From assembly GCA_021810245.1 (NCBI GenBank), contig JAJZJF010000010.1:1-35623 (forward strand): a stretch of 35,623 nt of DNA, read 5' to 3'. The DNA is from a bacterium (GTDB taxonomy: Bacteria > Elusimicrobiota > Elusimicrobia > UBA1565 > UBA9628). The notes beneath the pieces are model-generated. The model was not told the origin of the DNA and did no database searches. It was given only the letters and a program-made list of their open reading frames with translations. Below, piece after piece: positions 1-35,623 of this stretch; the first letter of the stretch is position 1; each line of letters opens with the position of its first letter. A program made the position numbers and the translations under genes.

Positions 1-2
1 TA

Positions 3-611
3 TCTGAAACGGCTCTTTTTTTTCTGACTTTTAATATCGTCGATATTTCAGCGCAGATTCTTTTTCGCGGAATTTATAGCGCTCGCCGGGCCGTGACCGA
101 GGGAGATTTTGATTTCTATTTGATTCAACCTTGCTCTGCCCTTTTTCGATTGTCGATGACGACTTTTGATTTCATGGACGCAATTACGCTTTTGCCGGTG
201 CTGGTTATGACCGGTGAAATCTTGGCGCGCTTTTTTTCTCCCGCCTTTTTTATTCACTGCCTTCTTTATTTCTTTTTAACGCTCAACGCGGTTTTGATCG
301 CCTCTTCATTTCATATCCTGGTGGCGGGGCTGGCGGTCAGAACTCAAGAATTGGAAAATACAATTTGGATATACCGAGACATTATGTTTATGGGAAGATT
401 TCCCAGCGATGTCTATGGCCCGCTTTTTCAACTTTTTTTGACCTTTATCTTGCCGATTGCTGTCATGACGAGCTTTCCGGTTCGGGCTTTTTTGGGCCTC
501 TTGTCGCCGCAATGGATTGTGTACTCTTTTGCCCTTTCGGGATCCCTGATCGGTTTGAGCCTGTGGTTTTGGAAAGGTTCCGTGCGGCAATATACCTCGT
601 CCTCGAGTTGA
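3..611 (+). CDS. ABC-2 type permease, DUF990-like (5' end outside window)
   Basis: The frame is open to the left edge of the window, so this is the C-terminal part (about 202 residues) of a longer gene; internal GTG or ATG codons are not needed as starts. The protein is very hydrophobic, with about five membrane segments. It contains the pattern typical of the ABC-2 permease family formerly called DUF990 (ABC2_membrane_6): GDFDFYLIQP early, then FP..VY.PLFQ, then a FILPIAVMTSFP segment near the C-terminus. Members pair with an ATP-binding subunit and export an unknown substrate across the inner membrane. The partner genes would lie to the left. A 65-nt spacer separates it from bamA, so it may or may not be co-transcribed. 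The family assignment is fairly secure; the substrate is unknown. Confidence 0.8.
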   Translation, partial: SETALFFLTFNIVDISAQILFRGIYSARRAVTEGDFDFYLIQPCSALFRLSMTTFDFMDAITLLPVLVMTGEILARFFSPAFFIHCLLYFFLTLNAVLIASSFHILVAGLAVRTQELENTIWIYRDIMFMGRFPSDVYGPLFQLFLTFILPIAVMTSFPVRAFLGLLSPQWIVYSFALSGSLIGLSLWFWKGSVRQYTSSSS

Positions 612-676
612 TTTATCTGATATCATCTAAAAGGCGCAAAACTATGGCATTGGAAAATCGGGCGGTCTAAAGACTC

Positions 677-3226
677 GTGATCGCTTTTGTCTCCAGTTTG
701 CTGTTTAGTTTTTTAGGCCTGGGGGGCGGCCTTTTCGCCCAAAGCGTTCCGTCGGTTTCCACGATGACGGTCCCTTACTCTAAATTAGATCTTCCCAGCC
801 CGGTGGATTCCAGCATCGTCCCATCATCGGCGAGCGCGATGCCTGGGATGGCCGGGTTTAAGGTTCTCGCGGCCTCGAGCGCTCCTGTAAACTCCGTTGC
901 AAGCTCTTCCGCGCCAGCCTCAAGCCCTCAAGCCTCTTCAGAGTCGGATACTTCTGATGATTCCGATTTGCCCCCCCCAGAGCCCTGGGTCATCGGAGAA
1001 ATCGTTGTTTCCGGCAATAAGAACGTGCGAAAAAGCGTCATTCTCGATGAGGTCAAGGCCAGAAAAGGCGGAGTTTATGAAAGCTCGGACCTCAGTCAAG
1101 ACATCCAAAGCCTTTTAGATCTAGGAGATTTTGAGAGAATTGGGGCCGATATTACCGCGCTTAAAACTCCGGTTCCGGCGAGATACAAAGACGTATCGGG
1201 ATCGCCTTATATGGTCAAATTGACATTTTTGATTACCGAGCGTCCGGTGATTAACACCATCGTCTTTAAGGGCGCCCATGCGATTTCCGCAGTCGTTTTG
1301 TCCGAGAAAGTCGCTTTAAAACATGGGGATCCCCTGGATTTGGTCAAACTGGATAAAGGCAAGGCTAAAATCCTGAAGCTTTACGACAAAAAGGGTTTTT
1401 TAGATGCCAAGGTTTCAGACACGGTTAAAACCGATACGGCGACTCTCAAAAGCGATATCGTTTTTCATATTTCAGAAGGGAAAAAGTCTAAGATATTCTG
1501 GGTTTCACTCAAAGGGGTCCATGCCTTTAAGAAAAGTAAAATTAGAGGTCTTATGTCCAATAAGCGGGGAAAACCTTTTTCCAGAAAGGCTTTGCCGCAG
1601 GATATCGAAAAAATTAAAGCCTATTATGAAATTCATGGTTATAGCGATGTTAAAATCAGCACTCCGGTTGTTTGGCACAGTCTGGACCGATTGAGAATTT
1701 ACATCGATTTAACGATTAACGAAGGTCCCTTGTACCGGTTTGGAGGCACCACTTTTTCGGGAAATCTGGTTTTTACCTCGACTGATTTATATAAGGTCCT
1801 CGAGTATCATCAGGGGCATGTTTTTAATGAAGAAAAATTTATCGATACGATTCGGGCGATTCAGCAGAAATATGCCAATAAGGGGTATTTAAAAGCGCGC
1901 GTATTCCCCATAAAAACCTATAATAGTCAAACCAAGCAAATGGACGTACACTTCAGCATTTTTGAAGGGAACGTCATTTATATCGAACGCGTTCGTGTGG
2001 AGGGAAATAAGACGACAAAGACTTATGCGCTTCGCCGCGAAATTGTCACTAATCCCGGAGATCCCTTTTCCGCCAAAAAGGTCAAGCGCAGCCGCGAGAT
2101 GTTGATGAATCTAGGGTTTCTTGACAGCGTCAATGTGGATATTCAAAGCCCGGATGACCCTAATGAGGTGGATTTGACCTATGACGTGGTCGAAGGCAAG
2201 CCGGGAATGATGACCGCCGGAGGCGCCTATTCCTCGATCATGGGGTTATTCGGCACTCTGTCACTAACGAACATGAATTTCCTTGGCCGCGCTCAGAAAT
2301 TGTCGGCCAATTGGTCTTTTGGACAAAGAATTTTGATGTATTCCGTCAATTGGAGCACTCCGTTTGTCGGCAACAGTCCCACGAGTTTAGGGGTCAGTCT
2401 TTTCGATTCCATGCAGATTAGCCCCTTTGGGGGCTCTCTCTATGCCTATACGCTTTATTCTAAAGGCGCGACGGTGACCGTTGGCCCACGCTTTGAAGAT
2501 GATCAATACCTGCTCAACTTTTCCTATACTCTTTCCCAGATGCAAATTAGCGGAATCCAAACTGGCTTTAATAATTTATTGACTCAAGGCACCAGCATTT
2601 ATTCTTATGGAACGGTCAGTTTTTCGCGCGATACCCGGGATAATATTTGGGATCCCCACAGCGGCAGCCAAAATATGATTTCGTTGGAATTGGCCGGAGG
2701 GCCTTTCATGGGCCAGGTCAATTTCTTTCAGCCGACTTTAAAAGACGCGATTTATTATCAGATGTTTTCCATCGACGATTATCCATTTGTCCTCGGCGCC
2801 TTGAACCGGGCTTCGATTATCACTGCGTTCGGATCGACGACGGTTGTCCCCGTGTTTAACCGATTTTTCCTGGGAGGGGAAAATGATTTGCGCGGATATG
2901 AGCCGACCGGCGAAGTCGGAGATCCCAACGGCGGAACGGTCTATGACGTTTCGACCCTCAGCGTCAGTTTCCCTGTCGTTAAATCTCATCAGCGAAGCAT
3001 CGCCGATTTTGAAACCTTTTTTGATGCGGGCTCCGCCTGGGCGGGACCGCGGCAGATGAGTATTCAGATCGGAACATCTCAGACCGACATTAAAACCGAC
3101 GCGGGCGTTGGAATCCGTTTTGTGACTCCGGCTTTCCCCATTCGTCTGGATTGGGGATACGGCTTTGAGCACAATCCCAATGAAGCTAAATCCGTCGTCA
3201 CTTTCGGCATGGGGCAGGCCTTCTAA
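677..3226 (+). CDS. bamA: Outer membrane protein assembly factor BamA (Omp85)
   Basis: This is the central subunit of the machinery that folds beta-barrel proteins into the outer membrane. The 849-residue product has a hydrophobic N-terminal signal (about 1-22). A Ser/Ala/Pro-rich linker follows (about 41-100). Five POTRA repeats come next at roughly 104-188, 190-267, 270-350, 352-428 and 430-508, and then a C-terminal barrel. The barrel carries LRGYEP, the Omp85 L6 motif (V/IRGF/Y), and the protein ends in Phe, as expected for the barrel signal. The start is GTG; the nearby ATG at 643 is in another frame and soon stops. The Ser-rich linker before POTRA1 is longer than in proteobacterial BamA. 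The stop overlaps the next start by 1 nt (TAATG), and the downstream genes make Skp-like and lipid A proteins, the classic BamA neighbourhood. Confidence 0.95.
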   Translation: MIAFVSSLLFSFLGLGGGLFAQSVPSVSTMTVPYSKLDLPSPVDSSIVPSSASAMPGMAGFKVLAASSAPVNSVASSSAPASSPQASSESDTSDDSDLPPPEPWVIGEIVVSGNKNVRKSVILDEVKARKGGVYESSDLSQDIQSLLDLGDFERIGADITALKTPVPARYKDVSGSPYMVKLTFLITERPVINTIVFKGAHAISAVVLSEKVALKHGDPLDLVKLDKGKAKILKLYDKKGFLDAKVSDTVKTDTATLKSDIVFHISEGKKSKIFWVSLKGVHAFKKSKIRGLMSNKRGKPFSRKALPQDIEKIKAYYEIHGYSDVKISTPVVWHSLDRLRIYIDLTINEGPLYRFGGTTFSGNLVFTSTDLYKVLEYHQGHVFNEEKFIDTIRAIQQKYANKGYLKARVFPIKTYNSQTKQMDVHFSIFEGNVIYIERVRVEGNKTTKTYALRREIVTNPGDPFSAKKVKRSREMLMNLGFLDSVNVDIQSPDDPNEVDLTYDVVEGKPGMMTAGGAYSSIMGLFGTLSLTNMNFLGRAQKLSANWSFGQRILMYSVNWSTPFVGNSPTSLGVSLFDSMQISPFGGSLYAYTLYSKGATVTVGPRFEDDQYLLNFSYTLSQMQISGIQTGFNNLLTQGTSIYSYGTVSFSRDTRDNIWDPHSGSQNMISLELAGGPFMGQVNFFQPTLKDAIYYQMFSIDDYPFVLGALNRASIITAFGSTTVVPVFNRFFLGGENDLRGYEPTGEVGDPNGGTVYDVSTLSVSFPVVKSHQRSIADFETFFDAGSAWAGPRQMSIQIGTSQTDIKTDAGVGIRFVTPAFPIRLDWGYGFEHNPNEAKSVVTFGMGQAF

Positions 3227-4293
3227 TGATTATTCCCTTTGTTTTTCTGATTTTTACGCCCCGCGCTCAAGCCGCAATCGAGTTGTCTTTGGAATCCAAT
3301 CGGGTTGAGCGCGGAAATATCGGGTATGTGGATATGGAAAAACTCTTTGAAGAATTTCCCGAAACCATCGCCGCCAAGAAAAAATTTAAAAAAGATCTTC
3401 AAAAAGCGGAGGACAAAATCAACCTTGAAAAAATAGGAATTTTGCATCTGAGGCAAGATCTTTCTGAATTGAGAATGGAGAGGCGTTATGAACAGAAAAA
3501 TCAATCGAAATCCTCTTCCCAGAAAGCGGTTCTTGTTTCTTCTTCCGTTGTCACCTCTTCTTCGCCGGCGGCCGTGACTTTAAGTTCCGCCGCGGTGGCC
3601 ACGCCGAGAATTCAGGGCTCGTCTCAAACCTACGTCTCATCTCGGACCGTTCAAGGAGCGCCTATCGCTTCGGTCGTCCCCTCTTCCGCTGTCGCGGCGT
3701 CCTCCTCTGTGGCTGTTTCAAGCGCTTCCGCGCCCAAAAATGGAGGCGCGCCGTTAGATCGCAATTTGATATCGGCTCTTCCTGGTTTTGGCCAGTCGTC
3801 CTTGGGAAAAAAATCGTCGCATTCGATGTATTTGTCTTCCGCCACAAGTTCCGCTGTTAATACGCCTTCCGCCCCCCATATTTCGTCTATGAGTTCTGTC
3901 GCCTCTCCGCCGTCCGTGAGTTCTCAATCGTTGCCGTCAAACCCCGTCTTTGACATTTCCTCAACCCATCAGAAGCCAATTTCGCCTGCCCAGATGAGCG
4001 TCCAACAGCTTAATGCCAAAATTAACAAAGAGAAACAAGAAATCGCCCAGGACCAGGCGGCGCTTAAACAGGATGAATCCTCCATAGAAAAAAATCTTCT
4101 AAATCTGGAGAATCGCGAAACCCAAGGGCTTTTAGGCAAGATTTATAAGGTCATCAGGGAAGTGGCTACGGAGTCAGGGGTTAGCGTCGTCGTCGATAAA
4201 AGCCAAATTCTTTACGGGCACAATGCCGTTGATTTGACGGATAAGGTCTTAAAGAGGCTTAAGGTATTAAAAGAATCAGGAGGTTTTCAGTGA
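3226..4293 (+). CDS. OmpH/Skp-like periplasmic chaperone with Ser-rich insert
   Basis: OmpH/Skp proteins hold unfolded outer membrane proteins in the periplasm. Here a signal peptide (about 1-17, ending AQA) is followed by the family's first part, [15 protein letters not shown], and a charged helix to about residue 92. The chain then turns into roughly 160 residues of Ser/Ala/Val/Pro-rich low complexity. It returns to a charged helix (about 255-310), and the family's C-terminal strand and helix [14 protein letters not shown]...DLTDKVL. The 355 residues compare with about 160-200 for ordinary Skp, and the excess is the insert. Position between bamA and lpxD matches the usual place of skp. The start ATG shares a base with the bamA stop. 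I am confident about the family; whether the insert keeps chaperone function is unknown. Confidence 0.88.
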
Positions 4294-5342
4294 GCGAAAA
4301 TTCTCTGTATTTGGGGAAAAAGACCGCTGAGATAGCGGCTCTGGTGCGTGGAAAATTAGAGGGAGACGGCGATTTAATGATCGCGGGGCTTGACTCTTTA
4401 GAAAATGCCGGGCCATTAGATATTTCTTTTTTGGGAAATCCCAAATATTCCGAGGCCGCGAAAAATTCTCGCGCCGGGTGTTTGCTTTTGCCGAAAGGCT
4501 CTGAGAGCGTTTCTTACCAATCTCCGAGCCGAATTTATGTCGAAGATCCCCAATACGCGTTTTCGCAGTTGTTAGTCGAGGTCGAATCGCAGTCTCCGAA
4601 GTCTCCGCCCTTAGTCGATGAAAAAGCCGTCATCCATTATGAGGCGCGGCTGGGGCCGGAAGTCTCGATTGCCCCTTTTGTCGTTATTGAAAGAAAGGCG
4701 GTCGTTGGGGAGCGCACGATAATCGGTCCCCATTGTTTTATCGGCGCCGGCGCTCGAATCGGACACAGCTGCCGCATTTATCCCAACGTGGTCATTCGGG
4801 AAAATTGCGTTATAGGCGACCGCGCGATTATTCATTCCGGCGCCGTGATCGGATCCGATGGATTTGGATTTTCAACGGATAAAAAAACCGGTCAACATCG
4901 GAAAATTCCTCAGTTGGGAAATGTCGTCATTGGAGACGATGTCGAAATTGGCTCCAATGTCTCTATTGACCGCGCCACCATCGGTTCAACGGTTATTGGA
5001 GACGGAACTAAAATAGACAACTTGGTTCAAATCGCCCACAATGTTCGGATTGGAAAAAGGTGTCTGATCGTCGGTCAGGTGGGAATCGCGGGTTCAACTC
5101 AATTAGGAGACCAGGTAATTCTGGCGGCCCAATCCGGGGTGGCGGGGCATCTCAGAGTGGGAGAGGGCGCGATCATCATGGGGCAGAGCGGAATCATATC
5201 TGACGTCGAAAAAGGCGCGATTTTATTTGGTTCTCCCGCGCGCCCAAGGAAAGAGGCGTTTAAGCTTTTGGCCCTTTACGGCCGTTTGCCCGAGCTTTTT
5301 GAATCCATCAAGAAGCTGGCGGGACGTGAACTAATCGAATGA
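4290..5342 (+). CDS. lpxD: UDP-3-O-acylglucosamine N-acyltransferase LpxD
   Basis: LpxD adds the N-linked hydroxyacyl chain from acyl-ACP to UDP-3-O-acylglucosamine, the third step of lipid A synthesis. The 350-residue length is normal. It has the N-terminal uridine-binding domain (about 1-105), a long left-handed beta helix of hexapeptide repeats, and the signature [20 protein letters not shown]. The catalytic histidine is in IAHNVRIG (His250). The start is GTG, overlapping the previous stop as GTGA, with a strong AGGAGG ribosome site at 4278-4283. The stop codon overlaps a 23-nt inverted repeat that lies before lpxC. Confidence 0.96.
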
Positions 5343-5363
5343 AATAGGGACAGTCCCTATTTC
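5341..5363. repeat. Perfect inverted repeat between lpxD and lpxC
   Basis: Two 11-nt arms, GAAATAGGGAC and GTCCCTATTTC, flank a single central A. In RNA this gives a 10-bp stem with a 3-nt loop. It begins inside the lpxD stop codon and ends immediately before the lpxC ribosome site (CTGGAGG, 5364-5370). Units built around GGGACAGTCCC recall dispersed REP-type palindromes linked to REP-associated transposases in other bacteria, but that is memory, not a search. It could also affect lpxC translation or mRNA processing. No T-run follows, so it is not a standard terminator. Confidence 0.85.
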
Positions 5364-5375
5364 CTGGAGGTTTTT

Positions 5376-6254
5376 ATGGAAACAATGCAGGCGACGATTA
5401 AAAAAGAAATCAGCCTTGAGGGCATCGGCCTTCATACTGGAAACTCCTCCAAGCTGACTTTCCGCCCGGCTCCGGCCAACACCGGCATCCGGTTTTTTCG
5501 GAGCGATTTGCCGGGACACCCGATGGTTCCGGCGCGCTTGGATTTTGTCGTCACGACCGTTCGCGGAACCAATCTGGGGCTTGGGGAGGCGAAAATACAT
5601 ACCGTCGAGCATGTTCTTTCCGCCTGCACCGGCGCCGGCATCGATAATATCGATGTCTGGGTCTCAGCCCCTGAGCCCCCAATTATGGACGGCTCGGCTC
5701 TTCCGTTTGTAAAAGCGATTTTAACAGCCGGAATTGAGCGTTATTCTGACGCTCCCAAACGCTGGCTTCACCTGCCGGGTGAGGTATCTTATCAAGATGG
5801 GAAGGCCAAATATAGGGCTATTCCTTCCGATAATTTTGAAATCAAGGCGACTTTAATTCATGAGCACCCCTTAATGCCGGAGATGGCGCTGTCTTTGACT
5901 ATAGACCGGGAGCTCTATATGCGGGAAATCGCTCCGGCCCGCACTTTTTGCTTTGAGCATGAAGTTGAGTTTCTCAAATCGCAGGGCTTGGCCCAGGGCG
6001 GCTCGCTTGATAACGCGATCGTGATCGGCAAAGACCGCTACCATACCAATGAGGGCGGCTTGCGCTTTAAAGACGAGTTTGTTCGTCACAAAATGCTAGA
6101 CTTAATAGGGGATCTAACCCTGATCGGTCGCCCGCTTTTTAAGATGCGGGTCGAGGCCGAATATCTGGGGCACGCCCACAACGTCGCTTTCGCCAGACTT
6201 CTCAGGGAGGCGGCGGTTAAAATGAGAGGCAAAAAATCCCTGGAGGCGCATTAA
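5376..6254 (+). CDS. lpxC: UDP-3-O-acyl-N-acetylglucosamine deacetylase LpxC
   Basis: LpxC is the zinc deacetylase that commits the cell to lipid A synthesis. The 292-residue protein has both LpxC domains. The metal ligands fall at His79 (HTVEH), His238 and Asp242 (RHKMLDLIGD), matching the Escherichia coli numbering as I recall it. The catalytic-base region is ATLIHEHP/GIRF-type sequence, and the late histidine motif is GHAHNVAFA. The chosen ATG lies 5 nt after GGAGG (5366-5370); a second in-frame ATG at 5385 is less well placed. In some phyla LpxC is fused to FabZ. Here the two are separate but overlap by 1 nt (TAATG). The inverted repeat just before the ribosome site may be regulatory. Confidence 0.97.
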   Translation: METMQATIKKEISLEGIGLHTGNSSKLTFRPAPANTGIRFFRSDLPGHPMVPARLDFVVTTVRGTNLGLGEAKIHTVEHVLSACTGAGIDNIDVWVSAPEPPIMDGSALPFVKAILTAGIERYSDAPKRWLHLPGEVSYQDGKAKYRAIPSDNFEIKATLIHEHPLMPEMALSLTIDRELYMREIAPARTFCFEHEVEFLKSQGLAQGGSLDNAIVIGKDRYHTNEGGLRFKDEFVRHKMLDLIGDLTLIGRPLFKMRVEAEYLGHAHNVAFARLLREAAVKMRGKKSLEAH

Positions 6255-6724
6255 TGGAAAACGTTCTTGCTTCGCAGCCGGCAATCAGGGTCGTTGATAT
6301 CAAGGGGATCAGGAAAGCGATTCCTCACCGTTATCCCTTTCTCTTAGTTGATCGGGTCGAAATTATCGAAGAAGATAAGCGCGCGGTGGGAACCAAGATG
6401 GTGACGATCAACGAGCCCTTTTTTCAAGGACACTTTCCCGATCATCCAATTATGCCCGGCGTTTTAATCATGGAAGCCTTGGCTCAGGCCGCCTGCGTGA
6501 TGCTTTTGTCGAAGGGAGGCTATGAAAACAAAATAGCCTATTTTATGGGGATTGAAGAAGCTAAATTCAGGACTCCCGTTTTTCCCGGGACCGAGCTTAA
6601 GCTTCATATTGAAGTTCTCCGGCTTGGCCGGGCCGGTAAATTTAAGGGCGAAGCTAAAATTGGAGACAAGGTCGCCGCCGAAGGCGTCATGTCTTTTGCG
6701 GTCGTCGATAAAGAGGTGGCCTAA
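6254..6724 (+). CDS. fabZ: 3-hydroxyacyl-ACP dehydratase FabZ
   Basis: FabZ dehydrates 3-hydroxyacyl-ACP in type II fatty acid synthesis. It competes with LpxA/LpxD for hydroxyacyl-ACP, which is why the gene often sits in lpx operons. The 156-residue hot-dog-fold protein shows PHRYPFLLVDRV and the active-site stretch GHFPDHPIMPGVLIMEALAQ. The likely catalytic pair is His60 and Glu74, 14 residues apart as in characterised FabZ. The ATG overlaps the lpxC stop by 1 nt, and the FabZ stop overlaps the lpxA start in the same way, implying translational coupling. Confidence 0.96.
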   Translation: MENVLASQPAIRVVDIKGIRKAIPHRYPFLLVDRVEIIEEDKRAVGTKMVTINEPFFQGHFPDHPIMPGVLIMEALAQAACVMLLSKGGYENKIAYFMGIEEAKFRTPVFPGTELKLHIEVLRLGRAGKFKGEAKIGDKVAAEGVMSFAVVDKEVA

Positions 6725-7527
6725 TGCCTATTCATTCAACTGCCGTCATTGATCCCAACGCGGAAATAGATCCTAGCGCCGATATCGGCCCTTACGCGGT
6801 CATCGGTCCTCACTCCAAGATTGGAGCTGGCTGTATTGTTGGATCTCATGCCGTCATCGAAAGAACCCAGATGGGCAAAAATAACCGAATTTTCCCCGGA
6901 GCCTATATTGGCGGGGCGCCTCAAGACCTTAAATTTGCGGGAGAAGAAACCCTTCTTATCATGGGAGATTCTAATACGGTTCGGGAATGCGTAACCTTAA
7001 ACCGCGGAACCCATGCCACCGGAAAAACCGTGATTGGCTCTCATTGCCTGTTTATGGCCTATTCCCATGTCGCTCACGATTGCGTGATCGGCAATCACGT
7101 GATTTTCGCCAATTCAGTCGCGATGGCGGGGCATATTGAAGTGGGAGATTTCACTGTCGTTGGAGGGCTTGCCGCCGCTCATCAGCATACCAGAATTGGC
7201 CGTTTGTGCATGATTGGAGGGGGGGCGATGATTCCCAAAGACGTTCCTCCTTTCTGCATGGTCCAGGGAGATCGCGCGACGCTTAAAGGCCTTAATCTTT
7301 TGGGGCTTCGCCGCGCCGGAGTTTCTCCCTCGGCGGTAAAATTGATTAAAGAGGCTTACCGCGTTCTCTTTATGTCTCAACTGAGCCTGGAAGAGGCGCT
7401 TTCCCAAGCGGAGTCGCTTCGTTGCGCGGAAGTGCGGGAGATGATCTCTTTTATCCGCTCTTCCAAACGCGGAATCATTCGACCTTCTCCACGGGGGACT
7501 CGGCAGGAAGAGGAAGTGGCTGTTTAA
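6724..7527 (+). CDS. lpxA: UDP-N-acetylglucosamine acyltransferase LpxA
   Basis: LpxA transfers a hydroxyacyl chain from ACP to the 3-OH of UDP-GlcNAc, the first step of lipid A synthesis. The 267 residues are standard length. Hexapeptide repeats (IDPSADIGPYAVIGP and on) form a beta helix to about residue 190, followed by the helical C-terminal domain. The catalytic His is His118 in SHVAHDCVIG. Other family markers are NRGT, GGGAMIPKDVPPF and GDRATLKGLNLLGLRR. It is the last lipid A gene of this overlapping series. Confidence 0.96.
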   Translation: MPIHSTAVIDPNAEIDPSADIGPYAVIGPHSKIGAGCIVGSHAVIERTQMGKNNRIFPGAYIGGAPQDLKFAGEETLLIMGDSNTVRECVTLNRGTHATGKTVIGSHCLFMAYSHVAHDCVIGNHVIFANSVAMAGHIEVGDFTVVGGLAAAHQHTRIGRLCMIGGGAMIPKDVPPFCMVQGDRATLKGLNLLGLRRAGVSPSAVKLIKEAYRVLFMSQLSLEEALSQAESLRCAEVREMISFIRSSKRGIIRPSPRGTRQEEEVAV

Positions 7528-7545
7528 AACTAAAAGAAGGACGCC

Positions 7546-9057
7546 ATGCCTTCCGTCTTAAGGCGAGCCGTTTGCATCCATGGCCATTTCTATCAGCCGC
7601 CTCGAGAAAGCCCTTGGACTGGCCGCATTGAGCGCCAGGAATCTGCCGGAGATTATCACGATTGGAATGAGAGAATAGCCGCCGAATGCTATGCCCCCAA
7701 TACCGAAGCCCGGATTATGGGACCCAACGGGCAAGTTTTAAAGCGGATCAATAATTACGGTCTCATCAGTTTTAATTTCGGTCCCACCTTGATGATGTGG
7801 CTTGAAAAAGAAAACCCGGCGGCCTACGCCAAAATTATTGCCGCAGATCGCGAAAGCTCTCGCCGCCTTAAGGGACACGGAAACGCTATTGCCCAAGCCT
7901 TTGTCCATCTGATTTTGCCATTGGCCGACCCTCGCGACCAGCGAACGGTTCTCTATTGGGGAATTTTGGATTTTAAACGGCGTTTTGGACGCGATCCTGA
8001 AGCCTTGTGGCTGCCGGAAACCGCTTGCGACGATCAGGTCCTAAGTCTTTTGATTGACTTTAAAATGAAATACGTCATACTGTCGCCCAGTCAAGCTGAG
8101 CGGGTCAGGCCGCTTAAAAACCAAGGGCCCTGGTGGAATGTCTCGGACGGATCCATTGATCCTAAAAAACCCTATCGTTGGTTCGATCCTAGGAGCTTGC
8201 GAAAACGCTTTATCGATATCTTTTTTTATGACGGGCCTATCTCGGCCGCGATTTCTTTTGAAAAATTGATGTCTGATTCAAAAGTTTGCGCGGACCGCAT
8301 TGTCCAAGCCTTCGGCGGGGAAGAATCGGACGGCCTTGTCTCTATGGCCACCGATGGCGAACTTTATGGTCATCATCATAAGTTCGCGGAGATGGGTTTG
8401 GCTTACCTCTTGAGCGAAGAATTTCCGAGAAGGAAGATTGAAGTCGTCAATTACGGATATTTTCTGTCTAAAAATCCGCCCTTGTGGGAAGTTCAAATTA
8501 AATCCGGCCCTCAGGGACTGGGAACTTCCTGGAGTTGCTCGCATGGCGTGGGAAGATGGTTTCTTGATTGCGGCTGCGGCTCTGAGGGAAAAAGTCAGAG
8601 GTGGCGAACTCCCTTAAGGCAGGCCTTAAATACCCTTAAAGCTCGCCTTGACGAGGCGACCCTTGAAAAAGGAGAGGGATTGTTCCAAGATGTCTGGGCT
8701 GCCCGCAATGATTATGGAGAAGTGATTAGCGGCGGAGTTTCCCAATTGCCAGATTCATTTATCCAGCGGCATTTATTGAAAAAATCTTCTTTGGATATTA
8801 AGAGGGCTCTTCATCTCATGGAAATGCAGAAATTTGCCCTCTATATGTTCACCAGTTGTGGATGGTTTTTTTCCGATATCGCGGGGCTCGAAGCGGTCCA
8901 AAATCTTAAATACGCCCGTCGGGCGATAGAACTCGCCCAAGAGATTTCAGGCCAAAACCTTGAGCCAGAGTTTTTAGAAATAATAGCCCAAGCTCCTGGG
9001 AATGACCCAAAATTTCCCGATGGGCTTGCGGTCTATCAGGACCTAGCCAGGAAATAG
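7546..9057 (+). CDS. GH57-family glycoside hydrolase (DUF3536-like)
   Basis: Glycoside hydrolase family 57 holds retaining alpha-amylases, branching enzymes and related alpha-glucan enzymes. The N-terminus CIHGHFYQPPRESPW and YHDWNERIAAECYAPN is typical of GH57 proteins that carry DUF3536. Likely catalytic residues are Glu158 in WLPETACDD (nucleophile) and Asp270 in ATDGELYGHH (acid/base). At 503 residues it seems to stop soon after the segment MQKFALYMFTSCGWFF. Relatives I recall continue for some 200-300 residues, so this may be a short form. No frameshifted remnant is visible downstream, where a minus-strand gene begins at 9062. The ribosome site AGAAGGA precedes ATG 7546. With glgA at 23617 it may belong to glycogen metabolism, but the substrate is not certain. 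Confidence 0.85.
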   Translation: MPSVLRRAVCIHGHFYQPPRESPWTGRIERQESAGDYHDWNERIAAECYAPNTEARIMGPNGQVLKRINNYGLISFNFGPTLMMWLEKENPAAYAKIIAADRESSRRLKGHGNAIAQAFVHLILPLADPRDQRTVLYWGILDFKRRFGRDPEALWLPETACDDQVLSLLIDFKMKYVILSPSQAERVRPLKNQGPWWNVSDGSIDPKKPYRWFDPRSLRKRFIDIFFYDGPISAAISFEKLMSDSKVCADRIVQAFGGEESDGLVSMATDGELYGHHHKFAEMGLAYLLSEEFPRRKIEVVNYGYFLSKNPPLWEVQIKSGPQGLGTSWSCSHGVGRWFLDCGCGSEGKSQRWRTPLRQALNTLKARLDEATLEKGEGLFQDVWAARNDYGEVISGGVSQLPDSFIQRHLLKKSSLDIKRALHLMEMQKFALYMFTSCGWFFSDIAGLEAVQNLKYARRAIELAQEISGQNLEPEFLEIIAQAPGNDPKFPDGLAVYQDLARK

Positions 9058-9061
9058 CGCC

Positions 9062-9313
9062 TCACCCGCCGGGAGTTGTCGATTGATTTGCCATGGACTG
9101 CGGCTCACATTGGCCGCCTTGTCCTGGAACGGGGACATATCCCGAGGGGCAATTGGTCGGCGGATATCCGCATCCGGCTGATTGACCGGCCCCGGGGCCT
9201 CCGGAAGCCCCCATAACTCCTCCGCCCATCCCACCGCTTCCACAGCCAAAGACTCCCGAGAGAACCATTCCCAGCGTCGCGGTGATCGCGGCGTAAAAGA
9301 TTTTTTTGACCAT
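9062..9313 (-). CDS. Small glycine-rich lipoprotein
   Basis: The 83-residue product begins MVKKIFYAAITATLG with a lipoprotein-type signal ending in VFGC (Cys24). The mature part is rich in Gly, Pro, Gln and Cys, with no recognised domain. Expression signals are good: GGGAGG lies 5 nt before ATG 9313, and a near-consensus sigma-70 promoter lies at 9331-9359. The longer overlapping frame 9105-9533 runs through tRNA-Leu and is not real. The function is unknown; a surface or periplasmic lipoprotein is likely. Confidence 0.75.
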   Translation of the reverse strand: MVKKIFYAAITATLGMVLSGVFGCGSGGMGGGVMGASGGPGAGQSAGCGYPPTNCPSGYVPVPGQGGQCEPQSMANQSTTPGG

Positions 9314-9330
9314 AAAAGCCTCCCAACCTT

Positions 9331-9359
9331 AGTGTAAGTCCCGCAATGGCGTTTGTCAA
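9331..9359 (-). promoter_or_regulatory. Sigma-70-type promoter for the small lipoprotein
   Basis: On the minus strand TTGACA (9354-9359) and TACACT (9331-9336) are separated by exactly 17 nt. This is a full-consensus -35 and a good -10. The predicted transcript would start about 10 nt before the GGGAGG ribosome site of the lipoprotein, giving a very short leader. Confidence 0.75.
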
Positions 9360-9395
9360 TAACGGGTCAGTTTTTTTTACCGATTTTTTACGAAT

Positions 9396-9418
9396 GGGAC
9401 AGCCCCTGCCTTCGTCCC
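9396..9418. repeat. Short hairpin downstream of tRNA-Leu
   Basis: GGGAC at 9396-9400 can pair with GTCCC at 9414-9418. The unit contains GGGACAG, also the core of the lpxC inverted repeat. There is no T-run on the minus strand after it, so a rho-independent terminator for the tRNA is not supported. It may be a degenerate REP-like remnant. Confidence 0.3.
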
Positions 9419-9455
9419 CCGGACGCGCGCCGATTGGCTTCAAATCCCTAAAACT

Positions 9456-9539
9456 TGCGCGAGGAGGGATTTGAACCCTCAAGGCCTTGCGGCCACACGG
9501 TCCTGAGCCGTGCGCGTCTGCCAGTTCCGCCACCCGCGC
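9456..9539 (-). tRNA. tRNA-Leu (anticodon CAG)
   Basis: The reverse complement folds as a class II tRNA. The acceptor is GCGCGGG pairing with CTCGCGC (one G-U), and the discriminator is A. The anticodon arm is CACGG-CTCAGGA-CCGTG with anticodon CAG. A long variable arm follows (GGCCGCAAGGCC), then the T arm GAGGG-TTCAAAT-CCCTC. The 84-nt length suits tRNA-Leu. CCA is not encoded. Confidence 0.95.
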
Positions 9540-9563
9540 GTGAGTCTATTTTACAAAATGATT

Positions 9564-10319
9564 CTAATTATCGAGACGGAAAATCATTTGTTGGGCGATT
9601 TTGACGGCAATAGGCCCTTGGGCGTTTCGGGCGGGAGAAAATTTCATCAATCGCGCGACTTGTTGGGCCGCTTCGTTAAAATCAGGGGCGGCGGGTTTAA
9701 GAATATCAACCCCGGTGACCTTGCCATCGGTTCCAATATGGATGGCGACTAAAACGCTGGCTTCTTGGCCTTTTTCTCTCTCCGCCTTTGGGTAGAATCT
9801 CTCAAGATTTTTAAGCACCTCATTTAGATTTAAAAGTTTCGGCGGAATAATGCCCGCCGGAGAACCGCCGTTTCCGGTTCCCTTGGGAGACCCGTAATTG
9901 GCGCCCTTTCCGGAGCCTCCTGTGAGGGGCGAAGTTCCCGTTCCCGTTTTGGTCCCTCCCGGAGAACTTGGTTTTTGGGGCGGAAGAGGGATTGTTTTTT
10001 GCGTATTTTTGTTGGGAAGAGTCCATGTTTTGGGAGTAGGCGGCGTTTTTATCGGAGGGGTTTTAGGGGCTGGTTGAGCTTGAACGAGGGGAGCCTTGAC
10101 GACCTGGCGTTTGGGAGCTCCTAGTTTTTTAGGGCCGGTTCCAATGATAGGATTGGTCAAATCAACCTCAATGGGAGAATTTGAATTTTTTTTAAAATGA
10201 AAATTGAGGCTTAAAGCCAACAATAGGGCGTGAAGGGCCGCGGACAATAAAAGGCATTGCCCCCAGCTCAGCGTCAGAATTTTTTTGGCGCGATCTTGAG
10301 ACTTGACTTTTGGATTCAC
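9564..10319 (-). CDS. TonB-family energy transducer
   Basis: TonB proteins pass proton-motive energy from ExbB-ExbD to outer membrane transporters. The 251-residue product has one N-terminal membrane anchor (about 17-42). A Pro/Thr/Lys/Gly-rich periplasm-spanning region (about 60-160) follows, and then a TonB_C domain (about 168-251) with SVLVAIHIGTDGKVTGVDIL and a C-terminal strand IFRLDN. The start is GTG and overlaps the exbD stop as GTGA, so the two are coupled. It could serve as TonB or as a TolA-like partner. Gene order exbB-exbD-tonB favours TonB. Confidence 0.85.
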   Translation of the reverse strand: MNPKVKSQDRAKKILTLSWGQCLLLSAALHALLLALSLNFHFKKNSNSPIEVDLTNPIIGTGPKKLGAPKRQVVKAPLVQAQPAPKTPPIKTPPTPKTWTLPNKNTQKTIPLPPQKPSSPGGTKTGTGTSPLTGGSGKGANYGSPKGTGNGGSPAGIIPPKLLNLNEVLKNLERFYPKAEREKGQEASVLVAIHIGTDGKVTGVDILKPAAPDFNEAAQQVARLMKFSPARNAQGPIAVKIAQQMIFRLDN

Positions 10320-10717
10320 AGGCTTTTAACTTCAAGCCCTATTTTGTGGATGCCAGAGCCGCGAATGATATCTAAGAGAGTCACGATTTTCCCGTAGGCG
10401 ACTTTTTTGTCCGCGGCGAGAGTGACCCGGGTCTCCGGATTTAACTCAAATATTTGAGTCAGGGCTTGGGCGAGTTGAGCGGAAGTGACGGGTTTGCCGG
10501 AAAAATAAATTTGAGTTTTAGAGTCCATTGAGATTTCAATAGCCTTGGTCGCCGTATGAGAATGGTGCGCGGCCTTGGGGATATCGATTTTAATAGTTCG
10601 ATGCGCGATCATGGGGGCGGTAACCATGAAAATAATCAGCAAAACCAAGACCACATCGACTAGCGGAGTGATATTGATTCCGGTCATGGGGCCGGAGGCT
10701 TTTCCGGGAGCTTGCAT
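10316..10717 (-). CDS. exbD: ExbD/TolR-family biopolymer transport protein
   Basis: ExbD forms part of the proton-driven motor with ExbB. The 133-residue protein has the classic N-terminus INITPLVDVVLVLLIIFMV. The membrane aspartate (Asp21) carries protons in characterised relatives. A periplasmic domain ends in VTLAADKKVAYGKIVTLLDIIR-type sequence. An AAGGA site precedes ATG 10717, and its stop overlaps the TonB start. TolR is the alternative name, but the TonB partner argues for ExbD. Confidence 0.9.
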   Translation of the reverse strand: MQAPGKASGPMTGINITPLVDVVLVLLIIFMVTAPMIAHRTIKIDIPKAAHHSHTATKAIEISMDSKTQIYFSGKPVTSAQLAQALTQIFELNPETRVTLAADKKVAYGKIVTLLDIIRGSGIHKIGLEVKSL

Positions 10718-10721
10718 GTCC

Positions 10722-11309
10722 TTATTCAGAACGCGATCTTATCAAGACGATTAACGATTCGGTTCCGGAGAGAATTTTCTGAACCTTGTCTTGGAAATAG
10801 TTATAGCTGATGACACAGGGAATCGCGACAAAAAGCCCGATGGCGGTCGTGACCAGGGCTTCAGAGAGGCCTTTCATGACGACCTCGGGGCCAGCCCCGC
10901 TTTGAGATAAATCATGAAAGGCTTTGATGACGCCTAAGACCGTTCCCAAAAGCCCAATAAAGGGAGCGTTAGAACCGAGAGTCCCTAAAATAAGAAGCCT
11001 CTTTTCGAGAAGATTTTTTTCAGTCCAGCTTTTGGCCGCGAAAAGTTCGCTATTAAACGGTTTTTTTCTAGAGCGATCGGTCAGCGCGTCAGCTAATAAT
11101 CGGCTGGTGGAACCGTCAAACTCGGAGAGATTAATCTTTTCGTCTCCCGCCATTAAAGAGTTTTGGAGCGCGAGAAACGCGGTTTCCTCTTTTTTGAGAA
11201 ATAATCCGCGTTCAATAATGACCGCTAGGGCCAGAATGGAACACGCAATCAACGCCCAGATGATCCAATCTCCGCCGCTAAAAGCGAGGGCTTTTAAAAT
11301 CGCGAGCAT
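10722..11309 (-). CDS. exbB: ExbB/TolQ-family proton channel protein
   Basis: The 195-residue inner membrane protein has three membrane segments (about 13-33, 105-130 and 150-175). The MotA/TolQ/ExbB signature is LGTLGSNAPFIGLLGTVLGVIKAF, followed by GLSEALVTTAIGLFVAIPCVISYN. It would form the pentameric channel around ExbD. It lies 13 nt after the second HEAT-like protein, so all five genes probably share a transcript. Confidence 0.92.
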   Translation of the reverse strand: MLAILKALAFSGGDWIIWALIACSILALAVIIERGLFLKKEETAFLALQNSLMAGDEKINLSEFDGSTSRLLADALTDRSRKKPFNSELFAAKSWTEKNLLEKRLLILGTLGSNAPFIGLLGTVLGVIKAFHDLSQSGAGPEVVMKGLSEALVTTAIGLFVAIPCVISYNYFQDKVQKILSGTESLIVLIRSRSE

Positions 11310-11322
11310 TTTGTCTCAAGCC

Positions 11323-12207
11323 TTAAGGCTTTCTATATTTTTCCATTTTCAGCAGAGCCCAGCACAGTTCCGCTTGAACGGAGGGGTTGGTTTCGGTGTA
11401 GAGTTGCGGTTGGATGAGGGAAAAAACATCGTTGTGACCCATCTCGCCGAGATAATGAGTGGCAAAGGCGCGGGTAAACCAATCCATATCCTGGTAGTGA
11501 TGGAGAAGGGTTTCGCGTCCAAAGGTGTTTCCCAATTCCCAGGCCAAGTGCGAAGCGTAGAGTTTGACCGCGAGAGAAGAGTCGACCTGAGCGGCGGTGT
11601 AAATAATAGAGCTGATATTGGAATCGGGCTTGCCATTGGCCATGATGTAAAGCGCTTCCATGGCGGTAAAGCGCACCGTGACATTAGTGTTTTGAAGCGC
11701 GGATTGGAAAAGCGGGATAAATTGCGGGTCATGCGTATAGGCTAAAGCGTCAAGGGCAAGGGCCTGAATCTGGACGTTAGTCCCGGTCTGGATAATGGTC
11801 TGAAGGGAGTTTTGGAGCGTCATATCTTTCGTCCCCGCCAGTCCTTCAGTGAGAAGAAAACCTAGTTGGGTGTAGCGGGTCTGAAGGTTATAACCATCCA
11901 AGGTGGTCAGATTGGCCAAATTGGTCAAGGACGGGTCCAATTGTTCTTGGGGGTTGGGCCTCATATTGGGCAGTTGAAGAAGGCGCAATAAGTTTGCGTT
12001 GATCTGGGGATCCAAGATAGCGTTTGGGGGCAATTTGAGCCTTGGGGCCGTGATGATGAGGGGCTCGAGCTCAAGAATAGGGGCTGTAGTCGCGGGCGAA
12101 GAGGCTGCCGACGGCGCGGCCGAAGGCGTGGCCGCTTGCGAAGAGGCATTCTGAGCATGAATACTTTCCGCTAAAAAGAGCGCGCAAACAAAAACGATTT
12201 TTCTCAT
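11323..12207 (-). CDS. Exported HEAT-like repeat protein (paralogue of its upstream neighbour)
   Basis: The 294-residue protein has a signal peptide (MRKIVFVCALFLAESIHAQ), an Ala/Ser/Pro-rich segment (about 20-45), and helical repeats in the HEAT manner over about 110-290. Examples are VRFTAMEALYIMANG and FTRAFATHYLGEMG. The same layout, including YTQLGFLLTEGL against YTHIGIPVTEAL in the neighbour, shows the two are tandem duplicates. The ATG overlaps the previous stop as ATGA. It likely acts in the periplasm as a protein-binding scaffold; linkage to exbB-exbD-tonB suggests a role in envelope transport. No enzyme motif is seen. Confidence 0.8.
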   Translation of the reverse strand: MRKIVFVCALFLAESIHAQNASSQAATPSAAPSAASSPATTAPILELEPLIITAPRLKLPPNAILDPQINANLLRLLQLPNMRPNPQEQLDPSLTNLANLTTLDGYNLQTRYTQLGFLLTEGLAGTKDMTLQNSLQTIIQTGTNVQIQALALDALAYTHDPQFIPLFQSALQNTNVTVRFTAMEALYIMANGKPDSNISSIIYTAAQVDSSLAVKLYASHLAWELGNTFGRETLLHHYQDMDWFTRAFATHYLGEMGHNDVFSLIQPQLYTETNPSVQAELCWALLKMEKYRKP

Positions 12208-13118
12208 TGATTAGCCATCTTTTTGGGGAATAATTTAATGGCGGCGATACAGTCTTCCGCGACGACAAAATTATACTGCTGCTCTTGATTGATTCGGTTA
12301 ACGATTCGATCGTAATCGCTGGCGTCTCCGTAATCTCCCAAATACTGCGCGGCCATCGCGCGGACAACCCAGCTGGGATTGTTCAAAAAAGAACGGAGCA
12401 TCGGAACGCCGCTAGGATCTCCCAAGCGCGCTAGAAGGCCAGTCGCGTAAACATTGAGAATTGGAATTCCTTCTCTGTTGGGGTCGGTTTCGCTCTTTAA
12501 TAAAGGAATGGCATGTTGCGGGTGGCCCCAAACCGCCAGCGCTTCCATCGCGCCAAAACGTATTCCGGAATGAAAATAGAGAAGAGCTTCTTTAAATACG
12601 GGTTCATCGGCGAGATTGTGTTGATTGGCCAAAATAATCAAGGCCTCCGAGCGAACTTCGTAATTGGTGCTCCAGCGCGCCATGGTCACTAGCTCTTTTC
12701 GAATGCGCGGATTGCTGGTATTAAGAGATAAGGCTTCCGTGACGGGAATCCCGATATGAGTGTAGTGGTTTCTGAGGCGAAATCCCGTGGGGGTGCCAAT
12801 GCTGATGATATCTCCAAGCGGAGTGCCGGTGGTATTATTGAGCGTAACGGTTTCTTGATTGAGATTGTCGAAAAGGTTGATGAGTGTGCTGGTAATCAAA
12901 GGATCGGTTTTCGCGGTCTGGGTGGAGCTGACGACGGTGGCAGATCCTGCCTGAGATTGCGCGGCTTGTCTGGCGCCCGAAGTTCCGGGCGCTCCGGGCT
13001 GGGGAACACAGGAGGAAAGAGCCAACACCGCTAGAGATAAGATGGCGAGGGACAGGATCGAACTGTCGACACCTGGTTTTTCAGACCAGTGCTCTACCAC
13101 TGAGCTACCTCGCCTCAT
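12204..13118 (-). CDS. HEAT-like repeat lipoprotein (start unresolved, runs into tRNA-Phe)
   Basis: The body is a HEAT-like helical repeat protein (motifs IRFGAMEALAVWG and VVRAMAAQYLGDYG), paralogous to the gene that follows. A hydrophobic run ILSLAILSLAVLALSSC reads as a lipoprotein signal with a lipobox. The problem is the start. The open frame reaches an ATG at 13118, but its first 25 or so codons translate tRNA-Phe (13043-13114). After the tRNA the first usable starts are GTG 13028 and TTG 13025, which would leave only six or seven residues before the lipobox Cys. Coordinates give the full open frame; the true start is unknown. Possibilities are initiation inside the 3' end of the tRNA, a non-standard codon, or a shortened gene. 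The stop overlaps the next ATG by 4 nt. Confidence 0.65.
   Translation of the reverse strand: MRRGSSVVEHWSEKPGVDSSILSLAILSLAVLALSSCVPQPGAPGTSGARQAAQSQAGSATVVSSTQTAKTDPLITSTLINLFDNLNQETVTLNNTTGTPLGDIISIGTPTGFRLRNHYTHIGIPVTEALSLNTSNPRIRKELVTMARWSTNYEVRSEALIILANQHNLADEPVFKEALLYFHSGIRFGAMEALAVWGHPQHAIPLLKSETDPNREGIPILNVYATGLLARLGDPSGVPMLRSFLNNPSWVVRAMAAQYLGDYGDASDYDRIVNRINQEQQYNFVVAEDCIAAIKLFPKKMANQ
13043..13114 (-). tRNA. tRNA-Phe (anticodon GAA)
   Basis: The reverse complement folds fully. The acceptor is GGCGAGG with CCTCGCC, the discriminator is A, and the D arm is GCTCAGTGGTAGAGC. The anticodon arm is CTGGT-CTGAAAA-ACCAG (anticodon GAA), and the T arm is GACAG-TTCGATC-CTGTC. CCA is not encoded. 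It lies on the same strand as, and directly against, the HEAT lipoprotein gene, with no terminator between them. Confidence 0.96.
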
Positions 13119-13234
13119 ATCCTTGATTCTACAATACTTTCCGACGCTTTGCGATTTCTTTGACGGTAAAGTTGAAATTGCGGAAGTTGAGCGGTTCGGA
13201 AGAAAAATTTTTTTATCCGCGCAACTGTCAAAAT

Positions 13235-13273
13235 TAGGTCTTTTGCCGGAACGGGCCTAGGACTTTAGACCCA
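13235..13273 (+). promoter_or_regulatory. 39-nt conserved element, copy 1 (before metallopeptidase 1)
   Basis: The ends TAGGTC and GACCCA pair except for one A-C mismatch. The 27-nt interior begins TTTTGCC and ends CCTAGGACTTTA, sharing these with the other two copies. It lies 35 nt before ATG 13309. The interior can also form CCG-GAA-CGG. It is probably a cis-acting RNA structure or operator; the type is not one I can name. Confidence 0.7.
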
Positions 13274-13308
13274 TGCGTTTGAACTTAGATATCGGCATAA
13301 TAAGAGAC

Positions 13309-15789
13309 ATGAAAAACCAAAAAATGTTTCTGAGCTCTCTTTTGTCCTTATCATTGTCTCTTTCCTCTTTAAGCCCCGCCGTCGCCGGGATGAATGTCGA
13401 AAATCAAATTCCCCGCGGGTCGGAAAATATTTCTCAGGTGGCGGTTGCGCCTCTTGATTTTTCAGTTCAAAACCTTTCCGATTTTTCGGGATTAGAGTCC
13501 GGATTAAAAGAGGAATCTCTTCCTAATTTGGAGTCTGAGTCAGTTTTGTCTCCGTTGAAAATTTCACAGGTTCGAGTTCAAGGAATTTCTCCCGCTGACA
13601 TTCAAAAACGGGGCCAAGCGCCTTTAAAGCCAACGCGGTTTTCCGCGCTTTTGGGGCGTTTGAAAAAAGTTCTGGGGCGCGGAGTTTTTAAGACTTCGAA
13701 TCAATCAATTGAAAGGATTGATTTTGACGGTCGCTCTGGTTTTTCCAACGCGTCTCTGGGCGTTCGACAGAAACCCTGGCAAAACGAAAAAACTTTTCCT
13801 GCCCTCGATCGCCGCTTTTTGCTGGAGCCCCCTCACAATGGAATTGTCTCTCTTAAAGAGTTTCACCTTTCCGCCAATCCCGCTTCTCCCCAAGAAGAAA
13901 AGCCGCTGACTCTCAATGCCGATCCCGCTGACATGGCTTCAATCGAGAAGGCTTTGCGCCAGGAAGTGGATTCTAACCCGGAAAAATACGGGCTTTCAAA
14001 TCAATATGGAACTCCGAACCTGCAAATGGCGACAGTTCATGTCGTTAAACTTGCGGGGCAAGCCGATCAGGCCGATAGCATTATCGCGGTTTTTAGACAA
14101 TGGCAAAAAGGGGTAGACCGAGACGGCTCTCCTTATTATCTCTTGGTTGATGGCGCGGACTTACGCTTTCATATTAAGGTCTTAAACGATAAGCCGATTG
14201 TGATGGGAATCGAAGGCGGCTTCACCCCGGGAATTGACCCGGCCATTATGAAGCCGGAATACGACGATAACCAGCTGGAAGAGATTGCCCGCAAACAACT
14301 CTCTGTGGGACCGTCGAACGGCGGAAGTTCAGCGGACAATGTTATTCGTCCAAAGGCGCCGGGACATTTCAATCTGGGAAACGCGACTCCGCAAGTGGTT
14401 CTGATGGCGCGGGAAATCGTTTATTTTTCCGGTTCCTGGCGAGCGATGAATATTTATCAGGGCAATTCTCTTTCCGGAATGCAAAAAATTATTCTTGTTG
14501 ACGTTAAAACCGGAGAAGCCTTTCCGTTGGGATCGGACGGAATCCTAAACCGCTACCACGCTTCCGCAGATAATTCCGTTTCTGGAGCGGCCCTAGGGCG
14601 AGGAACCTTGTTGACCGATGACGGGCAGGATCACGGCCCGATAGGAGAAATGCCCTTGCCCAATGCCAAGATTTTTGACTCTCAGGGGCGCGTGATCGCG
14701 GTGACCGACGAAAACGGCAATTTTAAGATTGCCGCTGATGCCAATGGCGGGAAACCCATGCCGATCGTCGTGCGCTTAGATGGGATTTACGGTCCGGTCA
14801 TTGATGATGACTCCTCTGATCCGCCGATTGTCGCCAATTTAACCGTCAAACCGGGAGAAACCGTTCGCGTGACTGTCAACCCAAGCGGAGATAACGAGCA
14901 GGCCGCTGCGAGCGTCAACGCCTACGTTTATTCTTATCGCCTCTTTAATTGGTTTAAGTCTTATCTTGGGCTTTCCGATCCGCGTTTTTATGTTCCCTTG
15001 GCGGGTTCGATTCACACTAACGGGACCAGCCTCCCTGGAAATGCCGATTATGACCCCATGACCGATGGTTTTTATCTAATGAAAAGGGCGACGCTGCCTG
15101 AAAAAATTCACGGCAAGGATGGACAAGTTCGGACCGTGATGGTGACCTTTGAAAACACTTCCCAACCCTCCATCTCCCTCCATGAACTGGGTCACCGCTT
15201 TGTCCAAAGAGCTGCTCAGCTGAGTTTAACCGATGATCAGATGAACTCTCCAGCGTATCGCTTCGTTAAAAATCCGATCAGCCCCGTGATGGGGTCAGGC
15301 TCTAACGAGGCGACGGCTGACACTATTTCAATGTTTATGAGAAACAGCCCTGTCATTGGAAACGGCTTTATTTTAAATCCCCTGCCGGGGATGCCGACCA
15401 TCATCCGAACCGGCGAGAATAAGACCGCATATGATTCCAAAAATCCTGATCCCCATAATCAGGGGGAAACTCAGATGGGAACAGCTTGGATGAGCCGCAA
15501 GGATATTATGGCCGCGATGGGGGAAGCGGAAGGCGCTTTTCGCTCAGCTTTGATTTTTGTTTTGGCCCAGCTCTATGCGCAGCCTGAAGATCCCGTCAGC
15601 GCCTTGACCCATGCCCTCTTGGCTGATATGTCCAAAGATGGAAATACTCCGCATGAGGCTATCATTCGCTCTCACGCAAAAAATGATCACGGCCTTGATC
15701 TTCCGGCTTCTCCCTCTTTCCCGGCAAGCCAAAACCTTGCCTCAAAAAATTCGCCTGAGACTTCTCCGGCGGGGAAAACCGTTCGATAA
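13309..15789 (+). CDS. Secreted M36/fungalysin-like metallopeptidase, tandem paralogue 1
   Basis: I start this at ATG 13309 (826 residues), which gives a proper signal peptide (MKNQKMFLSSLLSLSLSL...AVAG). The in-frame ATG 13273 would lie inside the 39-nt element. A prosegment rich in Ser/Pro is followed by an FTP/PepSY-like propeptide region (about 200-330). A carboxypeptidase-regulatory-like beta domain comes next (around AKIFDSQGRVIAVTDENGNF), and then the zinc peptidase domain. Zinc ligands are His625 and His629 in HELGH, with Glu667 in SNEATADTISMF as the probable third, 42 residues on. A later GETQMGTAWM segment matches the conserved H-Q-G-L-A-F-M-G part of the paralogues. The third-ligand motif is closer to thermolysin (NExxSD) than in copies 2 and 3. 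Substrate is unknown; secretion is inferred from the signal. Confidence 0.82.
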   Translation: MKNQKMFLSSLLSLSLSLSSLSPAVAGMNVENQIPRGSENISQVAVAPLDFSVQNLSDFSGLESGLKEESLPNLESESVLSPLKISQVRVQGISPADIQKRGQAPLKPTRFSALLGRLKKVLGRGVFKTSNQSIERIDFDGRSGFSNASLGVRQKPWQNEKTFPALDRRFLLEPPHNGIVSLKEFHLSANPASPQEEKPLTLNADPADMASIEKALRQEVDSNPEKYGLSNQYGTPNLQMATVHVVKLAGQADQADSIIAVFRQWQKGVDRDGSPYYLLVDGADLRFHIKVLNDKPIVMGIEGGFTPGIDPAIMKPEYDDNQLEEIARKQLSVGPSNGGSSADNVIRPKAPGHFNLGNATPQVVLMAREIVYFSGSWRAMNIYQGNSLSGMQKIILVDVKTGEAFPLGSDGILNRYHASADNSVSGAALGRGTLLTDDGQDHGPIGEMPLPNAKIFDSQGRVIAVTDENGNFKIAADANGGKPMPIVVRLDGIYGPVIDDDSSDPPIVANLTVKPGETVRVTVNPSGDNEQAAASVNAYVYSYRLFNWFKSYLGLSDPRFYVPLAGSIHTNGTSLPGNADYDPMTDGFYLMKRATLPEKIHGKDGQVRTVMVTFENTSQPSISLHELGHRFVQRAAQLSLTDDQMNSPAYRFVKNPISPVMGSGSNEATADTISMFMRNSPVIGNGFILNPLPGMPTIIRTGENKTAYDSKNPDPHNQGETQMGTAWMSRKDIMAAMGEAEGAFRSALIFVLAQLYAQPEDPVSALTHALLADMSKDGNTPHEAIIRSHAKNDHGLDLPASPSFPASQNLASKNSPETSPAGKTVR

Positions 15790-15822
15790 GCCAGAGAACT
15801 CATGAAAGAAGCGCTTTTAATC

Positions 15823-15861
15823 TGGGTCCTTTGCCGGAGAGGCTCTAGGACTTTAGACCCA
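15823..15861 (+). promoter_or_regulatory. 39-nt conserved element, copy 2 (before metallopeptidase 2)
   Basis: The ends TGGGTC and GACCCA pair perfectly (6 bp) around a 27-nt interior that starts CTTTGCC and ends TCTAGGACTTTA. A competing helix, GTCCT (15827-15831 region) with AGGAC, is also possible. The copy is 62 nt before ATG 15924, and a partial second copy of its 3' half lies between them. Confidence 0.72.
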
Positions 15862-15896
15862 TACGGATTTTTAAATAAGGGAATAAAATAGAGGAG

Positions 15897-15906
15897 TAGG
15901 ACTTTA
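15897..15906 (+). promoter_or_regulatory. Half copy of the 39-nt element (TAGGACTTTA)
   Basis: The ten bases TAGGACTTTA repeat the conserved 3' core of the element 17 nt before ATG 15924. The complementary end arms are absent. It may be a decayed duplicate or a second protein-binding half site; chance cannot be excluded. Confidence 0.35.
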
Positions 15907-15923
15907 AGATGATAGAGGAAATT

Positions 15924-18416
15924 ATGAATAAAAAATTCACCAGCTCGTTAGTTTCTCTTTGCGTTTTGTTTTCATCCAGTTTCGGATCCGTTTGGGCCGG
16001 CGGTTTTTCGCCGGTTGAAGCGCGGGCCGATGTCTCTCCCGTTCATCTGTCGGATCTCGCCTTGTCCCCCGAAGGGGCCAATGCTTTATCCTTGCCGTCC
16101 GAGGGCATGGAGGAATCTCTCCAGTTTGAAGATTCCTTAGGCGCTATTCAAAATCAGATTCCCCTGGCGGAGGGAAAAAGTCTTGTGCCCGTTTCTCAGA
16201 GAGTTCTCAATTCCAAAAACGTGGGCTTAACCGCTGGCGCTTATAATAAGGAAGCGGGACAGGTTTTTGGGCCTTTAGGCGCTTCTGGCGTTGGACAATC
16301 GCTCCAGAGAAAAAACTCTGAGCCGCTTACAAAGCTTTCTACTTTTATCCGCTCAAACCTAAAAAAATTGGGGGCTCGGCTTTTCGACGGCTCCAAAGCC
16401 CAGTCGCCTCTTTCCGCTCTTCAATTTTCCGCTTTTGCGCCGTCAATTAGACCGCTTCCAAAACTGAAGCTTCCCCGCGGGGTTAAAACCGATGCCGGGC
16501 CGATTATCCCGAATTTTAAAGAACAGCCGGAATTTCAGTGGTCTTTAAATGCGGTTTCCGCGGCAGAAGACTCGGCAACCCCAGCGGCTCCTAATAGCCA
16601 GGTCTTTGACCAGGTGGTGGATATTGCTCTTTCGGCCGATCCGCAGAACGCATCCGATATTGAGCGCGCCGTCCGCGAGATGATTGATGCCCATCCTCGG
16701 TATAAGATCAAAAGCGCCGATTTGGGAACTTCTAAGATGTATTTAACCCAGGTGCCGGGGCAACTTCCGACCTGGTATGCCTCTTTCCATCAGCAGTATA
16801 CGGATGGAGTTGCCGCTCCGATTCCCGTATACGGTTCCGCGATTAATTTTACGATCCAAGTCAAAAACGGCAAGCCCGTCATTGTCGGAGTCAACGGTCG
16901 GCTTTTCCCCAATCTCAGAGTTGACGCTTCTCCGAAATTTAACGATACGGTTTTAGAGGGGAAAATCAGGAGTCGACTTAAAATCAACAATGAGGCTACG
17001 TCGAAAATAACATTTCGCGATCGGCAAATCTTCTATGTTCCCTCTCCTTCCGGAAAAGGCGGAGCGTGGCATGCGATTAGTCTCTATAAGGTAGAAGGAG
17101 TTAACGCTCTTGTCGCCGCTGATATCTCGACGGGGCAGACCTTCCTGTGGGATATGCGCTTAGGAGCGGCTTCTCCCACGACCGGCCCTCCATCCAATGT
17201 TTCAGCTTCGGCGCAATTTGACGCCCGCGTTCCCAAATCCGACAACGACATGGGGACCCCGCCGCATCTTTATCAACTGCCTTTGCCGGGAGTGACGGTC
17301 ACTCTTCCGGACGGCCGGGAAGTTCAAGCTGATGATCAGGGCCGCGTCAATGTACAACTGTCTAACGAGCAGCCTGTGGACGTCACCGCTCGCCTTGAAA
17401 GCGATCATGTAATGATCAATAACGAATCCGGATCGGCCTTGGTGGTTAAAGCTCAATTGGTCAAAGGAAAAGATGGAGCCGTGGTTATTTTTAACCCGCC
17501 AACCAGCGTCACGGATCCTAATCCGCCGGCTTCTCAGCCGACTTTTTGGGGCAAGATTGTTGAGGCCTTCAAGCACATTTTCTCTCCTTCTTACCGGGCT
17601 AAAGAAAACGCGGCGAGTCAAGCGCGCGCCGAATCGGAAAAGCAATTAGCTCAGGTCAGCGCTTATTATAGCCACTACATTTTCATTAATTGGGCGATGG
17701 CGCATGGAGTGGGGGCAAAAGACGGCCTTCTCAAACAGAAATTGACAATCAACGTTAATATTTCCGATTCGTGTAACGCCTATTACGATCCCTCAAGTAA
17801 TACTCTTAATTTTTTCCTATCCAGCGCTCAGTGCATCAATACAGGGACTCTGCCCGGCGTGAGTTTCCATGAGAGCGGGCATTGGACTCATGCCTTGGTC
17901 GCCAGCTATGCCCATCTGGGGCTTCAAGCGATGGCCTCGGTTGACCCGGGTCTTGGAGAAGGAATTGGAGATATGTTCGCGACTCATATTTTAGAGACTC
18001 CGCTGATCGGAGAACATTTTTTTAACGATCCTTCCCAGTCTCCGCTGCCCAACGTTCCTGGCGGCGCTTTGCGCGAAACCACCAATAACTATCAGTTTAA
18101 CCCCGGCGATGAAGTCCATAACCAAGGCTTGGCGTTTATGGGAACCGTCGGTTTTGGCGGGGCCTGGCATTCCCTTCTGATTGACGCTCTTGGAAAGGAT
18201 AAGGCCCTCTCAGTAATTCAAGGGCTTATTTTCCCGCATATCTACGGCTATGCCAATGCCTCTGATATTCCGGCGGCGTTGGGTGTCATTTATCTTGCCG
18301 CCAAGTCGTTGACGGATGCCGCGGTTCAGTCGGTTGCGACTAAGACCTTGCAACAGGCCGCAGCCAAGCACGGGATGACGATTCCGGAGTCTCAGTCTCA
18401 GGCTCCGTCTGCCTAA
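15924..18416 (+). CDS. Secreted M36/fungalysin-like metallopeptidase, tandem paralogue 2
   Basis: ATG 15924 is preferred (830 residues). GAGGAA lies just before it, and the product starts MNKKFTSSLVSLCVLFSSS, a good signal peptide. The in-frame ATG 15909 would add only MIEEI. Order: signal, Ser/Leu-rich prosegment, FTP/PepSY-like propeptide (about 215-360, with WYASFHQQYTDGV and PVYGSAINFTIQ), an inserted carboxypeptidase-regulatory-like domain (about 445-515), a linker, then the catalytic domain. Zinc ligands are His649 and His653 in HESGH and Glu679 in GLGEGIGDMFA, which resembles the M36 GEGW/GD motif. A later EVHNQGLAFMG is also M36-like. It probably self-processes after export. It is the best preserved of the three and may be co-transcribed with copy 3. 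Confidence 0.85.
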   Translation: MNKKFTSSLVSLCVLFSSSFGSVWAGGFSPVEARADVSPVHLSDLALSPEGANALSLPSEGMEESLQFEDSLGAIQNQIPLAEGKSLVPVSQRVLNSKNVGLTAGAYNKEAGQVFGPLGASGVGQSLQRKNSEPLTKLSTFIRSNLKKLGARLFDGSKAQSPLSALQFSAFAPSIRPLPKLKLPRGVKTDAGPIIPNFKEQPEFQWSLNAVSAAEDSATPAAPNSQVFDQVVDIALSADPQNASDIERAVREMIDAHPRYKIKSADLGTSKMYLTQVPGQLPTWYASFHQQYTDGVAAPIPVYGSAINFTIQVKNGKPVIVGVNGRLFPNLRVDASPKFNDTVLEGKIRSRLKINNEATSKITFRDRQIFYVPSPSGKGGAWHAISLYKVEGVNALVAADISTGQTFLWDMRLGAASPTTGPPSNVSASAQFDARVPKSDNDMGTPPHLYQLPLPGVTVTLPDGREVQADDQGRVNVQLSNEQPVDVTARLESDHVMINNESGSALVVKAQLVKGKDGAVVIFNPPTSVTDPNPPASQPTFWGKIVEAFKHIFSPSYRAKENAASQARAESEKQLAQVSAYYSHYIFINWAMAHGVGAKDGLLKQKLTINVNISDSCNAYYDPSSNTLNFFLSSAQCINTGTLPGVSFHESGHWTHALVASYAHLGLQAMASVDPGLGEGIGDMFATHILETPLIGEHFFNDPSQSPLPNVPGGALRETTNNYQFNPGDEVHNQGLAFMGTVGFGGAWHSLLIDALGKDKALSVIQGLIFPHIYGYANASDIPAALGVIYLAAKSLTDAAVQSVATKTLQQAAAKHGMTIPESQSQAPSA

Positions 18417-18439
18417 GTTTAAAATAAGGAAATAAGCCG

Positions 18440-20656
18440 GTGGACAAGAACGCGCGGGGGAAAACCCTCGCGCTTTCTTTTTTGCTTTTCCTAGGATCTC
18501 CCGCCTTCGGCGCTTCCGGGGTTTTTAAAGATTTTCCCGATTCCATTTCGCCCGCGCCCGCGAACGTAAGCTTATCTTTTCCGTCAGATGTCTCGTCAAA
18601 TATTTCCCTGCCCGATTTTAGCGAAGCCAAGGCTCTTGCGGAACCCGCCTTGTTTCGCGATAAAAAATTAAAGGTTCAAAATTTTTTTTCAAAGCAGAAA
18701 ACCCGCAGTATTGCCTCTCCTTTTGCCCGAAAACAAGGTTCTATCTTTAGCCGCTTCTTTGACGGCTTGAAATATCAGGGGAGTCTTCTCCCTCAAAGTT
18801 TGCCTAAACCCTTAGACTTGCCTCCGGGGCTTTCTGAGGCGATGGATTTAGAGGCCGATTCTCTGCCCAAGAGCGCGGTTCGCCGAAATTTATGGGATGG
18901 GGAAGACGCGGACGGATTTCTCAAGAACCCCATTGAACTCCATGTCAATCCCAAGGATGAATTCGCGGTCGAAAAAGTTTTGCGGGAAAAAATAGATACT
19001 CAAAAATCCCATTTGGGAATTTCAAGCCTAGATTTATCTACGGTTTATGTGACCGCGCATTCAGGCGCTCCCAACCGGGCGGACACTCTCTACGCTTATT
19101 TTCGTCAAAAAAAAGACGTGCGGACCGCGGGGGAATCTGTCATTTCCTTGCCTATTTGGGGGGCCTATGTTGCGGCTACAATTAAGGTGGTGAAAGGCCG
19201 CGCTTTCTTGGTTTCGCTTCATTCAAATCTTTATTCAGGAGTTGATTTGCCCCAAAAATCTGTTTTAAGAGACCAAGATTTAAACGAGGCGGTTCATGCG
19301 CGTTTCGCGGATTCTCCGGAGACCTTGATTCGTTTTCTGGGAAGAACGGTGATCGAGCGCCGGGGGCGTTGGAGAGCGGTCAATCTCTACCGAAAAAAGG
19401 GGCTTCCTCTGACCATCGCGGCCGATTTATTTAGCGGAGATGTTTTTATTTGGGATAACGACGGAAGTTCTAATTCTCTGGGGCTTCCGCCGGATATTGC
19501 TGATCATTTGCGCCCCATGGCCGCAGCCAAGGGCGGAAATCAGATGTCTTCTCTGCGCTTGATGTCGGCGCATAAAGCTGAAGGCCAGATTTTGGCCATG
19601 GCGGAATCAGACGACCATCGTCCGGAAGGGAAAATGGTTTTATCTCCGCAGCCTCTTCCTTATCTTCATTTGACTATTGATGGCCGGGAATATACGACGG
19701 ATGAAAATGGGCGTTTCTCATCTGAGATTCATGATTCTGAAGCGACCATTAAGGCGAGATTGGCCGGCCTTTTTACCGAAGTTGTCGATGAAAAGGGAGC
19801 TCCCATTGAGATTTCCGCACACATTCATAAAGGTTCTGATAATGTCGCACTCTTTAATCCGGAGGGAATGGATCCCTTGAGTGTCAATCAGGTCAACGCC
19901 TATGTGGCGGATTCTCGGCATCGCGCGTGGCTGCGCGGGATTTTAAATTCCGACCATCGCCTTGATTACCGGACGACAATTCGAGTCAATTCTCCGGAAT
20001 CTGGAAACGCCTGGTATAGCTCTGAAAGCGGAGATATTCATTCCGATCGCGCAAGCGAGGAATATTCCGACACCGGAAAAATAGGCATTTTGTTCCATGA
20101 AATGACTCATAAGGCCGATGATATGATTCACAATCCGCCCTCTGGGTTTTTCATGAACATGTTTAAGCGCGCGCGCGCCTATTTTTCCTATCATTACAAG
20201 CTCCCGGTGTTGGATCACCCTGCCGGAATTATGCCCAATGCGGGGCTGGGCGAGGGCTGGGGCGATATTGTGTCCATGTTTATGCTCGATACGCATTTAA
20301 TCGGAGAAGGATTTTTAAAAAAGCAGAACCCTGGCTGGATTAGAAACGGGGAGAATGATTATCAATTCAACCCTCAAGATGAAATTCACCAGCAAGGGCT
20401 GGCGTGGATGGGGTTTGCCTGGGATTTAAGAAAATCTTTAGTCGAAGGCTTTGGGAAAGACAAAGGCGCAAGGATAGCGGCGGAATTGATTATCCCGGTT
20501 CTCTTTGGGTACATGCCTGATATCCCTTCGGCGATAACCCACGTTCTTCTCAATGCGATGGACCGAGACGGAAATATCCTCTACGAAGAGCCTATCCGCG
20601 CAGCTGCCAAGGCCCACGGGATCGATTTGCCTTCTGTTCCGCGATTGCCTCTCTGA
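18440..20656 (+). CDS. Secreted M36/fungalysin-like metallopeptidase, tandem paralogue 3
   Basis: The 738-residue product starts at GTG 18440, with AAATAAGGA upstream, and has a signal peptide ending about AFGASG. It has the same order as copies 1 and 2: prosegment, FTP/PepSY-like part, a short carboxypeptidase-regulatory-like insert (around LHLTIDGREYTTDENGRF), then the peptidase domain. Zinc ligands are His553 and His557 in HEMTH, and Glu605 in GLGEGWGDIVSMF, the clearest fungalysin-type match of the three. The later DEIHQQGLAWMG is conserved. No 39-nt element precedes it. It lies 23 nt after copy 2, so it may depend on that transcript. Confidence 0.85.
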   Translation: MDKNARGKTLALSFLLFLGSPAFGASGVFKDFPDSISPAPANVSLSFPSDVSSNISLPDFSEAKALAEPALFRDKKLKVQNFFSKQKTRSIASPFARKQGSIFSRFFDGLKYQGSLLPQSLPKPLDLPPGLSEAMDLEADSLPKSAVRRNLWDGEDADGFLKNPIELHVNPKDEFAVEKVLREKIDTQKSHLGISSLDLSTVYVTAHSGAPNRADTLYAYFRQKKDVRTAGESVISLPIWGAYVAATIKVVKGRAFLVSLHSNLYSGVDLPQKSVLRDQDLNEAVHARFADSPETLIRFLGRTVIERRGRWRAVNLYRKKGLPLTIAADLFSGDVFIWDNDGSSNSLGLPPDIADHLRPMAAAKGGNQMSSLRLMSAHKAEGQILAMAESDDHRPEGKMVLSPQPLPYLHLTIDGREYTTDENGRFSSEIHDSEATIKARLAGLFTEVVDEKGAPIEISAHIHKGSDNVALFNPEGMDPLSVNQVNAYVADSRHRAWLRGILNSDHRLDYRTTIRVNSPESGNAWYSSESGDIHSDRASEEYSDTGKIGILFHEMTHKADDMIHNPPSGFFMNMFKRARAYFSYHYKLPVLDHPAGIMPNAGLGEGWGDIVSMFMLDTHLIGEGFLKKQNPGWIRNGENDYQFNPQDEIHQQGLAWMGFAWDLRKSLVEGFGKDKGARIAAELIIPVLFGYMPDIPSAITHVLLNAMDRDGNILYEEPIRAAAKAHGIDLPSVPRLPL

Positions 20657-20658
20657 TC

Positions 20659-21576
20659 GTGGATATGGACATCAGTTCTTTTTTCCTGCTTCTTTTAACG
20701 AATTGCTTGGGCGGGGCTTCTTTTGTGGCTACCGCCTATGCCTTAAAAAGTTTTTCTCCTTTTGCGGTGGTGTTTTGGCGGGTCTTGATTGCGGGGCCTT
20801 TTTTCCTTCCTTTTTGCGTCCGGGCTTTGAGAAAGACTCGCCTTAATATCGTGGATTGGGGAAGAATTTTTTTGATTGCCGCTGTCGGCTATGACGCTCC
20901 TCTTATATTCGGAGCGTGGGGGCAAAAACTTTCCAGCGCGACTCATGCCGCTCTTCTCATGGCGTTAGAGCCGATTGCGATTATTTTCTTGGCGGCTCTT
21001 TTTTTGGATGAAGAATTGTCCGCTCTAAAAATATTCGCCCTTGGAGTTAGCTTGATGGGCTCTTTTTTAATTGTCTCCCAAGGGCGCTCTTTAACCCAAC
21101 TGTTTGATTTTTCCAGCGGCTCTTATCTGGGCGACGGATTTTTGTGTCTTCAAGGAATTTTATTCGCCCTTTATACCGTTATCGGCAAACCCCTCCTTAA
21201 GAAAATAGATGCCTTGAGTTTGACCGCTCTGATTTCTTTTTTGGCTATTTTCCCGCTTTTGTTCTTTGCCGGAAGCGCGAAATTCGCTGTTGTAAAAATT
21301 CCCATTTCCGGCCCCGCTCTTTTCTTCACGCTTTATCTGTCTTTGGGCGTGTCTTTTGCCGGAGTTTTGACCTGGAATCTCGCGATGGAGCGGGTTTCTG
21401 CTTCGCTGTTGGCTTATTTTATTTTCCTCCAGCCTCTTTTGGGAGTTCTCTTTGGAGTTTTCCTTTTGCGGGAAGCCCTTAACTGGGACAGTTTATTGGG
21501 AGGAATTCTTATCTTATTGGGAGTTTACTGCGCTACTCTAAAACCTCAGGGTGAGCGTTCCCCAAGCCTAAAATGA
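20659..21576 (+). CDS. EamA/DMT-superfamily transporter
   Basis: The 305-residue inner membrane protein has about ten hydrophobic helices arranged as two EamA repeats (about 8-140 and 155-297). Motifs include ALEPIAIIFLAALFLDEELS and FLQPLLGVLFGVFLLREALNW. Members export metabolites, amino acids or drugs; the substrate cannot be told. The start may be GTG 20659 or ATG 20665 (two residues shorter); both follow the metallopeptidase stop within 10 nt. Confidence 0.85.
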   Translation: MDMDISSFFLLLLTNCLGGASFVATAYALKSFSPFAVVFWRVLIAGPFFLPFCVRALRKTRLNIVDWGRIFLIAAVGYDAPLIFGAWGQKLSSATHAALLMALEPIAIIFLAALFLDEELSALKIFALGVSLMGSFLIVSQGRSLTQLFDFSSGSYLGDGFLCLQGILFALYTVIGKPLLKKIDALSLTALISFLAIFPLLFFAGSAKFAVVKIPISGPALFFTLYLSLGVSFAGVLTWNLAMERVSASLLAYFIFLQPLLGVLFGVFLLREALNWDSLLGGILILLGVYCATLKPQGERSPSLK

Positions 21577-21602
21577 GTCTGAAAAACTTGTAAAATGAAT
21601 TT

Positions 21603-22790
21603 ATGGATTTCAATTTAACCCCGCATCATCTTGAACTTCAAAAGCGCGTTAGGGACTTCTGCGATAAACGCCTTGCTCCTCAGGCCGCGCTTCGCGATCA
21701 AAAAGAAGAATTTTCCTGGGACACCGTGCCGCTGCTTAAAGAAATGGGATTCTGGGGCATCCCATTTTCAAAAAAATACGGCGGAATGGGAGAAGATGAG
21801 TTGGGGCTTTGTATTATCCTGGAAGAATTGGGCCGTGTGGACGCCTCTATCGCGCTGACGATTGAGTCACATAATGGACTTTGTTCCAGCCAAATTTATT
21901 TGCACGGAAGCGAAGAACAGCGCCTGCGTTATATTCCGCGTCTAGCCTCCGGGCAAGACCTGGGGGCTTGGGCTTTAACCGAGCCGGGTGCGGGTTCAGA
22001 CGCGGCTTCCATCCAAACCCGAGCCGAATTTGACGGCGTTCACTGGATTCTCAACGGCTCAAAGACCTTTACCACCCAAGGTTCGGTCGCCGGTATCTAT
22101 GTGATTTTTGCCAAGACTTCTGCCGAGTTTACCGAAAACGGCAGGGAAGGCTTAACCGCTTTTGTCGTGGAAAAAGGGACGCCCGGGCTTAATATCGGAA
22201 AAATTGAAAAGAAGATGGGACTTCGATCTTCCGATACCGCGCAACTCCATCTCCATAATTTGAAACTCCCCAAAGAGGCCGTAATTGGAAAAGCGGGCCG
22301 CGCCTTTCGGGACGCGATGGTGGTTTTAGATGGGGGGCGCGTCGCCATTTCCGCTATTTCGGTTGGGATTGCGCGCGCGGCCTTGGAAGAGGGAATTGGC
22401 TGGGTTAAAGAGAGACAATCCGATTACGGAATCACTCCTGAAAATCCAGGTTTGACCTACGCTCAAAGGGTTTTGGCTCAGATTGCCTCTGAAGTGGATG
22501 CGGCCCGGCTTTTGACGTGGAGGGCCGCGTTTTTGATGGACCAAAAGCACCCGTATTCCCAAGAGGCTTCGATGGCCAAACTCATCAGTGGCGATTTGGC
22601 CGTTCGCGCTACCAGCGAGATTTTAGACTTGATTGGTCCGGAAGGCTCCTTGCTTGGCTGTCCCGTTCAGAGGTTTTTTAGAGATTCCAAACTCTATCAA
22701 ATCGGAGAAGGCTCATCCCAGATTCAACAGTTGGTGATTTCGCGACATCTGCTCAAAAATTTTGACAACCCTTCTTTGGTCAAGGCGTAA
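21603..22790 (+). CDS. Acyl-CoA dehydrogenase
   Basis: This FAD enzyme oxidises acyl-CoA to enoyl-CoA, in beta-oxidation or branched-chain amino acid breakdown. The 395 residues are normal. The N-terminal helical domain (about 1-115) contains QKRVRDFCDKRLAP, the middle beta domain has the flavin motif WALTEPGAGSDA, and the C-terminal helical domain ends with YQIGEGSSQIQQ. Glu369 there is in the place of the catalytic base of the medium- and short-chain enzymes. No ribosome site is clear before ATG 21603. No other beta-oxidation gene is in the window, so chain-length specificity and pathway are open. Confidence 0.92.
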   Translation: MDFNLTPHHLELQKRVRDFCDKRLAPQAALRDQKEEFSWDTVPLLKEMGFWGIPFSKKYGGMGEDELGLCIILEELGRVDASIALTIESHNGLCSSQIYLHGSEEQRLRYIPRLASGQDLGAWALTEPGAGSDAASIQTRAEFDGVHWILNGSKTFTTQGSVAGIYVIFAKTSAEFTENGREGLTAFVVEKGTPGLNIGKIEKKMGLRSSDTAQLHLHNLKLPKEAVIGKAGRAFRDAMVVLDGGRVAISAISVGIARAALEEGIGWVKERQSDYGITPENPGLTYAQRVLAQIASEVDAARLLTWRAAFLMDQKHPYSQEASMAKLISGDLAVRATSEILDLIGPEGSLLGCPVQRFFRDSKLYQIGEGSSQIQQLVISRHLLKNFDNPSLVKA

Positions 22791-22796
22791 TTTCCG

Positions 22797-23378
22797 ATGA
22801 CAGAGTCGGAACTAATCGAGAAAAGTAAAGCCGGCGATGTGGAGGCCTTTTCTCAGTTAATTCGCAATTATGAAAATAAAATTTTTAGCCTCGCCCATCA
22901 TGTCTGCGCTGGAATGCCATCGGACGCCGAGGATGTTTATCAGGAAACATTTTTATCGGCGTTCAAAAATATCAAGGGATTTAAAAACCGGTCAAATTTA
23001 GGGACCTGGCTTTATCGAATCGCGGCCAATCTCTGCTGGGTTCGTTTCCGCAAGAAAAAGCGAGATCCCGTCATGTCTATTTTAGATCGCAATCGGACTG
23101 ACGAAAATGGGATTCAGTGGGAGTTTAAAGACTGGTTTCCCAATCCCGAGGAAATTTCAAGAAAAAAAGAATTGCAGGAGGCGGTGGCCAAGGCCTTGTC
23201 AGAGCTTCCCTCCGATTATCGGCTGGTCTTGACCTTGCGCGATATTGAAGGCCTGTCAGCGGAAGAGACGGCGAAGATTTTAAAGCTCAGTATCCCCGCG
23301 GTCAAATCGCGGCTTCATCGCGGACGAATTTACTTAAGAGAACGTTTTGAAGAGGAATTTAAAGAAAAGGCGAAATGA
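22797..23378 (+). CDS. ECF-family RNA polymerase sigma factor
   Basis: The 193-residue protein has sigma region 2 (about 10-85; DAEDVYQETFLSAFKNI is the core-binding helix, LGTWLYRIAANLCW follows). An acidic linker leads to region 4 (about 125-185; LSELPSDYRLVLTLRDIEGLS, then the DNA-reading helix IPAVKSRLHRGRIYLR). It is RpoE/SigW-like. The next gene overlaps by 4 nt (ATGA) and encodes a zinc-finger protein, the usual anti-sigma partner. The start is 6 nt after the dehydrogenase stop. Confidence 0.92.
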   Translation: MTESELIEKSKAGDVEAFSQLIRNYENKIFSLAHHVCAGMPSDAEDVYQETFLSAFKNIKGFKNRSNLGTWLYRIAANLCWVRFRKKKRDPVMSILDRNRTDENGIQWEFKDWFPNPEEISRKKELQEAVAKALSELPSDYRLVLTLRDIEGLSAEETAKILKLSIPAVKSRLHRGRIYLRERFEEEFKEKAK

Positions 23379-23620
23379 AAGAGCCCCATTGTAAGAGCCT
23401 GTCCCGCAAGATGTCTGATTATATTGACGGCTCTTTGGATCCCAAGACTCTCGCTAAAATTAAATCCCATCTTAAGGATTGCAGGCCATGCGTCGCATTT
23501 TTTAAGACTCTCAAAAAGACCGTGGGCGCTTTAGGAGCGCTTAAATCCGCTACAACGCTTCCTCGCAAAGCTCAGGGCGGTTTAAGGGAAAAACTGAAAT
23601 CCTTATCCCGTGGTGACTAG
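23375..23620 (+). CDS. Small zinc-finger anti-sigma factor
   Basis: The 81-residue product shows the anti-sigma zinc-binding pattern HxxxCxxC (HLKDCRPC, about residues 31-38) in a helical domain at the N-terminus. There is no membrane segment, so it would be a cytoplasmic, possibly redox- or metal-sensitive regulator of the ECF sigma factor, with which it is translationally coupled. Its stop and the stop of the convergent glgA share the four bases CTAG. Confidence 0.8.
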   Translation: MKEPHCKSLSRKMSDYIDGSLDPKTLAKIKSHLKDCRPCVAFFKTLKKTVGALGALKSATTLPRKAQGGLREKLKSLSRGD

Positions 23621-25068
23621 AAAGTTTTGACTCCGGCGTTGGAATTCTGGGCTAATCGGTAGAGTTTAAGATAATCCTTGGCGGATTTTTCCCAAGAAAA
23701 ATCTTTGTTCATCCCGGAGAGGACCAATTCTTTCCAAGAAGGCAAGGCGTAAGCCTTGAGCGCGCGGCTAAGGGCGGCTTTGAGGTCTTGAACGTCTCCA
23801 GGTTCGGAGAGAAAGCCGTTTTTCTCTCCGGATGACTCAAAAACGGTGTCGGCAAGCCCGCCGGTCCGGCTAACGACCGGGACTGAACCGTATCTCATCG
23901 CAATCATTTGTCCCAAGCCGCAGGGTTCAAAGCGAGAGGGCATCAGAAAAATATCCGATCCCGCGTAAATTTGATGGGCAAAGGCTTCGTCAAAGCGAGG
24001 ATGAAAATAAACGCGTCGCGGAAATTGTTTGGCAAAATCCAAGAAAGCTTGCTCAAGAGCCGGATCTCCGGTCCCAATGACGGCCAAGGCGATATCCTCG
24101 ATATGTCCTTTGAGAGCTTCTAAGGCTATGTCTAAGCCTTTTTGACGATCGAGGCGAGAGACTATTCCAATCAGCGGGGTTTTAGGCGGAACGCTTAAGT
24201 TCCCTTTAAGAAAAATTTCTTTTTTTGCCGCAGCTTTTCCCTCCGGATAATTTTTGCTGGAATATCTTTTTCCCAGGGCGGCGTCTTTTTGGGGATCCCA
24301 AATTTCCGTGTCTAATCCGTTGAGAATTCCGTGGAGTTCGCGGCTGCGGTAGCTTAAAAGCCCCTCAAACCCAAATCCGCGCTCGGAAGAGGCTTGAATT
24401 TCCTGGGCATAGGTGGGGCTGACGGTATTGAGCAGGTCGGAAAAAACAAGGCCTGATTTCATGAAACTCATCTGGCGGTAAAACTCTAGTCCTTCCGGGT
24501 TAAACAATAAGGGGTCGACTCCGCATTTTTGAACGCTTTCCGGAGGGAAATTCCCTTGATAGGCTAGATTGTGAATGGTAAAGAGAGTTTTTGTATCGCC
24601 AAAAAATTCATCTGTGCGTGGACTCTTGAGACAAGCGCAGATAAGCCCGGTCTGCCAATCATGGGTGTGAATGATGTCAGGTTTAAATTTCAGGGCCTTG
24701 GAGGCTTCCAAAACCGATTTCGCGAAAAAAGCGAAGCGGAGATCGTTGTCTTTGTAATCTTTTCCAGCCTCGCCGTAAAGACCTGGGCGATTGAAGAATT
24801 CGGGAGAATCCACCAGCGCGACCGTTATATTCTTATGTTCAAAAATATAAAGCTGGCCGTTGAAGATGCTTGAGCCCAAAGAAACGGAAATAGAAATTTT
24901 CCGCGCTTTCTCGGCGTATTGGGAAGAAATTGATTGGTATTTGGGGGAAACCAGGAGAACTTCATTTCCCAGTTCCGCTATCTTTTGACTGAGGGCTCCG
25001 GCGACATCGGCTAAGCCCCCGGTTTTGGAGAAAGGGACGGCTTCGCTGGCCGCCATCAATATCTTCAT
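23617..25068 (-). CDS. glgA: Glycogen (starch) synthase, GT5
   Basis: GlgA extends alpha-1,4-glucan using ADP-glucose (or UDP-glucose). The 483-residue protein has the GT5 N-terminus with the nucleotide-sugar loop KTGGL (15-19), HTHDWQTG, and the C-terminal Rossmann half with IGIVSRLDRQKGLD. The catalytic stretch is PSRFEPCGLGQMIAMRYG. The start overlaps the scpB stop as ATGA. Linkage to scpAB and trpS looks like simple operon packing. With the GH57 enzyme it indicates an alpha-glucan store. Confidence 0.95.
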   Translation of the reverse strand: MKILMAASEAVPFSKTGGLADVAGALSQKIAELGNEVLLVSPKYQSISSQYAEKARKISISVSLGSSIFNGQLYIFEHKNITVALVDSPEFFNRPGLYGEAGKDYKDNDLRFAFFAKSVLEASKALKFKPDIIHTHDWQTGLICACLKSPRTDEFFGDTKTLFTIHNLAYQGNFPPESVQKCGVDPLLFNPEGLEFYRQMSFMKSGLVFSDLLNTVSPTYAQEIQASSERGFGFEGLLSYRSRELHGILNGLDTEIWDPQKDAALGKRYSSKNYPEGKAAAKKEIFLKGNLSVPPKTPLIGIVSRLDRQKGLDIALEALKGHIEDIALAVIGTGDPALEQAFLDFAKQFPRRVYFHPRFDEAFAHQIYAGSDIFLMPSRFEPCGLGQMIAMRYGSVPVVSRTGGLADTVFESSGEKNGFLSEPGDVQDLKAALSRALKAYALPSWKELVLSGMNKDFSWEKSAKDYLKLYRLAQNSNAGVKTF

Positions 25069-25829
25069 GGTTGAACTATGTCGGAAGGCTCAAGGGAAAT
25101 TTCTGGGTTTTTTTGCGTCTGAAAAGAAGTTTCCTCGCTCATCGTGGGTGGTTGTGGGGGAATCGGTTTTTCTGTTTGTCCCATTTCGTCTAGAGAAGCT
25201 GGAGTTTCTTTGCGCTCGGAAATCTCGAATTGCTCGATGGACGGAAGCTCTTCTAAGTTTTTGAGGCCGAAATGCTTTAGAAACTCAGGGGTCGTTTCAT
25301 ACATCAAGGGACGTCCGATGGTTTCTTTTCGCCCCGCGACGCGGATGAGTTTTTTCTCAAGGAGGGTTTCAAGAGCGGCGATGACGTCAACTCCGCGAAT
25401 GGTTTCGATTTCGGCTCGGGTTAAGGGTTGGCGATAGGCGATGATGGAAAGAGTTTCATGGGCCGCTTTTGAGAGTTTAAGCGTCATCTTGTCGGCAAAC
25501 AGCTTGCGGATGACGGAGGCATATTCCGGTTTTGTCGCCATTTGAAATCCTCCGGCGATTTCAAATATCCTAAGCGCGGAATTTCTGCTCTGAAGGTTCT
25601 CCTTTAACTCGTTGACGGCGCTTTCAACTATGGAGAGGTTCTTCTCTTTCGCTAAGTCTCCGATCCGTTTTAAAGAAAGAGGGCGATCGGTGATAAAAAG
25701 AAGGGTCTCGATAATCCCGATAAGGGGCAAAATAGTTTTTCCCGCGGGAGTTTTTTCTTCTTCAGGTTCCGGGGTTTGGCTCGTTTCCATTTGAGCTTGA
25801 ATAGGCGGCTGCGATGTCTCCATTTCCAT
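25065..25829 (-). CDS. scpB: Segregation and condensation protein ScpB
   Basis: ScpB is the winged-helix kite subunit of the SMC-ScpA-ScpB condensin that organises chromosomes. The 254 residues include the two winged helices (about 32-195; IIETLLFITDRPLSLKRIGDL, ETLSIIAYRQPLTRAEIE, IRGVDV, GRPLMYETTPEFLKHFGL). N- and C-terminal tails rich in Pro/Glu/Gln/Thr lie on each side. The start ATG 25829 is fixed by AAGGAGGT just upstream. It therefore overlaps the end of scpA by 68 nt in another frame. Confidence 0.93.
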   Translation of the reverse strand: MEMETSQPPIQAQMETSQTPEPEEEKTPAGKTILPLIGIIETLLFITDRPLSLKRIGDLAKEKNLSIVESAVNELKENLQSRNSALRIFEIAGGFQMATKPEYASVIRKLFADKMTLKLSKAAHETLSIIAYRQPLTRAEIETIRGVDVIAALETLLEKKLIRVAGRKETIGRPLMYETTPEFLKHFGLKNLEELPSIEQFEISERKETPASLDEMGQTEKPIPPQPPTMSEETSFQTQKNPEISLEPSDIVQP

Positions 25830-26535
25830 GGGGGACCTCCTTTTTAAAGATTAGAATCTTGCCGAAATTTAAATCTTGCCTGATGAAAACTTTTTGGAGG
25901 CGGACCAGTTCTAAAAGAGCTAGAAAACAGCTGAGAATGCCCCGGCGTTTTTTTTCGCCGGTAAAAATATCTTCCCAGGATAAAGCCGGGCGGTCCTCGA
26001 GCATTTTTGATATTTTTTCGATTTTCTCTTCGATTGGAAACTCTTCTCCGAGAATCTCCCGCGAGTCTTTTTCTCCGCGCTCATATATTTCTTTGAGCGC
26101 CGACAGCAAATCGAACACTCCGACGGAAAGGGTTTTTTCTGAGTCTTCAAAATGGGGGGTGCCTCGGTAGAATATGTTTTTAAATTCCTCTCCCCGATTT
26201 TCTAGGTATTCGGAGGCGGCCTTAAACTTTTGATACTCAAGAAGTTTGGCCGTCAGATCCGATTCCGGACTCAATTCTTCTTCCAGCCGTTCCGGGCTTT
26301 TGGGAAGAAGGGATTTGGCTTTGAGGAGCATCAAAGTCGAGGCCATGACCAAAAACTCTCCCGCCAGATCCAAATTAAGGTCTTTCATCAACTGCAGATA
26401 TTCGAGATATTCGTGCGTGATATGCGCAAGGGGAATGTTGTGGATATCGAGGTCGTCTTTCTTAATCAGAAAGAGAAGAAGATCCAGAGGCCCTTCAAAA
26501 ACTTCGAGATGGATGTCCAGCGTTGGAATAGGCAT
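25762..26535 (-). CDS. scpA: Segregation and condensation protein ScpA
   Basis: ScpA is the kleisin that bridges SMC heads and binds ScpB. The 257-residue product has the typical N-terminus FEGPLDLLLFLIKKDDLDIHNIP and LAGEFLVMASTLMLLKAKSLLP, a variable middle, and a winged-helix C-terminal part (about 195-240). The last 22 or so codons overlap scpB. It follows trpS by 7 nt. Confidence 0.93.
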   Translation of the reverse strand: MPIPTLDIHLEVFEGPLDLLLFLIKKDDLDIHNIPLAHITHEYLEYLQLMKDLNLDLAGEFLVMASTLMLLKAKSLLPKSPERLEEELSPESDLTAKLLEYQKFKAASEYLENRGEEFKNIFYRGTPHFEDSEKTLSVGVFDLLSALKEIYERGEKDSREILGEEFPIEEKIEKISKMLEDRPALSWEDIFTGEKKRRGILSCFLALLELVRLQKVFIRQDLNFGKILIFKKEVPHGNGDIAAAYSSSNGNEPNPGT

Positions 26536-26542
26536 TGGCCTA

Positions 26543-27694
26543 TTATACGAGATTCATTGCCCGGCGAACACGGGTCATGGTTTCTGAGGCAACGTCCTTG
26601 GCTTTTTTCGCTCCGGATTCCAGGATGCTGGAAACGGCGTCCGGGTTTTTGGACAGTTGATTTCTTCTTTCTCTAAATTGCGAGAAGGGTGCGCTCATTT
26701 CCAACAGCAGATCTTTTTTGCAGGCCACACAGCCGATTTTTCCGGCTAGGCAATCGCTTTTGCGCTGTTTGACGAAATCCTCCAAGGCGTAGAGTTTGTG
26801 CAGGGCAAAAGCCGAACACCCCGGCGGATTTTCCGCGCAGGGCTCTGGATGTCCGGGATCCGTGGCCTTGATTTTCGTGGGATCAGTATAAAGGGAGCGA
26901 ATCTTTTCTTTTAGAGAATCCTCGCTTTCCAGTAGTTGAATTGTGTTCCCGTAAGATTTGGACATTTTCCGGCCGTCCGTGCCGGGAACTTTTGGCGTTG
27001 AGGTCAATAGAGCCTCGGGCTCGGCGAAAGTTTCGGGGAAAAAACTGTTGAATCTCCGGCATATCTCGCGGGATAATTCGACATGGGGCAATTGGTCTTG
27101 TCCCACTGGAACCTTGGTGGCATTATAGAGGAGAATATCGGCTGATTGAAGAACGGGGTAGAGAAGAAATCCGGATGTTCGCAACTCATATTTGGATGAT
27201 TCCGTTTTAGCGGAAAGTTGTTCGGCGATGGCAATATCGCTTTCGCCTGGGCGCACAAGAGCGCTTCCCAGCGCTTGAACCGAATGTTTGGTTTTGGCGA
27301 GTTCCTGGAGCTGTTCTTTCCATGTCGGATTATTTTCAAGCCAGGACAAAGGGGTGGTCATGCTCAAAAGGAGAGCCAACTCCGCGTGTTCGATTATGTC
27401 AGATTGTTTAAATATGACGCATTTCTCCGGATCTAACCCCGCCGCGAGCCAATCTAAAACCATTTGATGGACATTCTCTTTTAATGAAGAGGTGTCCGCA
27501 TATCCCGTCGTCAGCATATGCCAATCAACCACGCAAAAGTAGCAGGTATATTTCTCTTGGAGCTCTACCCAATTTTTAAGGGCCCCGAAATAGTTGCCCA
27601 AATGCAGCCTTCCCGTCGGCCTCATTCCGGAAAAAACAATGGGTTTAAGAGCGGCTTTGCTTGACGCGGCGGAAGTTAACTTGGTATCATTCAT
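26543..27694 (-). CDS. trpS: Tryptophanyl-tRNA synthetase with Fe-S-type Cys motif
   Basis: TrpRS joins tryptophan to tRNA-Trp. Class I signatures are HLGN (31-34, HIGH) and KMSKS (243-247). The 383 residues exceed the usual 330 or so. One cause is an insert of about 35 residues between WKEQLQEL and SGFLLYPVLQSADIL. A Cys set C293-x21-C315-x6-C322-x2-C325 closely resembles the [4Fe-4S] site known from Thermotoga TrpRS near the anticodon-binding region. Cluster binding is an inference. It opens the minus-strand unit trpS-scpA-scpB-glgA. No clear ribosome site precedes ATG 27694. Confidence 0.94.
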   Translation of the reverse strand: MNDTKLTSAASSKAALKPIVFSGMRPTGRLHLGNYFGALKNWVELQEKYTCYFCVVDWHMLTTGYADTSSLKENVHQMVLDWLAAGLDPEKCVIFKQSDIIEHAELALLLSMTTPLSWLENNPTWKEQLQELAKTKHSVQALGSALVRPGESDIAIAEQLSAKTESSKYELRTSGFLLYPVLQSADILLYNATKVPVGQDQLPHVELSREICRRFNSFFPETFAEPEALLTSTPKVPGTDGRKMSKSYGNTIQLLESEDSLKEKIRSLYTDPTKIKATDPGHPEPCAENPPGCSAFALHKLYALEDFVKQRKSDCLAGKIGCVACKKDLLLEMSAPFSQFRERRNQLSKNPDAVSSILESGAKKAKDVASETMTRVRRAMNLV

Positions 27695-27759
27695 TGCTGG
27701 TGTATTTTTAATAGTAGCAGTTTCCCCGAGGGAATATAAACAAGTTTACTAAAAACAGC
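27695..27759. promoter_or_regulatory. Divergent trpS/infC control region
   Basis: This spacer must hold promoters for both directions. Visible signals are weak. On the plus strand TATAAA (27735-27740) could be a -10 but no good -35 is spaced correctly. On the minus strand TACTAT (27711-27716) has the same weakness. A small inverted repeat TTCCC-CGA-GGGAA lies at about 27722-27734. The GAGGG within it may instead be an infC ribosome site. Confidence 0.4.
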
Positions 27760-28263
27760 GTGCAGGTCCGAATCAATAACCGTATTTCGGCCAGAGAAGT
27801 TCGGGTGATTGATTCCGACGGGACTCAAGTGGGGGTTCGGCCCCTGCCCGAGGCCCTGGCGATGGCTAGACAGAGGGGTTTAGATCTCATTGAGATCGCT
27901 CCGAACGCCAACCCGCCGGTTTGTAAGATTTTAGATTTTTCGAAATACAAGTACGAGCAGGAGAAAAAAGAAAGAGAAGCCCGCAAAAATCAAAAAGCGG
28001 GGATGCTTAAGGAAGTGCGTTTTAAGCCGCATATTGGAGTGCATGACCTGGAAGTCAAAATTAAGCAGATTGGCGAATTTTTGGCCGCTCGCGACAAGGT
28101 AAGAGTGATGGTCGTTTTTCGTGGGCGGGAAATGCAGCATAAAGATTTGGGAATGAAATTGTTGGACGATATTCGCGTGAGGCTGGAACTGTCCAGTTCC
28201 ATTGAGCAGGCGCCTCAAAACGACCGGAATCGTCTTTTCATGACTTTGATCCCGAAACATTAG
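27760..28263 (+). CDS. infC: Translation initiation factor IF-3
   Basis: IF-3 checks start codons and keeps ribosomal subunits apart. The 167 residues include the N-domain (RINNRISAREVRVIDSDG), the linker KKEREARKNQKA, and the C-domain (KEVRFKPHIGVHDLEVKIKQ, FRGREMQHKDLGMKLL). The GTG 27760 start used here has no ribosome site. The frame is open 42 nt further up, where ATA 27736 follows GAGGG closely and would add eight residues (INKFTKNS). IF-3 genes are known to use rare starts (AUU in Escherichia coli) for autoregulation, so a non-standard start is plausible. It heads the order infC-rpmI-rplT-pheS-pheT. Confidence 0.93.
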   Translation: MQVRINNRISAREVRVIDSDGTQVGVRPLPEALAMARQRGLDLIEIAPNANPPVCKILDFSKYKYEQEKKEREARKNQKAGMLKEVRFKPHIGVHDLEVKIKQIGEFLAARDKVRVMVVFRGREMQHKDLGMKLLDDIRVRLELSSSIEQAPQNDRNRLFMTLIPKH

Positions 28264-28272
28264 GAGAATGAT

Positions 28273-28470
28273 ATGCCCAAGATGAAATCGCACAGCGGAG
28301 CGAAGAAGCGCTTTTTAAAGACGGGCAAGGGCCTTTGGCGCCATAAACGCGCGGGCAAGCGCCATCTGTTGGCCCCGATGTCTTCCGGCCGCAGCCGTTT
28401 TTTGAGCGGGAAAAACACCCTCAATAACGTGGATGGAAAAGTTATTTCGCAATATCTGCCTTATCGGTGA
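28273..28470 (+). CDS. rpmI: 50S ribosomal protein L35
   Basis: The 65-residue basic protein has the family start MPKMKSHSGAKKRFLKTGKG and the RHLLAPMSSGRSR region. AGGAGA precedes the ATG by 6 nt. It sits between infC and rplT, the conserved place. Confidence 0.96.
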   Translation: MPKMKSHSGAKKRFLKTGKGLWRHKRAGKRHLLAPMSSGRSRFLSGKNTLNNVDGKVISQYLPYR

Positions 28471-28476
28471 GGAGTT

Positions 28477-28857
28477 ATGAGAATTAAATCCGGCGTTACA
28501 ACCAGAAGACACAAAAGAAAATATTTTAAGCTCGCCAAGGGCTTTTATTCGGACAAGAGCCGCAAATGGCGCATGGTCAAGCAGCAGGTGGAAAAGTCCT
28601 TGACCGCCTCATATACCGGCAGGAAGGACCGGAAAGGAGATTTTCGCACTCTCTGGACCCAGCGCATCAATGCCGCTTGCCGCGAGCATGGAACGACCTA
28701 TTCTCGCTTTATCGCCGGGCTTAAAAAGGCCGGGATTGTCCTCAATCGCAAGATGCTTTCGGAAATCGCGGTGACGGACGCTTCTTCTTTCAAGCAGCTG
28801 GTCGGCCTTGCGGGCTCGGGGGCTGGCTTGAAATCTTCGTCCAAAGCGGCCGTCTGA
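28477..28857 (+). CDS. rplT: 50S ribosomal protein L20
   Basis: This 126-residue protein is an early 23S rRNA-binding assembly protein. Typical parts are MRIKSGVTTRRHKRKYFKLAKG-type start, RKWRMVKQQ, WTQRINAACREHGTTYSRFI and LNRKMLSEIAV. It follows rpmI by 6 nt, with a GAGG site inside the spacer. L20 represses this operon in several bacteria; no leader structure was identified here. Confidence 0.96.
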   Translation: MRIKSGVTTRRHKRKYFKLAKGFYSDKSRKWRMVKQQVEKSLTASYTGRKDRKGDFRTLWTQRINAACREHGTTYSRFIAGLKKAGIVLNRKMLSEIAVTDASSFKQLVGLAGSGAGLKSSSKAAV

Positions 28858-28891
28858 AGCGGAGGTTTTCTTTTCTCGGGGCGGGATATTG

Positions 28892-29977
28892 ATGAATTCC
28901 TCGGACTGGGAAAAAGATCTTGAGAGAGTCGTCCGCGAGGTATCCGCCGAAAATTTTTCCGCCATTTTAAACTCGGAAGATTTAGAGCGCCTTCGGATAC
29001 GCTTTCTGGGCCGCAAAGGCTCGTTAACCGAACTCCTTAAATCGATCAAAGATCTCTCCATTGAAGAGCGCAAGCTCTTGGCTCCTAAAGCCCAGAAAAT
29101 TAAATCCCATCTGGAATCTCAAATCGAGGCCCGGATGGCGGAAATTGAAAAACTGCGCTTTGAAAAGGATCTCAATTCTAGGACTCTGGATTTAAGCCTT
29201 CCGCCGCTTTTGCCTTTGCGCGGGCGCTTTCATCCCCTGACCCAGATGCAAAATCAGATGGCCCATATTTTCGGCTTGATGGGGTTTTCTTGGGCCGAGG
29301 GCCCATTAATCGAAGATGACGAGCATAATTTCACGGCTCTTAACATCCCAGAGCATCATTCCGCTCGCGATATGCTCGACACCTTCTATGTTGAAGGCTC
29401 AAAGGTCATGCGGACGCATACTTCTCCGGTACAAATTCGCGCGATGCGGCAGAAAAAGCCGCCGCTCAGAATTATTTCTCCGGGCCGGGTCTTTAGGCAT
29501 GAAGCGGTTGACTCTACTCACTCTGCGGTGTTTCATCAGGTGGAAGGCTTGTATGTGGACAAAAATGTCTCTTTTGCGGATTTAAAAGGGACTCTGGAAG
29601 AATTTTTAAAAGCCCTTTTTGGGCCAGAAATCAAGGTTCGTTTCCGCCCTTCTTATTTTCCGTTTACGGAACCCTCCGCGGAGGTCGATTTGTCTTGTCT
29701 GTTTTGTTCCGGAACCGGGATGGGAATAGACCAAAATCCCTGTGGAACTTGCAAGAAAACGGGTTTTATCGAGATCCTAGGCGCCGGCATGGTTCACCCG
29801 AACGTTTTTAAAGCCGTGGGCTATGATCCGGAGATTTGGTCGGGATTTGCTTTTGGAATTGGAGTTGAACGCGTTGCCATGCTTAAATGGCAGATTAAAG
29901 ATATTCGCGATTTTTATCAAAACGACGTTCGTTTCCTTTCCCAATTTAAGGACACGGAGTTGCCTCTTTTCGCTTAA
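28892..29977 (+). CDS. pheS: Phenylalanyl-tRNA synthetase alpha subunit
   Basis: PheS carries the catalytic class II core of the alpha2-beta2 enzyme. I use ATG 28892 (361 residues); TTG 28889 directly before it is a poorer choice. The N-terminal coiled coil (about 1-85) contains LRIRFLGRKGSLTELLKS. Motif 2 is ISPGRVFRHEAVDSTH, motif 3 is FGIGVERVAMLKW. A Cys set CxxC-x11-CxxC (LFCSGTGMG...CGTCKKTG) lies before EILGAGMVHP. Such a pair occurs in many bacterial PheS and may bind zinc. Confidence 0.96.
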   Translation: MNSSDWEKDLERVVREVSAENFSAILNSEDLERLRIRFLGRKGSLTELLKSIKDLSIEERKLLAPKAQKIKSHLESQIEARMAEIEKLRFEKDLNSRTLDLSLPPLLPLRGRFHPLTQMQNQMAHIFGLMGFSWAEGPLIEDDEHNFTALNIPEHHSARDMLDTFYVEGSKVMRTHTSPVQIRAMRQKKPPLRIISPGRVFRHEAVDSTHSAVFHQVEGLYVDKNVSFADLKGTLEEFLKALFGPEIKVRFRPSYFPFTEPSAEVDLSCLFCSGTGMGIDQNPCGTCKKTGFIEILGAGMVHPNVFKAVGYDPEIWSGFAFGIGVERVAMLKWQIKDIRDFYQNDVRFLSQFKDTELPLFA

Positions 29978-32374
29978 ATGAAAATTTCTCTTTCCTGGCT
30001 TAAAGAACATTTGGAATTTAATTTTTCCGCCGAAGAATTGGCGGAGAAATTGGGTAATTTAGGTTTTGAGGTAGAGTCCATTGAAAGAAAAGGCCCGCAG
30101 TTTAAGGGCGTTTTTTCCGCCCAAATTCTTCAGATCGAAAAACATCCCAATGCCGATCGCCTGAGCGTTTGCCAGGTTACCGATGGAAGCGAGAATTTTA
30201 CGATTGTCTGCGGAGCTAAAAATATCGCAGTCGGCCAAAAAGTGCCTTTGGCTAAAGTTGGGGCCGATTTGCCCGGCGGGATGAAAATTTCTAGATCCAA
30301 GATCCGTGGGGTCGAATCCTCGGGAATGATTTGTTCCGGCAAGGAATTGGGATTGGGATCTGAAAACGGCGGAATTTTGATTTTGGACCCACAATTGGAT
30401 CTGGGAAAAGACATGTCTTTGGCCTTGGGAGAAAAGACCGAGATTCTGGATGTGGCAGTTCTCCCAAATCGTCCCGATTGCTTGTCTCATTTGGGGTTGG
30501 CGCGGGAGCTTTCTTGGTCTCTCAATATTCCCCTTAAACCTTTTAAGATTTCAGAGCCAACATCGCAGAGGGTGCCGGATTGGAAAATCTCTGTCGCTTC
30601 AAAAGAGGATTGCCCGGTTTATGTGGGTCGGGTTTTTGAAAATCTCAAGGTTTCTCCCAGCCCGCCTTGGCTAGTAGATCGCCTGGGTTCGGTCGGGATT
30701 AAATCCATCAATAATGTGGTGGATGTCACCAACTATATTTTGATGGACTTGGGGCAGCCTTTGCATGTGTTCGATGCCGACGCTTTGGAGGGAACGGAGA
30801 TTTTCGTCCGTCGGGCTTTGGCGGGCGAATCCCTGGTGGCCTTGGATGACAAAAAATACGATCTCAATTCCGATATTTTGGTGATTGCCGACAAAAATTC
30901 TCCGCAGGCTATCGCGGGCGTGATGGGAGGGCTTTCTTCCGCGGTCCTATCAAAAACCAAACGCGTATTTTTGGAAAGCGCCTCATTTAACGCGGCTTTA
31001 ATTAGAAAGACGACCCAGGCTTTGAGGCTTAAATCGGAATCCTCTTATCGCTTTGAGCGGGGAACAGACCCCGAACTTCCGGAAAAGGCCTCATTAAAAG
31101 CGGCGGAGATGATTCTGTCTTTGGCCGGAGGAAAAGCTTCAGATGCGGTCTCTCAAAAAAACATTAAGCAAAATCCCGCGATTGTGATTTCCGCCGCTCA
31201 GATTAATCAGATGTTGGGTTCTGATTTTAAACCCGCCGATATTAAAGATGTATTTTCCGGGCTTGTCCGTGACGGCGGAAGCCTTAAACTCAAAGAAGGC
31301 CAAGAAGGATTTTTTTCGCTGACCGCGCCTTCTTATCGTTTGGATATCGAATCTCGGGCGGACCTGGCAGAAGAGGCGGCTCGGATTTTGGGCTATCAAA
31401 AAATTCCCGTTCACTACCCGAAAATATCTTTTGCCCCGCCCCGCAAAACCGAGAGCGCCGCCTTGGTTGATTTTTTAAGCCAGCGCCTGAAAGAAACCGG
31501 GTTTTTTGAGGCTTATAATTACGATTTTACCTCTCTGGCTGATTTTGAGCTTTCCGGCGCCGAAATGATTAAAGGCGTCCGTTTAAAAAATCCTCTTTCA
31601 GAAGATATGACGATTCTTCGCCCCACTCTCTTAACCGGGCTTTTACGCAATGCCCAATATAATTTCAATCACGGAAATTTTTCCTTCCGTCTGTTTGAAA
31701 AGGGAAGCGGTTTTTATGACGGAAGAGAAAACCAGCTCCTGTCTGGCATAGCTACTGGGAAATTCCCGGAAATTTATTGGAAACAGGAACGGGCAGCGGA
31801 AAATGATTTCTACGGGGTTCTGGGCGCATTAGTGGATTCTTTCTCGGGTTTTGACCTGGATTATTCTCCGTTAGACTTGGGTTTGCCTCAAATTCAGGCG
31901 TTGTTTCACCCCCAAAAAACAGTTGAGTTTAAATCCGCGGGAGAGATTGTCGGCCTGTGCGGCCTTTTGCATCCGCGTCTGGCTTCCCGCTGGAATATTT
32001 CTCCTCAACAACGCGAGGGAGTCTTTATTTTTGAGTTCAATCTTTCTCTTCTAAAGAAATCCCCGTCCCCGTCTTCTTTTAAAACTTTGAGCGAATTTCC
32101 ATTGGCGTGGCGGGATATCTCAATTGTCCTTGCGGAAGAAATTTCCTATTCCTCGGTTTTGCGTGCGATTGAAGAGTCTAAGGTCCCGGAATTAAAGAGA
32201 GTCGAGCTCGTCGATATTTTTTCCGGCGAAAACATCGAAAAAGGCTTTAAGAGCCTGACTCTGCGCATGACTTTTGGCCTCAATGATCGGACGATTACAG
32301 ATAAGGAAGTGGAAAACTCTATCGCTAAAATTCTTGAGAGTTTTAAAAAGATCGGGGCTGTCCTTAGGTCTTAG
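29978..32374 (+). CDS. pheT: Phenylalanyl-tRNA synthetase beta subunit
   Basis: PheT provides tRNA binding and editing. The 798 residues hold all parts: a tRNA-binding OB domain (about 39-150, with EKHPNADRLSVCQV and SRSKIRGVESSGMICS), and B3/B4 editing (SINNVVDVTNYILMDLGQPLHVFDAD, IAGVMGG). B5 and the core-like domain follow (KNPLSEDMTILRPTLLTGLL), then a C-terminal anticodon-binding FDX-ACB domain (about 705-798, FPLAWRDISIVL...FGLNDRTITDKEV). The ATG follows the pheS stop with no gap. Confidence 0.96.
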   Translation: MKISLSWLKEHLEFNFSAEELAEKLGNLGFEVESIERKGPQFKGVFSAQILQIEKHPNADRLSVCQVTDGSENFTIVCGAKNIAVGQKVPLAKVGADLPGGMKISRSKIRGVESSGMICSGKELGLGSENGGILILDPQLDLGKDMSLALGEKTEILDVAVLPNRPDCLSHLGLARELSWSLNIPLKPFKISEPTSQRVPDWKISVASKEDCPVYVGRVFENLKVSPSPPWLVDRLGSVGIKSINNVVDVTNYILMDLGQPLHVFDADALEGTEIFVRRALAGESLVALDDKKYDLNSDILVIADKNSPQAIAGVMGGLSSAVLSKTKRVFLESASFNAALIRKTTQALRLKSESSYRFERGTDPELPEKASLKAAEMILSLAGGKASDAVSQKNIKQNPAIVISAAQINQMLGSDFKPADIKDVFSGLVRDGGSLKLKEGQEGFFSLTAPSYRLDIESRADLAEEAARILGYQKIPVHYPKISFAPPRKTESAALVDFLSQRLKETGFFEAYNYDFTSLADFELSGAEMIKGVRLKNPLSEDMTILRPTLLTGLLRNAQYNFNHGNFSFRLFEKGSGFYDGRENQLLSGIATGKFPEIYWKQERAAENDFYGVLGALVDSFSGFDLDYSPLDLGLPQIQALFHPQKTVEFKSAGEIVGLCGLLHPRLASRWNISPQQREGVFIFEFNLSLLKKSPSPSSFKTLSEFPLAWRDISIVLAEEISYSSVLRAIEESKVPELKRVELVDIFSGENIEKGFKSLTLRMTFGLNDRTITDKEVENSIAKILESFKKIGAVLRS

Positions 32375-32382
32375 GCCTTAGC

Positions 32383-32616
32383 GTGCTTATCCCGGAAAAA
32401 ATCAAAAGGCTTGAGGCCTTGGTCTTAGAGGCCAGTCGCGCCATTAAAGATTTGCGTTCGACCAATAACAAACTACTCAAGGCCAATAAGGGTTTGCTCG
32501 AAGACAATGATCGCCTTAAGGCCCAGATTCAACGATTGTCGCGGTATCCCGTTATCCAGAGGCGCTTGCGGGACCGGCTTGAAAAAATAATCCACAAATT
32601 AGACAAAATAAAATAG
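32383..32616 (+). CDS. Short coiled-coil protein next to zapA (ZapB-like?)
   Basis: The 77-residue product starts at GTG 32383, 8 nt after pheT. It is almost wholly heptad-like: IKRLEALVLEASRAIKDL, LLKANKGLLEDNDRLKAQIQRL. It has no signal or membrane part. The ZapA gene follows by 13 nt, so a role as a partner in Z-ring assembly is attractive, but that rests on position and coiled-coil character only. Confidence 0.7.
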   Translation: MLIPEKIKRLEALVLEASRAIKDLRSTNNKLLKANKGLLEDNDRLKAQIQRLSRYPVIQRRLRDRLEKIIHKLDKIK

Positions 32617-32629
32617 GCGAGGGGGCGCG

Positions 32630-32926
32630 ATGAATGAAAAAATCGACATTGAAATTTTTCGCCGAAAATTGACCATTGGAATCGAGGGATTGACGCCCAT
32701 CGAAATAAACGCCTTGGCCCGAACGGTCGAAACGAGAATGGAACAGATTTTTAAGGAAAATCCGCACATCGCCGACAGCTCTAAAATCGCCATCTTAGCG
32801 GCCTTGTCTTTCGCGATAGAAAATTTTAAAAAAGAAGAGGCCATTGACGCGGAAGCGCGAGCGCTTGAAAATAAAGTTGACCATATGCATTTGTCTCTCC
32901 AGGGAGCCTTGGCTTTAGATGATTGA
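32630..32926 (+). CDS. zapA: Cell division protein ZapA
   Basis: ZapA binds and cross-links FtsZ filaments. The 98-residue protein has the small N-terminal head (IDIEIFRRKLTIGIEGLTPIEINALARTVETRMEQI) and a C-terminal helix for tetramer formation (SSKIAILAALSFAIENFKKEE). The ribosome site GAGGGGG precedes the ATG. The end overlaps rarA by 8 nt. Head and length fit ZapA well. Confidence 0.85.
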   Translation: MNEKIDIEIFRRKLTIGIEGLTPIEINALARTVETRMEQIFKENPHIADSSKIAILAALSFAIENFKKEEAIDAEARALENKVDHMHLSLQGALALDD

Positions 32927-34229
32927 GACTGACGCGTTGTTTGGGCGTCAAGACTTAAATTTAGATTCTCCTTTGGCTTGGCGCTTGGCCCCCCAAACTT
33001 TGGAAGAATTTTTTGGGCAGCGGCATCTGTTGGGCCCCGCCAGGATTCTTTCTCAGATTATCTCAAACAATAAATTTTCTTCTTCTGTCTTCTTTGGCCC
33101 GCCGGGCTGTGGGAAAACCGCCTTGGCCCGCTTAATTGCCCGTCAATTGGGCATGGAGACGACATTTCTAAATGCGGTTTCCTCCGGAGTTTCTGATTTA
33201 AAAAAAGCGCTGGACTTGGGAAAGGAAATGCGGTCTTTCCAGAATAAGAGAGTTCTTTTAATCATCGATGAGATACATCATTTTAACCGAACCCAGCAAG
33301 ACGTTCTTTTGCCCGCAACCGAAAAAGGGGATATCGTTTTAATCGGGCTGACAACTGAAAACCCCGCTTTTTATATCAATTCCGCCCTTTTGTCGCGCTT
33401 GGCGGTTTTTGAGTTTAAGCCATTGTCTGAAGATGACCTAAAAAAAATTCTCCGCGCCGCCTTGGAACATCCGGAAATAAAAGCGCTGAAAGTTTCAATG
33501 GATGAAGAGTCTCAAAAGCGTTTGATTGGAGCTTCTTCGGGAGACGCCCGCAAGCTGATTAACGCCTTTGAAAGGGCTGTTCTTTCGACTCCAGCGGGGC
33601 CTTCCGGAGCGCGCGTCATTGGGCTTAATGAAATCGAAACGAGTTTTCAAAAGCGCGTTTTGCGCTACGATAAAAAATCTGATGATCATTACGATCATAT
33701 TTCCGCTTTTATTAAATCTCTTCGGGGTTCGGATCCGGACGCCGCTCTTTATTGGATGGCCAAGATGCTTAAAGCCGGAGAAGACCCGCGTTTTATCGCC
33801 CGGAGACTTTTGATTTGCGCCTCCGAAGATATCGGAAACGCGGATTTTCGCGCGCTGCTTATTGCCAACGCGGCGTTTGAGGCCGTTGAAAAAGTGGGAA
33901 TGCCGGAAGCCAGAATTATCCTCTCTCAAGCGGCGACCTATATCGCTTGCGCCCCGAAATCGAACGCCTCTTACTTGGCGATGGAAGCGGCTCTTGAAGA
34001 AGTGGAAAAAGGCCCGCATCGCGAGGTTCCCGATTTTCTTCGGGATTCTAATTTGGATTCCAAGACCCGCGGACACGGGGTGGGATATCAATATCCGCAT
34101 GATTATCCCGACCATTACGTCTTTCAAGAATACTTGCCCAAGCCAAAGCGCTTTTATCATCCCAGCGAACAGGGGGATGAAAAACGCCTCTCTCAGCGCC
34201 TCAAAGATTTGCGCGCAAAAAACAAATAA
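32919..34229 (+). CDS. rarA: Replication-associated recombination protein RarA (MgsA)
   Basis: RarA is an AAA+ clamp-loader relative acting at stalled forks. The 436 residues have Walker A GPPGCGKT (60-67), Walker B LLIIDEIHHF, sensor region LIGLTTENPAFYINSALLSR, and the C-terminal helical domain with IKSLRGSDPDAALYWMAKML, EDPRFIARRLLICASEDIG and DSKTRGHGVGYQYPHDY. All are family markers. It starts within zapA and ends the long housekeeping operon. Confidence 0.95.
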   Translation: MIETDALFGRQDLNLDSPLAWRLAPQTLEEFFGQRHLLGPARILSQIISNNKFSSSVFFGPPGCGKTALARLIARQLGMETTFLNAVSSGVSDLKKALDLGKEMRSFQNKRVLLIIDEIHHFNRTQQDVLLPATEKGDIVLIGLTTENPAFYINSALLSRLAVFEFKPLSEDDLKKILRAALEHPEIKALKVSMDEESQKRLIGASSGDARKLINAFERAVLSTPAGPSGARVIGLNEIETSFQKRVLRYDKKSDDHYDHISAFIKSLRGSDPDAALYWMAKMLKAGEDPRFIARRLLICASEDIGNADFRALLIANAAFEAVEKVGMPEARIILSQAATYIACAPKSNASYLAMEAALEEVEKGPHREVPDFLRDSNLDSKTRGHGVGYQYPHDYPDHYVFQEYLPKPKRFYHPSEQGDEKRLSQRLKDLRAKNK

Positions 34230-34250
34230 GCTTTCCAACGATCCAAAAAC

Positions 34251-34289
34251 TGGGCCCTTTGCTCATCCGTTTCTAGGACTTTAGGCCCA
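34251..34289 (+). promoter_or_regulatory. 39-nt conserved element, copy 3 (before SSHE...TDP protein)
   Basis: The ends TGGGCC and GGCCCA pair perfectly. Compared with copy 2 one T-A pair has become C-G, a compensatory change. The 27-nt interior starts CTTTGC and ends TCTAGGACTTTA, with a different 9-nt centre. It begins 21 nt after the rarA stop and ends 34 nt before ATG 34324. Confidence 0.72.
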
Positions 34290-34323
34290 TGTGGGATGAA
34301 GCGTAAACAGATATCTTTCTGAT

Positions 34324-35343
34324 ATGAATAAAAATATCGTTTTAGCTTTTGCATGTTTGTCCATAACTCTTGTCGCGCCTTTGGCTGCTTTTTCCGCTCC
34401 CTATGGCGAGTTTCTGATACATGAGTCACAGGCGCCACAATCTTTTCAAGCCTTAGCTCAAAAAGTTTCTTACCGCTCTTCCGGAGATGTCAAAAGGGCT
34501 CTTAATTATTACGGCGGTCCGGTTATTTCCCATGTGAAGGTATTCGTTGTTTTTTGGGGAATTGGGGTTGATTCTCAGATCCAACTCAATATCGGGCCTT
34601 TTTATCAAAATATTCTAGATAGCGGCTATATGGACGGGTTGGCCCAATACGCGACCAATATTTCGGCGATTGACGGACGAGCGGGAACGGGCCAGACAAT
34701 TGGGCGCGGGCGATTGCTTGGAGAAACGACGATTACTCCCAAAAATCAGAACACCAATCTGAGCGATGAGATGATTCAAAAAGAATTAGAATTTCAAATT
34801 TCATCTGGGGCTTTGCCGCCAGCCGATGCCGACACCCTTTATATGATCTACTTGCCGGCCGGTTTTCAAGTTTCATTGCCGGATTCAAGCCACTCTTGCT
34901 GGGGGGAAAAAGCGCTTCTGGGATACCATGAAGGTTTTAAATCCCAGGCGGGCAATTCAATCTTTTATGGCGTAATTCCCGATTGTACCGCCAGTTTTAG
35001 AGAAGTCTCCGCCGTTTCCTCTCATGAGACGGTCGAAGCCGTCACTGATCCGTTTCCGACGCTAGGAAATAGCCCTTCTTATCCGCAGGCCTGGAATTCC
35101 GCTTCCGGGTTTGAAGTGGCTGATCTTTGTGACAGTATTGCGCCTCTTTCCCATGTGTCCGGAAGTAATGCTGAGAGTACGGTTGAACCGTGGTGGGACA
35201 ATTTAACTGGCGCGTGCGCGAAAGGGCCTTGGATGCAGGCTCGGGCAAGGGCCAATTTGTCGCTTTCGATTGGGCGCGGACATTCTTGGGACAGTCTTAG
35301 GCAGGCGGGGCGCTTTACCCCGAGTCGTTGGGACGGGCGCTAA
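34324..35343 (+). CDS. Secreted protein of unknown function, SSHE...TDP family
   Basis: The 339-residue product has a signal peptide (MNKNIVLAFACLSITLVAP...AFSA). The mature part carries YYGGPVISHVKVFVVFWG, YATNISAIDGRAGTGQTIGRG, DEMIQKELEFQISSGALP and VSSHETVEAVTDP. I recall this set from a family of secreted bacterial proteins with no firm function. HETVE (His234, Glu235) looks like part of a metal site and recalls zinc peptidases, but HExxH is not complete. Cys pairs (HSCWGE, PDCTAS, ADLCDS, GACAKG) suggest disulfides. It has the 39-nt element upstream, shared with the metallopeptidases, so it is probably part of the same exported set. Confidence 0.75.
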   Translation: MNKNIVLAFACLSITLVAPLAAFSAPYGEFLIHESQAPQSFQALAQKVSYRSSGDVKRALNYYGGPVISHVKVFVVFWGIGVDSQIQLNIGPFYQNILDSGYMDGLAQYATNISAIDGRAGTGQTIGRGRLLGETTITPKNQNTNLSDEMIQKELEFQISSGALPPADADTLYMIYLPAGFQVSLPDSSHSCWGEKALLGYHEGFKSQAGNSIFYGVIPDCTASFREVSAVSSHETVEAVTDPFPTLGNSPSYPQAWNSASGFEVADLCDSIAPLSHVSGSNAESTVEPWWDNLTGACAKGPWMQARARANLSLSIGRGHSWDSLRQAGRFTPSRWDGR

Positions 35344-35350
35344 TTAGCGC
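35337..35350. repeat. 14-bp palindrome holding both convergent stop codons
   Basis: GCGCTAATTAGCGC reads the same on both strands. The plus-strand gene stops with TAA at 35341-35343 and the minus-strand gene with TAA at 35344-35346, so both end in CGC-TAA. No T-run flanks it on either side, so terminator function is doubtful. Confidence 0.8.
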
Positions 35351-35514
35351 GAAAAGGAGTCTGAGTCTTTTAAAACGTCTACCTGAGCGGCAAGAGCCCC
35401 CCAATCCATATTCATATGATCGAACTGCATCTGGAGGTCCTGCCAATCGCGAGAGAGTTCTAAAGGTTTTTCTCCCTTCCCGCCGCGAGATTTCTTAGAG
35501 ACATTTCTTTTCAT
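35344..35514 (-). CDS. Small acidic-tailed ORF of 56 residues, unknown
   Basis: The product starts MKRNVSKKSRGGKGEKPLEL (basic) and ends in a more acidic helix-like part (DWQDLQMQFDHMNMDW, LKDSDSFSR). It has no signal peptide, membrane segment or known domain. Expression signals are unusually good for so short a frame: AGGAAG before ATG 35514 and a sigma-70 promoter with 17-nt spacing at 35533-35561. I recognise no family; it is probably a cytoplasmic small protein. Confidence 0.65.
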   Translation of the reverse strand: MKRNVSKKSRGGKGEKPLELSRDWQDLQMQFDHMNMDWGALAAQVDVLKDSDSFSR

Positions 35515-35532
35515 ATTCGCTTCCTAATTTTC

Positions 35533-35561
35533 AGTATAACGCCCGATTGTGATTTCGTCAA
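35533..35561 (-). promoter_or_regulatory. Sigma-70-type promoter for the 56-residue ORF
   Basis: On the minus strand TTGACG (35556-35561) and TATACT (35533-35538) are 17 nt apart, each with one mismatch to consensus. The predicted transcript begins about 10-12 nt before the ORF's ribosome site region. Confidence 0.75.
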
Positions 35562-35585
35562 GGGGCAATTTTGTATCCTTTTGAA

Positions 35586-35623
35586 GTGAAGATTTTGTCA
35601 TGGAATGTCAACGGTCTTAGGGC
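35586..35623 (+). CDS. Exodeoxyribonuclease III, first 12 codons (cut by window end)
   Basis: From GTG 35586 the frame reads MKILSWNVNGLR and continues off the window. This is the highly conserved N-terminus of exonuclease III/AP endonuclease (Xth/ExoA), where the Asn of WNVNG is an active-site residue. The repair function is inferred from this stretch alone. It is divergent from the 56-residue ORF. Confidence 0.8.
   Translation, partial: MKILSWNVNGLR

Follow-up and report, generated by a model that had tools for sequence, protein, structure and literature searches.

Three metallopeptidase genes and their surroundings

The window, by which we mean the whole 35,623-nucleotide stretch of DNA that was analysed, is contig 25 of an Elusimicrobiota metagenome-assembled genome (MAG) of 2.03 Mb in 152 contigs. 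Three consecutive genes on its + strand, designated W1 (13309..15789, 826 amino acids), W2 (15924..18416, 830 amino acids), and W3 (18440..20656, 738 amino acids, GTG start), each encode an M36/M4-like metallopeptidase precursor that is predicted to be exported. The W1 reading frame can also be read from an earlier ATG, at 13273. Orthologues are 73 to 98% identical to W1, 77 to 98% to W2, and 63 to 82% to W3. Among themselves, the three proteins share 22 to 27% identity over ~570 to 690 residues that cover the propeptide, beta domain, and catalytic part (E 1e-22 to 1e-49), and they are therefore paralogues, exactly as a preliminary description of this DNA had proposed with the same coordinates and sizes. 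Because the trio is complete and syntenic in three more Elusimicrobiota-like MAGs, with a fourth, short contig holding W1 and most of W2, it is not an assembly artefact.

Upstream of the trio lie genes for BamA, an OmpH/Skp-like protein, LpxD, LpxC, FabZ, LpxA, and a DUF3536 protein, followed by TonB-ExbD-ExbB and two HEAT-repeat genes on the strand opposite to W1–W3. Downstream are genes for EamA, an acyl-CoA dehydrogenase, an ECF-like sigma factor, a starch/glycogen synthase-like protein, and ScpB/ScpA. This order is conserved within the genus, in three further MAGs, and includes no peptide-uptake-specific gene among the neighbours of the trio. We considered deriving a function from the conserved neighbourhood and rejected this approach, since homologues in other genera have no neighbours in common with the W1–W3 locus and genomic location thus carries little functional signal.

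The EamA transporter gene starts 2 nt past the W3 stop, and the acyl-CoA dehydrogenase and ECF-like sigma factor genes are close behind (20659-23378). Given this tight spacing, and since the genus keeps the same gene order, W3 may share a transcript with all three. Elsewhere in the window, a tRNA-Phe gene (13043-13114, - strand) overlaps the N-terminal part of a same-strand HEAT-repeat ORF (12204-13118), whose listed start is therefore probably too far upstream, and a tRNA-Leu gene likewise overlaps ORF 9105-9533.

Homologues were found in 32 of 38 close relatives, mostly in single copy. An even draw of 199 genomes from the phylum gave strong matches only in the family of the window (f1) and a second family of the same order (f2), to which the survey of close relatives added family f3 and a single genome of family f4. 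For most of the other families sampled from the phylum no strong match was obtained, so that extracytoplasmic proteolysis becomes a trait by which this lineage can be tested; the weaker matches elsewhere in the phylum are more M4-like enzymes. In the tree, W1 groups with sequences from genera g5, g8, and g2, W2 with g5, and W3 with g7 and g12, and each of these groupings has starred support. Every copy thus has its closest company in orthologues of other genera, which makes the array an old one, and the expansion named in the preliminary description is rejected in the sense of a recent tandem duplication. One further genome (G008) carries adjacent W1-like and W2-like genes in the same order as in the window.

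Domain order, catalytic residues, and selection

Alignments, profiles, and a structure model of W3 establish that all three precursors have the order previously described for them: a signal peptide, a prosegment (here called the leader), an FTP/PepSY-like propeptide, a beta domain, and an HExxH unit. The signal peptides of W1 (13309..13386, with a basic start and a hydrophobic core and ending in AVA) and W3 (18440..18514, with its frame kept in the same-genus loci L007-L009) were read from the sequence. The fast-evolving leaders were delimited by dN/dS and motif mapping. In W1, the leader spans 13387..13896 (dN/dS 0.33-0.37 versus 0.04-0.08 in the catalytic part) with an F-D-G motif at 13723-13731; in W3 it spans 18515..18919, a segment of low model confidence, with the motif at 18758-18766. 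The signal peptide and leader of W2 together occupy 15924..16619 (FDG at 16383-16391). The FDG motif of the three leaders is invariant in our alignment (A1), and a signal-leader segment with an F-D-(G) motif occurs on unrelated proteins as well. A paralogue of the W2-type leader is fused to ankyrin repeats in JA2.bin36 (L010, 7989-8960), and a peptidase-type leader is fused to an unknown 444-amino-acid protein in genome G017 (L098, 797-2131).

The FTP/PepSY-like propeptides were placed at 13897..14538 in W1 by profile and profile–profile matches of the family, at 16620..17198 in W2 by alignment and a profile–profile match, and at 18920..19474 in W3. Pfam gave no match to FTP (PF07504) or PepSY (PF03413) in W1–W3 at E <= 1. 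Homology was nevertheless found by other routes, because the family profile aligns to the thermolysin propeptide (5a3y) and aligns profile–profile with Elusimicrobiota enzymes that bear a significant FTP domain. AlphaFold2 models of W3 and W1 were built from an alignment of 12 sequences, and the propeptide and beta domain of the W3 model are usable. Over residues 160-340 its pLDDT is mostly 74-86, with a dip at 200-220, and the propeptide is modelled as helix 174-187, strands 199-265, helix 278-289, and strands 297-338. Its fold matches to the PepSY proteins 5boi and 4exr are weak.

The beta domains, probably of CarboxypepD_reg/Ig-like type, follow at 14539..14883 in W1, 17199..17528 in W2, and 19562..19867 in W3. 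None of the three exceeds the Pfam cutoff for a CarboxypepD_reg-like domain (PF13715/PF13620), and W1 gives a CarbopepD_reg_2 match to residues 447-479 of 19.3 bits against a cutoff of 32.2. A few sibling proteins have weak Pfam matches in this region, and a 23-member profile over the domain recovers the designed Ig-fold proteins 8bl3 and 8bl6 (6e-4 to 8e-4). The W1 and W2 boundaries also rest on alignment, whereas the W3 domain corresponds to an all-strand segment of good model confidence (residues 379-472) between the propeptide and catalytic unit, the position that the preliminary description had given it. That description had also set this layout apart from the usual fungalysin one, and a reading of the insertion as peculiar we reject. 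The same domain occupies the same position in more thermolysin-like enzymes (FTP-PepSY-M4-like), found both in other Elusimicrobiota and in the genome of the window itself, and in a Sinorhizobium pSymA protein. It is thus an old, common element, and its placement is unusual only against the fungal fungalysins.

Catalytic units occupy 14884..15786 (W1), 17529..18413 (W2), and 19868..20653 (W3). In order, their motifs in W1 are the NA edge strand (15040-15051), HELGH (15181-15195), GSNEATAD (15298-15321), and DPHNQG (15448-15465); those in W2 are NAYY (17775-17786), HESGH (17868-17882), GLGEGIGD (17949-17972), and DEVHNQG (18108-18128); and those in W3 are NAWY (20006-20017), HEMTH (20096-20110), GLGEGWGD (20243-20266), and DEIHQQG (20378-20398). 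In W3 numbering, H553, E554, H557, E605, D609, H650, and N523-A524 are invariant in 13 orthologues and paralogues. The Asn-Ala pair, the HExxH motif, the downstream Glu, the Asp four residues on, and the late His are also kept in 23 order-wide sequences, whose motif reads (C)NAYYTPG..PSLNFFKSS..C.NT....V..HEYGH..DD....GLSEGWGD....R.GEN.YQY...DEVH.QGQAW. All 13 and all 23 sequences therefore carry the residues of a clan MA gluzincin, namely the HExxH zinc motif and a third-ligand Glu on the following helix. The motif plan is that of M4 and M36, with an Asn-Ala edge strand, HExxH, the Glu helix, and a late His, which we take to be the transition-state His after thermolysin and fungalysin. W1 has NEATAD where GEGxxD stands elsewhere, and in W3 the stretch from HExxH to the Glu helix is ~30 residues longer than in sequences of other genera.

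In searches with single sequences, neither Pfam nor NCBIfam gave anything over cutoff for W1–W3 (NCBIfam gave no match at all), nor did a search of PDB sequences with W2. W3 scores 10.9 bits against Pfam M36 (PF02128, cutoff 23.3 bits) and W1 and W2 have no match, whereas siblings L048 and L042 reach 21.5 and 21.8 bits, and a genome search found six siblings over the cutoff (23.5-26.4 bits) when neighbouring segments were summed. Pfam M4 (PF01447/PF02868) gave no match for W1–W3 at E <= 1. The top two matches of the 23-member family profile are the fungalysin MEP structures 7z6t (2.7e-5) and 7qp3 (4.4e-5), and the same profile also recovers the thermolysin precursor 5a3y (2.9e-4, with propeptide and catalytic segments) and aureolysin. 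Fungalysins are thus the closest solved relatives, by a small margin over thermolysin and with a match that spans the catalytic core only. The similarity of the catalytic domains to M36/M4 on which the first assignment depended is therefore borne out, and these profile matches together with the sibling M36 scores lead us to describe the family as M36-like with M4 features. The fungalysin-like label stands on catalytic residues and profile matches, and membership of W1–W3 in M36 proper, whose Pfam cutoff they miss, is at most tentative. Because the catalytic units of the AlphaFold2 models are mostly at pLDDT < 50, a thermolysin-like fold for this part is suggested by profiles and residues. A Foldseek search with the W3 model returned nothing at E <= 0.001.

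In W2, cysteines C617 and C637 (codons 17772-17774 and 17832-17834) flank the substrate-binding strand. Both are present in 17 of 23 family members and neither in the other 6, with no sequence holding a single one (Fisher p 1e-5, a value that ignores kinship), and the absences fall at three places on the tree, namely the W1 group, W3, and L043. Because these cysteines are kept or lost only together, we predict that they form a disulfide, which fits an oxidising, exported setting.

Measured against loci L007-L009 of the same genus, the catalytic units have a dN/dS of 0.03-0.10, the propeptides of 0.07-0.20, the beta domains of 0.07-0.23, and the leaders of 0.18-0.50. The catalytic unit is under strong purifying selection and is the slowest-evolving part. 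In the closest pair (L007), the three catalytic units give values of 0.04, 0.07, and 0.10, and this comparison is the safest because synonymous sites are near saturation in more distant ones.

Proposed activity and expression

We interpret W1–W3 as anciently separated, catalytically competent clan MA zinc metallopeptidases (M36/M4-like gluzincins) that would be exported through Sec as zymogens and serve extracytoplasmic protein digestion, and we place the probability of this reading at roughly two in three. As judged from sequence, the precursors would pass through Sec and lose their signal peptides, and the FTP/PepSY propeptide would fold with the catalytic unit and block it. The propeptide would then be removed, probably by self-cleavage, to leave a mature form made of the predicted beta-sandwich domain and a compact catalytic unit. 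By zinc catalysis, this enzyme would cut proteins beyond the cytoplasm, and scavenging of peptides and amino acids is the most likely purpose. The three proteins diverge most in the leader, the disulfide, and the loops at the active site, which suggests that they act on different substrates or in different places. A survey of Elusimicrobiota MAGs in sludge reported few extracellular proteins per MAG (PMC11495043). Our literature search returned no paper on the enzymes described here.

The main rival, which we consider unlikely but the most serious of those weighed, also takes the enzymes to be active, but as envelope maturation or quality-control peptidases that cut the exported proteins of the bacterium itself rather than food protein. 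The position of the locus among genes for outer-membrane biogenesis (BamA, Skp-like, LpxD/C/A, FabZ), for TonB-ExbBD, and for HEAT-repeat proteins, in an order kept in the genus, is consistent with such a role, and three long-kept copies with differing loops would fit dedicated substrates. However, homologues in other genera occur without these neighbours, and a zymogen with an FTP/PepSY propeptide is the typical design of secreted M4/M36 enzymes that degrade protein.

Digestion is likewise favoured over the idea that at least one of the three has no catalytic activity and serves in binding or regulation instead. Although their strong divergence from the Pfam models, the NEATAD of W1, and the extra residues of W3 relative to its siblings could be read in this way, every sequence has all ligands and the catalytic Glu, thermolysin also uses the NEAxxD form, and the catalytic part evolves slowest, so that we regard loss of activity as improbable. 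Secreted M4/M36-type metallopeptidases can also damage other cells, and the preliminary description had accordingly raised attack on other cells, whether in predation or antagonism. Nothing in the analysis supports this idea. We judge it the least probable alternative, and a very improbable one, because Pfam and NCBIfam searches of W1–W3 found no domain of a toxin, for adhesion, or for contact-dependent delivery and the identified neighbours include no immunity-like or injection genes.

A terminator-like hairpin (18452-18473) and its U-rich run (together 18452..18483, + strand) were recognised by scanning, folding, and conservation. They begin 36 nt past the W2 stop and fall within codons 5-15 of W3. 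The stem has 9 bp, mostly GC, and is followed by UUUCUUUUUU; folding of 84 nt gives a z of -3.5. Stem and U-run are kept without indels in four genomes (that of the window and three more), where one pair is changed on both sides (GC to AU) and two on one side. Covariation in these four sequences is suggestive only, since 79 of 500 shuffles equal it. The hairpin may mark the end of a W1–W2 transcript, or it may couple W3 transcription to W3 translation. A more elaborate version, which we offer as a doubtful possibility, is that a switch is built into the beginning of W3, where a conserved intrinsic terminator has a U-run that encodes the hydrophobic core of the signal peptide. W3 would then be transcribed only when ribosomes start there and melt the hairpin, which would set W3 output apart from that of W1–W2. 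If this were true, the three peptidases would make up a graded set for digestion outside the cytoplasm, specific to the lineage.

Comparison with known peptidases

Fungalysins of M36 (PF02128; 7z6t, 7qp3) resemble W1–W3 in the HExxH, G-x-x-E-G-x-x-D, and late H-x-x-G pattern. In contrast to them, W1–W3 have a beta domain ahead of the catalytic unit, the family siblings have a short HExxH-to-Glu spacing, and W3 has ~75 residues from the first predicted helix to HExxH, whereas the fungalysin MEP chain has ~180 residues before HExxH. Thermolysin (M4, 5a3y) shares the FTP/PepSY propeptide, the Asn-Ala edge strand before HExxH, and, with W1, the NEAxxD form, but its profile score is weaker than that of M36 and W1–W3 have no Pfam M4 match.

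The FTP-PepSY-M4-like enzymes from other Elusimicrobiota families and from the genome of the window (L074-L078 and L099) are collinear with the family from the propeptide to the C-terminus in profile–profile comparison (471 columns, 99.2%, E 2.7e-19). In three of them (L076, L078, and L099) the PepSY and catalytic parts are separated by the same beta domain, which shows the motifs T-D-x-x-G and L-x-G-x-Y-x-x-V. Unlike W1–W3, these enzymes have an extra stretch between the beta domain and catalytic unit and a significant Pfam FTP match, with M4_C over cutoff in one, and L074-L077 and L099 have a C-terminal FlgD-like segment. L099 (2073-5504 on contig 49 of the genome of the window, G000) is a fourth FTP-PepSY gluzincin there, of 1143 amino acids, and adjoins genes for a HEAT-repeat protein and a probable outer-membrane protein. 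A member of the family proper in genome G020 (L055, 5782-9018) ends in a cold-shock domain (PF00313, 69 bits), which is odd for an exported protein.

Outside the phylum, the hypothetical protein WKL33747.1 of Sinorhizobium meliloti pSymA differs in that it has no recognisably similar propeptide region and no Pfam match. It is alike in the beta domain and catalytic unit, with the motifs C-NAYY, HEYGH, SEGFGD, and H-x-x-G, and is 27.5% identical to sibling L048 (E 7e-15). On S. meliloti pSymA, an unannotated relative (L094, 2047-4404) adjoins S8 peptidase and M20/M25/M40 peptidase genes; in strain R11 the relative is annotated as two ORFs (L095). Set against these systems, the propeptide–beta–gluzincin layout is old and its beta–catalytic part is common across phyla. 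W1–W3 thus represent a branch of a well-known kind of enzyme that is specific to their lineage and has not been described before, though it is not new in principle. The analysis provides a name and a catalytic map for proteins to which library searches assign nothing, in most of the genomes sampled from an uncultured order of Elusimicrobiota.
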